Below, in pieces: positions 1-64,000 of a DNA stretch of 64,000 bases (the first letter of the stretch is position 1; each line of letters opens with the position of its first letter). The stretch comes from Aerococcus sp. Its GTDB lineage: Bacteria; Bacillota; Bacilli; Lactobacillales; Aerococcaceae. The stretch spans positions 98,234-162,233 of the forward strand of contig JAUMZE010000003.1 of the NCBI GenBank assembly GCA_030528285.1, given 5' to 3'. The position numbers were made by a program, and so were the translations under genes. Under the pieces are notes generated by a model, which was not told where the DNA came from, searched no databases, and was given only the letters and a program-made list of their open reading frames with translations.

Positions 1-44
1 TCCTTTACCCACTTGGTTAAATCCTCTGTTTCAAATAATGCCAT
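1..44 (-). CDS. Probable SprT-family protein, N-terminal fragment (runs off left edge)
   Basis: An ATG at 44 (minus strand) follows the tex stop codon by 12 bases, with an AGAAG-like ribosome site between them. Only 14 codons are visible (MALFETEDLTKWVK). In streptococci and bacilli, tex is commonly followed by a small SprT-like zinc-metalloprotein that starts with a similar amphipathic L..LV segment. The assignment therefore rests on synteny plus a weak N-terminal resemblance. The HExxH motif of the family lies outside the window, so the function is not shown here. Confidence 0.4.
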   Translation of the reverse strand, partial: MALFETEDLTKWVK

Positions 45-56
45 TTTTAACTTCTA

Positions 57-2210
57 TTAGCTTTTGGGTTCCACCATGGAGAGATCGATCCGTTTCCGCT
101 TTTTATCGATCCCAACAACCCAGACGTTCACGATATCCCCGACCGACACGACATCACTCGCATTCTTCACAAATTTCTTGCTGAGGCGGGAAATATGCAC
201 GAGCCCATCCTGTTTCACACCGACATCCACGAACGCCCCAAAGTCCACGACATTGCGCACGGTACCTTCCAGGGGCATCCCCACTTCAAGATCGTCCAGA
301 GTCAAGACGTCCTGGCGCAGGGTCGGTCCCTGTACGTGGTCACGTGGGTCAATCCCCGGTTCTAACAAGGCTTTTTGGATGTCTTGGAGGGTTTCTCGTC
401 CTACCTTGAAGTCCTCGGTGAGTTTAGCAATGTTCCACTGGCGAATCTGTGTCTTCACACTGTCTTCGTTTAGTGATTGAATGTCAATGCCCTGTGCCGT
501 TAAAATCTGCTGCGTCAGTTGGTAACTCTCTGGATGAATTCCCGTATTATCAAGGATGTTGTCGCTCGCAGGTACTCTAAGGAACCCCGCCGCCTGTTCA
601 TACGCTTTCGGGCCGAGGCGTTTCACATCCTTTAATTCCTCACGTGACTGGAAAATCCCCTCGTCATTGCGGCGAGTCACGATATTCTTCGCAACTGAGG
701 GCGTAATGCCTGCCACATGTTCGAGCAATGACACACTCGCGGTATTTACATTCACACCCACGCGGTTAACGACCATTTCCACCGTGAAGTCCAGCTGATC
801 GCGCAATTTGGTTTGAGAAACATCATGTTGGTACTGACCGACGCCGATTGCTTGTGGTTCCACCTTCACCAGTTCGGCGAGTGGGTCCTGCAGCCTCCGA
901 CCGATGCTGACAGCGGAGCGCTCTTCCACTTGGTAATCGGGAAACTCTTCACGTGCAATTTTCGACGCCGAATATACGGAGGCACCGGCTTCATTGACAA
1001 TCACATATTGCAGAGATAAATGATTCTTCTTGATTACATCGGAAACAAATGCTTCAGACTCACGACTGGCGGTGCCGTTTCCGATCGCGACAATATCAAT
1101 CTGGTAGTTGTCAACGAGCTCGAGAAAGGTCTTTTCTGCTTCTTCCGTTTTGTTGTGAGGAGGCGTTGGGTAGACGATGGTTTTAGCAAGAACGCGCCCA
1201 GTTGGATCCATGACCGCTAATTTCGAACCTGTCCGATAAGCCGGGTCCCAGCCAAGCACCGTTTTCCCCTTGAGTGGCTGCTGCATTAAGAGATGGTACA
1301 AGTTTTCACTGAAAGTATCGATGGCGTGGTCCTCTGCTCGGTCCGTGAGCTCGCGACGAATTTCACGCTCGATCGACGGCAAAATGAAACGCTCAAGCCC
1401 GTCCTGAATGGCTGCCTGAAGTTGTGAAGTGGACACAGGATGCCCCTGAATCACCTGTCCGACCAAATATTGAATGAAGGTAAACTCGTCATCCTCTGCC
1501 GTGATCGAGAGGATCCCCTCCTTCTCAGCACGATTCATCGCCAATATTTGGTATGGCTTCAGCTGATCGAGTTTGGCATGAAAATCATAGTAAATTTCAT
1601 AGAGGTGCTCCTCATCTTCCCCTTTTGGATGCTTCGTACTGACAAGTTCCCCCTTCTGCTTCATGTGACGGCGAATCCATTCCTTGTAATCTGCTTGTTC
1701 GCCAATCCATTCCGCCACAATTTCATGAGCCTCGGCTAAAGCATCTTGAACACTTGCTACTTCATCAGACAGATACTGCTCAGCCTGTTCGTGGACGTTT
1801 CCAATGGTTGGATTACTCAATAACCAATCGGCGAGCGGTTGTAATCCTTTTTGGCGGGCCTTTTCCGCTTTGGTTTGACGTTTCTTTTTGTAAGGCGCAT
1901 AGAGATCCTCAATGGTTTGGAGGTCCTTGGCTCTATTGATCTTGGTTTCTAGTTCCATCGTCAACTTGCCTTGATCCCCAATCAGCTTCAAGACGGATTG
2001 GCGCCGCTCTTCTCTCGCCTCTACCCGCTCATAGGTGGATTGGATGTCACGAATCGCCACTTCATCGAGGGAGTGTGTTTGTTCCTTCCGATAGCGGGCA
2101 ATGAAGGGCACCGTATTCCCGTCATCGAGTAATCGCAGCACCTGGTTAATCTGATCCTGTTTGAACGCAGGGAGTGCCTCTCCTACCAATGAGAAATAAT
2201 CTTGATTCAC
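57..2210 (-). CDS. tex: Tex family RNA-binding transcription accessory protein
   Basis: This 717-aa protein has the full Tex layout. It runs from an N-terminal helical region (about 1-190), through a YqgF/RNase-H-like fold (about 320-420) and helix-hairpin-helix segments (about 490-560), to a C-terminal S1 RNA-binding domain (about 645-712, with GTVRNVVDFGAFVDVG and DGLVHIS). Tex binds nucleic acid and influences transcription and stress tolerance in several bacteria; its exact role varies. The start is GTG at 2210, with GAGAGG eight bases upstream. A promoter lies at 2240-2268. Length matches the family (about 720 aa). The next gene downstream is probably sprT. Confidence 0.95.
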   Translation of the reverse strand: MNQDYFSLVGEALPAFKQDQINQVLRLLDDGNTVPFIARYRKEQTHSLDEVAIRDIQSTYERVEAREERRQSVLKLIGDQGKLTMELETKINRAKDLQTIEDLYAPYKKKRQTKAEKARQKGLQPLADWLLSNPTIGNVHEQAEQYLSDEVASVQDALAEAHEIVAEWIGEQADYKEWIRRHMKQKGELVSTKHPKGEDEEHLYEIYYDFHAKLDQLKPYQILAMNRAEKEGILSITAEDDEFTFIQYLVGQVIQGHPVSTSQLQAAIQDGLERFILPSIEREIRRELTDRAEDHAIDTFSENLYHLLMQQPLKGKTVLGWDPAYRTGSKLAVMDPTGRVLAKTIVYPTPPHNKTEEAEKTFLELVDNYQIDIVAIGNGTASRESEAFVSDVIKKNHLSLQYVIVNEAGASVYSASKIAREEFPDYQVEERSAVSIGRRLQDPLAELVKVEPQAIGVGQYQHDVSQTKLRDQLDFTVEMVVNRVGVNVNTASVSLLEHVAGITPSVAKNIVTRRNDEGIFQSREELKDVKRLGPKAYEQAAGFLRVPASDNILDNTGIHPESYQLTQQILTAQGIDIQSLNEDSVKTQIRQWNIAKLTEDFKVGRETLQDIQKALLEPGIDPRDHVQGPTLRQDVLTLDDLEVGMPLEGTVRNVVDFGAFVDVGVKQDGLVHISRLSKKFVKNASDVVSVGDIVNVWVVGIDKKRKRIDLSMVEPKS

Positions 2211-2239
2211 GTTATACGCCTCTCTTTCTACAGTCGCTA

Positions 2240-2268
2240 ACTATAAACTAGATCGCACCATTTGTCCA
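2240..2268 (-). promoter_or_regulatory. Promoter of tex
   Basis: On the minus strand a TGGACA -35 box (2263-2268) and a TATAGT -10 box (2240-2245) are separated by exactly 17 bases. They lie about 30 bases upstream of the GTG start. This is a good sigma-A match. Confidence 0.6.
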
Positions 2269-2437
2269 TCAGCGCCCATACGGAAAGAAATATATATTAA
2301 ACAGAGAATTCGTTTTTTTCATTTATACGTTCATCCTCTCTGTTTGATGTTCAACTTCTCATTCCGCATAAAAAAGCGCTTTCTAAGTGAAAAGTTACTG
2401 GACCCATGAATTTCAGTAGTGTTTCGCGCCAGATTTC

Positions 2438-2446
2438 TGGTATAAT
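2438..2446 (+). promoter_or_regulatory. Extended -10 promoter of the Mn-riboswitch/ATPase transcript
   Basis: TG-G-TATAAT at 2438-2446 is a perfect extended -10 element. It sits about 30 bases upstream of the riboswitch aptamer. No convincing -35 box is visible, as is usual for TGn promoters. Confidence 0.65.
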
Positions 2447-2473
2447 GAGGGCATACTAAGAGCGAGAGCCTTT

Positions 2474-2580
2474 AGGATAGGGGAGTAACCAGCAGTACAG
2501 CTGCGATAGTATCAACAATAACGTGCAGAATGTTGAAGTCTTCATCACTGCTGGTACTATCTGAAAAGGTGAGACCTATG
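2474..2580 (+). ncRNA. yybP-ykoY family (Mn2+) riboswitch
   Basis: The element has the two conserved signatures of the class: GGGGAGTA near the 5' end (2480-2487) and GAGACC near the 3' end (2571-2576). ATAGG (2477-2481) pairs with CCTAT (2575-2579) to close P1. Internal stems are ACCAGCAGT/ACTGCTGGT (2488-2496 with 2547-2555) and CAACA/TGTTG (2513-2517 with 2531-2535). The 3' strand of P1 is also the 5' strand of the terminator at 2573-2612, so ligand-stabilised P1 should prevent termination. In Lactococcus and Bacillus the class senses Mn2+ and switches on efflux genes. The gene downstream is a P-type cation ATPase, as expected. I could not run a covariance model. Confidence 0.85.
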
Positions 2581-2612
2581 CTGCATCAGTGAGCGGCATA
2601 GGTCTTTTTTTT
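2573..2612 (+). terminator. Riboswitch-controlled intrinsic terminator
   Basis: GACCTATGC (2573-2581) pairs with GCATAGGTC (2596-2604), extended inward by three further pairs, and is followed by a run of T. Its 5' arm overlaps the P1 3' strand of the riboswitch, so the two structures exclude each other. Confidence 0.88.
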
Positions 2613-2723
2613 GGATTCAGGAGGCTACTTTCCCACTTGCGACTGTTTCCTTCATTAAATATGAAATGAAATGGCCGGGTGATACGCTTGAGTATAATTT
2701 ATTAGCGAAGGAGCGAATGCAAG

Positions 2724-5456
2724 ATGTCACAAAAAAACAACCATACGCCCTACTTTGCCTCAACTGCTGAGGACGTGATCGACGCGTTGGGTTCATCGAC
2801 CAATGGCTTAACGAAACAAGCTGTCAACGAGCGCCGTGAGCAATATGGGGCCAATGAAATCCAGGAGGGCGAACAGCGCACGACTCTCCAGAAATTCATC
2901 GACCAATTCAAGGATGCTATGATTCTTATTCTGTTAGCGGCAGCGGCCCTCTCAGTAGTCCTCGAAGGCATGGACGGGATGGTTGATGCGATCGTGATTC
3001 TCGCGGTGGTGATTATCAACGCAGTGCTTGGTGTCATCCAAGAAAACCGGGCGGAGGACGCGATTAATTCTTTGAGAGAGATGTCCTCCCCACAAGCCCG
3101 GGTACGGCGCAATCAGGATGTGGAATTAATCAGCTCCACTGACATTGTCCCAGGGGATATCGTCCTGCTCGAAGCCGGCGATGTGGTGCCTGCAGATATG
3201 CGTTTGATTGAATCCAATTCTCTTCAGATTGAAGAAGCGGCATTGACAGGAGAATCTGTTCCTGTCAATAAACAAGTAGATGCGGTGGAAATGGACGCAC
3301 AGATTGGGGATCGTACCAATATGGCCTTCTCCTCAACGAACGTCACATACGGCCGCGGGATGGGGGTTGTCACCTCAATCGGGATGTCGACTGAGGTTGG
3401 GAACATCGCCCAAATGATCCAAAACTCCGAGAAAAAAGAAACCCCACTCCAACGCGATATGGCGAAACTCACTCAGTTCCTCACCTGGGCGATTGTGGTG
3501 ATTTCGGTCGTAATCTTCGTCATCGGGATGTTCCAACAGCGCAACTGGATTGTGATGTTACTGACGGCGATCTCTGTAGCGGTGGCTGCTCTTCCTGAAG
3601 GGCTCCCTGCCATTTCAACCATCATCTTGGCGCTTGGAACGCAAAAAATGGCCGACCGTAACGCTCTCGTCCGTAAATTACCGGCCGTGGAAACGCTCGG
3701 CGGGACCCAGGTCATCTGTTCCGATAAAACGGGGACTTTGACCCAAAATAAGATGACGATCGAACGCGTCTTCTACAACGGCAAGAACCATACGACGGAC
3801 GATGAATTAGACTTCAGTGAACCGATCTTTAAAATTATGACGATGGACAACGACTCTACAATCTCCAATGATGGATCGCTCGCCGGGGACCCAACCGAAA
3901 CCGCGATGATTCAATTCGGGTTCGATCATCATTTCGACGTCCGTGACCTGCTCAAAGAACAGCCACGTGTCGGAGAAATTGCGTTTGATTCCACCCGGAA
4001 AATGTCCACCACCATCCACCCTGTCACCAATGACGAAAAGGAACACGGCAATTTCGTGGTGATGACAAAGGGTGCGCCGGATGTATTGATCGACAACTGT
4101 ACAAAATACTACGATCACGGCGAAATCCGTCCGTTGACCCCTGAAGTCAAAGACCAATTGCTCAAAGAAAATGAAGCTATGGCCAACGAAGCCTTCCGTG
4201 TACTCGCGATGGCGTACAAATATCTTCCAGAAGAAAAGGACGAGTACACCTCTGAAGCAGAAGAACGCGATCTGATCTTTGCAGGGATGGTTGGAGAAAT
4301 TGACCCAGAACGTCCAGAAGCCAAACAAGCGATCATTGAAGCCAACAACGCTGGCATTCGCGTGGTCATGATTACGGGAGACCATCCTGTGACAGCAGCT
4401 GCGATTGCGCGTCGTTTGGGCATTATCGCAGAAGGTGATGCATTCGAGGATGTCGTAATGACTGGGGCACAACTGGACAACATGTCTGATGATGAACTCG
4501 CAAATCACGTCGAGCAATACAAGGTCTATGCGCGTGTGGCTCCTGAACACAAGGTCCGCATCGTGAAAGCATGGCAGTCCGATCAACATCATAAAGTCGT
4601 TGCCATGACCGGTGACGGTGTGAATGATGCGCCATCCCTCAAACAAGCAGATATCGGCATCGGTATGGGAATCACCGGAACCGAGGTATCCAAGGGTGCG
4701 TCCGATATGGTCTTAGCTGACGACAACTTTGCAACCATCGTCACCGCTGTCGAAGAAGGCCGGAAAGTCTTCTCCAACATCCAAAAAGCGGTTCAATACC
4801 TCCTCTCTGCGAACTTAGGGGAAGTCTTGACGATTGGTTTTGCGACCTTGATGGGCTGGGAAATCTTAGAACCCATCCACATTCTTTGGATCAACCTGGT
4901 GACTGACACCTTCCCAGCAATTGCATTGGGGTTGGAACGTGCTGAGAGTGATGTCATGAACCACACACCACGGGGACGGACGTCAAACCTGTTGTCCAAT
5001 GGGGTCCTTACCAGCATTATCTACCAGGGGATCTTCGAGGGGGGCATGACGCTCTTCGTTTACTGGTTTGCGATTCACGTGATGCAGGTAGAACAGATCA
5101 ACGGCGTGGCACCGGATGCAGAAGCAATGGCCTTCTTGACGCTCTCCTTCATCCAGTTGGCGCATGCCTTCAACTGTAAATCCGTCTTCAAATCCCTCTT
5201 TAGCACGAACCCGTTCAACAACGGAGCATTCAACGCAGGAATCCTGTCATCCACTGTCCTCTTGTTGATTACGGTCTTCGTTCCTGGTTTGAATGGTGTC
5301 TTTGGAACCGTTCATCTCATTGGCGATCCAATGGCACTCGAAATGTGGGGTGTGGTGATTCTCGCTTCTCTATCTGTGATCCTGTACGTAGAGGTTGCGA
5401 AATGGATCATGCGTCTCACTGGTTATGCAGAGAAAGCCTCTAATCCAACCGAATAA
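2724..5456 (+). CDS. P2-type cation-transporting ATPase (Ca2+ or Mn2+ exporter)
   Basis: This 910-aa P-type ATPase has an N-terminal actuator with TGES near residue 174 and an M4 PEGLPA motif (P291, E292). The phosphorylation site is SDKTGTLT (D334), the hinge motif TGDGVND is near 629-635, and M6 carries NLVTD (N724, D728). The Glu of M4 and Asn/Asp of M6 are Ca2+/Mn2+ ligands in PMR1/YloB-like pumps. Ten membrane helices are expected. Chemistry alone would allow Ca2+, but the Mn2+ riboswitch upstream points to manganese export, as for Lactococcus YoaB (MntX-like). It is a single-gene transcript ending in a strong hairpin. The start has GAAGGAG about 12 bases upstream. Confidence 0.93.
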   Translation: MSQKNNHTPYFASTAEDVIDALGSSTNGLTKQAVNERREQYGANEIQEGEQRTTLQKFIDQFKDAMILILLAAAALSVVLEGMDGMVDAIVILAVVIINAVLGVIQENRAEDAINSLREMSSPQARVRRNQDVELISSTDIVPGDIVLLEAGDVVPADMRLIESNSLQIEEAALTGESVPVNKQVDAVEMDAQIGDRTNMAFSSTNVTYGRGMGVVTSIGMSTEVGNIAQMIQNSEKKETPLQRDMAKLTQFLTWAIVVISVVIFVIGMFQQRNWIVMLLTAISVAVAALPEGLPAISTIILALGTQKMADRNALVRKLPAVETLGGTQVICSDKTGTLTQNKMTIERVFYNGKNHTTDDELDFSEPIFKIMTMDNDSTISNDGSLAGDPTETAMIQFGFDHHFDVRDLLKEQPRVGEIAFDSTRKMSTTIHPVTNDEKEHGNFVVMTKGAPDVLIDNCTKYYDHGEIRPLTPEVKDQLLKENEAMANEAFRVLAMAYKYLPEEKDEYTSEAEERDLIFAGMVGEIDPERPEAKQAIIEANNAGIRVVMITGDHPVTAAAIARRLGIIAEGDAFEDVVMTGAQLDNMSDDELANHVEQYKVYARVAPEHKVRIVKAWQSDQHHKVVAMTGDGVNDAPSLKQADIGIGMGITGTEVSKGASDMVLADDNFATIVTAVEEGRKVFSNIQKAVQYLLSANLGEVLTIGFATLMGWEILEPIHILWINLVTDTFPAIALGLERAESDVMNHTPRGRTSNLLSNGVLTSIIYQGIFEGGMTLFVYWFAIHVMQVEQINGVAPDAEAMAFLTLSFIQLAHAFNCKSVFKSLFSTNPFNNGAFNAGILSSTVLLLITVFVPGLNGVFGTVHLIGDPMALEMWGVVILASLSVILYVEVAKWIMRLTGYAEKASNPTE

Positions 5457-5460
5457 TAAT

Positions 5461-5487
5461 GATTCATAACGACTAAATTTATGAATC
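5461..5487. repeat. Inverted repeat after the cation ATPase gene
   Basis: GATTCATAA (5461-5469) and TTATGAATC (5479-5487) form a perfect 9-base inverted repeat just after the ATPase stop codon. No T-run follows, so it is not a classical terminator. It may protect the mRNA 3' end or be incidental. Confidence 0.45.
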
Positions 5488-5493
5488 CAACTA

Positions 5494-5551
5494 AAAATCC
5501 CCTGCAGGCCCTCTCCTCAGATGAATGAGGAAAAAGCTGCAGGGGTTTTCT
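5494..5551. terminator. Bidirectional terminator between the ATPase gene and gor
   Basis: CCCCTGCAG (5499-5507) pairs with CTGCAGGGG (5537-5545), with a smaller CCTCA/TGAGG hairpin in the loop. An A-run precedes and a T-run follows, so it can stop transcription from both convergent genes. Confidence 0.8.
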
Positions 5552-5590
5552 GTTGTCGATTAATTTTATAGATTAATGATGGCCCCAGGT

Positions 5591-6943
5591 TTAGCGCATG
5601 GTCACGAGTTCTTCACTACCAGTTGGATGAATGGCAACAGTCCGATCGAAATCTGCCTTGGTAGCGCCCATCTGGATGGCAACCCCAAAGCCTTGGATCA
5701 TCTCATCCACGCCCTTACCCATTGCCCAGAGACCGACGATTTTTTCCTCGGAACCGGTTGTGATGAGTTTCATCTTGACGGACTCGCGATGATCACCGAG
5801 TGCCGTCTGCATCGCACTAAATTGATTGCGGTAGACTTTGATCTGATCCTTGCCATAGCGTTCGATCGCTTGGGCTTCACTGAGGCCAATTTTACCCAGT
5901 GGCGGTTCGGTAAACATCACAGTCGGGACAATGTCATAATTAAGTGCATACGGTTTCTGATTGTTGAAGAGCGTATCACTCAATGTACGCCCCGCCTTGA
6001 TCGCAACGGGTGTGAGCTGGACTTTACCGATAATGTCCCCGAATGCATAGACGCCCGGCACATTCGTATGGTGATATTCGTCCACCTTCACATAGCCGCG
6101 TTCATCCAGTTCAACATCGGTTTGTTCAATGCCAATTTGATCCGTATTCGGTGTCCGTCCAATCGCAAAAATCACACGTTCAACGTCAACCTCACCACCC
6201 TCACGATAGGTCACGTGGAGGGTTTGATCGGTATTTTTAGTTAAGGATTTGACATTGTGTTCGGTTTCAATTTGGATACCGGCGTCACGCATCGCATCCC
6301 CCATGGTTTCACGGAAATCTTGGTCGAATCCATAGAGCACTTCTTCTTCGCGAACAACCATCGTGACTTGAACACCTAACGCATTCAACAGGCCCGCTAA
6401 TTCGGTGCCAACGTAACCAGCACCTACGACCATCACACGCTCAGGTAACGTCTCCCACTGGAAGAAATCATTCGAGGTTTCGCCGAGTTCAATTCCCTCA
6501 ATATCACTAGGCAGGAATGGACGTCCACCTGCTACAATCGCAATATGCGGAGCGCTATATTGTTCACCGTTCACTTCGATCGTGTGATTATCTACAAAGG
6601 TCGCATGTCCCTCGACATAATCCGTTCCGCGCTGTTTGAACCCATTGAAGTAGGAATGGTGTACGCGGTCAATGTATGCTTCACGATTGGCTTTGAGGGT
6701 TTGGTAGTCCATATTTTTAAGTGATACATCCAGCCCAAAATCAGCGCTATAGGTGCTGATATCGTGTTTCATTGTGGCCCCAAACCAAGAGATTTTTTTT
6801 GGCACACAGCCGACATTGACACAGGTCCCCCCGACTGCTTTTTCTTCAATAATCAGGGCTTTTGCGCCATATTCAGCGGCACGGTTAGCACTCGCAATCC
6901 CGGCACTACCGCCACCAATCGCAATGTAATCGTATTTCTTCAT
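5591..6943 (-). CDS. gor: Glutathione-disulfide reductase
   Basis: This 450-aa class-I pyridine-nucleotide disulfide oxidoreductase has an N-terminal FAD-binding GGGSAG motif (10-15). The redox-active pair is C41/C46 in the VGGTCVNVGC context. A second GxGxxG NADPH motif (VGAGYVGTE) lies mid-protein, and the C-terminal dimer interface carries the proton-donor His in HPTGSEE. The TCVNVGC spacing and the HPTGSEE end fit glutathione reductase better than dihydrolipoamide dehydrogenase or mercuric reductase. It reduces GSSG with NADPH in the cytoplasm. The start ATG has AAAGGA seven bases upstream. The gene stands alone, with no glutathione synthase nearby, so the cell may import glutathione. Confidence 0.92.
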   Translation of the reverse strand: MKKYDYIAIGGGSAGIASANRAAEYGAKALIIEEKAVGGTCVNVGCVPKKISWFGATMKHDISTYSADFGLDVSLKNMDYQTLKANREAYIDRVHHSYFNGFKQRGTDYVEGHATFVDNHTIEVNGEQYSAPHIAIVAGGRPFLPSDIEGIELGETSNDFFQWETLPERVMVVGAGYVGTELAGLLNALGVQVTMVVREEEVLYGFDQDFRETMGDAMRDAGIQIETEHNVKSLTKNTDQTLHVTYREGGEVDVERVIFAIGRTPNTDQIGIEQTDVELDERGYVKVDEYHHTNVPGVYAFGDIIGKVQLTPVAIKAGRTLSDTLFNNQKPYALNYDIVPTVMFTEPPLGKIGLSEAQAIERYGKDQIKVYRNQFSAMQTALGDHRESVKMKLITTGSEEKIVGLWAMGKGVDEMIQGFGVAIQMGATKADFDRTVAIHPTGSEELVTMR

Positions 6944-7161
6944 ACATAATCCTTTCTAACCTGAGTCGTCAGGTACGATCGGGCGGTCATCCAATCGCCA
7001 ACGATCATTTTAATTGAATTATTTCCATCTCCCATTCTAGCAAAGCCCCTCCTGGAATCACAATCATTCGTTTGCCTGCTTTTCACAAAGAACAGCTCCT
7101 CCATTGATACAAATGGATCGGTGGGATTTGTTAATTTTTACTGAAATCTAGCGAGGGGGGC

Positions 7162-7190
7162 TTGCTCTATGTTTCTTGATCCGCTAGAGT
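7162..7190 (+). promoter_or_regulatory. Possible promoter of the O-antigen-ligase-like gene
   Basis: TTGCTC (7162-7167) and TAGAGT (7185-7190) are spaced by 17 bases, 38 bases before the start codon. Both hexamers depart from consensus, so this is a weak call. The rest of the 284-base gap after gor holds nothing else I can support. Confidence 0.35.
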
Positions 7191-7227
7191 AGACGAAAAA
7201 CGTCATACTTAGTGAAGAAGGTGAAAT

Positions 7228-8463
7228 ATGCCTTTTGGAGAAAGCACTTTACCTTGGTCGGTACAGTCGCTCTTATTAACGATTTTATTGATTAGTTTAT
7301 TTTTTCCTTTTTATATTACGTTAACGGTCTTTGCGGTTATTTTTATTATTTTGGCCTTTTCTAATACCTTAACCGCGACATTTCTGCCCCGGAATAGCCT
7401 GCAGACAGTACTGTGGCTGGCATTATTCTACAGTTTCGTGATTGCGGTGGTTTCGATTAATTTTCTCGGGACGATTGCAGCGATTGGGCTCTTTTTTACG
7501 ATGATCGTCTTTTCCTATTACGTGAAGAATGTGCGTCCGGAGTTTCTCGATGACATCATAAATATTTCGTTGGTGGCGAGTTTCATCGTCTTTATTTTTG
7601 CGATTATGGAGCACTTCAATATTATTGCGGAGTGGGATTATACCTTTATTTCCAAGATGATGGCGGAGGAACATCCCGAGCGCGTGGAGGCCACCTTCTT
7701 CAACCCAAATTACTACGCGATGATGCTGGAGTTCTTTATTACCTTCAGTCTGTACAAGTTCTGCCAAACGAAGCAATGGAGCACGCGGATTACATGCGTC
7801 TTCCTGGCGCTCTGTAATTTCGTTGCGCTGATCTATACGGGGAGCCGCACCAGTTTCCTCGTGATTCTGACTGTATTGTTCGTGTTCTTCTATATTATCG
7901 GTTACAAGAAGCAAGCAGCCGGTTCGGTCATAACGGTCGTGGGATTGATCCTAATCGCGATGGTGACGGGACATTTCCCGCGTCTGGACAGCATTCCATG
8001 GGGGTTAGAGGACCGGATTGAAATTTGGGAGAATGCGATGCGCGGGATTCGGGATCACTTCTGGTTCGGACAGGGATTCATGTCGTACGGGCATCTGTCC
8101 TCATTCTATGGGTATCCGTTCAAAACGCACGCACATAACCTCCTGCTCGACGTTCTCCTCAATTTCGGGGTGATCGGCTGTTCCCTCCTCATTCTTCCGT
8201 TGTATCGTATCGGGCAACTAATGAATAATATGCGCCAGTATCCAGAAATCCGCCTGAAACTCGCGCTCTACTGCAGCCTGATTACCTGTATCCTCGTACA
8301 CGGATTGACGGATGTGCCGATTATGTGGGTACAGACGGCCGGACTCTTCCTCTTCGTCTTCCTCACTGCACCGAATACCCTCAAGAAAGCAGAGATTGAA
8401 TCTGCGACCGCGAGTGCTATGCTGCTCTCACTCGATTATCTCGATCATAAAGAAGAAAAATAA
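7228..8463 (+). CDS. O-antigen ligase / Wzy-type polymerase family membrane protein
   Basis: This 411-aa polytopic protein has about ten to eleven hydrophobic segments and one large extracytoplasmic loop in the middle-to-late part. The Wzy_C-like region contains GSRTSF (near residue 205) and a downstream GQGFMSYG...THAHN...NFGVIG block. That Arg and the late His-Asn are typical of O-antigen ligases and polysaccharide polymerases. Such enzymes join lipid-linked oligosaccharides on the outer face of the membrane. No glycosyltransferase, flippase or polysaccharide operon is adjacent, so substrate and partner are unknown. The start has AAGAAGGTG about seven bases upstream. It is monocistronic, with its own terminator. 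Confidence 0.75.
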   Translation: MPFGESTLPWSVQSLLLTILLISLFFPFYITLTVFAVIFIILAFSNTLTATFLPRNSLQTVLWLALFYSFVIAVVSINFLGTIAAIGLFFTMIVFSYYVKNVRPEFLDDIINISLVASFIVFIFAIMEHFNIIAEWDYTFISKMMAEEHPERVEATFFNPNYYAMMLEFFITFSLYKFCQTKQWSTRITCVFLALCNFVALIYTGSRTSFLVILTVLFVFFYIIGYKKQAAGSVITVVGLILIAMVTGHFPRLDSIPWGLEDRIEIWENAMRGIRDHFWFGQGFMSYGHLSSFYGYPFKTHAHNLLLDVLLNFGVIGCSLLILPLYRIGQLMNNMRQYPEIRLKLALYCSLITCILVHGLTDVPIMWVQTAGLFLFVFLTAPNTLKKAEIESATASAMLLSLDYLDHKEEK

Positions 8464-8473
8464 ATAAGAATAG

Positions 8474-8525
8474 AAGATCCTAACCCATGGACGGTTTGAT
8501 ACGTTCCTGAGTTAGGATCTTTTCT
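8474..8525 (+). terminator. Terminator of the O-antigen-ligase-like gene
   Basis: AAGATCCTAAC (8474-8484) pairs perfectly with GTTAGGATCTT (8511-8521), followed by TTTCT. Confidence 0.8.
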
Positions 8526-8566
8526 GTTCTTGAAGTGAAATCGTTTTCCCATTAATAAAACCATAC

Positions 8567-8605
8567 AAAAACCGCTGACGTCTTTTGAACATCAACGGTC
8601 TTTTT
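8567..8605. terminator. Terminator of xpkA (probably bidirectional)
   Basis: ACCGCTGACG (8571-8580) pairs with CATCAACGGT (8590-8599), including two wobble pairs. A-rich and T-rich flanks allow termination in both directions. It lies 25 bases past the xpkA stop codon. Confidence 0.75.
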
Positions 8606-8629
8606 ATATTCTATTTTAGTAATCAGTGA

Positions 8630-11008
8630 CTATGCGTTGGCGCCTTTGAGTGGTTGCCATTGCCAGTCGTTTACTTCTTCCATATCTGCCCCATATTCAC
8701 GAATGTAGGCGTTGTGTTTTGCCAAGAGGTCTTCTTGTTCTTTGATGTAGTCCTTCGCATCGTCGCCGTAAACGAGTTCTGCGGCTTGTTTCGCGAGATG
8801 GAAGCGGTCGAGTTCGTTCCAAACACGCATGTCGAATGGCGTTGTGATGTCCCCTTCTTCAATGTAACCGTGTTCGTAAAGGTTGTGGTTATGACGATCG
8901 AAGAAGATCAACTTCACGAGATCGGTGTAACCGTGGAACCCGAAGATCACTGGTTTGTCGGTAGTGAAGAGCTTATCGAATTCTTCATCAGACAACCCGC
9001 GTGGATCTACGCTTGGGTGACGTAATTTCAGGATATCTACAATGTTGATGAAGCGAATCTTCATTTCTGGGAAGGCCTTGTTCAAGCTCGTAATGGCTGC
9101 CAAGATTTCCATGTTAGATTCAACCCCGCTGGCTGCGAAGACGATATCTGGTTCGCCCCCTTTATCTGTGGAAGCCCAGTCAATCGCCTTGTAACCTTTA
9201 TCTGCTAATTCTTCGGCTTCTTGGACACTGAAGAATTGTGGACGTGGATGTTTGGAGGTCACCACGAGATTGATCAATTGTTTTGCTGGCAAGACGTTCT
9301 TCGCCATCACTGCCAAGAGTGTGTTGGTATCTGCTGGGAGATATTCACGGATGTAGTCCGCTTTCTTCTCTGCCAAGTGAGTCAAGATACCTGGGTCTTG
9401 GTGGGTGTAGCCGTTATGGTCTTGTTGGAAAGCATAACTGGTAGAGATCAAGTTTAATGCATTGTAAGGTTTCCGCCAGTCGAGTTCATCGGATTGACGC
9501 ATGAATTTGAAATGCTGCGTAATCATAGAATCAACCACGCGCAGGAAGGCTTCATAAGAGTCAAAAAACCCGTACCGTCCGGTCATGGTGTAGGTTTCCA
9601 ACATCCCTTCTGCTTGGTGTTCGGAGAGTTGGGAATCGATCACGCGACCTTCTGAACTCATATTGGAGTCGTAGTCCGGTTTGATTGGTTCGAGCCATTG
9701 ACGATTTGTGACATCAAGCACGGCATTCAAACGGTTCGAGTCGTTCTCATCTGGTGAGAAGAGACGGAAATTGTCTGGGTTGGCTTCTACCACGCGGGCA
9801 ATATATTTCCCTAATTGGATCATATCCTGCTCCATGCGTTCGCCTGGTGTATTAAAGTCAAGCGCATTGTCTTTCCAATCTGGTACAGACAAGTCTTTGG
9901 TGTTGACCCCACCATTCACGAGCGGATTCATTGCCATTCGCTTATTGCCTTTTGGAGCAATCTCTTGTAACTCTTCCACAAGCTTGCCGTTTTTATCGAA
10001 TAATTCTTCTGGACGATAGGATTTAAGCCAAGCAACCAGTTCATCGGCTTTGTCGAAGTTACCTTCTGAAACAGCGATTGGAACTTGGTGAGCACGGTAG
10101 CCCCCTTCGATTTTCGCATGTTCAGAGCCTTTAGGACCGGTCCAGCCTTTAGGAGTACGCAAGACGAGCACTGGCCAATGTGGCATGGTTTGTTGATCAG
10201 CCGGTTTCTTGTTAGCTTCTTCCTTGATCGCTTTGATTTCTTCTACGATACTGTCGAGGGTTTTGGCCATTTGTTCGTGAACGTCCATTGGGTCTGACCC
10301 TTCCACGAAGTAAGGTTTCCAACCCAAACCTTCGAGATATTTACGGAGGTCTTCATCGGATTTACGCGTGAAGATGGTTGGGTTGGCGATTTTCGCCCCG
10401 TTCAAGTTCCAAATTGGAAGCACTACCCCATCGTTCACTGGGTTGATAAAGGTATTGATGAGCCAACCTGCTTGGAGCGGACCGGTTTCAGATTCCCCGT
10501 CCCCAATGACCGCTGCCACGATTTGATCTGGATTATCGAGAATCGCACCAGCTGCATGACTCAATACATATCCTAATTCCCCACCTTCATGGATAGAACC
10601 TGGTGTTTGAGCCGTTGCGTGAGACCCAATCCCCCCTGGGAAGGAGAAGTGTTTATTGAACTTGTTGAGGCCTGCTTCGTCTTGGGTGTATTCCGGATAA
10701 ATTTCAGTGTAAGAACCATCCAAGTAAGAGTTGGCAACCATCACTTGGCCACCGTGTCCAGGCCCTTCAAAGAATGATAGGTTCAAATCATATTTATTGA
10801 TAATGCGATTCAAATGCGCATAGATCATGTTCTGGTTTGCGAGTGTTCCCCAGTGACCGATGGGATTGCGTTTCACATCGGTTGGTTGGAGTGGACGATG
10901 CAAGAGAGCATTGTCCTTAAGATACATTTCAGTAACGCCGAGGAAGTTAGCAGCACGCCACCAAGCATCGACTTTTTTTAGGTAGTCTTTTGAATCGAAA
11001 TCAACCAT
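8630..11008 (-). CDS. xpkA: Xylulose-5-phosphate/fructose-6-phosphate phosphoketolase
   Basis: This 792-aa thiamine-diphosphate enzyme cleaves xylulose-5-P (and often fructose-6-P) with phosphate to acetyl-P plus glyceraldehyde-3-P (or erythrose-4-P). The N-terminal block includes [14 protein letters not shown] and GDGESETGP, the TPP-binding signature; the family C-terminal domain is complete. The open frame extends to 11113, but the true start is the third (11008) or second (11011) of three consecutive ATGs. AAGGAG lies 9 or 6 bases upstream of these, and the -10 and -35 boxes fall inside the upstream extension. The enzyme points to heterofermentative or pentose metabolism. Regulation is probably by the adjacent SorC-type regulator. 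Confidence 0.96.
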
Positions 11009-11062
11009 CATCATAATCTCCTTTTTTGTGATTTTCAGGTTAACATTTATTTCGTTAGGTTC

Positions 11063-11091
11063 ATTATACGAGTTTCTGTGACATTTGTCAA
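11063..11091 (-). promoter_or_regulatory. Consensus promoter of xpkA
   Basis: On the minus strand TTGACA (11086-11091) and TATAAT (11063-11068) are separated by 17 bases. Both hexamers match consensus perfectly. This places transcription initiation near 11055 and rules out an xpkA start upstream of it. A promoter this strong suggests high expression limited by a repressor. Confidence 0.92.
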
Positions 11092-11109
11092 AAGGATTGT
11101 CATTTGACA
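11079..11109. promoter_or_regulatory. Paired 12-bp dyads, candidate operator of xpkA
   Basis: TGACATTTGTCA (11079-11090) and TGTCATTTGACA (11098-11109) are two near-perfect palindromes with centres 19 bases apart. The first overlaps the xpkA -35 box; the second lies just upstream. The geometry fits repression by a dimer or tetramer bound on one face of the helix. The SorC/DeoR-like regulator encoded immediately upstream is the natural candidate. This is inference from position and symmetry. Confidence 0.6.
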
Positions 11110-11218
11110 CCACACCGTAAAAAAGAAAGTCCTCTCATCCCACAAGCTCTTATCTACCAAGGCTTTTCGCCCAATGGAGATTGAGAGTGACGTGTTCAAG
11201 AAAACTCTTTCTTATTTC

Positions 11219-12160
11219 TTAATCTTTCTGTGTGAGCTGCTCGGCAATGGTATTGGTGGTCACAATCATATTGATCATGCCAGTTCTTAGGGCCACCTCA
11301 ATCGCATGGAGTTTCTGGTCCCCCACCACTACCGTCATGACCTGAGGAATGGCGCGCAAATCATTGAGCGTAATTCCTAAAACGGACTGGTTGATCTCAT
11401 TATTCAATTCCTGCCCCGCCTCATCGTAGAAACGGGAGTTAATGACGCCGACTGCTCCTTGCTGCTGGAGCTCTTGGAACTGCTGATTATCGACATAACC
11501 GATATTCCGCATGTTCGTTTCCTGATCGAGTGAGGAAATTCCTACCAGTGCTAATTCCACCTCACTGCCCTCTGATAGGACACTCTGTATGGCGCGGTTA
11601 TTCGCTAGTTCGCGACGAATCACTCCGTTTGATACGAGCGCGGGCGCATAGAGATATTTCGCCGTGGCACGCATTTTCCGAGCGAGTTCATAACAGAGCT
11701 GGTTGGATTGAATATCGAAATAATCGTCGCTCAACCCGCCGATCAACGGAATCAACTCCGCCTCGCTGTGATTCATATAAGGAAATGAATCGACCATCCG
11801 CCGCAGTGAGTTCCCCCACGAAATACCGATGCGTGTGTAACTATCAATAATATCATGTAAATAAAGAGCGGCCCGCTGACTGACGCGTTTCCCGACCTCC
11901 GCTGCTTGGAGATCCTGGGTATCAACCACAATCGCATTCTTCAAGTGGTATTGGCGTTCCAATGCGCGTTCTAGCCGTGCTGTATAGATACTCTCACTTT
12001 TGATTACAACCTCCACGATGCCGAGGTCTTTAGCTTCCTTGAGATATTTGGCGATGAGCGAGCGCGACACCCCTCGTTGGCGTGCGATCTCGGCTTGGGT
12101 GAGGCCTTCTTCATAGTACATCGAGGCCACTTTAATGATGTCACTTTCCATTGATTTCAT
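11219..12160 (-). CDS. SorC/DeoR-type sugar-binding transcriptional regulator
   Basis: This 313-aa protein has an N-terminal helix-turn-helix (about 20-48, LTQAEIARQRGVSRSLIAKYL). It is followed by a SorC-type sugar-phosphate-binding domain (about 60-308). Family members (SorC, DeoR of B. subtilis, CggR) bind phosphorylated sugars and control catabolic or central carbon genes. It lies directly upstream of, and on the same strand as, xpkA, which has its own promoter with paired dyads. A pentose-phosphate or glycolytic intermediate is a plausible effector. The ribosome site is weak (AGGAAG 12 bases upstream). Effector and target are not shown by sequence. Confidence 0.85.
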   Translation of the reverse strand: MKSMESDIIKVASMYYEEGLTQAEIARQRGVSRSLIAKYLKEAKDLGIVEVVIKSESIYTARLERALERQYHLKNAIVVDTQDLQAAEVGKRVSQRAALYLHDIIDSYTRIGISWGNSLRRMVDSFPYMNHSEAELIPLIGGLSDDYFDIQSNQLCYELARKMRATAKYLYAPALVSNGVIRRELANNRAIQSVLSEGSEVELALVGISSLDQETNMRNIGYVDNQQFQELQQQGAVGVINSRFYDEAGQELNNEINQSVLGITLNDLRAIPQVMTVVVGDQKLHAIEVALRTGMINMIVTTNTIAEQLTQKD

Positions 12161-12220
12161 TCTTTAATCGTTCTTCCTGTCTACTTGATACTTCCAACAT
12201 CAATTGGAGTCGGTATCTTT

Positions 12221-12249
12221 ATTATTGACGGTTTTTGTGGGCTCGTCAA
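12221..12249 (-). promoter_or_regulatory. Promoter of the SorC-type regulator
   Basis: TTGACG (12244-12249) and AATAAT (12221-12226) on the minus strand are spaced by 17 bases. TTGACG and a CGTCAA in the spacer also form an inverted repeat (12225-12230 with 12244-12249), which may be an autoregulatory site. Confidence 0.55.
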
Positions 12250-12332
12250 TCACGATGAATTTCACCAGTCGCGATAAACCGGATCGTATCAGGCTTTTGG
12301 AGGTGCTAAAAAGACTGATTTCACCTCCCTCT

Positions 12333-12342
12333 CCCCCCCCCC
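12333..12342. repeat. Ten-base poly-C tract
   Basis: A run of ten C residues lies between the SorC promoter and the pepO terminator. Homopolymers of this length are prone to slippage, but this one is intergenic and at no obvious promoter spacer. Confidence 0.9.
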
Positions 12343-12343
12343 A

Positions 12344-12375
12344 CAAAAAAAGAGCTGGCCGTGACGCCAACTCTC
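12344..12375 (-). terminator. Terminator of pepO
   Basis: On the minus strand AGAGTTGGC (12366-12374) pairs with GCCAGCTCT (12351-12359, one wobble pair) and is followed by seven T residues. Confidence 0.85.
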
Positions 12376-12401
12376 TTAATTTACATCGATTAGTGGTTCG
12401 A

Positions 12402-14300
12402 CTACCAAATCACAACGCAATCCTCAGGTGCGAGATACATGTCGTCCCCCGGTTTAGTGTGGAAAGCATCGTGGAATTGATAGAGATTCTGGACCTGTTT
12501 ATTCGCGCGCCAGTAGTTCGGTGCGTGCACATCCACGGCCAGAAGCATTTGTTGATACTCCGGACGCGCCTTCATACACCAGATCCGCGCCCAATTGCTG
12601 AAGAAGGCCACATCATCACGGTCATCCTCATCGATCGCACCAATCGCCGCATTCAATCCACCGGCGTCTGCGATATTTTCCGAGACGGTCAATTTACCAT
12701 TTACGGTGCCATCGCCAAGCGGAAGACCGTTGAACTGATCGATCATCGCCTGGGCTTTTTCCTTGAAGAGGGTATAGTCCTCATCCGTCCACCAGTTGTT
12801 GAGATTCCCGCGTTCGTCAAATTGCGAGCCGTTGTTATCGAAGGCATGGGAGATTTCGTGTCCGATCACGGCACCGATCCCACCGAAGTTCGCGCTCGCT
12901 GATTGTTCGAGGCTGTAGAATGGTGCTTGGAGAATACCAGCTGGGAAGCAAATCAGATTACCGGATGGGCTGTAATAGGCGTTGACCCATTCTGCACTCA
13001 TGCCCCACTCATGACGGTCGACCGGTTGACGCCAGCGTTTCAACTGTACATCATTGTAGACCCGCATGAAGCGATAACTGTTCCAAAACAGGGATTTATC
13101 CGGCTGTACGACAAATTGGTTAAAGTAAGCCGGCGAATGATCAGGATAACCGATCATCAAATCCATGTGCTCTAACTTCACGATGGCTTTTTCAATGGTT
13201 TGTTCAGAGAGCCAGTCATTTTGGCTGAGGCGTAATTTATAAACGTCGATCATGGCTTTCACCATTTCTTCAACGTCGGTGCGGGCTTTCGGGCCAAAAT
13301 ACGTACGGCCATAGTAGCACCCAATCACCTGGCTGTATTGTTGGCGCGTTAATTGGTACGCGTTCTTGATTGGAGAAGCGGTTTTGGGACTACCGGAGAG
13401 AGCGAGGCTGTATTTCGCACCGGCCTGGCGAATCTCCTCTGATAAGTAAGGCGTCGTAGCATAAAGAGTGCGCACCGTCATCCAGCTCTTCAACTGATTG
13501 AAGTATTTCGGACTCAAAATATCATCCAACGCATGGAAATAGGTGGGCACCGTCACAATCAGCCAGTCCACTTCTTGTCCCACTAATGAATCGAGCCAAC
13601 TGATGAAATCAAAGTGTTCACTGTAACCTGCGACGTCTGCTCGTTTACGTGGATTATAGATCTTGGTGTAGTCCGCGCGCTGTTCACTGCTCCAGCTAGC
13701 TGGCCAGAGGAGTTCATCAAATGCGATCGTGTCACTGACTAATTGCTCTGCCTCCTCTTCCCCATAACCAGAAAGCGTCAAGACTTCCTTGGCACTCTCC
13801 TTATAGATAGCGAGGAGTTGTTCCCCCTGTGCGCGATTTTCATTGTAGTACGTTTTATCGGGCAGGATCAGAGACGGTTGATCGAGATAGAGCTCGTACT
13901 GATCGGTATTCTTCATATCCGGATCAATACTCCACGTAAATGGTAAGGCTAAATCCGCCTCTTTCTCTGCTAACATCTGGAGATCCTCGAAGGCCGTGAG
14001 CGAGTGAATCTTGTCGAGGAGCGGTTTGACATCATCCGCTCCCTCGGCATTCCGACGTTCAAAATTCTTCGCCAGCTGATAGTACTTGGTCATTTCCTTT
14101 TCTTCAGCATTTGCTGAGGTGATTTCCCCATTCGCGAATTTCTCCAAATCGGCCATTAATAATTTTTCAATGTCTTCGTTGAGGATGTTAAATCCCCCGG
14201 TTGCTGGTTTATCATCGGGAATGGTGGCTTGTTCAATCCAATCCCCATTGACTGCTTGATAGAGATCTTGGCGTGCTGCCTGTTCATCTAATTGTGCCAT
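12402..14300 (-). CDS. pepO: M13 family neutral endopeptidase PepO
   Basis: This 632-aa zinc metallopeptidase belongs to the neprilysin family. The zinc site is HEISH (H481-H485), with the third ligand in ENIADAGG about 55 residues later. The substrate-binding NAYYSP block precedes it, and the chain ends with the family's CxxW. No signal peptide is present, so like lactococcal PepO it should act in the cytoplasm on oligopeptides. The start has GGGAGG about eight bases upstream. It is monocistronic, with a terminator at 12344-12375 and an extended -10 promoter at 14344-14352. Confidence 0.95.
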   Translation of the reverse strand: MAQLDEQAARQDLYQAVNGDWIEQATIPDDKPATGGFNILNEDIEKLLMADLEKFANGEITSANAEEKEMTKYYQLAKNFERRNAEGADDVKPLLDKIHSLTAFEDLQMLAEKEADLALPFTWSIDPDMKNTDQYELYLDQPSLILPDKTYYNENRAQGEQLLAIYKESAKEVLTLSGYGEEEAEQLVSDTIAFDELLWPASWSSEQRADYTKIYNPRKRADVAGYSEHFDFISWLDSLVGQEVDWLIVTVPTYFHALDDILSPKYFNQLKSWMTVRTLYATTPYLSEEIRQAGAKYSLALSGSPKTASPIKNAYQLTRQQYSQVIGCYYGRTYFGPKARTDVEEMVKAMIDVYKLRLSQNDWLSEQTIEKAIVKLEHMDLMIGYPDHSPAYFNQFVVQPDKSLFWNSYRFMRVYNDVQLKRWRQPVDRHEWGMSAEWVNAYYSPSGNLICFPAGILQAPFYSLEQSASANFGGIGAVIGHEISHAFDNNGSQFDERGNLNNWWTDEDYTLFKEKAQAMIDQFNGLPLGDGTVNGKLTVSENIADAGGLNAAIGAIDEDDRDDVAFFSNWARIWCMKARPEYQQMLLAVDVHAPNYWRANKQVQNLYQFHDAFHTKPGDDMYLAPEDCVVIW

Positions 14301-14343
14301 TGTACGGCCTCCCTTATCCTAAGCATAGTTATTATTAGGAGCT

Positions 14344-14352
14344 AGTATAGCA
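14344..14352 (-). promoter_or_regulatory. Extended -10 promoter of pepO
   Basis: TG-C-TATACT on the minus strand, about 45 bases upstream of the start codon. No strong -35 box is visible. Confidence 0.5.
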
Positions 14353-14458
14353 CACCTCCAGACAAATAAATGCCCCTATCCTTCCTCCTAGTTATTCCTT
14401 AATATTTAGATAATAGTTTATCAGCCCTTCAACTACATACTTTTAGATAGCAATATAG

Positions 14459-14487
14459 TTGACAATCGACCCTCCTTTCGCCATATT
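14459..14487 (+). promoter_or_regulatory. Promoter of the peptidase C26 gene
   Basis: TTGACA (14459-14464) is a perfect -35 box. CATATT (14482-14487) is a fair -10 box, 17 bases further on. The longer open frame that begins with this TTG is therefore promoter, not coding sequence. Confidence 0.6.
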
Positions 14488-14515
14488 AGAGACTACTATT
14501 AAATTAGAAAGTGTG

Positions 14516-15277
14516 ATGAGGATGAAGCACTTAGTGATTGGGATTACCGGTAATAATACAACGAATCAACATCAATGGGAGGAATTCCAAGAAGACTATA
14601 CGCCGAGTGGTTTCCCTCAAGGTGTCGTGAAAGCAGGCCATCTCCCGGTGATTATTCCTATTCAATCGGACTTGTTGATGGCGGATCAATATGTGAGTCA
14701 ACTGGATGGATTGATTTTTACCGGTGGGCAGGACGTCTCCCCGCTCCTGTTCGGTCAGGATCCACTCCCGGAACTTCAGGACCTCTTCCTCAAACGAGAT
14801 CAGTGGGAAATGGCCCTCTTCCAAGCGGCACAGAAACGCCAACTGCCGATTCTCGCTGTATGCCGGGGCCTGCAGCTAATTAATTGGATTCTCGGCGGGA
14901 CGGTCTATCAGGATTATAAATATTATCCGATTCCAAACGGCAAAAAAGCGGTGCAGCATGTCCAGGAACACAGCCACATGACCGATCCTCATCACCAAGT
15001 CACCCTAAAACCGGACGCTATGATTGGGCAACTCCTCGGTGGCAACGAGACGTTGGCGGTGAATTCCTATCATCATCAGGTGATCGCTGAACTCGCACCG
15101 ACTCTAACAGCCACCGCCTGGGCGAGTGATGGCGTGATTGAGGCCGTCGAATCAAAGGAAGGCGCAACCTCTTCCCCAATTCTCGGCGTTCAGTGGCACC
15201 CCGAAGTCATGTTATTTAAAAATGACCAGATGCTTCCAGTGTTTGAGTGGTTTAACCAATTCCACGACGAAAAATAA
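14516..15277 (+). CDS. Class-I glutamine-amidotransferase-like peptidase C26 (gamma-glutamyl-GABA hydrolase family)
   Basis: This protein of about 253 aa has the PuuD/YvdE-type fold. The nucleophile is C116 in AVCRGLQL, and the partner His and Glu are H228 and E230 in QWHPE. The N-terminal GITGNN and FTGGQDVSPLLFG motifs are family hallmarks. Members hydrolyse gamma-glutamyl amides such as gamma-glutamyl-GABA or related peptides. The substrate here is unknown, because no putrescine or GABA genes are nearby. I start it at ATG 14516; ATG 14522 is also possible. It is transcribed alone. Confidence 0.85.
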   Translation: MRMKHLVIGITGNNTTNQHQWEEFQEDYTPSGFPQGVVKAGHLPVIIPIQSDLLMADQYVSQLDGLIFTGGQDVSPLLFGQDPLPELQDLFLKRDQWEMALFQAAQKRQLPILAVCRGLQLINWILGGTVYQDYKYYPIPNGKKAVQHVQEHSHMTDPHHQVTLKPDAMIGQLLGGNETLAVNSYHHQVIAELAPTLTATAWASDGVIEAVESKEGATSSPILGVQWHPEVMLFKNDQMLPVFEWFNQFHDEK

Positions 15278-15300
15278 GTGATTATTTATTACTGATTGAG

Positions 15301-15340
15301 GCCTTCTCATGCCATTAGGTGTGGGAAGGCATTCTTCTTA
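15301..15340 (+). terminator. Probable terminator after the peptidase C26 gene
   Basis: GCCTTC (15301-15306) pairs with GAAGGC (15325-15330), with some further wobble pairs inside and a moderately T-rich tail. The tail is interrupted by A and C, so efficiency is uncertain. Confidence 0.5.
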
Positions 15341-15455
15341 TGAGGAGTTGCTTCTATTCGACACGCCTTATTTTTTTCGCCTATAGCCGAAACCTTAAAA
15401 TTTTAGTAAAATGGATAGTAACTAGAAGTCATCATTGCTTGTGCGCATGCGACTA

Positions 15456-15547
15456 GAGACTGATCAATAATCCGTTAGAGTGAACGTGCTCCCCCACAAT
15501 TAGCACCCACTCAAGAGTCCGCAACGGCTCGTGATTATCCCAGTCTC
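15456..15547 (+). ncRNA. Long structured leader upstream of the YfcC transporter (possible cis-regulatory RNA)
   Basis: Five consecutive helices nest into one long hairpin: GAGACTG/CAGTCTC (15456-15462 with 15541-15547), ATAATC/GATTAT (15467-15472 with 15533-15538), CGTT/AACG (15473-15476 with 15523-15526), GAGTG/CACTC (15478-15482 with 15508-15512) and GTGCT/AGCAC (15486-15490 with 15502-15506). A short CGCCA/TGGCG hairpin follows at 15555-15567, just before the ribosome site. It matches no riboswitch class I recognise. A possible -10 (TAAAAT) is at 15407-15412. The helices are seen directly; a regulatory role is inference. Confidence 0.5.
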
Positions 15548-15614
15548 AGCGTGTCGCCAACAGTGGCGGCTTGTTTAGTCTGTGATTGATAAGTTTTGTA
15601 TCAAAGGAGGAAAA

Positions 15615-17183
15615 ATGATGGCTACCACAGATGAAACGAATGTGTCAGCTGAGGCACCAATGGGATCAACGCCCCCTAAGAAAAAGAAGCGGTCGTTCCC
15701 ATCCGCTTTTACCGTGTTATTTATTGTGTTGATTTTCGCTGCGGCATTGACATGGATCGTGCCGGCAGGGTCATATGATCGTCTCACCTACAATGACGAG
15801 ACCGACCAATTCAACATCGAAAATATCAAAGGCGATGTGAAGGAATTACCGGCAAACCAAGCGACTCTCGATAAACTCGAGATTTCTGTGCCACTCAATA
15901 ACTTCAAGAATGGCTCTATGCGCAAACCGATTGCAGTACCGAATACCTACCAAAAAATTGAACAGCGCCCTCAAGGATTTGTTGCCCTAATGAAAGCATC
16001 TGTCTCTGGGACAGCTGACAGTGTGGGGATTGTGATCTTCATTCTGATTATGGGGGGACTCATCGGGGTAGTGAATGCGACCGGTGCCTTTGATGCCGGG
16101 GTGGCCGTTCTCTCCCGGGTCACAAAGGGTCGTGAGTTCTTACTCGTTACGATTATCAGTTCCCTGATTGCGCTCGGTGGAACAACATTCGGGATGGCAG
16201 AGGAAACCATTGCTTTCTACCCGATTCTGGTGCCGATCTTCTTGGCAGCAGGCTATGACGTGCTGGTGCCGATTGCTGCGATCTACATGGGGTCTTCAAT
16301 TGGGACCATGTTTTCCACTACGAACCCATTCTCCGTCGTTACGGCGTCGAATGCGGCTGGGATTTCCTTTACAGATGGGATCAACTGGCGGATTATGTCC
16401 CTGGTAATTGGACAGATTATCTCCCTCCTCTACATCTACTGGTACGCGCGCAAAGTCAAGAAAGATCCAAAGAACTCGCTCGTCTATGAAGAGATGCCAG
16501 CGATCAAAGAGAAATTCTTGAAGGACTACAATCCAAAAGAAGCACCGGCCTTCACGTGGCAGCGTATTACGATTTTGATTCTGTTTGCGTCGGCGTTCCC
16601 AATTATGATCTGGGGAGTCTCCTCGCAAGAATGGTGGTTTGAAGAATTATCCACCCTCTTCCTCACTGTGTCGATCCTCTGTATGATTGTCTCCGGTCTC
16701 GGTGAAAAGAAAGCAGTCGGTGCCTTCGTCGGCGGTGCTGCAGATCTCGCATCCGTTGCCCTGATTGTTGGGGTGGCCCGTGGGATCAACATGATCATGG
16801 ATGATGGGATGATCTCAGACACCCTCCTCTACTATGCGAGTGGAGCGATTGCAGGCATGAACGGTGTGATCTTCTCCACGGTACAGATGGTCCTATTCTC
16901 CTTCTTGGGGATCTTCATTCCATCTTCCTCCGGGTTAGCGACCCTCTCCATGCCAATCATCGCGCCATTAGCAGATGCGGTTCATTTGGGACGTGACATT
17001 GTGGTTTCTGCCTACAACTACGGGCAAGGCTGGATGTCTTTCATTACGCCAACTGGATTGATTCTCGCTACATTAGAGATGGTCGACGTAGGTTACGACA
17101 AATGGCTGAAATGGGTCCTCCCACTGATGGGAATCATTGGCGTACTCTGTGTCATCATGTTAGCACTGCAAGTCGTATTCTAA
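15615..17183 (+). CDS. YfcC family (DcuC-like) membrane transporter
   Basis: This protein of about 522 aa has roughly twelve membrane helices. A short basic N-terminal tail (KKKKR) precedes helix 1 (about 32-50), and a periplasmic-type loop of about 80 residues follows. The C4-dicarboxylate carrier-like domain includes GGTTFGMAEET and a late PSSSGLATLSMPI motif; both are typical of YfcC proteins. The substrate is not established for the family, where peptides, amino acids or carboxylates have been suggested. AAAGGAGG (15603-15610) places the start at ATG 15615 or 15618, not at the upstream ATG in the open frame. The unusually long leader may regulate it. Confidence 0.85.
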   Translation: MMATTDETNVSAEAPMGSTPPKKKKRSFPSAFTVLFIVLIFAAALTWIVPAGSYDRLTYNDETDQFNIENIKGDVKELPANQATLDKLEISVPLNNFKNGSMRKPIAVPNTYQKIEQRPQGFVALMKASVSGTADSVGIVIFILIMGGLIGVVNATGAFDAGVAVLSRVTKGREFLLVTIISSLIALGGTTFGMAEETIAFYPILVPIFLAAGYDVLVPIAAIYMGSSIGTMFSTTNPFSVVTASNAAGISFTDGINWRIMSLVIGQIISLLYIYWYARKVKKDPKNSLVYEEMPAIKEKFLKDYNPKEAPAFTWQRITILILFASAFPIMIWGVSSQEWWFEELSTLFLTVSILCMIVSGLGEKKAVGAFVGGAADLASVALIVGVARGINMIMDDGMISDTLLYYASGAIAGMNGVIFSTVQMVLFSFLGIFIPSSSGLATLSMPIIAPLADAVHLGRDIVVSAYNYGQGWMSFITPTGLILATLEMVDVGYDKWLKWVLPLMGIIGVLCVIMLALQVVF

Positions 17184-17204
17184 TTGATTTGATTAAGAAC
17201 AACG

Positions 17205-17242
17205 AAAAGGGGCTGCTGAAGATCCAGCAACCCCTTTTTTTG
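17205..17242. terminator. Bidirectional terminator between the YfcC gene and rodA
   Basis: AAAAGGGG and CCCCTTTT flank a TGCTG/CAGCA inner stem with one C-A mismatch. A-run and T-run on opposite sides suit both convergent genes. Confidence 0.85.
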
Positions 17243-17284
17243 TGTTGAACATTATAATTTAAAAATCAACGCCCACTTCCCTGA

Positions 17285-18607
17285 TTAAATCGCACGGCTC
17301 GTTTTTTTCTGGAACCGTTCCATCCCAGGTAGGTGGCTCAGTCTGCGTAAGATCCGGACAATCCAACGCTGGCTTACCTCGCTCTCACTGCGCTCCTCGT
17401 TGTAGCGAATCGAGAGGACAAAGCCGATACACATCATGTTCATCACGATGGCCGACCCCCCCTGTGAGATGAATGGGAGTGGGATTCCCGTCAATGGCAG
17501 TAATCCCATCGACATCCCGACATTCTCCACAATATGGAAGGTCATCATCGCCACAATCGCGCTCACCCCCGTCACGAAGAAGCTACTGTAGGATTCATAC
17601 GCGATCGCAATCATTTGAAACAGCAAAATGAATAATAGCAGCAATACCACGCTCGCTCCGAGGAAACCGAAATTCTCCCCGATCGTCGCAAAGATCATAT
17701 CGGACTCACGCACAGGTACATAAACCTCAAATTTGCCGAGACCCTTTCCGATGAACTGGCCCGATCCAATTGCTTTGAGGCTCTGACTCAATTGATAACT
17801 CTCCTGGCGTGTATTCTCAAACGGACGGAGCCACGAATCAATCCGAGCAAACTGATAATCTTTGAATCCGAGATGATATAATACTTCGCGGTCATAAATC
17901 ACCAAGAAGAGTAAGATCAGAAAAATAGCGGAGAGAATCAACGCCACGGGAAGAATGATGCGCCAGTTGATGCCTGAGACGAACACAATCCCCACAAATA
18001 TCATCAAGAATACCAACGTCGTCCCCAAGTCCCGCTGCAAGATAATGAGGACCATAGGCGGGAGTGTCCACATGAGGAGCCGACCGATAAAGCGAATATC
18101 CCAGCGCAATTGCCAAGACACCGGGCATTCGCTGTAATGTTCGTCTTGGCTCGTTCTCATGTAGTCACTCACCAAACGCGCCATCATCACGAGATAGAGG
18201 AATTTCATTAACTCAGACGGCTGGAAGGAGAAACTCCCCACCGCAAACCAACTGCGTGCCCCGGTCAACGTCGCCATGTCTCGGCTGTAGAATAAGAGGA
18301 CGAGAATCAATAAGAAAATCCCGATGAAATAACCCACCGGCGCCCACTGATACCAGGTGCGCTTATCTACCAACATAAACAGATAAGCCACCATACTCCC
18401 GATCACAAACCATACGCCTTGAAAAAGGGTGGAACGAATCGAGCCGTTATTATTGTAGAGATACGTTGTCGAGAAGATCGCCACCAAGCTCACCAGCATT
18501 AAACCGATCACGGCCACCACAATCGTCTTATCTACGGTATTGACCGTATGTGTTTTACGTTTATTCTCTGAATGACTGAGGAGCGTCCCCCTGCGTTGCT
18601 GAACCAT
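17285..18607 (-). CDS. rodA: RodA/FtsW/SpoVE family peptidoglycan polymerase
   Basis: This 440-aa SEDS glycosyltransferase has ten predicted membrane helices. Signatures are FQPSELMKF after helix 4, the large extracellular loop with RESDMIFATIGENFGF (containing the conserved Asp), and the late GIPLPFISQGGS motif. It polymerises lipid II into glycan strands with a partner class-B PBP. The overall sequence is closer to RodA than FtsW. The start overlaps the yihY stop (TAATG, one base shared), so the two genes are translationally coupled. GGAGAGAC precedes it. Confidence 0.88.
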   Translation of the reverse strand: MVQQRRGTLLSHSENKRKTHTVNTVDKTIVVAVIGLMLVSLVAIFSTTYLYNNNGSIRSTLFQGVWFVIGSMVAYLFMLVDKRTWYQWAPVGYFIGIFLLILVLLFYSRDMATLTGARSWFAVGSFSFQPSELMKFLYLVMMARLVSDYMRTSQDEHYSECPVSWQLRWDIRFIGRLLMWTLPPMVLIILQRDLGTTLVFLMIFVGIVFVSGINWRIILPVALILSAIFLILLFLVIYDREVLYHLGFKDYQFARIDSWLRPFENTRQESYQLSQSLKAIGSGQFIGKGLGKFEVYVPVRESDMIFATIGENFGFLGASVVLLLLFILLFQMIAIAYESYSSFFVTGVSAIVAMMTFHIVENVGMSMGLLPLTGIPLPFISQGGSAIVMNMMCIGFVLSIRYNEERSESEVSQRWIVRILRRLSHLPGMERFQKKTSRAI

Positions 18608-19581
18608 TAATGTCTCTCCTTTGCCTGCTGAATGGGGTGAGTGAACTCGGCATCCATCGCGACTCTACCACGCAGCACATAGCTATCAGGACGCGTCGTA
18701 TCGAAATCATCCGCTTCGGCATAGGTCAATTTGTCCGTTTCATTATAGATAAACTCGTGCACGTGCTCAACATGATAATAGATAATATTGACCATCGCAC
18801 CAAGAATAATCACGACCGCATTCAAGAAAAGATAAAGCATCAAGATGATGAACACCCCGAGTGTCCCATTTCCAACCGATGCGCCACCGAAATAGGTCAC
18901 GTAATAACCAAACAGCTGGCTGAGGAGTAGCGACAGAATGCCTGCCGTCAATGCCCCAGGGAAACTGTACTTGAACGTCTGGCGCACATTCGGCACCAAC
19001 ATATAAATAAAGGTAAATAAGAGCAGTAACGCCACAAAGAGAATCGGTTGTTGGAAGGAGAAGAGCGTACGAATGAGGTCCAACTCCACACCCAACCGTG
19101 ATTGAACATAGCCGAGGATACTCTCTCCAAAGACGTAAGCCACTCCTAAAGCCGCAACGACCAAAACCAATAAAAAGGTAATTAAGAAGGAAAACAGCCG
19201 CGTAATAATGACATTCCCCTTGAGTGGTCGATCATAGACGCAATTGAGGATTTTCTGTAAGGAAGAAAAAGCGACTGAAGCGGTCCAAATCGCCAAAATC
19301 AAAGAAATGGAAATCGCCCCTGCATTCACGGTCTCGAGATAATCCGCTAATGTCGGTAAGATCAATGACTCCACCTGATCCGGAATAAATTGCTCCACGA
19401 TATTGAGGATGCTTCCGCGATCGAATGGCAATAATGGAATCACATTCGCTACTAATAATAGTACTGGCAACAGCGCCAACAAGGAATAATAAGCCAACTC
19501 TGCTGCGCTTCCACCGATATCTGCTTTCTGGACAGTCTTCATGATAATCGGCATGAGCGAGTCACGCTTGCGTTGATTCAT
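18607..19581 (-). CDS. YihY/BrkB family inner membrane protein
   Basis: This 324-aa protein has six hydrophobic helices and the YihY (formerly RNase BN) pattern: AELAYYSLLALLP near residue 25, WTASVAFSSLQKILN near 110 and ALTAGILSLLLSQLFGYYV near 210. The tail is hydrophilic. The family's role is unsettled; the old RNase BN assignment was wrong. A strong AAGGAGG lies eight bases upstream of the ATG. It is the first gene of the yihY-rodA pair. Confidence 0.85.
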   Translation of the reverse strand: MNQRKRDSLMPIIMKTVQKADIGGSAAELAYYSLLALLPVLLLVANVIPLLPFDRGSILNIVEQFIPDQVESLILPTLADYLETVNAGAISISLILAIWTASVAFSSLQKILNCVYDRPLKGNVIITRLFSFLITFLLVLVVAALGVAYVFGESILGYVQSRLGVELDLIRTLFSFQQPILFVALLLLFTFIYMLVPNVRQTFKYSFPGALTAGILSLLLSQLFGYYVTYFGGASVGNGTLGVFIILMLYLFLNAVVIILGAMVNIIYYHVEHVHEFIYNETDKLTYAEADDFDTTRPDSYVLRGRVAMDAEFTHPIQQAKERH

Positions 19582-19636
19582 GATGAGCCTCCTTCTGTCT
19601 CATTTCTTATTTCTTCATTAATAGGTTTCACGATTC

Positions 19637-19666
19637 ATCTTAGCCTAACTTTCTCCTGGAATTCAA
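19637..19666 (-). promoter_or_regulatory. Probable promoter of the yihY-rodA operon
   Basis: TTGAAT (19661-19666) and TAAGAT (19637-19642) on the minus strand are 18 bases apart, about 55 bases upstream of the yihY start. Confidence 0.4.
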
Positions 19667-19694
19667 GATCCAGCCCAAAAAGAGGCCACAATTT

Positions 19695-19756
19695 GAAAAA
19701 ATGACCAGCAACCAATCGCTAAATGGAACATCTAGCCATTCGTTACTGGTCATTGG
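19695..19756 (-). terminator. Terminator of the lipoprotein gene
   Basis: On the minus strand ATGACCAG (19746-19753) pairs with CTGGTCAT (19701-19708), with an AATGG/CCATT stem inside the loop, then six T residues. Confidence 0.75.
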
Positions 19757-19771
19757 ATACCTCTATCTGTG

Positions 19772-20329
19772 TTATTGGCCTTTTAGTGTCTGCCATTCCC
19801 CACTCATAATATCCTGCTGGGAAAGCCGTTTGGTCTGCGTATCATAACGGAACATCGCCACGAGATTTGCATGCGATGGGTCTGAGCCATTATCACGTCT
19901 GACCTCCACTTGAACGGTATGATCATCAACATTACTTGGAATGAATAAATACGCTTCTGATTTATAGATATTATTCGTCACCTGGTGAATCAGCGGTAGA
20001 ATTTCCTCCAGATGATCGCCTGGTAAAGCCGGTTTAACATTGGTGGCACTGGATTCTTTGGATTGTTCCACCATCGAATCGCTGGAGACTTCCGCTTCAG
20101 AGGTACTGGACGATGAACCACTCGTGGAGGTAGAGGCGTCTGTTTTTGAATCAGTTTCTGCACTCTCACTCCCAAGGCTACTCTCAAAGGAGGACGCCAC
20201 ATTTTCTACTACGGACGACTGATTACTTGTTGTTTGATCATTGACCGCACTGGGACTTAATGAATCACAGCCAGCTAACATTAGGAATGGGATGAGAAAT
20301 CCGATGTACGATAACCATTTTCTTCGCAT
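19772..20329 (-). CDS. Ser-rich lipoprotein of unknown function
   Basis: This 185-aa precursor has a lipoprotein signal peptide (positive MRRKW, hydrophobic core, lipobox LAGC with C21). A low-complexity Ser/Glu/Thr-rich linker (about 25-100) leads to a small folded domain (about 105-182). The last part has several aromatic and charged residues and ends in WQTLKGQ. It should be lipid-anchored on the outer face of the membrane, with the small domain held away by the linker. I do not recognise the C-terminal domain. The ribosome site is weak (GAGG nine bases upstream). The gene is transcribed alone. Confidence 0.8.
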   Translation of the reverse strand: MRRKWLSYIGFLIPFLMLAGCDSLSPSAVNDQTTSNQSSVVENVASSFESSLGSESAETDSKTDASTSTSGSSSSTSEAEVSSDSMVEQSKESSATNVKPALPGDHLEEILPLIHQVTNNIYKSEAYLFIPSNVDDHTVQVEVRRDNGSDPSHANLVAMFRYDTQTKRLSQQDIMSGEWQTLKGQ

Positions 20330-20542
20330 GCTGTCTGCCTCGCTTTTCTTATTTACTGCCGGAGATTAGAGCACAGGTCATAACTAACAGGATCCGTACT
20401 TTTTTGAAATCAACAGTCTCTTTAACTGCATTTATCGTACCACATTTAGTAATCGTATTATCCTTTTCGACTTGACTTTTATCAAAGGTTTAATAATTGT
20501 TAGGTTGCCTGTTCGAATCAACAAAACAACTTTTATTGTTCC

Positions 20543-23176
20543 TTAGAGTAAAGCATCATAACGCATGAGATAGCGCTTCTTCACAATCGTTACCAAGATG
20601 AAATAGCACATTGCAGTCACCACCACGAGTCCCCAGAATGTGAGTGGAAGCGGTGAGAGGTGAAGCCAGGCCCCGATCGGAAGGAACGGTAAGAGGGATC
20701 CAACGCCCATTTCTAGTAGCGTGATTAAGAGGAGCGGATGGGTCGGCGTGCTCTCAATAAATGGCAAGTATGGGGTTCTGAGTGCATAGAGAACGAGTGT
20801 CTGCGTCCAGAGTGATTCCACAAACCACCCGGCGTGAAATAGCGCCACAAAATGTTCGGGCATGTTTCCGGTAGTTTCTCCATAATGAACGCCGAGTGTC
20901 TCTGGAATGATGAAGAAGAACAACGCTACAAAGGTTGTTAAGTCGAATATCGAGCTCGTCGGACCAAACCAGAACATGAATGGCTTCAAGGATGACGCCT
21001 CCCATTTCTTCGGAGTCCTGAGATAATCACGATCCATCTTGTCCCATGGAATCGCGAGGCAGGCAATGTCATAAATCAAATTGAGGGAGAGCAGTTGCAC
21101 CGGTGTCATCGGAAGGAATGGTAAGAACAAGCTCGCCATCAATACAGAAAAGATATTGCCAAAGTTAGAGCTGGTGGTCGCTTTGATATATTTCATAATG
21201 TTCCCAAACACCTGACGTCCTAGTACAATCCCCTGTTCCAGTACCAATAAATCCTTCTTGAGGAGAATGATATCCGCGGATTCCTTGGCGATATCGACCG
21301 CATTATCCACAGAAATCGCAACGTCACTGGCACGCATCGCTGGCGAATCATTAATCCCATCGCCCATGAAGCCCACGACATGTCCGTTTGCTCTGAGGAC
21401 TCGCACAATCTGCGCTTTTTGTTGGGGGTTGAGTTTGACGAAAACGTGGTGTGTTTCCACGAGTTCACGAAGATCAGAATCCTCGTAGTCAAGAATGGAT
21501 TCTCCAGTAATGATCGCGTCACTCGAAATGCCGACCTGTTCGCAAACCGCACGCGTCACCCGCTCGTTATCACCGGTGAGGACTTTGATCGCCACTTGAT
21601 GATCGCTGAGCGCTTGGATGGCTTGTTTAGTAGTGGCTTTAGGCGGATCGAGGAACGCCAGGTAGCCAATCAGGGTGAGGGCCGTTTCATCTGCCGTGGA
21701 GAAATGTTCCTGGTCACGCGGATGATCTTTCTGAGCGATACCAATCACGCGCAATCCTTTTTCATTGAGGGCCTCGACTTGTTTGAGAATTTTGGTCTGG
21801 CATTCTTTCGTCAGTGGAATCTCTTGTCCGTCCATCCATGCAGTCTCACTAATCGCCAGCATTTCTTCCATGGCACCCTTGGTAATGAGCTGTGTGGTAC
21901 CAGTTGGCGATTGCATCACGACACTCATGCGCCGACGATTGAAATCAAACGGAATCTCGTCCACCTTGGTCCAATTCGTCGTATCGAAATTGAGATGTTT
22001 CTTAGCAGCGGTGATAATGGCGATATCCATCAAATTCTTGAGTCCCGTTTGATAATAGCTATTGAGATACGCCTGCTGTAAGACATACGGACTCTCATTG
22101 CCCGTGAGATCAAGGTGATATTCCAGCGTGATCTGGTCCTCCGTTAGCGTCCCAGTTTTATCCGTACAGAGCACATCCATCGCCCCAAAATTTTGGATGG
22201 CTGGCAGATGACGCACGATCGTCTCCTGTTTTGCCATGTCCTTGGCGCCCTTCACGAGGTTGGTCGTGACAATCATTGGGAGCATTTCCGGTGTCAATCC
22301 CACTGCCACTGAAATTCCAAATAGCAATGCTTGAAGCCAATCACCCTTCGTGAGGCCGTTGATCAGTATCACAACCGGTGCCATCACTAACATGAATGTT
22401 ACGAGGAGCGATGAGGTTTCTCTGATGCCCTTATCAAAACTAGTTTCAACTGTTTCTGTTGTTTGTGGTTTGGCGATCTGACCGAAGATGGTTTGTTTCC
22501 CCGTTTGAATCACGATCCCCTTCGCACTGCCGCTGACCACTTCGCACCCCATCAAGGCGAGCGTCTCATAATCTGCCGCATTGTGTTGAGTCGTGATGAT
22601 AGCCTGGGCAGATTTCTCCACTGGGTAGCTCTCCCCCGTCAAACTCGTCTGGGACACGAACAAATCTGTTGTTTCGATCAGGCGCATATCTGCCGGAATC
22701 ATGTCGCCCGCCGATAATGCCACGAGATCGCCCGGGACAATCTCCTCGGTCCGCCTCTCCTGGAAAGCGCGATCCCGACAAACCGCTGCCGTGACCTCCA
22801 CGAGTGACTCCAAATTGAGCGTTGTCTTCTGGGTTTGCACACTCTGAATGAACGCGATCGTCCCACTGATGAGAATCAACACGAGAATGATCAGTGGCGT
22901 CATGAAGTCCCGATCAGCCGGTGCCACTAAATAATAACCGGTAATAAATGAAATCACCGCTAAAATCACCAATACCAATGAAAATGGCGTGATATACGCG
23001 TCCCACGCTAAACGCCAGAGTGGAGTAGGCGAAGCTTGCCGGACTTGGTTTTCACCGACCTGTTCTAAACGCTCCGTCGCTGTTTCTGTGTCAAGGCCTT
23101 GGCTAGTGGTGTCTAACCAACGCAGTAATTCTTTGGTCGTTGCGGTTGCTAAAGCAAAGTAGTTTTTATTTGTCAT
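20543..23176 (-). CDS. mgtA: Magnesium-transporting P3B-type ATPase
   Basis: This 877-aa P-type ATPase carries the Mg2+ transporter hallmark TPEMLPM in M4, TGES in the actuator, CTDKTGTLTED with the phosphorylated D339, and GDGINDSPAMR in the hinge. The C-terminal part has six membrane helices. It imports Mg2+ when the ion is scarce. Control is visible: a consensus promoter at 23588-23615, an M-box riboswitch with terminator, and a 28-codon ORF lie in the leader. AAAGGGG eight bases upstream supports ATG 23176. No strong terminator follows, only a weak AACAA/TTGTT hairpin near 20525-20540. Confidence 0.95.
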   Translation of the reverse strand: MTNKNYFALATATTKELLRWLDTTSQGLDTETATERLEQVGENQVRQASPTPLWRLAWDAYITPFSLVLVILAVISFITGYYLVAPADRDFMTPLIILVLILISGTIAFIQSVQTQKTTLNLESLVEVTAAVCRDRAFQERRTEEIVPGDLVALSAGDMIPADMRLIETTDLFVSQTSLTGESYPVEKSAQAIITTQHNAADYETLALMGCEVVSGSAKGIVIQTGKQTIFGQIAKPQTTETVETSFDKGIRETSSLLVTFMLVMAPVVILINGLTKGDWLQALLFGISVAVGLTPEMLPMIVTTNLVKGAKDMAKQETIVRHLPAIQNFGAMDVLCTDKTGTLTEDQITLEYHLDLTGNESPYVLQQAYLNSYYQTGLKNLMDIAIITAAKKHLNFDTTNWTKVDEIPFDFNRRRMSVVMQSPTGTTQLITKGAMEEMLAISETAWMDGQEIPLTKECQTKILKQVEALNEKGLRVIGIAQKDHPRDQEHFSTADETALTLIGYLAFLDPPKATTKQAIQALSDHQVAIKVLTGDNERVTRAVCEQVGISSDAIITGESILDYEDSDLRELVETHHVFVKLNPQQKAQIVRVLRANGHVVGFMGDGINDSPAMRASDVAISVDNAVDIAKESADIILLKKDLLVLEQGIVLGRQVFGNIMKYIKATTSSNFGNIFSVLMASLFLPFLPMTPVQLLSLNLIYDIACLAIPWDKMDRDYLRTPKKWEASSLKPFMFWFGPTSSIFDLTTFVALFFFIIPETLGVHYGETTGNMPEHFVALFHAGWFVESLWTQTLVLYALRTPYLPFIESTPTHPLLLITLLEMGVGSLLPFLPIGAWLHLSPLPLTFWGLVVVTAMCYFILVTIVKKRYLMRYDALL

Positions 23177-23218
23177 TTGTCTGACCCCTTTCCATTGATT
23201 TGGTCTGGGGTTCCCATT

Positions 23219-23305
23219 TTAGGCGTCTGGGACATCAGACAGCATGTGTCCTATTTGTCCCTCAGCTGTTAAAATGTAGAACCACTGTCGATGTCCGTCT
23301 TCCAT
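23219..23305 (-). CDS. Small leader ORF (28 codons) between the M-box and mgtA
   Basis: An ATG at 23305 is preceded by AAAGGAG at nine-base spacing and runs 28 codons (MEDGHRQWFYIL... SDVPDA) to a TAA. It lies 42 bases upstream of the mgtA start and 45 bases after the M-box terminator, so it is made only when the riboswitch permits read-through. It is hydrophilic with one aromatic patch (QWFYIL) and has no membrane helix. By position it recalls the mgtL leader ORF of Salmonella mgtA, but the sequence is unrelated and mgtL is proline-rich. It may be a regulatory leader, a small Mg-stress protein, or chance. Confidence 0.5.
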   Translation of the reverse strand: MEDGHRQWFYILTAEGQIGHMLSDVPDA

Positions 23306-23349
23306 TCTTCGTCACTCCTTTCTTAGCCATAAACTTAAACAAATAAAAA

Positions 23350-23369
23350 AGTCCCACCTTGGTGAGACT
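23350..23369 (-). terminator. M-box-controlled intrinsic terminator
   Basis: On the minus strand AGTCTCACC (23361-23369) pairs with GGTGGGACT (23350-23358, one wobble), followed immediately by six T residues. The upstream GATTGGAT/ATCCAATC stem (23378-23386 with 23407-23414) lies between aptamer and terminator. Confidence 0.85.
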
Positions 23370-23370
23370 G

Positions 23371-23565
23371 CTTTGCTGATCCAATCTCCATTAACTGTTT
23401 GGTGGGGATTGGATAAGTTTCCGTTTTAGCACTACATAACGTCACTATGGCGGGTTAGCTATTTGGGGAAATGCCTTTTCGACAGATCCTGTCCTACCCA
23501 TTGGCGTCTTTGGACATTCTTGGGCAATAGCCTATATTTATGTAGGAGCCTCACTTGACTTCTTT
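23371..23565 (-). ncRNA. M-box (ykoK) magnesium riboswitch
   Basis: The minus strand carries the M-box consensus almost word for word: GTGAGGCTCCTACAT near 23540-23555, TTGCCCAAGAATGTCC near 23508-23526, AAAGACGCCAATGGGT near 23495-23510, and ATGTAGTGCTAAAAC near 23423-23437. High Mg2+ compacts the aptamer and allows the downstream terminator to form, which shuts off mgtA. The aptamer core is roughly 23420-23562; the remainder is the expression platform. An mgtA gene downstream is the expected partner. Confidence 0.95.
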
Positions 23566-23587
23566 ATTCATTTTTAACCTGCATTGA

Positions 23588-23615
23588 ATTATAGACGCTT
23601 CTGGATGAAAGTCAA
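23588..23615 (-). promoter_or_regulatory. Promoter of the mgtA transcript
   Basis: TTGACT (23610-23615) and TATAAT (23588-23593) on the minus strand, 16 bases apart, just upstream of the M-box. Confidence 0.85.
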
Positions 23616-23637
23616 CCCACTTTTTCAAAAAAGTGGG
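23616..23637. terminator. Hairpin between the thioesterase gene and mgtA
   Basis: CCCACTTTTT and AAAAAAGTGGG form a symmetric hairpin directly abutting the mgtA -35 box and 40 bases past the thioesterase stop codon. The T-run is inside the stem rather than after it, so termination strength is uncertain. Confidence 0.5.
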
Positions 23638-23676
23638 CAGCCCCCGCCTCTCATCGTCCGTACAAAACGTGACCCT

Positions 23677-24420
23677 TTACTGTTTGTCACGCTGCTCCCA
23701 AGTCAATTGGATCAAAGCGTTCCGATCACTCGTACTTTCAATCACATGATCCGTGACCACCTCGCCAGCTTCTGTTTCACGGATAGCAGTTTTAATGGTA
23801 AGTGAATCCTTGTAGAGGAGTTCTTTCTCATATTTGATGGTGACATGTTTGGGGAGATACTGCTGCTGCCATTCCAACCCCAGATCATTCATCAGCCAAT
23901 CCAGATAGATGGCGTTACTCATGTGGCCATTCATATCGAGATCGATGAATTGGACCTGATGCGCGTGCGTTTGGTCGGCATCGGGGAGGGATTTTGTCAA
24001 ACGTGGAAGGCGGGGCCCGCGCCGTTCATAGCGGGAATCATATTGTTCAATCACCGTGTCAGGAATTCTAGCTACCTGGCGCGTATCGGCATCAATCAGC
24101 ATGTAGGTTGTTTCGCCGTGAATGATTTCAACGCCCTCTTCATCCATCACCTCGTACGAACGAAAGCAGAAAAAAGCATTGTGTCCCCAGGCGGTCGTTT
24201 TCACTTGGAGGGTTTCCCCGTTATGAGGGAGGCGGGTAATCTGAATATCGTGCTGCGTAATCACCCAGAGCAACTGCTGGTGACTGGCGACAGATAATAT
24301 ATGGTCCTGCTGAATGGCCGTACTAACGAATGCATTGAGCATGGCGGATAACTGCCACTCGTTCAATGCATTCACGCGTTCATAGTTGAGTAGATAGGTC
24401 TGTGTGTAACTCTTTCCCAT
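23677..24420 (-). CDS. Acyl-ACP thioesterase (FatA/FatB type)
   Basis: This 247-aa double-hotdog thioesterase hydrolyses acyl-ACP to free fatty acid in the cytoplasm. The second hotdog contains the conserved DLDMNGHMSNAIYLDW block with the catalytic Asn-His pair. The first carries the Trp-rich LWVITQHDI segment. I start it at ATG 24420 because AGGAGG lies just upstream; the open frame to 24444 would put the ribosome site inside the gene. TTGCAA (24489-24494) and TAGGAT (24466-24471), 17 bases apart, form its promoter. Such genes are common in Lactobacillales. Confidence 0.88.
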   Translation of the reverse strand: MGKSYTQTYLLNYERVNALNEWQLSAMLNAFVSTAIQQDHILSVASHQQLLWVITQHDIQITRLPHNGETLQVKTTAWGHNAFFCFRSYEVMDEEGVEIIHGETTYMLIDADTRQVARIPDTVIEQYDSRYERRGPRLPRLTKSLPDADQTHAHQVQFIDLDMNGHMSNAIYLDWLMNDLGLEWQQQYLPKHVTIKYEKELLYKDSLTIKTAIRETEAGEVVTDHVIESTSDRNALIQLTWEQRDKQ

Positions 24421-24465
24421 TGGTTCCTCCTGATTCATCGTCATTGTGCATTTTTTCTCTTGGCC

Positions 24466-24494
24466 ATCCTAGTGAAAAACAAATCGGATTGCAA
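24466..24494 (-). promoter_or_regulatory. Promoter of the acyl-ACP thioesterase gene
   Basis: TTGCAA (24489-24494) and TAGGAT (24466-24471) on the minus strand, spacer 17 bases. It supports the ATG at 24420 as the start. Confidence 0.5.
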
Positions 24495-24645
24495 CGATTC
24501 TGTGGGATGTAGCAAAAAAGTAAGTTCGTTCATTGATGATAAAATGATGTGTTAACAGTTATCGCCTATATATAATAAAAAACAGACACATGACCACCAC
24601 GCACCTGCCTCCTATCTCCTCTACTGCCTGTCCGCATCACTCTGA

Positions 24646-24963
24646 CTAATGTTTCAATAAGAAACGCTGGCCCCACACAATCACAAGAAAGATCACCGCT
24701 GACAACAGCACAACCATGCCTGTTAATAATTCCAGGTGAGGGATAAGGAGTGCTAGTACACCCACGCTCAACATGATCATAATCAACTTATAAGCATTAA
24801 CATGGAACTTTTTAACGCCCTTTTGTTTGTACAATGAGTAGAGGACGACATAGGTGATGATCCCGCCCACCATCGCCATCAGATTAAACTTGTTGTGGGT
24901 AATGATGATGGCAATCCCCATCGATAGGAACAGAGCACTTAGGTAATATAATACTTTGTTCAC
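24646..24963 (-). CDS. Small four-helix membrane protein of unknown function
   Basis: This 105-aa protein is almost entirely hydrophobic. Helices lie at about 5-20, 27-45, 59-77 and 80-98, and the only notably charged stretch is KQKGVKKFH between helices 2 and 3. It starts with GTG at 24963, preceded by AGGAGG at about ten-base spacing, which supports expression. I recognise no family motif. Neighbours (a thioesterase downstream, a tRNA divergently upstream) give no functional hint. Confidence 0.7.
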   Translation of the reverse strand: MNKVLYYLSALFLSMGIAIIITHNKFNLMAMVGGIITYVVLYSLYKQKGVKKFHVNAYKLIMIMLSVGVLALLIPHLELLTGMVVLLSAVIFLVIVWGQRFLLKH

Positions 24964-25097
24964 CGTGCAATCTCCTCCTGTGATAGGTTTAGGAAGCTCC
25001 CAGCATGCACCGTCAAAGGCATCTCATTCAACTTTTCTAACGTTCCTTAAATGCAATCACAGCGCTATTTAGAGCCATTGTTTACTTCCAAAATGGA

Positions 25098-25126
25098 TTG
25101 ACAACGGATGATTCGTGGTCTATAAT
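25098..25126 (+). promoter_or_regulatory. Consensus promoter of tRNA-Arg
   Basis: TTGACA (25098-25103) and TATAAT (25121-25126) with a 17-base spacer, ending 15 bases before the tRNA 5' end. Both hexamers are perfect. Confidence 0.9.
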
Positions 25127-25141
25127 AAATAAGCTGAATTC

Positions 25142-25215
25142 CTCGAGGTAGCTCAGCTGGATAGAGCAACGGTCTTCTAAACCGTCGGCCGCGGGTTCGA
25201 ATCCCGCTCTCGAGA
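25142..25215 (+). tRNA. tRNA-Arg (anticodon UCU)
   Basis: This 74-base cloverleaf has acceptor stem CTCGAGG/TCTCGAG (one G-T pair), D-arm AGCTCAGCTGG, anticodon loop CTTCTAA giving UCU, and T-arm GCGGGTTCGAATCCCGC. The CCA end is not encoded, so it must be added. It decodes AGA/AGG codons and stands alone with its own promoter. Confidence 0.97.
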
Positions 25216-25254
25216 CTAAGCAAGATAAGGGTATTCTCCCCTTTCTTTTATTTA

Positions 25255-25292
25255 CTGAAAGACCTTCTGAGTGATTCAGAAGGCCTTTTTTG
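25255..25292. terminator. Bidirectional terminator between tRNA-Arg and hflX
   Basis: CCTTCTGA (25263-25270) pairs with TCAGAAGG (25275-25282), flanked by an A-rich side and a T6 run. It ends both the tRNA transcript and the long leftward operon that finishes with hflX. Confidence 0.85.
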
Positions 25293-25308
25293 TATGCTCA
25301 ATTTGTCG

Positions 25309-26568
25309 CTACTCCTCCACGTCTGATTTTTGTTGCTGATAGTAGCGTTCATAATCGGCTGGGGAGAGGAAGACAGTGAGTTCATAGTGCTCCTGCTCCT
25401 CATCGAATGTGAGTTGATCAATGTACCAGCGATCCGCATGTTTTAACCAGTCGTTAATGTCTTGGCCAGATACTTCCAAATGAAGCGGAACATAGCTGGT
25501 TTTCAATTTGGCGATGATACGCTGATTGAGGCGCTTCAAATCCGCCTCGTCATATGCGGACATGATGAAGGTATCCTCGTCCTCAAACACACCGAGGCGT
25601 TCACCTGCTATCTGGTCCTTCTTGTTGTAGACAACGAGGGTAGGAATGGCGTTCATCTGGAGCTGCTCGATGACGGACTGAACAACCGCTCGCTGATGGT
25701 CTTTGTACGGACTCGAGGCATCAATCACGATCAACAACAGATCCACATCCTGACTCTCCTCCAAGGTCGAATGGAAGGCGTCAATCACCATGGGCGGTAA
25801 ATCCTGGATGAATCCGACTGTATCGGTCAACGCAATCTCGAACTGATTCGGCAATGTATAGGTCCTAGTTAAGGGGGTCAGCGTCGCAAAGAGTTCATTC
25901 TCCTCATAGGTCTCCGCATTCGCAAGGCCATTAATAATGGTTGATTTCCCCGCATTGGTGTAACCAAATAGCCCCACCTGGAATAGATGACTCTGCTGGC
26001 GTTTCTTCCGGTTCAATGCTCGTTCCTGGCTGACAGTGGCGAGTTCCCGTTTGATGTCCTGGATTTGTTTTCGGAGTACGCGGCGATCCTGCTCGAGTTT
26101 GGTTTCCCCAGGGCCACGCGTACCGATCCCCCCACCGAGCCGGGAGAGGACGTTCCCTAATCCTTGGAGTCGTGGCAGGAGATATTGGTTCTGGGCGAGC
26201 GCCACCTGGAGTTTCCCTTCCTTGGACGTCGCGCGCAAGGCAAAAATATCTAAAATCAGTTGCACACGATCAATCACAGATATTCCGATCGCATCCTGGA
26301 GTTCACGGTTCTGCGACGGGCTCAAAGAATCATAGAATACCACCAGATCCGCTTCATAGGCGTCTGCTAGCTGTTTGATCTCGGTGACCTTGCCCTTTCC
26401 GATCAGCCATTTCGCATCGGGGCGTTCACGCTTCTGGGTGATTCGACCGACGATTTCACCCCCGGCTGTTTCTACTAGAGCGCCCAATTCCTCCTGCTGC
26501 ATCGCGAAAAGTTCATCGGCCGTGGTGGGATATTGGATATTAACGATAATGACCTGCTCTAACAACAA
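25309..26568 (-). CDS. hflX: HflX ribosome-associated GTPase
   Basis: This 419-aa protein has the N-terminal HflX domain (with IGKGKVTEI and a central GGGIGTRGPGETKLE glycine-rich block) and a C-terminal G domain (G1 GYTNAGKST, G3 DTVGF, G4 NKKD). HflX splits stalled 70S ribosomes under stress. The start is TTG at 26568, one base after the miaA stop, with GGGAG seven bases upstream inside miaA. The genes are therefore tightly coupled, as in many Firmicutes. It is the last gene of the operon. Confidence 0.93.
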   Translation of the reverse strand: MLLEQVIIVNIQYPTTADELFAMQQEELGALVETAGGEIVGRITQKRERPDAKWLIGKGKVTEIKQLADAYEADLVVFYDSLSPSQNRELQDAIGISVIDRVQLILDIFALRATSKEGKLQVALAQNQYLLPRLQGLGNVLSRLGGGIGTRGPGETKLEQDRRVLRKQIQDIKRELATVSQERALNRKKRQQSHLFQVGLFGYTNAGKSTIINGLANAETYEENELFATLTPLTRTYTLPNQFEIALTDTVGFIQDLPPMVIDAFHSTLEESQDVDLLLIVIDASSPYKDHQRAVVQSVIEQLQMNAIPTLVVYNKKDQIAGERLGVFEDEDTFIMSAYDEADLKRLNQRIIAKLKTSYVPLHLEVSGQDINDWLKHADRWYIDQLTFDEEQEHYELTVFLSPADYERYYQQQKSDVEE

Positions 26569-26569
26569 C

Positions 26570-27514
26570 TCACCTCTCCCTTAAAAATAAACGAACACGT
26601 TCTTCAATGGTTTCAATCTGTTCGGGATGCGTCACCAAATCAAAGCTCTCTCCCTCTGGCATGCGGTTTCTGAGCCAAGTCAGTTGGCGTTTGGCGTAGC
26701 GTCTGGAGGATTGTTTCAATTGCTCAATGCACTCATCCAAAGTTTGTTTGCCTCTGAAATAGGGAAAGAATTCCTTGTAACCGATCGCTTGACTGGCAGC
26801 TGCTTGCTCTGGTAAATCCTGATGATACAACCACTCTGCCTCATCAAGTAACCCCTCTGTCATCATGAGATCCACGCGCTGATTGATCCGCTCATATAGT
26901 AATGCCCGCTCCGTATTGAGGATGATCACAAATGGATCATATAAACTGGAATGTCTGGTCTGATCCTCCGTTTGATCAGACAACAGATGATCCGTGTAGG
27001 TCGCGACCTCTAATGCCCGAATCACCCGGCGCACATTATTATGATGAATATTGGCAGCCGACGTGGCGTCCACCAGTTCCAACCAGTGATGAAGCACCTC
27101 ATTTCCTTGAGTTTCTGCGATTTCACTCATGGCGGTGCGGAAATGCGGATGCTCCTCGCGCTCGCCCAGTGAGAAATCATAGAGCAATGCCTGCAGATAC
27201 AACCCCGTTCCCCCAACGACAATCGGCACATGCTGTTGGGCGTAGATATCTTCAATCACTTTGGTCGCATCCTGCTTGAATTCGGCGACGGAATAGGGTT
27301 CATCGACCGGTTGGAAATTCAACAGATGATGCGGGGCCATGTCTTGTTCAGCAATCGTCGGAGTGGCTGTTCCAATATTCAAATGTCGGTAAATCTGCAT
27401 AGAGTCACTGTTGACGATCTCTCCCTTCAGCGCTTTCGCTAAATGGATACTGAGACTGGTTTTTCCGACAGCGGTAGGACCCGCAATCACAATCAATGGG
27501 ATTTTGGCACGCAT
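26570..27514 (-). CDS. miaA: tRNA dimethylallyltransferase MiaA
   Basis: This 314-aa enzyme transfers dimethylallyl to the N6 of A37 in tRNAs that read U-starting codons. The N-terminal P-loop is GPTAVGKTS, followed by VNSDSMQIYRHLNIGTATP and VGGTGLYLQALLYDF. The C-terminal part contains KRQLTWLRNR, the tRNA-binding signature. AAAGGAAG precedes the ATG. The gene follows recN by 26 bases and precedes hflX. Its isoprenoid donor is a product of the same general pathway as the ispA product upstream. Confidence 0.95.
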   Translation of the reverse strand: MRAKIPLIVIAGPTAVGKTSLSIHLAKALKGEIVNSDSMQIYRHLNIGTATPTIAEQDMAPHHLLNFQPVDEPYSVAEFKQDATKVIEDIYAQQHVPIVVGGTGLYLQALLYDFSLGEREEHPHFRTAMSEIAETQGNEVLHHWLELVDATSAANIHHNNVRRVIRALEVATYTDHLLSDQTEDQTRHSSLYDPFVIILNTERALLYERINQRVDLMMTEGLLDEAEWLYHQDLPEQAAASQAIGYKEFFPYFRGKQTLDECIEQLKQSSRRYAKRQLTWLRNRMPEGESFDLVTHPEQIETIEERVRLFLRER

Positions 27515-27540
27515 CCGCCTCTTCCTTTCGTTATGATGGA

Positions 27541-29250
27541 TTACTTCTTATAGGTTTCTGCGAGTTGTTGGCGCTCAGTGGCTGCGATGGCGAGCTGTTC
27601 CTCTGCGGCGGCTTTGGTGGCAGAGGTGATGGTTTCCCCTGAACTCATGCGGGCGATCTGGTCAATCCGCCCCGTCGTATCCAGCACGCTCACGTCGGTT
27701 CTCGTGCGTCCATTCGTTTCTTGTTTCTGGATAAGGAGCTGCTGGTTCGCCATGGCCGCCACTTGTGGGAGGTGACTGATACAGAGCACCTGCGTTGAGA
27801 GAGAAATCCGGTACATCTTGTTGGCGATGGCTTGGGCTACTCGTCCGCTCACCCCGGTATCCACCTCATCGAATATAATCGCAGTCACGCCCTGTGTCTG
27901 TTGGAAAATTGCCTTCATCGCCAGCATAATCCGAGACATTTCGCCTCCACTCGCAATTTTGTGCAGGGGTTTGAATGGCTCGCCCTGGTTCGTCGAGAGA
28001 TAGAAGGTCACATCATCCTTCCCATCGCTTTGGAAATGGCGGCGTTCCTCAAAATGGACCTGGAAATGTGCCTTCTGCATAGAGAGCTCATTCAGCTGCT
28101 GATCGACGGCTTCATTCAACTGCTCCGCTTGTTCGAGACGGATTTGATGGAGGGTGCGAGCGGCTGCTTTGAGATGCTTGCCCTGTTTTGCCATGGCCTG
28201 ACGCAGTTCTTCTTGGCGACTCTCCTGGTGCGTGAGTTCGTCCAATTCCTGGCGTGCCTGCTCTGCGTAGGCGAGAATTTCTGCCTCGTCCTCGCCGTAT
28301 TTACGCTTCAGATTCTGGATCACTGCCAAACGGTCCTCAATCGCATTCAGGCGGTTTGGATCATAGGAGAGTTGATCCAGTGCCTGATTAACATCACTGG
28401 ACAGTCCCTCAATCGTATAATAGATCGATTCTGCCGTCTGATAGAACTCATCGTACTGATTATCCAAGGTCGCAATATGACTGAGGGAGGTGGCTAACCC
28501 GCCGATTAGATCGTACGCGTTACTGCTGCCCTGCGTGAGACCTTCCATCGCAGTGGTGAGCGCTTCGACAATCTGCTGGTAATTCTGTAGCTGTTCACGC
28601 TCGTTCGTGAGTTCATCCTCCTCCCCAACCACAACCTGACTCTGATCAATCTCATCAATTTGAAACGTCAATAGATCAATCCGTTGCGCCGAGGCTTGGT
28701 CATCGAGTGAAATCGCCTGGTACTGATGTTGGAGCTGACGATAGGTTTGATATTCCTCCTGGTACTGTTGGAGGGCTTCCTGGATGGCACTTCCTCCAAA
28801 TTGATCGAGAAAGTGCAAATGCGATTTAGGATCCATAAGCGTTTGATGTTCATTCTGCCCATGAATATCCACGATGTAACGTCCGAGTTTCTTCAGCGCA
28901 CTCACCGTCAAAGACACCCCGTTCACCTTGATCGTGTTGCGTCCGTTCTGCTCCAGATCACGGCGTATCAATAATTGTCCATCTGAAAAAGGTACATGCC
29001 ACTCATCCAATAATTTCTTCGCTTGGGGATCCAATGTCGGCATGAAAAATAACCCCGCTAAATGAAAACGATCGGTGCCATAACGGATAAACTCGGTTGA
29101 TCCGCGTCCACCGACGAGTAAACCGACCGCATCAATAATAATCGATTTACCAGCACCGGTCTCCCCCGTCAGAACGGTCATCCCATCATCGAAATCAATC
29201 GTTAACTGATCGATAATCGCAAAGTTTTCAATGGTTAGGTTTTGCAGCAT
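27541..29250 (-). CDS. recN: DNA repair protein RecN
   Basis: This 569-aa SMC-like ATPase has Walker A GETGAGKS (about 29-36), two long coiled-coil arms (about 150-370), signature LASGGEMSR-type motif (ASGGEMSRIMLA) and Walker B with IIFDEVDTGVSG. It acts early at double-strand breaks. GAGGAG lies about nine bases upstream of the ATG. In B. subtilis, ahrC sits between tlyA and recN; here it is absent and only 21 bases separate the genes. No LexA box is visible upstream. Confidence 0.95.
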   Translation of the reverse strand: MLQNLTIENFAIIDQLTIDFDDGMTVLTGETGAGKSIIIDAVGLLVGGRGSTEFIRYGTDRFHLAGLFFMPTLDPQAKKLLDEWHVPFSDGQLLIRRDLEQNGRNTIKVNGVSLTVSALKKLGRYIVDIHGQNEHQTLMDPKSHLHFLDQFGGSAIQEALQQYQEEYQTYRQLQHQYQAISLDDQASAQRIDLLTFQIDEIDQSQVVVGEEDELTNEREQLQNYQQIVEALTTAMEGLTQGSSNAYDLIGGLATSLSHIATLDNQYDEFYQTAESIYYTIEGLSSDVNQALDQLSYDPNRLNAIEDRLAVIQNLKRKYGEDEAEILAYAEQARQELDELTHQESRQEELRQAMAKQGKHLKAAARTLHQIRLEQAEQLNEAVDQQLNELSMQKAHFQVHFEERRHFQSDGKDDVTFYLSTNQGEPFKPLHKIASGGEMSRIMLAMKAIFQQTQGVTAIIFDEVDTGVSGRVAQAIANKMYRISLSTQVLCISHLPQVAAMANQQLLIQKQETNGRTRTDVSVLDTTGRIDQIARMSSGETITSATKAAAEEQLAIAATERQQLAETYKK

Positions 29251-29271
29251 CTTACCCGCTCCTCTTCTCCT

Positions 29272-30090
29272 CTAGTTAGTAAATGTACCGTGCGCCTCTG
29301 AAACAACGGCCTCAATGGAAATATCCGCCGCCATTTGACCGACTTCATGCTGTTCATTACGGAAATATCCCAGAAATTCGATATTCCCCTCGCCTCCGGT
29401 AATCGGCGAATAGGTGAGTCCACAGACATCATAGCCGTTCGCCATCGCCATCTGGAAAGTCTGTTCAATCACGTGGCAGTGAATTTTAGGATCGTGGACA
29501 ATCCCCTTCTTCCCGACAAGTTCGCGCCCTGCTTCAAATTGCGGTTTAATCAGAGCCACCACTGCTCCTTCTTGTTTCAAAATTGGACGGAGCGGTGGGA
29601 AAATTAATCGCAAACTGATAAAGGACACATCTGTCACAGCAACATCCGGTTGTCCCAGAGTAAAATCGTCTGGCTGACTGTAGCGGAAATTCGTCTGTTC
29701 CATCACAGTCACCCGTTCATCATTTCTGAGTTTCCAGACGAGCTGATTAGTCCCAACATCCAACGCATAACAGTGGCTCGCCCCATTTTGGAGCGCCACA
29801 TCCGTAAAACCACCTGTGGAACTGCCAATATCAAGGACATTTTGATCTGTCAAATCGATTTCAAATACATCTAGAGCCTTGGCGAGTTTGAGACCTCCAC
29901 GCGAAACATATGGCAGTGGATTTCCTTTTTGATGGAGAACACTGTCACTGCTGATTTTCACACCCGGTTTATCGAGGCGCTGTTGATTCTGGTCATAGAT
30001 CTCGCCGGCCATGATCAACCGCTTCGCTTTTTCTCTGGAATCACTGATGCCCTGTTGCACGGCAAGGACATCGACACGTTCTTTCTTCAC
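29272..30090 (-). CDS. tlyA: TlyA family rRNA (cytidine-2'-O)-methyltransferase
   Basis: This 272-aa protein combines an N-terminal S4 RNA-binding domain (about 4-65) with an FtsJ-like methyltransferase domain (about 60-245). The SAM motif is DIGSSTGGFTD. The catalytic Lys-Asp-Lys-Glu set is compatible with RGGLKL, TDVSFIS and LIKPQFE. TlyA methylates 16S and/or 23S rRNA cytidines and in some species affects capreomycin susceptibility. GTG start with AGGAGG six bases upstream. In B. subtilis it is yqxC in the same cluster. Confidence 0.9.
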   Translation of the reverse strand: MKKERVDVLAVQQGISDSREKAKRLIMAGEIYDQNQQRLDKPGVKISSDSVLHQKGNPLPYVSRGGLKLAKALDVFEIDLTDQNVLDIGSSTGGFTDVALQNGASHCYALDVGTNQLVWKLRNDERVTVMEQTNFRYSQPDDFTLGQPDVAVTDVSFISLRLIFPPLRPILKQEGAVVALIKPQFEAGRELVGKKGIVHDPKIHCHVIEQTFQMAMANGYDVCGLTYSPITGGEGNIEFLGYFRNEQHEVGQMAADISIEAVVSEAHGTFTN

Positions 30091-30099
30091 AAGATCCTC

Positions 30100-30975
30100 C
30101 TAAATCGCTAAATAGTCAAGAAAACCACTGAGTAACGTTGTGTCTACTGCGGGATCGTGTTCTTTGAGATGACTGAGCACGTCCTGGCAAGCTATTCGTT
30201 CCTGCTTGAGGGCTTCAAGTGCCCCATTTACCCTTAAGAGCGCTGGATATGTGTTCTTCTCGAGGTTCTGATCACTCGTTTGCTTCTTCCCACGCTGTTC
30301 ATCATCCCAGAGTACTTCTTGGAGGTCATTTTGGATCTGATAGGCGAGGCCATAATGCTCTGCAAACTGCTGAATGAGATCCAGGGTTTCTTCGTCTGCC
30401 TTGACACTGATTGCTCCCGCCAATACGCTGAAACGAATCAGTTCGCCTGTTTTTTGGCGGTGGAGCATTTTTAGTTCATCCAACGTGAGCGTCTGATGTT
30501 CAGCCGCAATATCCTTCATCTGACCTTCTACCATGCCACTATCTCCACTGGCCGTTGCGAGGAGCTGGACCAGTTGCAATTGGCGATCTAGTTGGTCAGT
30601 CGGTTTAGACAATGCTTCAAAGGCAATGGTCTGGAGCGCGTCCCCTGCCAGGATCGCCGTCGCCTCGTCATATGCCTTGTGAACGCTGAGGCGCCCGCGC
30701 CGGTAATCATCATTGTCCATCGCCGGCAGATCATCATGAATCAGTGAATAGGTATGCATATATTCAATCGCACACGCTGCCTGCCAACTGAGCGCTGTAA
30801 TCTCACCCAACGCCTGACTCAATGCGAGCACTAACAATGGCCGCAACCGCTTGCCACCACTCTCCAGGGCGTAATACATACTCTCTCTGAGTCTACTGTC
30901 ATTCGCTTGAAATGGCTCACGTAATGCTTCTTCCAGCTTGGGCGTTACCTGTTGTTGAAATTCCTTCAGTTTCAC
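30100..30975 (-). CDS. ispA: Short-chain polyprenyl diphosphate synthase (farnesyl diphosphate synthase type)
   Basis: This 291-aa enzyme condenses isopentenyl-PP with allylic diphosphates. GGKRLRP (about 37-43) and the first Asp-rich motif DDLPAMDND are intact. The second motif, normally DDxxD, reads N216-D-L-Q-E220; the following GKK...KNTYPALL is conserved. Asn in place of the first Asp and Glu for the last may weaken Mg2+ binding. GTG start, AAGGA upstream, 9 bases after xseB. Loss of dxs from the classical cluster suggests a mevalonate supply, as in other Lactobacillales. Confidence 0.88.
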   Translation of the reverse strand: MKLKEFQQQVTPKLEEALREPFQANDSRLRESMYYALESGGKRLRPLLVLALSQALGEITALSWQAACAIEYMHTYSLIHDDLPAMDNDDYRRGRLSVHKAYDEATAILAGDALQTIAFEALSKPTDQLDRQLQLVQLLATASGDSGMVEGQMKDIAAEHQTLTLDELKMLHRQKTGELIRFSVLAGAISVKADEETLDLIQQFAEHYGLAYQIQNDLQEVLWDDEQRGKKQTSDQNLEKNTYPALLRVNGALEALKQERIACQDVLSHLKEHDPAVDTTLLSGFLDYLAI

Positions 30976-30984
30976 TTAACGTCC

Positions 30985-31230
30985 TTATCCTTCCTCCACT
31001 TCGAAGTCTTCCAGTTCATCGTGGTCATTCATCAGTTTCGTCATCGTCTGTTCTGCCTGCTCAAGGGATTTCGTGCAGTAATTTGCGAGCTGAATTCCCT
31101 TTTGAAACTGCTCAATCGATTCTTCGAGCGGGATTTCGCCACTCTGCAGGTGATTGACGATCGCCTCTAACTGAGACATGGCCTGTTCAAAGGTGAGAGA
31201 TTGAGTCGTATCATTTTCATTCGCCATCAT
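30985..31230 (-). CDS. xseB: Exodeoxyribonuclease VII small subunit
   Basis: This 81-aa protein has the XseB signature FEQAMSQLEAIVNHLQSGEIPLEESI..F..G. It forms a helical hairpin that packs in multiple copies on XseA to build the ssDNA exonuclease. Its ATG abuts the xseA stop codon (TAA-ATG) and AAGGAGG lies within the end of xseA. The C-terminal tail is acidic. Confidence 0.93.
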   Translation of the reverse strand: MMANENDTTQSLTFEQAMSQLEAIVNHLQSGEIPLEESIEQFQKGIQLANYCTKSLEQAEQTMTKLMNDHDELEDFEVEEG

Positions 31231-32610
31231 TTATCCTCCTTCTTGGGATGTATCGCTGGATTTCATTAAAGTCTGTGCATTGATCGCTTGAACGGTGGTA
31301 TCAATCTGCCCGTCTGCCAAGGTGAGCTCTAGCTTATCGCCTGCTGAGACATCTTTGATCGAACGCAGGGGTTGTTGGTTCACCGTCGCATAGGTATAGC
31401 CCTTACTCAATCGTTTCAATGGAGACAACAGATCTAGGGCACTCACGAGATGGTCTAATTGATAATGTTCACGCGTCATGTACGTTTGTTGTTCCTGTTT
31501 CAATCGCTGATAGAGAAGTTTAACCTCCCCTTGGCGCTGAACGATGGTGCTCTTGGGATTTTCGGCGCGTAATTGCTGGATCAATTGGTTCAAATGGCGC
31601 TGTTTCTCATGCATCGGACGCGTGGCTACCTGCTGCAAGCGATTCTCCCACTCACTCAGTCTTAACCGGTACCCGTCATACAAACGTTCCGGTTGGGTGA
31701 AGACATAGGACTGTTTCAATTGTTTTAACGCACGCTGTTTCACGAGGAGTTGCTGGCGTTCCCCGTGATAGAGGCGTTGCTGGTAATCTTTCACCTGGAG
31801 GAGGACCTCCTGCAGTACCGGTGTTGCGATCTCGGCAGCTGCTGTCGGTGTCGCTGCCCGCTGATCTGCCACATAGTCAATCAACGTGGTGTCCGTCTCA
31901 TGCCCCACGCTCGTAATCACCGGCGTCGTCATGGCACTCACCGTCCGAGCCAGCTGTTCATCATTGAAGCACCACAAATCCTCGATCGAACCGCCCCCGC
32001 GCCCAACAATCACTGTATCGTAGGAGCCATCCGCCTCGATGCGCTTGAGATTATGAATGATGCTGGCGGCTGCCTTGTCCCCCTGCACCACGGTTGGATA
32101 GAGGACCAATTGTACGATCGGATAGCGCCGCCTCGTCGTCGTCATGATGTCTCGAATCACGGCGCCGGATGGTGAGGTCACCACCGCAATCTTCTTAGGG
32201 AACAGCGGGATCGGCTTGTGCGGAAAATCGAACAGTCCTTCCTTTGCGAGTTTGGCCTTCAGTTGTTCGTATGCGACATAGAATGCGCCGACTCCATCCG
32301 GCTGAATACTGTCAATGATTACTTGGTAACGCCCACTCGGTTCATAGAGACTGACGCGCCCAATTACAAGGACTTTCATGCCTTCTTCCAGCTCAAAATT
32401 TAACTGATGGAACTGACGCCGGTACATAATCGCCGAAATCAGGGCGTGCTCGTCTTTGATACTAAAATATTGGTGGTTATTTTTGCCTCGGGAACGATAT
32501 CCCGAAACCTCCCCCGTTAGATAGACACGATTGAGATAGGGATCGTGATCAAATTTGGCTTTCAGATAATGGGTTAACTGGGTAACTGTTAAATAATTCT
32601 CTGAAGCCAT
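31231..32610 (-). CDS. xseA: Exodeoxyribonuclease VII large subunit
   Basis: This 459-aa catalytic subunit has an N-terminal OB-fold (about 6-100, YLTGEVSGYRSRGKNNHQYFSIKD), the catalytic domain with VVGRGGGSIEDLW-type sequence, GHETDTTLIDYVADQRAATPTAAAE, a long coiled coil (about 265-390), and a C-terminal domain. It degrades single-stranded DNA. Its ATG abuts the folD TAG stop. Gene order folD-xseA-xseB is the standard Firmicutes arrangement. Confidence 0.95.
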   Translation of the reverse strand: MASENYLTVTQLTHYLKAKFDHDPYLNRVYLTGEVSGYRSRGKNNHQYFSIKDEHALISAIMYRRQFHQLNFELEEGMKVLVIGRVSLYEPSGRYQVIIDSIQPDGVGAFYVAYEQLKAKLAKEGLFDFPHKPIPLFPKKIAVVTSPSGAVIRDIMTTTRRRYPIVQLVLYPTVVQGDKAAASIIHNLKRIEADGSYDTVIVGRGGGSIEDLWCFNDEQLARTVSAMTTPVITSVGHETDTTLIDYVADQRAATPTAAAEIATPVLQEVLLQVKDYQQRLYHGERQQLLVKQRALKQLKQSYVFTQPERLYDGYRLRLSEWENRLQQVATRPMHEKQRHLNQLIQQLRAENPKSTIVQRQGEVKLLYQRLKQEQQTYMTREHYQLDHLVSALDLLSPLKRLSKGYTYATVNQQPLRSIKDVSAGDKLELTLADGQIDTTVQAINAQTLMKSSDTSQEGG

Positions 32611-33453
32611 CTAATCCTCCCTCTCTAAGCGATTAATCAGTTGATCAAATAACATAACGTTGGTAATCGGCCCCACACCCCCGGGAACCGGCGATAACGC
32701 ACTCGCCACCGTTTGGACCGACGAAAAATCAATATCCCCAGTGACGTGTCCCGCATCATCGTAATTCGTGCCGACATCAATCACAACAGCACCCGATTTC
32801 ACCATGTCTCGTGTGATGAAATGAGGACGCCCCACCGCCACACAGAGAATGTCTGCTGTCCGCGTTAAATCCTCCAGATGGGCTGTCCGGGAATGCGCAA
32901 TCGTTACGGTCGCATTGTTGTTCAATAATAATAAACTGAGAGGTTTCCCTACAATCGAACTGCGCCCCACAATCAGTGCATGTTTGCCCTCAATTGGGAT
33001 GTGGTGATAGGCGAGTAACTGCATCACAGCGCGGGCAGTGTTGGGCACAATCCGCGGTTCGCTCCGCACGAGTAATCCCAAATTTTCCGGATGTAACCCG
33101 TCCGAATCCTTCTTGGGGTCGATCTGCTGGACGATTTTTGCCTGATCCATATGTAGTGGGAGCGGCACCCCTAACATAATCCCGTGCACGAGTGGATCCT
33201 GGTTAATCATTGTGATCAATTCCAGCATATGTTCAGTGGGTGCACTGGCTGGGACTTGGTGAATTTCATATTCAATCCCCAGACGTCCCGCGAGCCGGCG
33301 ATTCACCTGAAAATAATGTTGGCTCGTTTCATCGTCATGGATGACGATGCCTGCCACTTTGGGAACAATTCCCTTAGTCTTGAGATGGGCCACCCGTTCT
33401 TTTAATAACTGTTTCTGTTTAGCCGCTAATGTTTTTCCTTCCAGTAATTCCAT
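32611..33453 (-). CDS. folD: FolD-type methylenetetrahydrofolate dehydrogenase/cyclohydrolase with altered active site
   Basis: This 280-aa protein has the FolD fold and length. The NADP-binding half is well conserved (GRSSIVGKPLS, AHSRT, SPVPGGVGPIT). The substrate half is not. The Lys four residues after the conserved Tyr (YVxxK in E. coli FolD and human MTHFD) is Asn51 here (YFQVN). The Gln of VQLPLP is Gly95 (LGVPLP). The KDxDG Asp residues (116, 118) remain. The Lys and Gln are needed for cyclohydrolase chemistry in studied enzymes. It may therefore keep only dehydrogenase activity, or have a different role. Position in the nusB-folD-xseA cluster is classical. Confidence 0.85.
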   Translation of the reverse strand: MELLEGKTLAAKQKQLLKERVAHLKTKGIVPKVAGIVIHDDETSQHYFQVNRRLAGRLGIEYEIHQVPASAPTEHMLELITMINQDPLVHGIMLGVPLPLHMDQAKIVQQIDPKKDSDGLHPENLGLLVRSEPRIVPNTARAVMQLLAYHHIPIEGKHALIVGRSSIVGKPLSLLLLNNNATVTIAHSRTAHLEDLTRTADILCVAVGRPHFITRDMVKSGAVVIDVGTNYDDAGHVTGDIDFSSVQTVASALSPVPGGVGPITNVMLFDQLINRLERED

Positions 33454-33539
33454 ACCGCCATCCTATCTCTATCCTTGCTTTTTCCTTATACATACGTTTA
33501 AAACTGATTTTTTCATGTCGCTTTTTGAAGTGCCAATGC

Positions 33540-33582
33540 TGGAAAGAGGATTGAAAGTCCCTGCTTCCAATCCTCTTTTCTG
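33540..33582 (-). terminator. Terminator after nusB
   Basis: AAAGAGGATTG (33543-33553) pairs with CAATCCTCTTT (33568-33578), symmetric with A and T flanks. It separates the pepQ-efp-asp23-nusB transcript from folD onwards, at least partly. Confidence 0.8.
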
Positions 33583-33595
33583 TTATTGACTGATT

Positions 33596-34147
33596 CTATT
33601 CTGCTAGGAGCAATTGGGATAAGACCCCATTAATGAAGCGCCGTGAACGATCATCACTGTAGCGTTTGGCGAGATCCAGTGCCTGATCAATCGCAACCAC
33701 AGCTGGCACCTTATCTTCAGGAACCTCGGTGATTTCGTAGGCCGCGACCTCTAAGATAAAGCGATTGATGAACTCTAAACGTCGCACGGACCATTGCCCC
33801 TGGATATGTTCATTGAGCAATTGATCGAGTGCTTCCCGTTTTGCTGTCACATTCTCCACTAACTCCACCAGATACTCAGGCAGGGCTTCATTCTTATTCA
33901 AATGAGGGAAACTCTGCAACTGTTTAGGAATATTTTGCTCCGTGACCGATGTTAAAACCCGTCCACTTGCTTGCCAAATGGTGAGCGTCTCCTCATCAAT
34001 TTCTTCATAAACCACACTCTGCGTAAATTCCGTTTTGGCTACTTTCACATAGTTAAAAACATCCTCCACACTCATCTCGGGGTTAAACCACCGTTGATAG
34101 AGCGCGATCACGGCTAATTCACGGATTTGAGCAATACCTAATGACAT
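33596..34147 (-). CDS. nusB: Transcription antitermination factor NusB
   Basis: This 183-aa all-helical protein is longer than usual (about 130-150 aa). The extra length lies in the acidic middle part (about 60-95). The C-terminal half is typical (RLEFINRFILEVAAYEI, PAVVAIDQALDLAKRYSDDRSRRFINGVL). With NusE it binds boxA RNA in rRNA operons. AAAAGGGGG precedes the ATG, and a hairpin terminator follows the stop codon. Confidence 0.92.
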   Translation of the reverse strand: MSLGIAQIRELAVIALYQRWFNPEMSVEDVFNYVKVAKTEFTQSVVYEEIDEETLTIWQASGRVLTSVTEQNIPKQLQSFPHLNKNEALPEYLVELVENVTAKREALDQLLNEHIQGQWSVRRLEFINRFILEVAAYEITEVPEDKVPAVVAIDQALDLAKRYSDDRSRRFINGVLSQLLLAE

Positions 34148-34159
34148 ATTAGCCCCCTT

Positions 34160-34534
34160 TTATTGATTGTTTTCAGGTGCATTCACAATCAAATCATTGA
34201 CGTAAATACGGATTTCATCGAGCTTGATATCTGTCATATTCATCACTTGCTCATTGAGATAGGCTTGCAAGGCATAAATGGTTTTGGGGATATCGCGCTG
34301 ATAGTAAGCTTGAACAACAACATCGAGAATGAGTCGTCCTTCCTCATGATGCAACATAATGCCACGATCATAGCGGAAAACGCCCGAAAAGCCTGCCTGG
34401 TACCATTCCACTGGCGCAATGCCTGGGAAATTCTCGAGTGCCTGTTCTGCAATCGTCTCAATCACATTTGGTGCAATATTGACGTCCCCAATGGCTTCTC
34501 TATGAACTAATGGATTTGATTCTTGGCTTGTCAC
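34160..34534 (-). CDS. Asp23/Gls24 family protein (YqhY-like)
   Basis: This 124-aa protein has the Asp23 fold (GDVNIAPNVIETIAEQALENFPGI at the start, YAL..YLNEQVMNMTDIKLDEIRIYVNDLIV at the end). The YqhY branch sits next to nusB in many Firmicutes; in B. subtilis it is linked to control of acetyl-CoA carboxylase. Here accBC are missing from the locus. The start is GTG at 34534, with GCGAGGG upstream. It is co-transcribed with efp and nusB. Confidence 0.88.
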   Translation of the reverse strand: MTSQESNPLVHREAIGDVNIAPNVIETIAEQALENFPGIAPVEWYQAGFSGVFRYDRGIMLHHEEGRLILDVVVQAYYQRDIPKTIYALQAYLNEQVMNMTDIKLDEIRIYVNDLIVNAPENNQ

Positions 34535-34552
34535 ACATATCCCTCGCTTTAA

Positions 34553-35110
34553 TTACGCCCGTGAAATGTAGGCGCCGTCTTGCGTATTAATCACCAGTTT
34601 GTCGCCTTCATTTACGAAGAATGGTACGTTTACGACTAAGCCGGTTTCCAACGTTGCTGGTTTAGTTCCACCAGAAGCGGTGTTTCCTTTGATACTTGGT
34701 TCAGTTTCTTGAACGGTTAATTCCACAGTATTTGGCAGATCAATCCCGATCACTTCACCTTCAAAGGTTACCACGTTCACAATCATGTTTTCCAAGAGAT
34801 AGTTCAACTCGTCTTTGATCTTGTCTCCTGGGATTTCTAATTGTTCGTAGGTCTCCGTGTTCATGAAGACATGGGTATCCCCTGCTGCGTAGAGATATTG
34901 CATTTCGCTGCTTTCGATACGCGCAGTTTCAACCTTTTCACCGGCACGCCAAGTTTTTTCGGTCACGGCACCAGAACGGAGATTTTTCAATTTAGAACGA
35001 ACGAACGCGCTCCCTTTGCCCGGTTTCACGTGTTGGAACTCGATCACGCGGTAAATGTTGCCGTTATCTTGGATGGTTAAACCGTTTTTAAAATCATTTG
35101 TTGTTGTCAT
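34553..35110 (-). CDS. efp: Translation elongation factor P
   Basis: This 185-aa protein has three beta-barrel domains of the EF-P/eIF5A type. The loop residue that is modified in many bacteria is K32 (PGKGSAF), as in Bacillus and other Firmicutes. EF-P relieves ribosome stalling at polyproline stretches. AGGAGG lies nine bases upstream of the ATG. Neighbours pepQ and yqhY-nusB match the Bacillus arrangement. Confidence 0.96.
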
Positions 35111-35255
35111 ACTGTTAGTTCCTCCTGATATTCCGATTCATCTGTCCCATTCTATCATAAGGAACACGCGGAATGAAATACTCATCCCCACTCCTCATAG
35201 AGAATGCGCTTGGTTAGACAGATGGCTTCACTGTGCTATCTTACCGCGAAATCTG

Positions 35256-36335
35256 TTAAAGTACCAGCAATTCTCGCGTAGAGTGCGTCAAAACCTCATT
35301 CCCCTCTGGCGTGAAGAGTAAATCATCCTCAATCCGCACGCCACCGAGGCCTTCAATGTAGATGCCCGGTTCATCGGTAATCAATTGGTTCACTTGGAAT
35401 TGGTCGTGACTGCGCAGGTTTGCGTTTGGTGCTTCGTGAATTTCAAGCCCGATGCTGTGCCCCAGGGAATGTCCAAACTCCTTGTTGTAGCCAGCTGATG
35501 CAATGTAGTCTCTGGCGATATGTTCCAGATCCATCCCGAGTAACCCAGGACGTGCCTGTTCGCGTACCAAGGTATTGGCTTTTAAGACAATCTGATAAAT
35601 CTCCTCGAGTTGGTGGTCCACCACACCCAAAGCGATTGTTCGTGTCATATCAGAGACATACCCCTTGTAGTAGCAGCCATAATCGAGAGTAATAAGTTCC
35701 CCTTTTTGGACGGTTTTCTCACTAGCGACCCCATGAGGCATGGCTGAGCGCCAACCAGAAGCCACAATCGTATCAAAGGAGACCCCACTGGCCCCCATCC
35801 CGCGCATGGTGAAATCCAACTCATTGGCAATCTGAATCTCGCTCATGCCTGGTTCGATATATTCAAGAATGTGAGTGAAAGCTTTATCCGCAATGTCACA
35901 GGCAGTTTTGATCAGCTGAATCTCGCTCTCATCCTTGGTCTCTCTGAGAAGTTCGATCATCCCAGACTCTGGCATGAGTAAGGCATCGGTCGCATTCTCC
36001 AGATCATCGTACTCGGCCACGGTCATCTGCTCTTCCTCGTAGCCTAGATGTTGGACTTGATGTTCCTTGACAATGGCGTCCACTACCGCAATCCGCGTTT
36101 GATATTCCTTGTCGCGCCCGTACAACATAAGCGTGAAATCCGGTGACTCAATCCCCGCCTGTTCCTGATAGCGGAAGTCCGTAATTAAATAAGCAGCCGT
36201 CAGTGTCACCACTAACCAGCCCTCACTCCCTGTAAAACCACTGAGGTAACGACAATTATAGGGATTCGTCACATAATAGGCGCCAATTCCCTCTTCTTCC
36301 ATGGCACGGCGCAGCGCTTCTACTCGCTTCTCCAT
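35256..36335 (-). CDS. M24 family aminopeptidase P-type Xaa-Pro peptidase
   Basis: This 359-aa protein has an N-terminal creatinase-like domain (1-125) and a C-terminal pita-bread domain with five metal ligands: Asp in LDYGC, Asp in SDMTRT, His in GHSLGHSIG, Glu in TDEPGIY and Glu in RIEDD. It removes N-terminal residues before proline, or splits Xaa-Pro dipeptides. ATG 36335 has TTTGGAGG upstream; the open frame continues to 36398 but without a ribosome site. It is first in the pepQ-efp-asp23-nusB operon, with a TATAAT -10 box at 36452-36457. Confidence 0.92.
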   Translation of the reverse strand: MEKRVEALRRAMEEEGIGAYYVTNPYNCRYLSGFTGSEGWLVVTLTAAYLITDFRYQEQAGIESPDFTLMLYGRDKEYQTRIAVVDAIVKEHQVQHLGYEEEQMTVAEYDDLENATDALLMPESGMIELLRETKDESEIQLIKTACDIADKAFTHILEYIEPGMSEIQIANELDFTMRGMGASGVSFDTIVASGWRSAMPHGVASEKTVQKGELITLDYGCYYKGYVSDMTRTIALGVVDHQLEEIYQIVLKANTLVREQARPGLLGMDLEHIARDYIASAGYNKEFGHSLGHSIGLEIHEAPNANLRSHDQFQVNQLITDEPGIYIEGLGGVRIEDDLLFTPEGNEVLTHSTRELLVL

Positions 36336-36451
36336 ATTAGTATCCTCCAAACTCTCAATTGCTGAATGGCCCCTGATGAGGTCTCTCGTGTCCGCCACTC
36401 AGCGCTTCGTTGATCATCCCATTCCTTAATGAGACACTCAGTTGTAATCTA

Positions 36452-36457
36452 ATTATA
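36452..36457 (-). promoter_or_regulatory. Probable -10 box of the M24 peptidase-efp-nusB operon
   Basis: TATAAT on the minus strand about 115 bases upstream of the ATG at 36335. The -35 region is poor (GAAAAA-like), so an activator or other promoter may be needed. Confidence 0.4.
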
Positions 36458-36588
36458 CAAGAAGAGAAAGCGTTTTTCATTATTTTATTAGAGACGAAGA
36501 AATAGCGAGCGGTAACGAAATCAAACCTGTCGCTTTCTCTCTCGATTTATTCTCTAGTAATGAAGAAAAAATTAATAAAGAGGACGTG

Positions 36589-36862
36589 ATGGATACAACG
36601 GTCAATGTTCAACTACCCGGAGCACTCGTTCAACAAGCTACGGCTATTTTTAATGATTATGGCTTAGATTGGTCGAGCGCACTCTGCTTAATTTTGACAC
36701 AAGTAGTAAGTGACCACGCCTTATCTGGAAATATATGGGATAACGATGAAGTCAGTCCTGAGCTGGCACAGAGCATTCTTATTACAGGAGTTTGCGGATG
36801 GAAACTTCCAAAAAGCGGATACCGTGGATCAACTATTTGAGGATTTGAAGAGTGATGAGTGA
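36589..36862 (+). pseudogene. RelB/DinJ-type antitoxin gene with a +1 frameshift
   Basis: Frame one starts at ATG 36589 (AGAGG upstream) and gives a DinJ-like ribbon-helix-helix N-terminus (MDTTVNVQLP...ATAIFNDYGLDWSSALCLILTQVV). After ...SPELAQSI it runs into a non-homologous tail and stops at 36840. Shifting by one base at about 36778-36784 restores a typical DinJ end (LQEFADGNFQKADTVDQLFEDLKSDE) with a TGA at 36860-36862. The gene thus looks disrupted by a one-base insertion, or uses frameshifting. No YafQ/RelE toxin follows; the next bases hold a terminator. It may be a decayed toxin-antitoxin pair. Confidence 0.75.
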
Positions 36863-36906
36863 GCTAAAGTAGTATGTATAGATCTTAATCTATATAAACG
36901 AAAATC

Positions 36907-36972
36907 AGAGCAGAAGCGATTATCCATCACTAACTCTGTGGTGGGTTTCCTCGTTTCTGCTCCGTTTTATTG
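36907..36972 (+). terminator. Terminator after the DinJ-like gene
   Basis: GAGCAGAAGCG (36908-36918) pairs over 11 positions with CGTTTCTGCTC (36952-36962), enclosing a CCATCAC/GTGGTGG hairpin, followed by GTTTTATT. The rest of the stretch up to 37134 contains nothing I can identify. Confidence 0.75.
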
Positions 36973-37134
36973 ATGCTTAATCTGGATACTTATTTTCATT
37001 CCACAATGGCTCTGGACTCATTCACCCTCAGATCTATTTTCTTCCCTTCATATGATTTTTGGGGAATGTTAATGAGTCACCAAACCTTTTGCTTACTGGT
37101 GCGTTGCTTTTGCTGAGGATGTTGCTCCTGTTTG

Positions 37135-38265
37135 CTAGTCCGTGGAATTCTCCACTTGCTTTCCAGTGGAAGCGTCCGATTTTGTTGACTGATCTACAGC
37201 GGTCTCCTCTACTTTATTTTCCGTTGACGCACCCTCATTTGTTGCATTATCTATCTCAGTTTGCTTAGAGTTCTTTTCGCTCTCTGATTTTTCCTTGTTA
37301 TCCTTCCTCTTTGGATAATCATAGGTATAATGCCCCCCATTTGTAACCAAAATAACTTCCGCATGAATGGTATTTTCATCTGTTTTCAGGGTGCAGGTGC
37401 CGAGATTAAACTTCCAGGTGACGGATGGCTGCTCTGATAATGGTTTCAGCTGCTTTTTCTTGTCGGAAACGTCCTTCTCAAGTGTTTCAATGAATTCGTT
37501 TAACTTCACGAGAGCCTCCTTGTCTTGCTGGAGGGCTTCTGTGAGTTGTTGGCGTTCCTCAAAACGATGGTGTTGCTCCGCTTGTTTGGATAGTGTTTCC
37601 TCTAGTTGTTCGCGTTCATGTTCCAAACGTTCTTCTTCCTCGGCCCAGTGCTTTTCCCAGTCCGCTTGCTCAGAGGTTTGTTCGTCAGTGGCATCCGGAG
37701 CTTCATTGCTTTCTTCACTGGTTGCTGTCTCGTCCTCTGTTTCCTCAGTGGTCCCTTCGCTCTTTTCCTGTGAGTCTGTCCGCAGCAGCATCACTTCTGA
37801 CGTTTCGGATTTTGTGATGGTGTTTCTCTTCTCTTCATCTCTTGCAACCGTTCGTGTTTCCTGCTGACTGTCCTGTTCTTTGACTGTTTCTTGTGTGTCT
37901 TTCTTCCTGACTTCTTCTGATTTCTTTATTTCTTCCTCTGCCTGCCTTAACTCCTCGCGCTTAGTTTCTTTCTCCTTGATCGCGTCCTCCAGATTTTTCT
38001 TTTCATTCTGCTTTTCTTTCAGCTGATTTTCCTTGGCCTTCAATGCATCCTGGAGTTTCTGCTGCCTTCCCAATAATTCTTCCTGATCCGCCTGCTCCAG
38101 CTGTAGAGAGCGCTCCGCTACCGCCTGTGCGAGGAGGCCCTCAGACACGGTGGTGAGATTCTCGCGGTTACTCTTATACATATGGAGATTGGCGGTGAAC
38201 ACCAGGCTCATCACCAATAGAATCATTAATGTATAGAACAGAATACTCCCGCGCCGGTTATTCAT
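37135..38265 (-). CDS. comGG: ComGG-like minor pseudopilin with a giant charged insertion
   Basis: By position this is the seventh comG gene. The 376-aa protein opens with a pseudopilin-like NNRRGSILFYTLMILLVMS helix (1-35, lacking Glu+5, as ComGG does). A block around 280-315 (VTWKFNLGTC...HAEVILVTNGGHYTYDY) resembles the usual short ComGG C-terminus. Between them lies a Glu/Lys/Gln-rich coiled-coil region of about 230 residues, and after it an acidic low-complexity tail of about 60. Ordinary ComGG is about 120-150 aa. ATG 38265 (GGAGG nine bases upstream) overlaps comGF by eight bases. It would act in the competence pseudopilus. Confidence 0.7.
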   Translation of the reverse strand: MNNRRGSILFYTLMILLVMSLVFTANLHMYKSNRENLTTVSEGLLAQAVAERSLQLEQADQEELLGRQQKLQDALKAKENQLKEKQNEKKNLEDAIKEKETKREELRQAEEEIKKSEEVRKKDTQETVKEQDSQQETRTVARDEEKRNTITKSETSEVMLLRTDSQEKSEGTTEETEDETATSEESNEAPDATDEQTSEQADWEKHWAEEEERLEHEREQLEETLSKQAEQHHRFEERQQLTEALQQDKEALVKLNEFIETLEKDVSDKKKQLKPLSEQPSVTWKFNLGTCTLKTDENTIHAEVILVTNGGHYTYDYPKRKDNKEKSESEKNSKQTEIDNATNEGASTENKVEETAVDQSTKSDASTGKQVENSTD

Positions 38266-38749
38266 GTTTGCCTTCCTCCCTTGGCTCATTCATTTGAAAT
38301 TGAAAGGTAAAAGACTGCTCCAATTGATTATCAAAGTGGCAGTTCACCGTGAGTAGACGCGGGGACTCTTGCTGGATTGTGCAGCGCTCCACCCCAATCA
38401 GAGCGGGTTGATGTCCCTCATGATTCACGCGGCGCCGGATCATGCCGACCTTCTTGTTCTGATAGAATTCGTACGTCACCCAGTCGCCATTCGGTTGTTC
38501 CACGACAAAGGAACGGTTCGTACTCTTCTTGAGCGTGCCCATCCGTGTCTCACGCTGCAGTTGTAGAACGAATCCTCCCCAGTCGTCTAAGCGTCCTGTG
38601 GAGAGTTCATGATAGTAGCGTCCCCCTGCTGAGACAACTTGTGCGAGTGTCAGCTGTAAGAGGACAAAGATGCCTAATGCAATCACCACTTCGATCAAGG
38701 TGAAGCCTCGTCTATTCCTTACCTTGGACTTCCAATTGAATGGTTGCAT
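38258..38749 (-). CDS. comGF: Competence minor pseudopilin ComGF
   Basis: This protein of about 163 aa has a prepilin leader with RRGFTLIEVVIALG, giving ComC-type processing between Gly and Phe, and Glu at +5. The remaining part is a small beta-rich domain of ComGF type (about 60-160). I choose ATG 38749, because AGGGGG lies nine bases upstream; ATG 38758 would be too close to it. It overlaps comGE and comGG, consistent with one polycistronic message. ComGF is needed for pseudopilus assembly in DNA uptake. Confidence 0.85.
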   Translation of the reverse strand: MQPFNWKSKVRNRRGFTLIEVVIALGIFVLLQLTLAQVVSAGGRYYHELSTGRLDDWGGFVLQLQRETRMGTLKKSTNRSFVVEQPNGDWVTYEFYQNKKVGMIRRRVNHEGHQPALIGVERCTIQQESPRLLTVNCHFDNQLEQSFTFQFQMNEPREEGKHE

Positions 38750-38975
38750 GCTCTCCATCCCCCTCAATCGTAATCGTTCCTCGTTGATTGCGCTGCTTCG
38801 TGTTCACTACTTGTTGCAACAAGGCTTGATTGGTTTCATACTGTTGGCGGTCCTTCACCAGTTGATCAGCTTGATGGTTCATGTTCGCCACCCACGCCAA
38901 TAAGAAACCCGCAATGAGTGTCAAACTGATCGCGACCTCCACCAGCAGAAAGCCACGTTTATTGTTCCTGAACAA
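38712..38975 (-). CDS. comGE: Competence minor pseudopilin ComGE
   Basis: This 87-aa protein begins with the prepilin motif KRGFLLVEVAISLTLIAGFLLAW, including Glu at +5. It starts with TTG at 38975; the strong AGGAGG eight bases upstream supports this unusual start. It overlaps comGD by 17 bases and comGF by about 40. It takes part in the competence pseudopilus. Confidence 0.8.
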   Translation of the reverse strand: MFRNNKRGFLLVEVAISLTLIAGFLLAWVANMNHQADQLVKDRQQYETNQALLQQVVNTKQRNQRGTITIEGDGEHATIQLEVQGKE

Positions 38976-39381
38976 GATATTCGCCTCCTAATTGAAATGA
39001 CACGCGCCGTTGCTGGTGATTCGCCCCCGTGAAGGTGACAATCATCGGTTCCACATAGCCCGTCTCACCGCGCACGTGAAGCCGTTGATGCGGAAAAGCC
39101 GTCACGCCCGCAGGAAATTGATAGTTAAAGATGATATTCTTATCCTCCAGACTGCGCCGATAATAGACTGCATGATCCTTATAGAAATACACCAGATAGC
39201 TCGTTCCACTCACCATCGCTTGCTTTCTTACATTTTCATATTCCTGCATAACGGTATTGACCGCAGTATTCAGGGTAAGTTGACTGTTGAGGTGGCTTCC
39301 TTCAATCGTGGTCACAACCAACAGTGCACTCACGATCAATAACACAAGGACCATTTGCAGCAAGGTGAAGCCACGTTTCAT
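38959..39381 (-). CDS. comGD: Competence minor pseudopilin ComGD
   Basis: This 140-aa type IV pilin-like protein has a short leader MKRG followed by FTLLQMVLVLLIVSALL. The position that is Glu+5 in most pilins is Gln here. The rest is a small globular domain ending in GGEYLVQEQ. GGGGGG precedes the ATG. It lies between comGC and comGE as expected. Confidence 0.87.
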   Translation of the reverse strand: MKRGFTLLQMVLVLLIVSALLVVTTIEGSHLNSQLTLNTAVNTVMQEYENVRKQAMVSGTSYLVYFYKDHAVYYRRSLEDKNIIFNYQFPAGVTAFPHQRLHVRGETGYVEPMIVTFTGANHQQRRVSFQLGGEYLVQEQ

Positions 39382-39425
39382 CGCTCATCCCCCCTGTCTC
39401 ATCCATCTTTAGTGCATGATTCCGA

Positions 39426-39728
39426 TTACTCTTTGGCTTTTTCATAGGCTTCTATCTGTTCCGCCGTCAAATAACCCTCACCTTTCAATTGTTCCATCGA
39501 TCCCTCCGTTCCATTATGATCCATCTTGTAGAGGGCCTGTTCCGTCTCCACCGTTTTTACAATGGCGGCGTCGGCTTTACTTTGCGCTTTCTCCTGGGTC
39601 TTGGTGGCATTTGGGATAATAATCAGTAGCAAAATCGCAATAATAAAGAGCACAATCACCATCTCAATCAATGTGAAGCCACGGCGGTTACGGAGTTGAC
39701 GATGCAGTTTTTCTAAAAAACAACTCAT
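39426..39728 (-). CDS. comGC: Major competence pseudopilin ComGC
   Basis: This 100-aa pseudopilin has the prepilin motif RRGFTLIEMVIVLFIIAILLLIIIPN, cleaved after Gly by prepilin peptidase ComC. The C-terminal globular part ends in YLTAEQIEAYEKAKE, typical of ComGC. ATG 39728 overlaps the comGB stop (ATGA), with GGAGG upstream; the longer open frame to 39830 is spurious. ComGC forms the transformation pilus that draws DNA to the cell. Confidence 0.93.
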   Translation of the reverse strand: MSCFLEKLHRQLRNRRGFTLIEMVIVLFIIAILLLIIIPNATKTQEKAQSKADAAIVKTVETEQALYKMDHNGTEGSMEQLKGEGYLTAEQIEAYEKAKE

Positions 39729-40813
39729 GATTCTAATCCTCCAATCATCGAAAACATCGGTAACATCAACAATAAATAGACGAAGACGACAATCAGGGCG
39801 ATGCAGACAAATAGACCATTTTCGATCCAATGAATCATCCGATACATTCGCTCCGTCAAAGCACTGTAACAGCGCTCACTATAGAGGCGCATTTTCACAG
39901 CCAAGGCATTCACGTGCTCTCCCTGGAGGACGATGGCGGGAAATTCCGGTGTAAACAGCTCCACCGCCCCTAAACTCTCAGTGAATGCCTGCCCTTGTTC
40001 ATATTGCTCAGAGAGGTAGTGTCCAAACTCCTGGAGAAATACGACCTCTGTTTGTTGCTTAAACTCACTGGTGATCTGCTGAACCGAATAGCCGAGATGA
40101 AACAGCTGACTAAACTCATACGCGAAATAATAGGTGTAATAGAGTCGAAGCATGCTCCCTATCACTGGGATTTTCACCAATTGTTGGCGCCAATATAGGG
40201 GTGAAGTGCGCGTTTGGTATTCACGGAAGAGTAAAATACCAATCCCTATCAGTGCTACGAATCCTAGTAATAAGAGTGGGAGGTGCTCCAAACTCCAAAA
40301 CAAAAACGACAGAAAGACAAAGGGCGCAGTATTACTACTCATTCGCTGCAGTTGTGGAAGCAGGAAATAACGCAACCCAAAGAGTAGCCCTAGCACCAAG
40401 ACACAGAGAAACAGTGGATAGGTCAGCGTCTGTTTCAATTTACGGCGATGTTCAGCTTGTTGTTGGAGATAGATGGACACATGCCGGAGTCCTGCCTCGA
40501 AATCCCCCCATAATTCTGCGACCTTGAGTTGATATTGGATGGTAGGTGTCACCCGCAGATGCCGGACGCACTGATAGAACGCCTCTCCCGCCGCGAGTTC
40601 TTCTTGCATCGCTTCAAAGGTTGTCTTGTGTTTCGGGTAGATCGCCATTAAGAAATCCATCGTATCTGGCAAGGAAAATCCTTCATTCAATAATTCGCTC
40701 ACGGTGAGGAGGACTTTGCACTGTTCACTAGTGGTCCAGCTGCTGATCACCTCATAATGTAAAAGTTGTTTCCACTTGGTAGCTGTGCGCCACGTCTGCG
40801 GTGATAAGGCCAT
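39725..40813 (-). CDS. comGB: Competence type II secretion platform protein ComGB
   Basis: This 362-aa integral membrane protein of the GspF/PilC class carries two four-helix cytoplasmic domains (about 35-135 and 220-320) and three membrane helices near 145, 185 and 340. It is the inner-membrane platform for the pseudopilus. ATG 40813 has GAGGAGG nine bases upstream; it overlaps the comGA end by 62 bases. Confidence 0.9.
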   Translation of the reverse strand: MALSPQTWRTATKWKQLLHYEVISSWTTSEQCKVLLTVSELLNEGFSLPDTMDFLMAIYPKHKTTFEAMQEELAAGEAFYQCVRHLRVTPTIQYQLKVAELWGDFEAGLRHVSIYLQQQAEHRRKLKQTLTYPLFLCVLVLGLLFGLRYFLLPQLQRMSSNTAPFVFLSFLFWSLEHLPLLLLGFVALIGIGILLFREYQTRTSPLYWRQQLVKIPVIGSMLRLYYTYYFAYEFSQLFHLGYSVQQITSEFKQQTEVVFLQEFGHYLSEQYEQGQAFTESLGAVELFTPEFPAIVLQGEHVNALAVKMRLYSERCYSALTERMYRMIHWIENGLFVCIALIVVFVYLLLMLPMFSMIGGLES

Positions 40814-41771
40814 GGTTGTACGCCTCCTCAATGATCTGATTTAACGGTTGAAAGGTGTCAGGGAGCGTGTGATTTAATAGAAGCGATTGGATCATCTCTC
40901 CATTCATCCGTTCAAAGAGGGCCATTCGTCCACTCCCATCCGCTAATGGCACGAGACGCTGAGACACTACCAATAATAAGGTCTGCAGTAACTGCTCTCG
41001 ACTCACTCCTAATTCCTCCAAACGTCCGATCACGCCGAGACAGTCGCGGGCGTGAATCGTCGCAATCACTAAATGCCCCGTTAACGCTGCCCGCATCACC
41101 ATTCGCGCAGTCTCCTCGTCTCTGATCTCCCCAATCACCAAAATATCGGGATGGTGTCGCAGGCTCGAGCGGATCAATCGTTCATAGGTCACGCCCCCTG
41201 CCTCATTCACCTCCGCTTGTAAGAAACGGGGATCCTTAATTTCAACAGGATCCTCCATGGTGAGAATGCTGTAGGGTTTCTCCTTATAAAGCGCTGATAA
41301 TAGCCGATAAATCGTAGTCGTTTTGCCCGAACTCACCGGCCCAGAAAAGATCAATAGCCCACACTTCTTGTGGCAGTAATCAAATAGAACCTGCCAGGAA
41401 GCCGTGTCAATGGAGTGGATCTCCTGCCTCCCCTCTACGTGACTATAAAGGAGGCGGATCACGAGGGACTCCTGAAAACGGTAATTGGTCATCGTGGATA
41501 GTCGTAGCTCAATCTCCCCTTCTGAAACTTTCAGCACCAAACTACCATCTTGCGGGAGGCGGCGTTCCCCCACATCCATGTCCGAGACATACTTCAAGTA
41601 GCGAATCACACGCTCTCCTAAATCCAATGTCAACTCTTGATAGCGACGGAGCACCCCATTCACGCGGAAATAGATCACATAGCTCTCAAGTCTAGGAAAC
41701 AGGTGGATATCCTCTGCTTTTTCCTTCATGGCTGCTTGAATCAACGTTTCCACCCAGGCTTTCACTTTCAT
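40752..41771 (-). CDS. comGA: Competence pilus assembly ATPase ComGA
   Basis: This 339-aa secretion ATPase of the GspE/PilB family has Walker A GPVSSGKTTT, Asp box MEDPVE, Walker B DILVIGEIRDEETARM and the His box TGHLVIATIHA. It lacks the N-terminal GspE_N domain, as ComGA does. It powers pseudopilus extension for DNA uptake. AAAGGAAG precedes the ATG. A dyad at 41803-41828 lies about 30 bases upstream. I saw no TACGAATA-type ComX box. Confidence 0.93.
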   Translation of the reverse strand: MKVKAWVETLIQAAMKEKAEDIHLFPRLESYVIYFRVNGVLRRYQELTLDLGERVIRYLKYVSDMDVGERRLPQDGSLVLKVSEGEIELRLSTMTNYRFQESLVIRLLYSHVEGRQEIHSIDTASWQVLFDYCHKKCGLLIFSGPVSSGKTTTIYRLLSALYKEKPYSILTMEDPVEIKDPRFLQAEVNEAGGVTYERLIRSSLRHHPDILVIGEIRDEETARMVMRAALTGHLVIATIHARDCLGVIGRLEELGVSREQLLQTLLLVVSQRLVPLADGSGRMALFERMNGEMIQSLLLNHTLPDTFQPLNQIIEEAYNHGLITADVAHSYQVETTFTL

Positions 41772-41802
41772 TCACTTCCTTTCCTTGCTACTCTATAGAT
41801 AC

Positions 41803-41828
41803 GGCGGATGAAGAAAAATTCATCTGCC
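41803..41828. promoter_or_regulatory. Inverted repeat directly upstream of comGA
   Basis: GGCGGATGAA (41803-41812) and TTCATCTGCC (41819-41828) form a 10-base stem (one wobble) with a six-base loop. It ends about 30 bases before the comGA start. There is no T-run on either side, so an operator or mRNA-leader structure is more likely than a terminator. Confidence 0.45.
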
Positions 41829-41934
41829 GAAAATAAATTTATTGGAGAAAGAATCATAAATGAAAGCTTGTGAAAACTTATCATAACAGCGTATTCGCTT
41901 CCATCAGTGAATCGCGAACGTTCGTCAAAAAATA

Positions 41935-41983
41935 ATCATGCAAAAAAAAGATATCAAACTTTTTATGACGATTTTTGCATGAT
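41935..41983. repeat. 12-bp perfect inverted repeat in the comGA/V-ATPase divergent region
   Basis: ATCATGCAAAAA (41935-41946) and TTTTTGCATGAT (41972-41983) are perfect inverted copies with 25 bases between. A CGAACGTTCG palindrome sits nearby at 41915-41924. The repeat lies upstream of the V-ATPase -35 box. It could be a regulator site or an mRNA structure. Confidence 0.5.
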
Positions 41984-41999
41984 TAGCTTTGCGATTGGT

Positions 42000-42027
42000 T
42001 TGTAATCACTCTTATAGAGGCTATAAT
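42000..42027 (+). promoter_or_regulatory. Promoter of the V-ATPase operon
   Basis: TTGTAA (42000-42005) and a perfect TATAAT (42022-42027) are 16 bases apart, 44 bases before the first start codon. Confidence 0.7.
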
Positions 42028-42070
42028 TGCAGTTGGATCTTTATCCAATAAGAAAATGGAGGGAAGAGCT

Positions 42071-42400
42071 ATGGATCAAACGATTAATCGGTTGTATCAG
42101 ATCGAATCGAATGCTAATAAAGAGCTCGCAACGGTTCAAGACCAGAAACGCCAGCTCAAAAAGCAATATGATCAGAAGAAGACCGATTACGAAACCTCAG
42201 CGCAGGCAAAATACCAACAGGAAATTGCCAAGATGCGTGAAAAGTACGATCAGGAGCGCGACCAAAAAATCCACGCCACTGAAGATAAGTACAATGAGAA
42301 CGTTGAAGCAATTAAACGGCTCGTTGATGAAGATCAAAAGCAGTTTATTCAACGGTTTTTCCAAGGCGTCAAAACCTTGGGAGTGAACGCAGATGAATGA
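42071..42400 (+). CDS. V-type ATPase peripheral-stalk subunit G/H (NtpF-like)
   Basis: This 109-aa protein is almost all charged coiled coil (about 8-95) and ends in FFQGVKTLG. This fits the G/H stalk subunit that pairs with subunit E. GGAGGG at seven-base spacing selects ATG 42071, not the earlier in-frame ATG at 42056. Its stop overlaps the subunit C start by eight bases. It opens the operon, as the stalk subunit does in other Firmicutes. Confidence 0.8.
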   Translation: MDQTINRLYQIESNANKELATVQDQKRQLKKQYDQKKTDYETSAQAKYQQEIAKMREKYDQERDQKIHATEDKYNENVEAIKRLVDEDQKQFIQRFFQGVKTLGVNADE

Positions 42401-43430
42401 GTTCACAGCCCTTAATACCAAAGTAAGAGGGATGACGCGTCATCTACTCAAGGAAGAAGACTGGGAGAATGCGAATAGCTCGCACTCACTCAATGACATC
42501 TATCAGTTTCTGCTCAATAACTCGGGATATCATGATGTGATCAACAGTTTGAAGTCGGATCATATCACCACCCAAACATTGACACAGGCGCTTCATACCG
42601 CCGTGTTCTATGATTTTCATAAGTTATTTTTATTTGCGAGTTTAGAGCAGCGCGAGATTTTGAAGTTATATGGTCTTCGCTTCGAGTACAATTTCATTCG
42701 TCGTTCCCTCAAAACAACCGAAGCTAAAGAGGTCCTGCCGATCCTCTATCCACCGTTCGCGGATTATCTAGATGATCACCGGGGCTTCAGTACAGCTGAG
42801 ACGGTTTCTGCGGAGTCCATCCGCAAAGTCATTGCCACCTTTAGTCATACGGCCTTTGCTCCTTACTTTGAGCAATTTGATCATTTGTTTGGTGAAGAGC
42901 ATTATGAGCACTATGCTTTTGAGGAGACGTTCGAGCAATATACCTGGTCGCTCGCCTTCAAGAAAGCCCGCCAAATCCTCTCGAAGCGCGAATTAGCGAC
43001 TTTCCACGAGTTGGTGGGGAGCGAGATCGATTTCAGCAATATCAGTATCATTTATCGCTTGAAATTCTATTATGAAGCGGATGAGAACTACATTAGCGAA
43101 CAACTGCTCAGTGGTGGCCGTCGCTTGAAGAAGGAAGACTTGGACACACTCATTCAAACGAGTGACCGCCAACGCTTCCAGAATCAGTTAGCGATCTTTG
43201 GCTATCCATCACTCGTTGATGATATGAGCTACCGCCTCGCATCTGAGCGCCAGCAGCAAGAAACGCTCAGTCAAATGGAAGCTAAACTCGTTCGCCTCAT
43301 GCCGAATTCCTTGCTGACGGCACTTCATTACCTCAACAAGAAAAATGAAGAAAGTGAGCGTTTGATTCATATTGTTGAACAAGTTGGGTTTTCCTCCCTC
43401 GCTCAAATTGGAAAGGAGTATAGTCGATGA
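42393..43430 (+). CDS. ntpC: V-type ATPase subunit C (d-like, AC39)
   Basis: This 345-aa helical protein belongs to the V-ATPase AC39/d family. Such subunits form the funnel that links the central stalk to the membrane ring. The repeated three-lobed helical pattern includes NFIRRSLK and FKKARQILSKREL. It overlaps the previous gene by eight bases and the next by four. In E. hirae the C gene is fifth in the operon; here it is second. Confidence 0.85.
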   Translation: MNEFTALNTKVRGMTRHLLKEEDWENANSSHSLNDIYQFLLNNSGYHDVINSLKSDHITTQTLTQALHTAVFYDFHKLFLFASLEQREILKLYGLRFEYNFIRRSLKTTEAKEVLPILYPPFADYLDDHRGFSTAETVSAESIRKVIATFSHTAFAPYFEQFDHLFGEEHYEHYAFEETFEQYTWSLAFKKARQILSKRELATFHELVGSEIDFSNISIIYRLKFYYEADENYISEQLLSGGRRLKKEDLDTLIQTSDRQRFQNQLAIFGYPSLVDDMSYRLASERQQQETLSQMEAKLVRLMPNSLLTALHYLNKKNEESERLIHIVEQVGFSSLAQIGKEYSR

Positions 43431-45367
43431 TTACACAGATGAGTGTTGTGAATATCACCGGTCCGCGTGACGATATCGATCGCATGTCAGACCAATACTT
43501 ATCCAAGTATGATTTTCACCCCATCAATACATTAAAAGAATTATCAGGGATCGAAACGCTGCGTCCCTACACCAGTGCGAATCCCTACGAAAAGTACGAA
43601 GCGCGCATTGATGAACTGTTGGATCTCACGGATGTTCACGAAGGCAAAAACTTGCACGTGCAGCAACGCATTTCCTTTGCTGCTGTAAAGGAGCTCGTTG
43701 AAACCGTTGAATCAGACCTCAGCGAAGAACGTCAAAGCTTGCAGGATATTAATGAGGCCTACGATGACGCCGAGAAACGCTACAAACTCTATGAACCATT
43801 CTCCGGCATCGATTACAGCCTTGATGAAATCCTCGAGATGCAGATGATCAAGTTCCGCTTTGGTCGCTTCACGAGCGATAACTACCGCAAATTTATCAAG
43901 TATATTGATGACAATGTGCCGTCCATCTTCGTCAAATCCAAAGAAGAAGACGGCTATGTTTACGGGGTCTATTTCACGCCCGTGGATGCCCGCCAACGTG
44001 TCGATGCCCTGTACTATTCCCTCGCGTGGGAACGGATCTACCTGCCTGAAGCAGAAGGCCAACTTGCAGCCATCGTTCAAGAAGCGAAGGCACATCTGGA
44101 AGCCACTGCAAAAAAGAAGGCAGAGATTGAGTCGCATATGCGCTCCCTCATCCTCCCAATCGCCTCGGAATTGATCAATGCCAAGGCACGTCTCCAACAA
44201 CTCTCCCATGCCTGGGGGTTACGGAAATATGCAGCCATTACGCGTGATGAGTTCGCTCAAAAAGAAACGCGTTACCTAATCATTGGCTGGATGGCCACCA
44301 ATGATGCTGAGTCGCTCGCCAAAGATGTTGAACACGATGATGATGTGACCGTGATCATTGAAGACGATAAAGATAACCAACAACTCAAGCCACCAACGAA
44401 ACTACGTAATAATTTCTTCGTCCGTCCATTCGAGATGATTACGAACATGTACGGCACACCTAATTATAATGAATGGGACCCAACTGGACTTGTAGCAATT
44501 ACGTATTCCTTGTTGTTTGGTGCAATGTTTGGTGACCTCGGCCATGGAATTCTCCTTACCGCGATCGGTTTGCTCGGTTATTTCTTCAAAAAAGCGCAGA
44601 TGGCCAAGATGTTTGTGCCGGTCGGTGTCTGCTCGATGATTTTTGGGGTTCTGTACGGGAGTTTCTTCGGTTTCGAGGATCTCATTCCAACATTGTGGGT
44701 GAAACCGTCTGAAGCGATGACCACCGTGCCTTTCTTTGGGACGTTAAATACGGTCTTCGTTGTATCGGTCGCATTCGGGATGTTCCTCATTCTCGCCACT
44801 ATGGTGATCAATGTGTGGGAACGCCTCAAGAATGGTGAAACCTGGGACGCTGTGTTCGATAAAAACGGAGTCATGGGTTTTGTCTTCTATGGTTTATTAG
44901 TATTTATCATGGTGCTCTACATGTCAGGACATGCGATCCCTGCAGCCGGCCTGTTCGGTGCGATCGTTCTCATCAGTTTGCTGTTGATTGCCTTCAAGGA
45001 ACCAATTGTGAAGCATATTGAACACCAAGAAAAATCAGATGAAGAAGACGGCTTAGTGATGAGCTTGGTTACGATTTTCTTTGAAACCTTCGAGACCTTA
45101 CTGACCTACTTCTCCAACACAATTTCATTCGTCCGGGTCGGGGCGTTTGCGATCAGCCACGGGATTATGATGAGCGTGGTGTTGATGTTCGCAGGCGCAG
45201 AATCCGGTAACATGAACTGGTTGGTCCTCGTTTTGGGGAACCTGTTCGTCGTTGGATTTGAAGGGTTAGTCGTCTTCATCCAAGTATTACGTCTTGAGTT
45301 TTATGAGCTCTTCTCCCACTTCTTCAAGGGAGACGGCATTGCATTTAAGAGTATCTGGTCCGATTAA
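43427..45367 (+). CDS. ntpI: V-type ATPase subunit I (a-like)
   Basis: This 646-aa subunit has a hydrophilic N-terminal half (about 1-340, with coiled coil near 90-130 and 205-250) and a membrane half with seven or eight helices (about 355-640). The conserved Arg for ion transfer is in SFVRVGAFAISHG. It forms the stator half-channel facing the K ring. ATGA overlap with subunit C gives coupling, and AAAGGAG precedes the ATG. Confidence 0.93.
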   Translation: MITQMSVVNITGPRDDIDRMSDQYLSKYDFHPINTLKELSGIETLRPYTSANPYEKYEARIDELLDLTDVHEGKNLHVQQRISFAAVKELVETVESDLSEERQSLQDINEAYDDAEKRYKLYEPFSGIDYSLDEILEMQMIKFRFGRFTSDNYRKFIKYIDDNVPSIFVKSKEEDGYVYGVYFTPVDARQRVDALYYSLAWERIYLPEAEGQLAAIVQEAKAHLEATAKKKAEIESHMRSLILPIASELINAKARLQQLSHAWGLRKYAAITRDEFAQKETRYLIIGWMATNDAESLAKDVEHDDDVTVIIEDDKDNQQLKPPTKLRNNFFVRPFEMITNMYGTPNYNEWDPTGLVAITYSLLFGAMFGDLGHGILLTAIGLLGYFFKKAQMAKMFVPVGVCSMIFGVLYGSFFGFEDLIPTLWVKPSEAMTTVPFFGTLNTVFVVSVAFGMFLILATMVINVWERLKNGETWDAVFDKNGVMGFVFYGLLVFIMVLYMSGHAIPAAGLFGAIVLISLLLIAFKEPIVKHIEHQEKSDEEDGLVMSLVTIFFETFETLLTYFSNTISFVRVGAFAISHGIMMSVVLMFAGAESGNMNWLVLVLGNLFVVGFEGLVVFIQVLRLEFYELFSHFFKGDGIAFKSIWSD

Positions 45368-45394
45368 TATCAATACAAAAAAAGGAGAATACAA

Positions 45395-45820
45395 ATGAAT
45401 TACGAACTTGCTATTAAGATTACGATGGGTGCTACCGCTGTTTTAGGTTTTATCTTGCCATTCGGTTACTTCTTCTCTGGGAAGAAAACCCGCAACCGTT
45501 ACAAAAATGCCCTCACTGGTAACTTGCTCGCTGTGGCTGCTGGGATCGTGTTCGCATTGATCTTTGCATACCAACCAGCAATGGCTGCTGAAAACACTGC
45601 AGCAACTGCAAGCGGCCTGGGCTTCATCGCTGCCGCATTGTCAACCGGTCTCTCCTGCATCGGTGGTGGGATTGCCGTTGCTTCCTCCGCAAGTGCTGCA
45701 TTAGGTGCGATCAGCGAAGATAACTCTATCTTCGGGCGTTCATTGATTTTCGTTGGTTTGGCTGAAGGGATCGCCCTCTACGGTTTGATCATTTCCTTCT
45801 CCATCTTGGGGCGTTTATAA
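45395..45820 (+). CDS. ntpK: V-type ATPase subunit K (membrane rotor), clostridial type
   Basis: This 141-aa proteolipid has four hydrophobic helices. The C-terminal pair forms a normal ATP-synthase-C hairpin (GLGFIAAALSTGLSCIGGGIAVAS; then VGLAEGIALYGLIISF with the ion-binding Glu). The N-terminal pair is diverged and ends in a signal-like AMAAE. E. hirae NtpK (156 aa) instead has two related hairpins. The arrangement here is that of clostridial V-ATPases. Ion specificity (Na+ or H+) cannot be read safely. AAAGGAG precedes the ATG. Confidence 0.9.
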   Translation: MNYELAIKITMGATAVLGFILPFGYFFSGKKTRNRYKNALTGNLLAVAAGIVFALIFAYQPAMAAENTAATASGLGFIAAALSTGLSCIGGGIAVASSASAALGAISEDNSIFGRSLIFVGLAEGIALYGLIISFSILGRL

Positions 45821-45822
45821 TC

Positions 45823-46131
45823 ATGAAACAATACGTGATTGCCGATAATATCCAAACCGTCACCGGAATGCGTCTTGCGGGCGTGGATGGGACGTTAATC
45901 GGTGAAGCGGACGATTTCTCCAGTACACTCAACCAAGCAGTGAGTGACAATGAAATCGGTATTATCATGATCTCCCCATCCCTCATCAAAGCTCATCAAC
46001 AAGAGGTGGATCTGATTCGATTCAACCGCTCCACCCCACTAATTGTTGAGATTGAAGGGCCATTGGAAGATCCAGACCAAAAAACGTCAATTGCTGAGAC
46101 CATCCAACATGCCATTGGAATTTCATTGTAA
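45823..46131 (+). CDS. ntpG: V-type ATPase subunit F (NtpG)
   Basis: This 102-aa protein has the V-ATPase F fold: a Rossmann-like N-terminus with TGMRLAGVDG and IGIIMISPSL, and a C-terminal helix. The subunit sits on the central rotor with subunit D and influences ATPase activity. It begins two bases after the K stop codon. Confidence 0.88.
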   Translation: MKQYVIADNIQTVTGMRLAGVDGTLIGEADDFSSTLNQAVSDNEIGIIMISPSLIKAHQQEVDLIRFNRSTPLIVEIEGPLEDPDQKTSIAETIQHAIGISL

Positions 46132-46144
46132 TGGGGGTTAGCAT

Positions 46145-46726
46145 GTGGAATTAGAAGAAAAAATGGTGCACTTCGAAACGGAAACGAAAAAGAAAACTGA
46201 AGAAGCACTCCAGAACCAACTCGATCAATATGAAGACACCTTGAAACAGGACTATGATCAGTTCGTTCACAACACGGATGCGACGATGAAGGAACGTTTC
46301 CAAGAAGAAAGTGAAGCACTGCGTAAAGAAGCCAATAAGAAATACTCAGAAGTGCAGATTGAACGTCAACGTGATCTCTACCTCCAACAAACTAAGTTGA
46401 AGGAAATCATGCTGAACCGTTTTAAACAAGCGCTCGAAGACTACAAGCAAACAGAAGAATACGTGAAACAGCTCGAACACATGGGCCAGACCGTCCAACA
46501 GTTTGCCAAGAATGAAGTCTATGATCTCTACATCGATCCACAAGACGAAGCACTCGTTCCAACGCTCGAAAAGGCACTCGATCATCCTGTGACCGTGTCT
46601 GACCGCCGTTTCTACGGTGGGATGCGTGGTGTTCTGCGTGAACGCGACGTCTTACTCGACTTCTCCTTCGCTACGTATCTAGAACAATTAGAAGCAAACT
46701 GGGCGTTAACAGGGGGGACGAAATGA
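46145..46726 (+). CDS. ntpE: V-type ATPase subunit E (peripheral stalk)
   Basis: This 193-aa protein has a long N-terminal coiled coil (about 5-105) and a C-terminal globular domain (about 110-190, with GGMRGVLRERDVLLDFSF). It pairs with the first gene product to build the outer stalk. The start is GTG at 46145, with GGGGG upstream. The end overlaps ntpA (ATGA). Confidence 0.88.
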   Translation: MELEEKMVHFETETKKKTEEALQNQLDQYEDTLKQDYDQFVHNTDATMKERFQEESEALRKEANKKYSEVQIERQRDLYLQQTKLKEIMLNRFKQALEDYKQTEEYVKQLEHMGQTVQQFAKNEVYDLYIDPQDEALVPTLEKALDHPVTVSDRRFYGGMRGVLRERDVLLDFSFATYLEQLEANWALTGGTK

Positions 46727-48492
46727 TGAATCAAGCAGAACAAATTTATGCCATCAACGGCCCGATCGTCCAAATCAAAGGTAAGACCGATTTCTCCATG
46801 CAGGAATTGGTCCATGTTGGTAATGAAAAGCTCATCGGTGAAGTCATCAAAATCGACGACACCCTCACCACGATCCAGGTCTACGAAGAAACAGCCGGCC
46901 TCAAACCGGGTGAACCGGTTGTTGGGTCTGGTAACCCAATGACCGTTGAATTAGGTCCAGGTCTGTTGAACAATATCTATGATGGGATTGAACGCCCACT
47001 GGAAGAGATTGCGGAACAGATGGGCTTCATGATTCAACGTGGTGCACAGGTCGCATCGTTGGATCGTGAGAAGAAATGGCCTGTCACCCCAACCGTTAAA
47101 GTGGGCGACCAAGTATCGGGTGGCCATGTGGTTGCAGAAATTCCTGAAACCAGCGCCATCAAACACAAAGTCATGGTCCCACCAAAAGTTGTCGGTGAAG
47201 TCGTTGAGGTTGTTGAACCGGGTGACTATGATGTGGAAACGCCACTCGCAAAGGTTCGCCAATTTGACGGTTCGATCTACGACATCAAAGCTTACCAAAA
47301 ATGGCCAATCCGTAATCCACGCCCCGTCGCAAAACGGTTGGAGAGTACCACTCCCCTCCTGACGGGTCAGCGGATTATCGATACGGTCTTTCCAATCGCA
47401 AAAGGTGGGACGGCTGCCATTCCTGGTGGGTTCGGTACCGGTAAAACCACCATGCAGCACCAAATCGCGCGTTATGCCGAAGCAGACGTGATTGTCTACA
47501 TCGGTTGTGGCGAACGTGGGAACGAAATGACAGAAGTTCTGGAAGACTTCAGTAAGTTGATCGACCCTCGCTCTGGTGCGCCACTGATGCAACGGACCGT
47601 GTTGATTGCGAACACCTCTAACATGCCGGTTGCCGCACGTGAAGCGTCTGTTTACACCGGGATTACAATTGCGGAATACTACCGCGATATGGGTTACAAC
47701 GTCGCAATCATGGCGGACTCGACCTCTCGCTGGGCTGAGGCGTTGCGTGAATTATCCGGACGTCTGGAAGAAATGCCAGCCGAAGAAGGTTATCCAGCCT
47801 ACCTCGCAAGCCGGATTGCGTCCTTCTATGAACGTGCCGGGGATATGCAAACATTGAACCACGGCACCGGATCTGTTTCGATCATTGGAGCTGTCTCTCC
47901 TCAAGGTGGGGACTTCTCAGAACCAGTGACCCAAAACACCAAACGTTTCGTACGTTGTTTCTGGGGATTGGATGCTAACCTCGCCCATGCTCGTCACTAT
48001 CCAGCCATTAACTGGATGAATAGTTACAGTCAGTACACTGGCGACCTCTCCACGTGGTACAACAAACACGTCTCTGACTCCTTCGTGCGTCAACGGGCCA
48101 CCATGATGGCCCTCCTCCACGAAGAAGATGAGTTAAATGAAGTCGTTAAATTGATCGGTTCAGATGTCCTACCAGAAGGCCAGAAATTAACGCTTGCGAT
48201 TGCCCGTGTCATTCGGTTAGGGTTCCTCCAACAGAACACCTTCCATGATGTCGACGGGGCTGTTCCGATCAAGAAACAAGCGAAAATGCTCGAAGTCATC
48301 CTCTATTTGGAACAAAAGAGTCGTCAGCTCATCCAATGGGGCATGCCAATGAGCTACCTCAATAAGTTCAAGATCTTTAGCCAAGTGATTAATATGAAAT
48401 ACGATACGCCAAATGATGACTTGAGTGCGTTCGATCATTACTTCAGCGATATTGATGATTTCTATGATCAAGCCATTCAAGAAAATGGTTAG
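46723..48492 (+). CDS. ntpA: V-type ATPase catalytic subunit A
   Basis: This 589-aa catalytic subunit has the beta-barrel domain (1-70), the non-homologous insert (about 115-185), and Walker [10 protein letters not shown] (about 235). [11 protein letters not shown], the [12 protein letters not shown] motif and the C-terminal helical domain complete it. ATP hydrolysis (or synthesis) occurs at the A/B interface. The start is ATG 46723 or 46726, with GGGGGG just upstream. Confidence 0.97.
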
Positions 48493-48511
48493 TAAGGGGG
48501 AAAAATAAAGC

Positions 48512-49966
48512 ATGATTGAATATCTCGATTTAAGCTCAATTGAAGGCCCTCTTGTTGCGGTGGATGGCGTTCGTGGTGCGGCCTACTCCGATATCGTTCG
48601 TTTCCGCGTGAATCGAACCGAAGAAAAGATCGGCCAAATTATCTCGATTGAAGGCGAACGGGCAATGGTTCAGGTGTTTGACCAAACCACGTCTATGTCT
48701 TTGAACAACACCCACTCCATCTTTACCGGTCACGGCATGGAAATTGAACTCAATGAACAAATTCTGGGCCGGATTTTCGATGGGATTGGACGTCCAATTG
48801 ATGGATTAGGGGCCATCCACTCCGACATCAAGCGCGATGTGAACGGTGCACCATTGAACCCAGTCTCACGGATCTACCCACGTGACTACATCGAAACAGG
48901 TTTCAGTGCGATTGACGGATTGATGACGTTGATTCGTGGTCAGAAGTTGCCGATTTTCTCCGGTGATGGGATGCCTCATGACCAACTCGCAGCCGAAATC
49001 GTAAAACAGGCCAAACTCGGTGACGGGGTGGATGGCGAATTTGCGGTTGTCTTCGCAGCCATGGGGGTTAAGAATGACGTGGCCGATTTCTTCCGTCGTC
49101 AGTTTGAAGAATCCGGTGCAATGGATCATGTGTCCATGTTCGTGAATACCGCCGATGACCCGGTAATGGAACGTCTGATCACCCCACGTGTGGCATTGAC
49201 CACCGCGGAATATCTCGCCTACGATCTCGGGTATCATGTCTTGGTAATCCTGACTGACATGACGAGTTTCTGTGAGGCGCTGCGTGAAGTATCCAACGCC
49301 AAGCAGGAAATTCCATCCCGTAAAGGTTATCCAGGTTACCTCTACTCTGAACTGGCAACCATCTATGAACGTGCTGGTATCGTGAAGGGGCGTCCAGGTT
49401 CTGTGACCCAGATTCCAATCCTGACCATGCCAAACGACGATATCACCCACCCAATTCCGGACTTGACCGGTTATATTACAGAGGGTCAGATCGTATTGGA
49501 CCGCTCCCTGGAAGGTAAGAACACCTACCCTCCAATCGGCGTACTCCCATCACTGTCTCGTCTGATGAAAGACGGTATCGGGGAAGGCTACACCCGTGAA
49601 GACCACGATGACGTCTCCAACCAGCTGTTTGCAGCCTACTCCAGTGCTCAGGAAGCGCGGAGTTTGGCGAGTGTTATCGGGGAAGAAGAACTCTCGGACC
49701 TCGACCGTCAATATCTCGACTTCGGGGAACGCTTCGAAAAAGTGTTCGTCGGCCAAGCCTCAGATCATCCACGGACCGTTCAAGAAACGCTCGATCTCGG
49801 TTGGGAACTCTTGCGTGACTTCCCACGTGAAGAACTCACGCGGATGGACACCAATATGCTCGATAAATACTACGATGCGGGTCCGGCCTACTCCGAAACC
49901 CACCCAGAAGATGGTGACAACCATCCGGATGAAGCTACCGCAATCAATGCAGGCGGTGAGGGTTAA
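48512..49966 (+). CDS. ntpB: V-type ATPase subunit B
   Basis: This 484-aa non-catalytic nucleotide-binding subunit resembles A but has no Walker A loop; instead [13 protein letters not shown] occupies that place. It contributes the arginine finger to the A site. The C-terminal tail ([17 protein letters not shown]) is longer than in E. hirae. AAGGGGG lies 12 bases before the ATG. Confidence 0.96.
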
Positions 49967-50634
49967 TGGACGTCAATAATGCCCCAACCAAGGGGAACCT
50001 CCAACAGATCCAAAAGACATTGCGCCTCTCGCGGAATGGGTATGATCTGATGGATAGAAAACGGCTGATTCTGATGAACGAGATCACCTCCCTCATCAAA
50101 GAAGCCAACAAGGTGCAATCCGATCTGGATGAAGCAATGAAAGACGCCTATGCCGCCCTGCAGCGCGCGAGCGTCGATCTTGGAATATTGGATGCGTATA
50201 ATGCCGCGTTAGACATTGAAGAAGACGATGATGTCACCATTCAAGTTCGCAGTATTATGGGATCCGAAGTACCGAACATTAAACATGAAGCGCACTCCCT
50301 GAAACCAGCCTATGCGTTCAGTTCGACGAGTGCCAACCTGGATGAAGCGCGGATCGCCTTCGAAAAGGTCAAGGAGTTGCAGATCCAACTCGCGCAGGTG
50401 GAAAATGCCGCCTACCGTCTCGCTAATAACATCCAGAAGACCCAAAAACGTGTCAACGCCTTGCAGAATATCACCATTCCAGAACTTGAAGCGGTTGAGA
50501 AGGAAATCAACTCCGCCCTCGAGGAGAAGGAACGTGAAGAATTTATCCGCTTGAAAGTCGTGAAACGGATCCTCGGCAACAAGGTGAAAGCCAAAGCTGC
50601 TGAAATCCAAAACGAACTCCAAGCCAACGCATAA
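49966..50634 (+). CDS. ntpD: V-type ATPase central-stalk subunit D
   Basis: This 222-aa subunit has the antiparallel coiled-coil shape of V-ATPase D (N-terminal about 12-75, C-terminal about 125-210), with PTKGNLQQIQKTLRLSRNGYDLMDRKRLIL near the start. It forms the rotor axle in the A3B3 head. The stop of ntpB and the start of ntpD share one base (TAATG). It is the last gene of the operon and is followed by a very strong terminator. Confidence 0.92.
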   Translation: MDVNNAPTKGNLQQIQKTLRLSRNGYDLMDRKRLILMNEITSLIKEANKVQSDLDEAMKDAYAALQRASVDLGILDAYNAALDIEEDDDVTIQVRSIMGSEVPNIKHEAHSLKPAYAFSSTSANLDEARIAFEKVKELQIQLAQVENAAYRLANNIQKTQKRVNALQNITIPELEAVEKEINSALEEKEREEFIRLKVVKRILGNKVKAKAAEIQNELQANA

Positions 50635-50640
50635 GACGTC

Positions 50641-50679
50641 AACAAAACCCCAGCAGAGCCGATTTGCTGGGGTTTTGTT
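50641..50679 (+). terminator. Terminator of the V-ATPase operon
   Basis: AACAAAACCCCAGCA (50641-50655) and TGCTGGGGTTTTGTT (50665-50679) form a perfect 15-base stem with U-rich 3' side. Confidence 0.92.
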
Positions 50680-51042
50680 GTGCGCTGAGAGTTGGGCGAC
50701 GCCAGATAACTGAAAGGCTGGTGGCCGTTTGCTGAGTCTGTGTGAAAGGATAAAAGGACTAAGAATGAAGTCAGTATCGAGGTTATTTGTTACCTATCCA
50801 TTGATTTTCTCTTTTTTACAACTCCCTTCTCTTTACTGGCCTTTTTATTCTTACTTCAAGCGCTCTCCTCTGATTTTTCGCTTTCAATCTGACGGGGATT
50901 GATCTACACTGATAACGTGATAAATTTAACAAGCAAGAACTGAGAGGTGGTGTGATGATAACGTTCTCCTCTTGTGCGGTGGTGGATCCATAGAAACCAA
51001 ACTGCCCTCTTGCCTTGTTAACAGAAACTGGGAGGCTTTTGA
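50680..51042 (+). other. Intergenic region between the V-ATPase operon and gpmA
   Basis: This 363-base stretch holds a possible gpmA promoter (TTGATC 50899-50904, TAAATT 50921-50926, spacer 16). An ORF of 45 codons (50765-50902) with AAAGGA upstream has an aromatic, T-rich composition and no recognisable motif; I do not call it. A 12-codon ORF with GAGAGGTGGTG upstream lies in the gpmA leader. Confidence 0.4.
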
Positions 51043-51723
51043 ATGAAACTAGTACTGGTACGTCACGGACAGAGCGAATCCAATTTGAAGAATCTCTTCA
51101 CCGGCTGGGCGGATCCACGCCTCACCGAATGTGGTATCAAGCAAGCGCGAACGGCTGGTCAAATGCTCAAACAACTCGATTTAGATATTAAGAGTGTGCA
51201 TACGTCACTCCTCACCCGCACCAACGAAACCACCTTCTACCTGCTCGATGAAATGGAGCAACTGTATCTGCCTGTTCATCAGAGTTGGCGACTGAATGGG
51301 CGGCATTACGGTGCGCTCGAGGGGCAAAACAAGGACGCCATGCGGGAAAAATACGGTGAAGACCTCGTTCAGGCGTGGCGACGCAGTTTCGATGTGCGTC
51401 CCCCTGTCAGTGAAATGCCGATTATCGACCGCCGTTACCGTTTGTTGGATGATCATATCCTCCCACAGACAGAGAGCCTCAAGGACACCAGAGCGCGTTT
51501 GATCCCGTATTGGACGGATCATATTGCCCCGGAAATCAAGAGCGGGAAAAACGTCCTGGTGGTGAGTCACGGCAATCTCTTGCGTGCGTTCACCATGTTC
51601 CTAGAAGATATCGCCCCAGACAAGATCAATCAGACCGAAATCGCAACGGCCGAACCAATTGTCTATGAGATCAGCCAAGATCTTCAAATTACCGATAAGA
51701 CTACCTATCACCGGGAGAAATAA
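51043..51723 (+). CDS. GpmA-like phosphoglycerate mutase lacking the catalytic Glu
   Basis: This 226-aa member of the 2,3-bisphosphoglycerate-dependent mutase family has the phospho-accepting H8 in VRHGQSESN. The second His is H176 in VVSHGN, and WRRSFDVRPP is retained. The Glu that acts as acid/base in the WRLNERHYG motif (E89 in E. coli GpmA) is Gly86 here (WRLNGRHYG). The C-terminal motif is also changed (ATAEPIVYE rather than PTGVPLVYE). It may be a paralog with phosphatase or altered function rather than the glycolytic mutase. TGGGAGG precedes the ATG. Confidence 0.85.
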   Translation: MKLVLVRHGQSESNLKNLFTGWADPRLTECGIKQARTAGQMLKQLDLDIKSVHTSLLTRTNETTFYLLDEMEQLYLPVHQSWRLNGRHYGALEGQNKDAMREKYGEDLVQAWRRSFDVRPPVSEMPIIDRRYRLLDDHILPQTESLKDTRARLIPYWTDHIAPEIKSGKNVLVVSHGNLLRAFTMFLEDIAPDKINQTEIATAEPIVYEISQDLQITDKTTYHREK

Positions 51724-51767
51724 TGATCACTCCTCTCCCGTATCCTACCATTTAAGTAAAATACATA

Positions 51768-51806
51768 ACAAAAAAGGATCGGATATTGACGTCCGATCCT
51801 TTTTAT
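51768..51806. terminator. Bidirectional terminator after the GpmA-like gene
   Basis: AAAAAGGATCGGA (51771-51783) and TCCGATCCTTTTT (51792-51804) form a perfect 13-base stem, symmetric for both strands. Confidence 0.9.
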
Positions 51807-51816
51807 ATATTAAAAA

Positions 51817-51855
51817 TTAATCAGGGGACAGCCCCAACAGACTGGCCCCTGATTT
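51817..51855 (-). terminator. Terminator of the giant surface-protein gene
   Basis: ATCAGGGG (51820-51827) pairs with CCCCTGAT (51846-51853); on the minus strand it is followed by TAATTTTTAAT. Confidence 0.75.
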
Positions 51856-51897
51856 TCTTGTCTGATCAATCAAACCACTCGCTAATAGCTACTTGAA

Positions 51898-54800
51898 TTA
51901 GTCATCTTCTTTGCGGCGTTTGACACCACCGAGAACGAAGAGGCCTGCGATCACTGCAATCCAACCTGCTGCAGCACTCTGGGAGGTTGCGCCGGTTTGT
52001 GGCAAGTGAGACATTGCTTCCACACGTTCTTCGGTTGTCATTGGCTCAGCGTCCGCATTTGGTTTCATCTGGTTATTTTGACCCGCTTGTTTACCAGATG
52101 CATTGCTGTTCATCCCGTTGTTCCCTTGGCCGTTATTGCCTTGGTCGTCGGTACCTGGAACATTGTTGTCTGCTTGTTTTTCAACGACAATGGTCACATC
52201 AACCATATCTTTGGAGCCGTCTGGGTAGGTCACTACAATCGTTCCGGTGTGTTTACCTGGGATGGTGGTGTCTACTGGGGTCTCCCATTCGATCGTCGTG
52301 CCACCTGGTAAGTCGCCCTTGTTGGTGACCGCATCACTCGCATTCAGTTGTTCACCCGGTTTAACGGTAATATCCTGGATTTCTGGCGTGTACTTGTCCG
52401 CATCCGTTTCAGGGTTATGAACGTGAATGATGACGTCCGCTGTGTCCTTAGAACCATCTGGGTAGGTCACAACGATCGTGCCTGTGATGTCACCAACCAC
52501 CGTTGACGTATCCACTGGCGTTTGCCATTCAATCGTGGTGCCTTCAGGGAGTTTATCCTTGTTGGTGACCGCATCACTCGCATTCGGTCGTTCACCCGGT
52601 TTAATGGTAATATCCTGCGTTTCTGGCGTGTACTTGTCAGCGTCCGTTTCAGGGTTGTGAACGTGAATGATGACGTCCGCTGTGTCCTTAGAACCATCTG
52701 GGTAGGTCACAACGATCGTGCCTGTGATGTCACCAACCACCGTTGACGTATCCACTGGCGTTTGCCATTCAATCGTGGTGCCTTCAGGGAGTTTATCCTT
52801 GTTGGTGACCGCATCACTCGCATTCGGTCGTTCACCCGGTTTAACGGTAATGTCCTGCGTTTCTGGCGTGTACTTGTCCGCATCCGTTTCTGGATTTACC
52901 ACATGAACTGGCACGTCGACTTCATCCTTGGAGCCATCTGGGTAAGTAATTTCGATCTTACCGGTTTGGTCGCCTGGTTTCGTCGTATCTACCGGTTCTT
53001 TCCAGTGAATATCCGTGCCTTCAGGGAGTTTATCCTTGTTGGTGATCGCGTCATTCGCGTCTGGGGTTTCACCCGGTTTAACGGTAATGTCCTGGGTTTC
53101 TGGCGTGTACTTGTCCGCATCCGTTTCTGGATTTACCACATGAACTGGCACGTCGACTTCATCCTTGGAGCCATCTGGGTAAGTAATTTCGATCTTACCG
53201 GTTTGGTCGCCTGGTTTGGTCGTGTCTACCGGTTCTTTCCAGTGAATATCCGTACCTTCAGGGAGTTTATCCTTGTTCGTGACCGCATCACTCGCATTCG
53301 GTCGTTCACCCGGTTTAACGGTAATATCCTGCGTTTCTGGCGTGTACTTGTCCGCATCCGTTTCTGGATTTACCACATGAACTGGCACGTCGACTTCATC
53401 CTTAGAACCATCTGGGTAGGTCACAACGATCGTGCCTGTGATGTCACCAACCACCGTTGACGTATCCACTGGCGTTTGCCATTCAATCGTGGTGCCTTCA
53501 GGGAGTTTATCCTTGTTGGTGATGGCGTCATTCGCGTCTGGGGTTTCACCCGGTTTAACGGTAATGTCCTGGGTTTCTGGCGTGTACTTGTCCGCATCCG
53601 TTTCTGGATTTACCACATGAACTGGCACGTCGACTTCATCCTTGGAGCCATCTGGGTAAGTAATTTCGATCTTACCGGTTTGGTCGCCTGGTTTGGTCGT
53701 GTCTACCGGTTCTTTCCAGTGAATGTCTGTACCTTCAGGGAGTTTATCCTTGTTGGTGATGGCGTCATTCGCGTCTGGGATTTCACCCGGTTTAACGGTA
53801 ATGTCCTGGGTTTCTGGCGTGTACTTGTCCGCATCCGTTTCTGGATTTACCACATGAACTGGCACGTCGACTTCATCCTTGGAGCCATCTGGGTAAGTAA
53901 TTTCGATCTTACCGGTTTGGTCGCCTGGTTTGGTCGTGTCTACCGGTTCTTTCCAGTGAATATCCGTACCTTCAGGGAGTTTGTCCTTGTTGGTGATGGC
54001 GTCATTCGCGTCTGGGGTTTCACCTGGTTTAACCGTGATATCTTGGGTTTCTGGCGTGTACTTGTCAGCGTCAGGTTTCACAACATGAATGGTTACGTCC
54101 ACTGCATCGGTCGAGCCATCTGGGTAGGTTACCACAATCGTTCCGGTTTGCGTGCCTTCTTCTGTGGTATCTACTGGAGTCTTCCACTCAAGCTTCGTGC
54201 CGCCTGGGAGATCTGCCTTGTTTGCAATCCCGTCGCCCGCGATTGGTTTTTGACCTGGTTTAACGGTGATATCTTGTGATTGTGGCGTGATCTTTTCAGC
54301 GTCGCCTGCTACGTGAACGGTCACATCAACCACATCTTTGGAGCCATCTGGGTAGGTGACTTCGACTTGTGCGTCATGATCGCCGAATGTGGAGGTATCC
54401 ACATCGTCCTTCCATTCAATTTGGGTTCCTTCTGGCAGCTTGTCTGGGTCTACAATCGCGTCTATTGCATTTGGTTTTTCGTCTTTGTTGACATTGACGG
54501 TCTGGTCTTGTGGGTCATATTGATCCGACATATCTTCATTGACGTGAACCGTGACATCTACCACGTCTTTCGAACCGTCTGGGTAGAAGACTTCGATTTG
54601 ACCTTGTTTGTCGCCCGGTGTGGAGGTGTCCACTGGGATCTTCCAGCTCAGCTTCGTGCCGCCTGGTAAGTCTGCCTTGTTCGCAATTCCGTCCGCTGCA
54701 TTTGGTTTTTGACCTTTATCAACGGTGATATCTTGCGCTTGTGGCGTGGTGGATTCTGCCATATTTGCTACATGAACAGGTACCGTTACCTTGTCTTTGG

Positions 54801-57800
54801 AGCCGTCTGGGTAAGTTACAACGATCGTGCCTTGGGTATCTCCTGGCGTGGACGTATCGACTGGGGGTTCCCATTCGATCTTCGTGCCATCTGGGAGGTC
54901 ATCCTTGTTGGCAATCCCGTCTTGGGCATTTGGTTCATCGCCTTCATTGACGTTGACGGTCTGGCCTTGTGGGTCGATTTGTTCCACTAAGTCTTTGTTG
55001 ACGGTGACAGTGACATCTACCACGTCTTTCGAACCGTCTGGGTAGGTCACTTCGACTTGTGCTTGATGATCGCCGGAAGTAGAGGTGTCTACTGGGGTCT
55101 CCCAATCAATGGTCGTCCCTTGTGGCAACTCGTCTTTGTTGGCAATCGCAGCATTCGCGTCTGGTTCATTGCCCTTATCTACCGTGACAGTTTGTCCTTG
55201 TGGCGTGAATTTCTCGGCCATGTCGGATACATGAATGTCAACGGTGAGTTCATCGATAGAGCCGTCTGGGTAAGTCACAACGATCGTCCCTTGCGTGTCA
55301 CCTGCTTTAGAAGTATCCACTGGGGTCTTCCAGGTTACCTTCGATCCGCCTGGCAGGTCCGCTTTGTTTTCGATCCCGTCTGCAGCGTTTGGTTGGTCGC
55401 CCTTGTCTACGGTGATCTTCTGTGGTTGTGGCGTTACCTTGTCAGCGTCAGATTGTTTTACCGTGACTTTCACGATGACTTCATCTTTGGAGCCGTCTGG
55501 GTAGGTTACCACAATCGTTCCAGCCTTGTCTCCTTCTGTAGAGGTATCAACAGGAGTCATCCATTCGTACGTGGTGTTCGTTGGTAATTGATCCTTGTTG
55601 GCAATACCGTCCGAAGCATTTGGCGTTTCATTCGATTTAACCGTCACATCCTGAGGCATTGGCGAAAAATAATCGGAGTCATCAGTTGGGATGATCACTT
55701 GAACATCCACGACATCCTTAGAACCGTCAGAGTATGTCACTACTACCTTAGCATCCACCGCACCCGCATTAGAAGTGTCGACTGAGTTTTCCCATTCGTA
55801 CTTGGTGTCTGCTGGCAATTGATCCTTGTTGGCAATCGTATCTGCGGCATTCGGCATGGAATGTTTCTTCGCGATGATGGATTTTCCTCGTGGATCGTTT
55901 TGGTCTGCCAAGTCTTTGTTGACGTGAACCGTTACATCCACCGTGTCCTTAGTGCCATCTGGGTAGGTGATTTCGATTTGGGCTTGTTTATCACCCGGTT
56001 GAGAGGTATCAACTGGGTCTTTCCAGTCAATCTTCGTTCCTTCTGGGAGATCTCCTTTGTTCGTGATCGCGTCTTCCGCATTCGGTGCCACGTTCTTGTC
56101 AACAGTGATTGGTCCAACTGTTGGATCATATTTGTCCGCTGCGCTCGTGATCATCACTGGGACTTCAACGGTTTCTGTGGTGCCGTCTGGGTACGTGATT
56201 TCCAATTGACCCTTGTAAGTGCCTGGTTTGGTGGTATCGATCTTGTCGGTTGTAACGTCCTTCACGGTGGTGCCTTGTGGGAGGTCCGCCTTGTTCGTGA
56301 CGTTATCAGTCAAGTCCACGGTCCCGCCGTATTCAACGGTTTCCTGTGCGATTTCAGGCTTGGTTTCTGTGACAGTCATCGAAACTTCCACTTCTTCGCT
56401 AGAGCCATCTTTGTAGGTCACAGTAACGGTAGCTTTTTGTTCGTCAGCCGTATCAGTCTTAGGTGCATCACCCTTCCATTCAACGGTTGCTCCTTGTGGC
56501 AAGGTTTGTGCGTCGATGAAGCTGTCTGCACTTGGCGTTACGTCATATTGTTTCACCGTTTGTTCAACCGCTTGTGGGTCGTTCTTCTGAGCGTCCGTTT
56601 CTTTGACGGTCACTTTCACAGTAACGGTATCTTTGGAGCCATCAGGATATTCAACAACGATCGTCCCTTGTTGTTCACCCGGTGTGTCGGTGTTGATTGG
56701 GGTCTGCCATTCATACTTGGTGTTTTCTGGCAAAGCATCCTTGTTGGCAATCGCATCGCCCGCGTTGGCTGGTTGACCCTTGATGGCTTCGATGTCTTGA
56801 CCTTGTGGGGTGTAGTCATCGGAGTTGTCCTTGGCTACGACCACGTTCACGTCAACAGTATCTTTGGAACCGTCTTTGTAGGTCACAACCACTTGAGCAG
56901 CCGCAGTCCCTGCCTTGGAGGTGTCGACTGGTTTTGCCCATTCATAGGTGGCGTCTTGTGGCAACTTGTCTTTATTCTTGATCGCGTCCGCCGCATTGAC
57001 CTGATCGTTCTTGTTCACGTTGAGGTCTTGACCTTCTGGCGTATTCAATTCGGCTTGGTCTTTGTTGACGGTGACGGTGACCTTCACTGTGTCCTTGGAA
57101 TTGTCTGGGTAAGTCACCACGACTTCGGCTTCTTGGTCGCCGGATTTAGAGGTATCTACCTTGTCCTTCCATTCAACGGTCGTGCCAGCTGGTAATTTAT
57201 CCTTGTCCTTGATCGCTTGGTTTGCGTCAGGAGTTTGGTTCTTATCAACGGTGACAGTTTGGCCTTGTGGGTCGTATTTATCTGCTGCGGTGTTGACAGT
57301 GATTGGCACTTCAATCGTTTCTTTGGTGCCGTCTGGGTAACTGATTTCCAGTTGACCCGTGTAAGCGCCCGGTTTCGTGGTATCAATCGTATCCTGCGTT
57401 ACATCCTTCACGGTGGTGTTCGCAGGGAGATCGGCCATGTTTTGAACATTATCGGTCAAGTTCACGGTGGCGCCATATTCAACGACTTCTGCGTTCACTT
57501 GTGGTTTTGCTTCCGTGACATTTATGGAAACTTCCACGTCTTCGCTGGAGCCGTCTTTGTAGGTCACCGTGACGGTCGCCTTTTGTTCACCAGCGTTGGC
57601 AGTTGTAGGGGCATCATCCTTCCAAGCCACCTTGGTTCCTTCTGGCAACTTAGCAACGTCCACGAAGTTCTCAACAGCTGGCGTCACGTCATGTTGTTTC
57701 ACTTCTTGAGGAACGGCTTGTGGAGTGTTTTGGTCGGACATGTCTTCGTTGACATGAACCGTAATATCCACAATATCCGTCGAACCATCTGAGTAGGTCA

Positions 57801-60800
57801 CTTGTACTTGCGCGTTCTCGTCACCTGCTTTGGAGGTGTCAACGGTATCGACCCATTCAACCTTTGTGTTCTCTGGCAACTTGTCCGCGTCTACAATCGC
57901 GTCTTCTGCTTTCGGTTGTTGACCCTTGTTGACGGTCACTGTTTGCCCTTTAGGATCGTTTTGTTCTGCTAAGTCTTTGTTCACAGAAACGGTGACTTTA
58001 ACGGTGTCCGTCGATTTGTCTGGGTACGTCACGATGACTTCTGCTTCTTGGTCACCAGATTTGGACGTATCGATTTGGTCTGGATGTGCCCATTCCACCT
58101 TGGTGCCAGTTGGTAATTGATCCTTATCCTTGATCGCGTTGTTGGCGTCAGGGGTTTGGTTCTTGTCGACTGTGACAGTTTGCCCTTCTGGGGTGTATTT
58201 GTCTGCAGCAGTCGTAACGGTCACATCAACATCAAAGATTTGTTTGGTGCCATCTGGGTAACTGATTTCTAATTTACCCTTGTAATCACCAGGTTGTGTT
58301 GTATCAATCGTATCTGCTGGGGTCACGTCTTTGATCGTGGTACCTGCTGGCAATTGATCCTTGTTCGTCACATTATCCTCTAAGTTCACCGTTCCACCGT
58401 ACTCAACGATTTCCTTGTTCAGTTGTGGGGTAACAGCGGTGACGTTAAGAACAACATCCACGTCTTCGCTGGAACCATCCTTGTAGTTCACAGTGACAAC
58501 GGCTTTTTGTTCACCGGCAGTGGCAGTCGTCGGTGCTGCACCCTTCCAGGAAACAGTTGCGCCCTCTGGCAAGGTCGTTGCGTTAATGAATTTCTCAGCA
58601 GCTGGAACCACATCATGTTGTTTCACGGTTTGTGGAACAGCGGTTGGGTTGTTCAAATCAGACTCGTCTGGGTTCACATGTACGGTTGCATCAACAATGT
58701 CTTGGGAGCCATCAGGGTATTTAACAACAATTTGACCCTTCGCATCTCCTGGTTTAGAGGTGTCGACTGGATCCTTCCAGGTAATGGTCGTTCCTTGTGG
58801 GAAGTCTTTGCTGTTTGTGACAACCTTTTCTGGATCTGGTTGTTTGTTCTTGTCCACACTTACTGGAGTAGTTTGCGGGTCAAATTTATCAGCTGCCGTT
58901 TGAACAGTGACAGGTACTTTGATGGTTTCCATATCACCATTTGGATAGGTAACCTTCAGCTGTCCTTCTTTTTGACCAGATTGTGTGGTGTCGATGTTTG
59001 AAACATCCTCGAAGATCGTTCCGGTTGGTAAGTCGGCCTTGTTCGTTACGTTATCCGTCAAATCAACCGTTCCACCGTATTCAACCGTTTCATTGCTTAC
59101 TTGTGGAGTAACAGCGGTGACACTCATAGTAACCGTTACATCTTCATGAGAACCATCTGTGTAGGTCACGGTGACTGTGCCGATTTGTTTGCCGTCTGTT
59201 GTCGTTGAAGGTGCTTTGTCGTCCTTCCACGCATATTTCGTTCCTTGTGGGAGTTGCGTGGTGTCAATGAACTTGTCAGCACTTGGCGTCACATCATGTT
59301 GCTTCACGGTTTGTTCAACGGCTTGTGGGTTGTTCAATTCCGCTTGGTCCTTATTAACCGTTACTGGTACTTTCACGGTATCGGTGGACTTGTCTGGGTA
59401 AGTCACAGTGACTTCTGCTTCTTGATCGCCAGACTTCGAGGTGTCGATCTTGTCTGGGTCGGTCCATTCAATCTTGGTGCCTTGAGGTAACTTGTCCGCA
59501 TCCTTGATTGCCTGGTTAGCATCTGGTGTTTGACCCTTGTCGACCGTCACGGTTTGGCCTTGTGGGTTGAATTTCTCTGCAGCCGTTTGAACGGTCACAT
59601 CAACATCAATTGTTTCGATGTCCCCATTTGGATAGGTGACTTTCAATTGACCAGTCTGTTTGCCCGATTGCGAGGTATCAATCTTAGAAACATCCTCAAA
59701 GATCGTTCCTGCTGGCAATTGATCCTTGTTCGTCACATTGTTTGTGAGATCAACAGTTCCACCATATTCAACAGTTTCAGGATCAACAGTTGGTTTAACG
59801 GCTGTTACGTTGAGAGTCACAGAGACTTCTTCGTTGGAGCCATCTTTGTAGGAAACAACGACCGTAGCCGTTTGTTTCCCAGCTGTAGTGGTGCCTGGTA
59901 CTTGGCCGTCCTTCCACGCAACTATTGCGCCTTCAGGTAATTGGGTGGTATCGATGAATTTATCCGCAGCTGGTACCGTTACATCATGCTGTTTCACGGT
60001 TTGTTCTACGGCTTGTGGATCTGTTAATTCTGCTTGATCCTTGTTCACCGTCACCGTTACTGTCACGGTATCCGTTGATTTGTCCGGATAGGTTACAATG
60101 ACATCTGCTTTTTGATCACCTGATTTAGAGGTATCAATGCTGTCTGGATCCTTCCAAGTAATCGTGGTCCCTTGTGGCAAGTTATTGAAATCTTTGATCG
60201 CTTGATTTGCGTCAGGGGTTTTGTTCTTGTCAACATTGACCGTTTGACCTTGTGGATTGTAGGTTTCTGACGCTTTCTTAACGGTCACAGGGACATCAAC
60301 AGTTTCTGTATCCCCATTTGGATAGGTCACTTCAACCTGACCGGTGTAAGAACCAGGTACTTTGGTATCGATGTTTTTCGATACGTCTTTGTAGGTGGTT
60401 CCAGCTGGCAAGGTGTCCTTATTGTTAATGTTATCCGTTAAATCAAAGGTTCCGTTGTAGTCTACTGTTTCACTATTAACAGTTGGAGTAACTGGTGTGA
60501 CATTGAGGGTTACCGTCACTTCATCCGTTGAGGTGTCTGGGTAGGTCACAACAACAGTGCCAGTTTGTGCGCCTGCATTAGTCGTTGAAGGCGTGTCACC
60601 CTTCCAAGCATAAGTTGTTCCTTGTGGGAGGCCATCCTTATTAATGAAACTCTCAACACTTGGCACCTTGTCATGTTGTTTAGCGGTTTGTTCAACAGCT
60701 TCTGGAACGTTCTTGTCCGCTAATGATTCAACGGCAGTAAGCGTTGGCCCCGTTGCTGTTTGTTGACCATCTGGGCTGTAGGTGATTAATTGAACTGTTT

Positions 60801-62964
60801 CACCTTCCTTGAGCGTGCCCTTAGGAATAGTGAGAGTGTAGTTACCCGTTGTTAAGTCTTTAGTAGCGATCTTAGCTTCCGCAACCACAGTCCCATCTGC
60901 TTTAATCGCTTTGACAGTCATGTTTCCTGCGTTTTCGCTCGTCACATCCAATGTCTTGGAGCTGTCACTTGGATCTTTGTAGGTTGGTTTTGCAGCCGTC
61001 CCACTGATAGTCACATTCTTGTCGACATCAATGGTCGTCGCCGTAGTGGTTGGTGCAGTCACCTTGTATGAGGTCGCATCTGTCATCTTAGTATTATCAT
61101 CTAAGAATTCCTGACCATCTGGCACCCCATCACCATCAGTATCTACCTTATGGATATCAGAGCCTTCTTGAAACTCAATAAAGTCGAACAATCCATCTTT
61201 ATCGGTATCGTTTGCTTCAATAAAGCCGTTAGCATAAGAGTTAATGATTTCCTTGGCTGGCGCTCCGTTATCTACCTTATCTATATTTGGGGTTTTGGAG
61301 CTATTCAAGAAGTCTTGTTCCATCCATGATTCGAAGACTAATTGCTTGTTGTTCTTCGTGATATAGTCATTCAAGGCCTTCGCAAATTCGGCCATCGTAA
61401 CAGAACTCTTGAGATGGTATTTGATTGTGTAGTTTCGGCTCTGACCAAGTGCCCCATAGAAAACATTCGCATCCAAGTTTTGACGAGCAGTGTTCAATTG
61501 TTTCATTGTGTCGTTATTAACGATACTGATTTCTGGGGTCTTACTGCTATCCACTAAGCCATTCTCATCCATCACTAATTTATATGTCTGTTTAGTGAAG
61601 TTTCCTGAAATATCAGATACCCCAAGTTCGATGTTGTTAGTATCAATGTACGGCAACAATTCTTTCGGTATCTGTTCAAGAATATAAATAACGTTCTTAT
61701 AGTTACTTTGTAAGAAGTTCTCATTCGGTTTAAAGTTATGCACACTATTGATGGCATTCGTCTTAGTATCGAAGAGTATCTTATCACTCATCTTACCAGT
61801 GTTTGAGCCTACAAAGGATGTATCTGCTTTTTCACTGTTAGGCTTAGCTAAATGAGAATTATTGGTATTAATAACCCCATTGCTGATACTTTCCTTGGCG
61901 ATAGCGCCATCGCCCTTCACCCAAACCGTTGAAAAAGCAATATCCTGTCCGTCAAGGCCTAGATCTGCTAAGGTTTTTCCATCTTTGAGTGTAATAGTAA
62001 TTTCATGGTTTGTTACAACACCAAGCAACCCAGACTGCACAGTTGTTGTTCTAATTGGAACAGTCCACAAACCTCCATTGGCCTCAGGAGTAAACTCAGT
62101 TTTATTCAAATTGCTCTTGATAACAATAGAACCAATTTGTTCATAGAACTCTTTCCGCTTGAAACTGATAAGTACTTTTCCAGCGTAAGGATTGTTCTTG
62201 TCCGTTCCCCAACCAGTGGCTCCTTCTGCCCACTTAGTCAAAGTGAGTTTAATAGTGCCATCATCATTTACTCCATCGAATACTGTATTCGCATAGCGCA
62301 ACGTGGAATCTTCCATACCCGTTGCAGTATAGTGCGTTTCGGTATCCATTTCCTTGGTATCGACATTCACATCTGCTGCGCGGTTTTCTGCCACTGCTTT
62401 GTCGATCGCTTTGTCCGCGTCATCGCTCACGGTCACAGAGTCGTCCTTCTTCTGATCATCGGTGGTTTGATCATCCTTGGTGGTGTCTTCGGATTGATCA
62501 TCCTTATCAGATTGGGATTCCTGATCTTTGGCGTCTTCTGCCTTGTCTTGATCAGATTTGTCTGTTGATTGTTCAGACTGAGCATTGGATTTTTGATCCT
62601 CTGCTTGCTCTGTATCCGCTTGTTGGTCGGATTCTGTTGATGTGGTTTGGTCGTCCGCAGTAGATTCAGTTGCTTGAGTAGAGTCCAATGACGGGGTGGT
62701 GTCCATCTGGGTGTCACTCGCTGCGTCCTCATCCTCAATTGCCGATTCATCCGTGGCTACACTCTGTTTGTCAGACGCAATCACAGCTGTTGCAGGACTA
62801 ATCGTCTCCGCATGGGCAACTGGGGCGCTCAAACCTCCCATCATGAAGAATCCTGAGGCGATCGCAATCGACACGACGCCTACATTCAAACGACGCAATG
62901 ACCAGCGCGTGAAATGCTGACTTGCTTTCTGGTCAAGTACGCGTTTGTTATTCTTACCAACCAT
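51898..62964 (-). CDS. Giant LPXTG wall-anchored protein with 37 Rib-like modules
   Basis: This protein of about 3688 aa starts at ATG 62964 (AAGGAG eight bases upstream; the GTG at 62973 overlaps that site). It opens with a YSIRK/GxxS-type signal (RWSLRRLNVGVVSIAIASGFF; cleavage near AHA-ET), then an Asp/Ser/Thr/Gln-rich linker (about 60-185). A non-repetitive domain (about 190-580) carries the likely binding activity. Two Ca-type DxDxDG segments follow (about 586-615), then a beta-sandwich-like region. Thirty-seven Rib/alpha-type modules of about 75-80 aa (about 757-3600) lead to LPQTG, a hydrophobic helix and RRKEDD. It is a sortase substrate, probably an adhesin or shield. Ligand is unknown. 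Confidence 0.93.
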   Translation of the reverse strand: MVGKNNKRVLDQKASQHFTRWSLRRLNVGVVSIAIASGFFMMGGLSAPVAHAETISPATAVIASDKQSVATDESAIEDEDAASDTQMDTTPSLDSTQATESTADDQTTSTESDQQADTEQAEDQKSNAQSEQSTDKSDQDKAEDAKDQESQSDKDDQSEDTTKDDQTTDDQKKDDSVTVSDDADKAIDKAVAENRAADVNVDTKEMDTETHYTATGMEDSTLRYANTVFDGVNDDGTIKLTLTKWAEGATGWGTDKNNPYAGKVLISFKRKEFYEQIGSIVIKSNLNKTEFTPEANGGLWTVPIRTTTVQSGLLGVVTNHEITITLKDGKTLADLGLDGQDIAFSTVWVKGDGAIAKESISNGVINTNNSHLAKPNSEKADTSFVGSNTGKMSDKILFDTKTNAINSVHNFKPNENFLQSNYKNVIYILEQIPKELLPYIDTNNIELGVSDISGNFTKQTYKLVMDENGLVDSSKTPEISIVNNDTMKQLNTARQNLDANVFYGALGQSRNYTIKYHLKSSVTMAEFAKALNDYITKNNKQLVFESWMEQDFLNSSKTPNIDKVDNGAPAKEIINSYANGFIEANDTDKDGLFDFIEFQEGSDIHKVDTDGDGVPDGQEFLDDNTKMTDATSYKVTAPTTTATTIDVDKNVTISGTAAKPTYKDPSDSSKTLDVTSENAGNMTVKAIKADGTVVAEAKIATKDLTTGNYTLTIPKGTLKEGETVQLITYSPDGQQTATGPTLTAVESLADKNVPEAVEQTAKQHDKVPSVESFINKDGLPQGTTYAWKGDTPSTTNAGAQTGTVVVTYPDTSTDEVTVTLNVTPVTPTVNSETVDYNGTFDLTDNINNKDTLPAGTTYKDVSKNIDTKVPGSYTGQVEVTYPNGDTETVDVPVTVKKASETYNPQGQTVNVDKNKTPDANQAIKDFNNLPQGTTITWKDPDSIDTSKSGDQKADVIVTYPDKSTDTVTVTVTVNKDQAELTDPQAVEQTVKQHDVTVPAADKFIDTTQLPEGAIVAWKDGQVPGTTTAGKQTATVVVSYKDGSNEEVSVTLNVTAVKPTVDPETVEYGGTVDLTNNVTNKDQLPAGTIFEDVSKIDTSQSGKQTGQLKVTYPNGDIETIDVDVTVQTAAEKFNPQGQTVTVDKGQTPDANQAIKDADKLPQGTKIEWTDPDKIDTSKSGDQEAEVTVTYPDKSTDTVKVPVTVNKDQAELNNPQAVEQTVKQHDVTPSADKFIDTTQLPQGTKYAWKDDKAPSTTTDGKQIGTVTVTYTDGSHEDVTVTMSVTAVTPQVSNETVEYGGTVDLTDNVTNKADLPTGTIFEDVSNIDTTQSGQKEGQLKVTYPNGDMETIKVPVTVQTAADKFDPQTTPVSVDKNKQPDPEKVVTNSKDFPQGTTITWKDPVDTSKPGDAKGQIVVKYPDGSQDIVDATVHVNPDESDLNNPTAVPQTVKQHDVVPAAEKFINATTLPEGATVSWKGAAPTTATAGEQKAVVTVNYKDGSSEDVDVVLNVTAVTPQLNKEIVEYGGTVNLEDNVTNKDQLPAGTTIKDVTPADTIDTTQPGDYKGKLEISYPDGTKQIFDVDVTVTTAADKYTPEGQTVTVDKNQTPDANNAIKDKDQLPTGTKVEWAHPDQIDTSKSGDQEAEVIVTYPDKSTDTVKVTVSVNKDLAEQNDPKGQTVTVNKGQQPKAEDAIVDADKLPENTKVEWVDTVDTSKAGDENAQVQVTYSDGSTDIVDITVHVNEDMSDQNTPQAVPQEVKQHDVTPAVENFVDVAKLPEGTKVAWKDDAPTTANAGEQKATVTVTYKDGSSEDVEVSINVTEAKPQVNAEVVEYGATVNLTDNVQNMADLPANTTVKDVTQDTIDTTKPGAYTGQLEISYPDGTKETIEVPITVNTAADKYDPQGQTVTVDKNQTPDANQAIKDKDKLPAGTTVEWKDKVDTSKSGDQEAEVVVTYPDNSKDTVKVTVTVNKDQAELNTPEGQDLNVNKNDQVNAADAIKNKDKLPQDATYEWAKPVDTSKAGTAAAQVVVTYKDGSKDTVDVNVVVAKDNSDDYTPQGQDIEAIKGQPANAGDAIANKDALPENTKYEWQTPINTDTPGEQQGTIVVEYPDGSKDTVTVKVTVKETDAQKNDPQAVEQTVKQYDVTPSADSFIDAQTLPQGATVEWKGDAPKTDTADEQKATVTVTYKDGSSEEVEVSMTVTETKPEIAQETVEYGGTVDLTDNVTNKADLPQGTTVKDVTTDKIDTTKPGTYKGQLEITYPDGTTETVEVPVMITSAADKYDPTVGPITVDKNVAPNAEDAITNKGDLPEGTKIDWKDPVDTSQPGDKQAQIEITYPDGTKDTVDVTVHVNKDLADQNDPRGKSIIAKKHSMPNAADTIANKDQLPADTKYEWENSVDTSNAGAVDAKVVVTYSDGSKDVVDVQVIIPTDDSDYFSPMPQDVTVKSNETPNASDGIANKDQLPTNTTYEWMTPVDTSTEGDKAGTIVVTYPDGSKDEVIVKVTVKQSDADKVTPQPQKITVDKGDQPNAADGIENKADLPGGSKVTWKTPVDTSKAGDTQGTIVVTYPDGSIDELTVDIHVSDMAEKFTPQGQTVTVDKGNEPDANAAIANKDELPQGTTIDWETPVDTSTSGDHQAQVEVTYPDGSKDVVDVTVTVNKDLVEQIDPQGQTVNVNEGDEPNAQDGIANKDDLPDGTKIEWEPPVDTSTPGDTQGTIVVTYPDGSKDKVTVPVHVANMAESTTPQAQDITVDKGQKPNAADGIANKADLPGGTKLSWKIPVDTSTPGDKQGQIEVFYPDGSKDVVDVTVHVNEDMSDQYDPQDQTVNVNKDEKPNAIDAIVDPDKLPEGTQIEWKDDVDTSTFGDHDAQVEVTYPDGSKDVVDVTVHVAGDAEKITPQSQDITVKPGQKPIAGDGIANKADLPGGTKLEWKTPVDTTEEGTQTGTIVVTYPDGSTDAVDVTIHVVKPDADKYTPETQDITVKPGETPDANDAITNKDKLPEGTDIHWKEPVDTTKPGDQTGKIEITYPDGSKDEVDVPVHVVNPETDADKYTPETQDITVKPGEIPDANDAITNKDKLPEGTDIHWKEPVDTTKPGDQTGKIEITYPDGSKDEVDVPVHVVNPETDADKYTPETQDITVKPGETPDANDAITNKDKLPEGTTIEWQTPVDTSTVVGDITGTIVVTYPDGSKDEVDVPVHVVNPETDADKYTPETQDITVKPGERPNASDAVTNKDKLPEGTDIHWKEPVDTTKPGDQTGKIEITYPDGSKDEVDVPVHVVNPETDADKYTPETQDITVKPGETPDANDAITNKDKLPEGTDIHWKEPVDTTKPGDQTGKIEITYPDGSKDEVDVPVHVVNPETDADKYTPETQDITVKPGERPNASDAVTNKDKLPEGTTIEWQTPVDTSTVVGDITGTIVVTYPDGSKDTADVIIHVHNPETDADKYTPETQDITIKPGERPNASDAVTNKDKLPEGTTIEWQTPVDTSTVVGDITGTIVVTYPDGSKDTADVIIHVHNPETDADKYTPEIQDITVKPGEQLNASDAVTNKGDLPGGTTIEWETPVDTTIPGKHTGTIVVTYPDGSKDMVDVTIVVEKQADNNVPGTDDQGNNGQGNNGMNSNASGKQAGQNNQMKPNADAEPMTTEERVEAMSHLPQTGATSQSAAAGWIAVIAGLFVLGGVKRRKEDD
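52405..54072 (-). repeat. Seven tandem 237/240-bp repeats inside the giant surface-protein gene
   Basis: Modules 30-36 of the protein are nearly identical at DNA level. Four units are 79 codons and three are 80 codons (316 plus 240 residues = 556, exactly filling the 1668 bases). Each begins DADKYTPETQDIT and ends NPET (or the HNPET variant). Two versions of the first half (PDANDAI or PNASDAV) and two of the second (DIHWKEP or TIEWQTP) occur in different combinations. This indicates recent duplication plus recombination between units. Copy number probably varies between strains. Confidence 0.95.
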
Positions 62965-63307
62965 ATTCTTCACTCCTTATTTATAATCTATACATATTGA
63001 GTCATAGTAATCACCCTCAGATTTGTACAAGCTTAAGATTAGCAAATCACCCGTTATTTGTCATTTATTATGTGAAGAGGCAGTCATTTTTATTAACTAA
63101 TTCTTCATACTATCCTCGTTCTTGTGTTTATAGTTATACAATCTTGCTCACTTTATTCATTTAAAAGTATAGAACATTGTCTATTAATCTATTATATGAA
63201 TAAATTCACTTCGCAAGTGAACTTAAGTAAAGGAGTGAAAACGGGCGAGTTTATGTATTATGAGGTATCTATAACCGGTTAGATTTTGCTATCATCAATG
63301 ATTGCAC
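62965..63307. other. Intergenic region upstream of the giant surface-protein gene
   Basis: This AT-rich stretch should hold the promoter. TTGTAC near 63027 and TATGAC near 63005 on the minus strand are a possible pair but poor. A perfect dyad TTCACTT-CGC-AAGTGAA lies at 63205-63221. No ORF is convincing, although AAAGGAGTGAAAACGG (plus strand, near 63230) looks like a ribosome site leading only to a few codons. Confidence 0.5.
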
Positions 63308-63345
63308 AAAAAAAAAAGCAGGGACTGCATCACTGCAGCCCCTGT
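63308..63345 (-). terminator. Terminator of the second surface-protein gene
   Basis: On the minus strand a GC-rich hairpin (AGCAGGGGCTGCA with TGCAGTCCCTGC) is followed by ten T residues. The 5' arm is at 63330-63343 and the 3' arm at 63318-63329. Confidence 0.9.
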
Positions 63346-63398
63346 TCGTGTAGGAACACTGTCTTATCGACCAAACCTAATGGCTATGTGTTCTAGAT

Positions 63399-64000
63399 TT
63401 ATTCATCTTCTTTGCGACGTTTCTTACCGAATGTGAAGAGTCCACCGAGCGTTGCGACGACTGCACCCAAGAGACCTGCTTGGCTTGTGGTTGCACCGGT
63501 TTGTGGCAGACGTCCCATGCCGGATTGGTCGGTGTTCTTATCGGTCATTGGCGTGCCATCATAACCAGTGAGGTCTTTATCGGATTTATCTCCTTGGCCC
63601 ATGCCTTGGTTATCTGGTTTTTCCTCTGGTTTCACGACATGGACCACGACTTCCACGTAATCCTTGGAACCATCTGGGTAGACAATTTCGATTGTCCCCT
63701 TGTGATCGCCTGGTTTGGTGGTATCGATTGGGTCTTTCCAGTGAATGTCCGTACCGTCTGGAAGCTCATCCTTATTGGCAATCCCGTCGTTTGCGTCTGG
63801 TTTCTCACCTGGTTTAACGGTGACGTCTTGACCTTCCGGATTGTACTTGTCGGCGTCGGTTTCTGGTTTCACGACATGGATTGTGATATCTACTTCATCC
63901 TTAGAACCGTCTGGGTAGACCACTTCGATCGTTCCTTTGTGATCACCTGGTTTGGTGGTATCGATTGGGTCTTTCCAGTGAATGTCCGTACCGTCTGGAA
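63399..64000 (-). CDS. Second LPXTG Rib-type surface protein, C-terminal part (runs off right edge)
   Basis: About 200 C-terminal residues are visible. They hold the end of one Rib-like module and one complete module (DADKYNPEGQDVTVKPGE... LPDGTDIHWKDPIDTT). A spacer rich in Gly, Asp and Gln follows, then LPQTGATTSQ, a hydrophobic helix and KKRRKEDE. The reading frame continues past 64000 without a start. The modules closely resemble those of the giant protein on its left, from which it is separated by 434 bases; both are transcribed leftward with separate terminators. It should be attached to peptidoglycan by sortase A. Confidence 0.92.
   Translation of the reverse strand, partial: PDGTDIHWKDPIDTTKPGDHKGTIEVVYPDGSKDEVDITIHVVKPETDADKYNPEGQDVTVKPGEKPDANDGIANKDELPDGTDIHWKDPIDTTKPGDHKGTIEIVYPDGSKDYVEVVVHVVKPEEKPDNQGMGQGDKSDKDLTGYDGTPMTDKNTDQSGMGRLPQTGATTSQAGLLGAVVATLGGLFTFGKKRRKEDE

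Follow-up and report, generated by a model that had tools for sequence, protein, structure and literature searches.

Is the mgtA message of this Aerococcus locus governed by a riboswitch alone, or does a translated leader add a second layer of control behind it? M-box riboswitches are established OFF switches, in which high Mg2+ leads to termination of transcription, and the classical description of an M-box leader ends at the terminator. For the window (the whole stretch of 64,000 nucleotides analysed here), the original prediction had placed an M-box with its own terminator, a good ribosome site and a 28-codon open reading frame (ORF) in series ahead of mgtA, and had raised translation of that ORF as a second possible layer of regulation. 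The best reading of the locus, which is favoured here with moderate confidence, is that an M-box OFF switch stands in series with an mgtQ-like, acid-stalled translational attenuator controlling mgtA. A translated second layer is thus retained as the best account of the locus, and the same layout is seen again in relatives.

Architecture of the mgtA leader

On the minus strand the leader runs in the order promoter, M-box, terminator, Shine-Dalgarno (SD)-led ORF and mgtA. The features of the locus are as follows.

23588..23615, minus strand: promoter-like TTGACT-16-TATAAT (consensus scan, 11/12 matches)
23404..23569, minus strand: M-box riboswitch aptamer (Rfam RF00380, 111.7 bits, full length)
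23345..23369, minus strand: intrinsic terminator, an 8-bp stem (23369-23350) followed by a T run (terminator scan)
23315..23321, minus strand: SD of the leader ORF, AAAGGAG (sequence)
23219..23305, minus strand: 28-codon leader ORF, MEDGHRQWFYILTAEGQIGHMLSDVPDA (ORF list)
23184..23191, minus strand: mgtA ribosome site, AAAGGGGT (sequence)
23173..23217, minus strand: 14-codon mini-ORF, MGTPDQINGKGSDK (sequence)
20543..23176, minus strand: mgtA, Mg2+-transporting P-type ATPase, 877 aa (TIGR01524, NF011702)

The predicted M-box, its terminator and the SD-led ORF were all recovered. The match to the RF00380 covariance model spans model positions 1-169 and scores 111.7 bits against a gathering cut-off of 44, and it is the sole M-box detected in the genome assembly, which is 85% complete. 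The terminator hairpin is followed by TTTTTATTTG and has a predicted energy of -11.4 kcal/mol, compared with -10.3 kcal/mol for a competing pairing of its 5' arm. This arm, AGTCTCAC, is predicted to pair alternatively with GTGAGGCT, which belongs to the 5' portion of the aptamer, so that the two pairings would be mutually exclusive. By analogy with its family, the M-box of the window, with its terminator, would probably act as an OFF switch through Mg2+-dependent termination. A 621-nt region scanned on both strands contained two promoter-like and three terminator-like sites, against 0.9 and 0.8 in shuffles. The 5' end of the leader also contains a six-codon ORF, MNKEVK (23571-23551, minus strand), which overlaps the beginning of the M-box.

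The identity of mgtA, whose ATG is at 23176, is given by matches to TIGR01524 (1046.8 bits) and NF011702 (1032.1 bits), both above cut-off. The AAAGGAG of the leader ORF sits nine nt ahead of its ATG, and the stop codon of the ORF lies 42 nt from the mgtA ATG, as had been predicted. The leader peptide starts Met-Glu-Asp, which places acidic codons at positions 2 and 3 (Glu2, Asp3). There is no proline in codons 2-6, so an early motif resembling the EPDP of MgtL is absent. The original prediction had gone further and set the mgtL logic aside because the peptide is not proline-rich; this argument loses its force, since the peptide starts M-E-D and early acidic residues destabilise the ribosome in both MgtL and MgtQ.

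The mini-ORF (23217-23173) did not feature in the original prediction. It begins 1 nt past the leader-ORF stop (TAAAATG), its own stop overlaps the mgtA start (ATGA), and a re-initiation relay is possible.

Acidic starts of leader ORFs in relatives

Leaders were extracted for part of the 216 genomes with a strong mgtA match, which gave 110 entries (97 distinct). Among them were 14 of the 80 named loci, and these 14 were left out of the acidic-start count, for which 96 leaders were used. In each leader the ATG ORFs were ranked by SD strength and the top one was taken, blind to the peptide. Such an ORF was present in 88 of the 96 Lactobacillales mgtA leaders and missing from eight. At least two Asp or Glu residues fell within codons 2-6 in 64/88 of these ORFs, whereas the same was true of 16/103 SD-led ORFs that are at least 100 codons long and come from 16 named loci and the window, and, in shuffled leaders, of 5% of 6,949 ORFs. 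Counting at least three Asp, Glu or Pro residues in codons 2-8 gave 38/88 leader ORFs, compared with 2/103 long-ORF starts and 2.7% of the shuffled set. After clustering, the acidic start was present in 23 of 38. Eight leaders were added later, and seven of these had an SD-led ORF, acidic in four of the seven cases; the eight came from 20 fetched leaders, of which two others entered the counts and ten duplicated leaders already included.

The acidic starts are written in differing DNA and read MDDS, MEDS, MEEE, MGDDP, MDHPAPE, MEHPSP, MPEPD, IDDHPEP and MSGDDP. An M-box was found in 20/20 mgtA loci scanned, and in three loci (L067, L072 and L076) the M-box lies 0.8-1.5 kb ahead of mgtA and not directly before the leader ORF. 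Three of five other mgtA leaders from the same genus (G003, G010 and G013) have MVKRCIIS and no acidic ORF.

Several further observations were made on the leaders of relatives. A short basic ORF, MVKRCI(I/L)(S/L) or MIKRCILT, replaces the acidic one in L006, L007 and L009 (same genus) and in L143-L145, and an MVK start precedes the acidic ORF in L003 and L004. L192 has tandem M-boxes (338-510 and 673-851) before one mgtA, and by coordinates its acidic ORF starts between them. Six Enterococcus leaders (L062, L063, L064, L066, L068 and L073) contain, by eye, a three-codon ORF, TTG-GGA-x-stop, after a purine-rich stretch; it is located between the terminator and the leader ORF, roughly 60-90 nt 5' of the latter. 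The leaders of some relatives code for a hydrophobic segment of about 28 aa ahead of mgtA, which often ends in GKK (for example MLLLIIELVVFIGIALLLLNHFWGKKAK). It forms a separate ORF in L003, L005 and L076. In L014, L015, L067, L069 and L072 it is in frame with mgtA and could extend the N-terminus of MgtA, so that in those leaders both the start assigned to mgtA and the SD scored for it are ambiguous. No family match over cut-off was obtained for hydrophobic stretches in two tests, with four examples in one and three in the other.

Outside mgtA leaders of the order, the phylum-level set consisted of the best-scoring M-box matches (60 located), of which 48 loci were used and eight were dropped because the M-box was not located. 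A gene was obtained for 40 loci, an SD-led ORF for 17 and an acidic one for 10; outside the order, the start was acidic in 9/13 SD-led ORFs behind these best-scoring M-boxes. Examples are MDADPEP, MDPDP and MESDDD. Moreover, inspection of 15 M-box loci revealed four mgtE leaders with an acidic/proline start, namely MDPEPD (L041), MDPKP (L045), MDPWP (L046) and MDSVP (L055). Of 12 downstream genes located, 10 were tested, six from the phylum-level set and four from the 15-locus set, and proved to be eight mgtE and two mgtA. Some same-order genomes carry several M-boxes, up to six. In L258, L260-L266, L268, L276 and L277 such further M-boxes precede genes with starts like MNTLKEKKFTPA and KKRKIDWLLLLPY, and no acidic SD-led leader ORF was picked behind those M-boxes.

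RNA pairing and ribosome position

Beyond its start, the leader ORF of relatives appears from sequence comparison to be conserved as RNA pairing and not as protein. Close to the ORF end lies a DNA block for which three reading frames are used, in 16, 13 and 13 of 88 leaders (by pattern); the window lacks this conserved C-terminal block. A sequence read in three frames in relatives can hardly encode a small protein. This bears on the alternative, put forward in the original prediction, that the ORF is a small Mg-stress protein. Its good ribosome site would suit such a product, but the window peptide has no family match in Pfam or NCBIfam and the frame is unconserved in relatives, and the idea, which is hardly credible on these grounds, was rejected.

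Two helices account for the conserved pairing. In the first, a:a', the partner of the block at the ORF end is the start codon of the same ORF together with its ribosome site. A duplex z-score of at most -2.0 was reached by 47/51 leaders, and the window scored -3.9; the 51, used also for b:b' z-scores and start-block folds, were picked by the pattern ATGGA(T/C/A)GA(T/C) and include close relatives. In an alignment of 32 hand-picked leaders, pairing holds in 97.9% of cells and both sides have changed in 28 cells, neither of which was matched in any of 500 shuffles, and slid controls gave 43-58% pairing. Two further measures, pairs with a both-side change (3) and pair types (13), fell within the shuffles (146/500 and 343/500). 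In the second helix, b:b', codons ~7-15 pair with an anti-SD just after the ORF. The mean z over the 51 leaders was -2.5, and among 10 hand-picked relatives 94.9% of cells were paired, with both-side changes at two pairs; pairs with both-side changes and pair types, two of five covariation measures, were again within shuffles (194/500 and 366/500). Inspected by eye, b' frequently shows complementarity to the ribosome site that follows, in agreement with the folds. Per-position pair changes read from best duplexes are biased towards pairing and were not relied on. Together, the acidic start across relatives and the RNA pairing are beyond chance; the parts, their pairing and the recurrence of the layout in relatives were established by calculation.

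The effect of ribosome position was modelled with a 31-nt block, ignoring pseudoknots and co-transcriptional timing. A block at the ORF start lowered the opening energy of the mgtA SD by at least 1.5 kcal/mol in 35/51 leaders, and the window is not one of these 35. Placed on one of codons 1-10, the block saved at least 2 kcal/mol in 49/88 distinct leaders compared with 9/88 shuffled ones. Another SD-led ORF lies before mgtA in 16/51 leaders, and in 6/16 the SD of that ORF opens by at least 1.5 kcal/mol. When seven MDD-type relatives were followed codon by codon, opening energy had two low points, one over the initial 3-7 codons and another late in the ORF. The IDDHPEP-type leaders opened easily at about codons 3-8 in three of four cases, with the fourth little changed; this shift, in a single clade, counts as one lineage. 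Little modulation was seen in several leaders (G277, G278, G051, G013 and G240). Among 12 phylum-level leaders scanned, opening is greater with the ribosome at early codons than at mid codons in seven but not in five, and in one of the seven (L253) the early-codon opening is no greater than without a ribosome. The open codons lie no closer to the Asp, Glu and Pro positions than their shared N-terminal placement would give (permutation across leaders, P 0.32), and a coupling between the two was accordingly rejected as proof.

The strands of the window's own candidate switch are the following.

23285..23296, minus strand: helix strand a, GGACATCGACAG, ORF nt +10..+21 (pairs with a', -16.8 kcal/mol)
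23230..23242, minus strand: helix strand a', CTGTCTGATGTCC, ORF nt +64..+76 (pairs with a)
23270..23285, minus strand: helix strand b, GTGGTTCTACATTTTA, ORF nt +21..+36, from the end of codon 7 to codon 12 (pairs with b', -12.0 kcal/mol)
23207..23221, minus strand: helix strand b', the anti-SD TAAAATGGGAACCCC, beginning at the leader-ORF stop codon (pairs with b or with the mgtA SD)

The mgtA SD is predicted to be sequestered by b', for which b is the predicted alternative, upstream partner. Helices a:a' and b:b' interleave, and a joint fold of both is impossible in these calculations. Since helix a of the window does not include the acidic codons (+4..+9), pairing provides no explanation for them. 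With the P-site at codons 1-3, folding predicts about 12 b:b' pairs; at codons 7-19 there are none, and pairing of b' with the SD rises from about two to four pairs. The predicted SD opening energy is 5.1-5.4 kcal/mol at codons 1-3, 5.4 kcal/mol without a ribosome and mostly 7-8 kcal/mol in mid-ORF, the corresponding values in a second calculation being 6.0, 6.0 and 8.0 kcal/mol. The difference between mid and early positions, a weak predicted effect of 1.69 kcal/mol, is reached by 5/400 shuffles, and the SD is freely open in no state. In the ribosome-free fold b:b' already dominates (8.7-10.2 pairs, against 1.9-2.9 for a:a'), so that an early ribosome would gain nothing over the empty leader and the ribosome of the window would mainly close the site by advancing. 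When more upstream sequence is included in the fold, the mgtA start pairs with the T run of the terminator, and folds with and without that stretch are therefore both given. The whole-leader fold of the window (z -1.7, with 6/100 shuffles as low) is not decisive. On these models the switch in the window is plausible rather than demonstrated.

The lowest SD opening energy of the window, 4.1-4.6 kcal/mol, was obtained with the ribosome at the stop codon. This is what would be expected under translational coupling, in which the leader ORF is translated in full, ribosomes re-initiate at the AUG 1 nt past its stop and, by reading the mini-ORF through the SD hairpin, reach mgtA, such that a well-translated leader helps expression. 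The TAAAATG and ATGA overlaps are consistent with such a relay, but the mini-ORF has, by eye, no SD of its own, and coupling offers no reason for the acidic start. Moreover, the distance from leader stop to mgtA varies widely among the extracted leaders, which indicates that close coupling is not general. Coupling is therefore considered an unlikely explanation.

A further alternative is that the ORF is a chance by-product or relic of RNA structure, barely translated, and that the M-box alone controls mgtA. The b:b' pairing of the window itself leaves some room for this. It is marginal in a blind, generic scan, which gave z -1.2 and picked a different duplex, and the P-value of 0.0125 for the chosen helix was calculated after that helix had been chosen. 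In addition, the C-terminus in relatives conserves RNA pairing only, and the closest mgtA found, 61% identical, is too distant for a comparison of the frame. Against it stand the strong, well-spaced SD and the recurrence of the acidic N-terminus with different DNA (EEE, DHPAP, DDHPEP, PEPD and GDDP) outside the MDDS group, and a by-product of this kind is judged rather unlikely.

A proposed two-sensor mechanism and its relation to known leaders

In the favoured reading, an M-box in series with an acid-stalled attenuator, two Mg2+ sensors would act one after the other on the mgtA message. At high Mg2+ the M-box aptamer and terminator would halt transcription. Transcripts that escape would carry the leader ORF, on which, at low Mg2+, acidic codons 2-3 may slow or destabilise the ribosome. 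A ribosome held on codons 1-3 would leave strand b, ahead of it, free to keep the anti-SD b' in b:b', which would relieve part of the block on the mgtA site; with ample Mg2+ the ribosome would advance and cover b, and b' would refold onto the mgtA SD. In many relatives a:a' would, in addition, keep the switch off in the absence of a ribosome, a state that folding of the window does not predict. From this layout we infer that the leader ORF is translated, that stalling on it depends on Mg2+ and that control runs in the direction described.

Another alternative is polar control of the MgtL type, in which ribosome drop-off at the acidic codons would alter the access of Rho to the leader, and transcription rather than translation of mgtA would be regulated. 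The genome does encode Rho (TIGR00767, 598.7 bits, above cut-off), and a Rho mechanism can therefore not be dismissed for want of the factor. However, the anti-SD layout points to translation and an intrinsic terminator is already present at the M-box, which makes polar control very unlikely here.

Whether the attenuator reading extends beyond this locus is a more tentative matter. It is possible, though somewhat doubtful, that Bacillota mgtA and mgtE M-box leaders commonly pair an aptamer acting on transcription with an acidic/proline peptide acting on translation, in series, the second reporting ribosome-effective rather than free Mg2+, and that this second sensor has arisen repeatedly with unrelated peptide and RNA sequences. 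If so, Mg2+ sensing through ribosome stability would be a convergent and general strategy, and one mRNA would unite two independent Mg2+ measurements. The leaders would, moreover, supply natural test sequences (EEE, DDHPEP, DADPEP and ESDDD starts) for nascent chains that destabilise Gram-positive ribosomes. The published Mg2+ leader peptides of this destabilising kind encountered in the accessible literature are from E. coli, Salmonella and relatives.

The closest match in logic to the window leader, as far as the accessible part of the source describes it, is mgtQ of Salmonella, an 8 aa upstream ORF (uORF) between two genes of the PhoP-controlled mgtCBRU operon (PMC8092293). There, the ribosome site of the ATPase gene is held in a stem and freed when the ribosome stays at the ORF start, and MgtQ needs Asp2 and Glu5 but not the proline (PMC8092293). 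Both leaders have a short SD-led ORF with acidic codons near its start ahead of a gene for an Mg2+ P-type ATPase, and a stem over the ATPase SD competes with an upstream stem in mgtQ and, by prediction, in the window; a start-held ribosome favours the open form in mgtQ and may do so in the window. They differ in length (28 aa in the window, 8 aa in mgtQ) and in that the window ORF follows an M-box and terminator, with no M-box mentioned for mgtQ in that part of the source; unlike mgtQ as described there, the leader-ORF start in relatives pairs with the 3' end of the same ORF. The likeness to the enterobacterial mgtQ is one of mechanism only.

MgtL of E. coli and Salmonella is likewise an mgtA leader peptide with early acidic residues, which, according to the accessible text, destabilise ribosomes in low Mg2+ (PMC11282234). 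Its destabilising motif is EPDP, and when Glu2 and Asp4 were changed, expression of an mgtA fusion was undetected (PMC11282234). MgtL combines this motif with Rho-dependent termination as there reported, whereas the window ORF shows the anti-SD layout.

The view in the original prediction that M-box leaders control by termination only has to be qualified. It agrees with the ykoK/M-box OFF switch (RF00380), with which the window shares an aptamer and intrinsic terminator before an Mg2+ transporter gene, but in M. tuberculosis pe20 an M-box is reported to govern uORF translation together with Rho termination (PMC12810186, accessible part). The pe20 leader (uORF2) shares with the window an M-box followed by short ORFs before the regulated gene, translated in the case of pe20 (PMC12810186). 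The arrangements differ, in that the pe20 M-box controls uORF translation plus Rho; the classical M-box description, as summarised in the accessible part of the same source, stops at the terminator (PMC12810186), to which the window adds a leader ORF and a candidate SD switch. The term mgtL is absent from the text of PMC12810186, and the terms mgtA, mgtE and M-box are absent from a survey of bacterial structured RNAs (PMC8632094). In full-text searches of the open-licence literature, which for the longer result lists covered the 15-25 top-ranked papers, no report of acidic leader peptides behind Bacillota M-boxes was found; this absence is weak evidence. Judged against the accessible parts of these sources, the acidic leaders of mgtQ and MgtL and the M-box OFF switch are each known, and what appears to be new is their meeting in Bacillota, where an acidic leader ORF lies behind an M-box.
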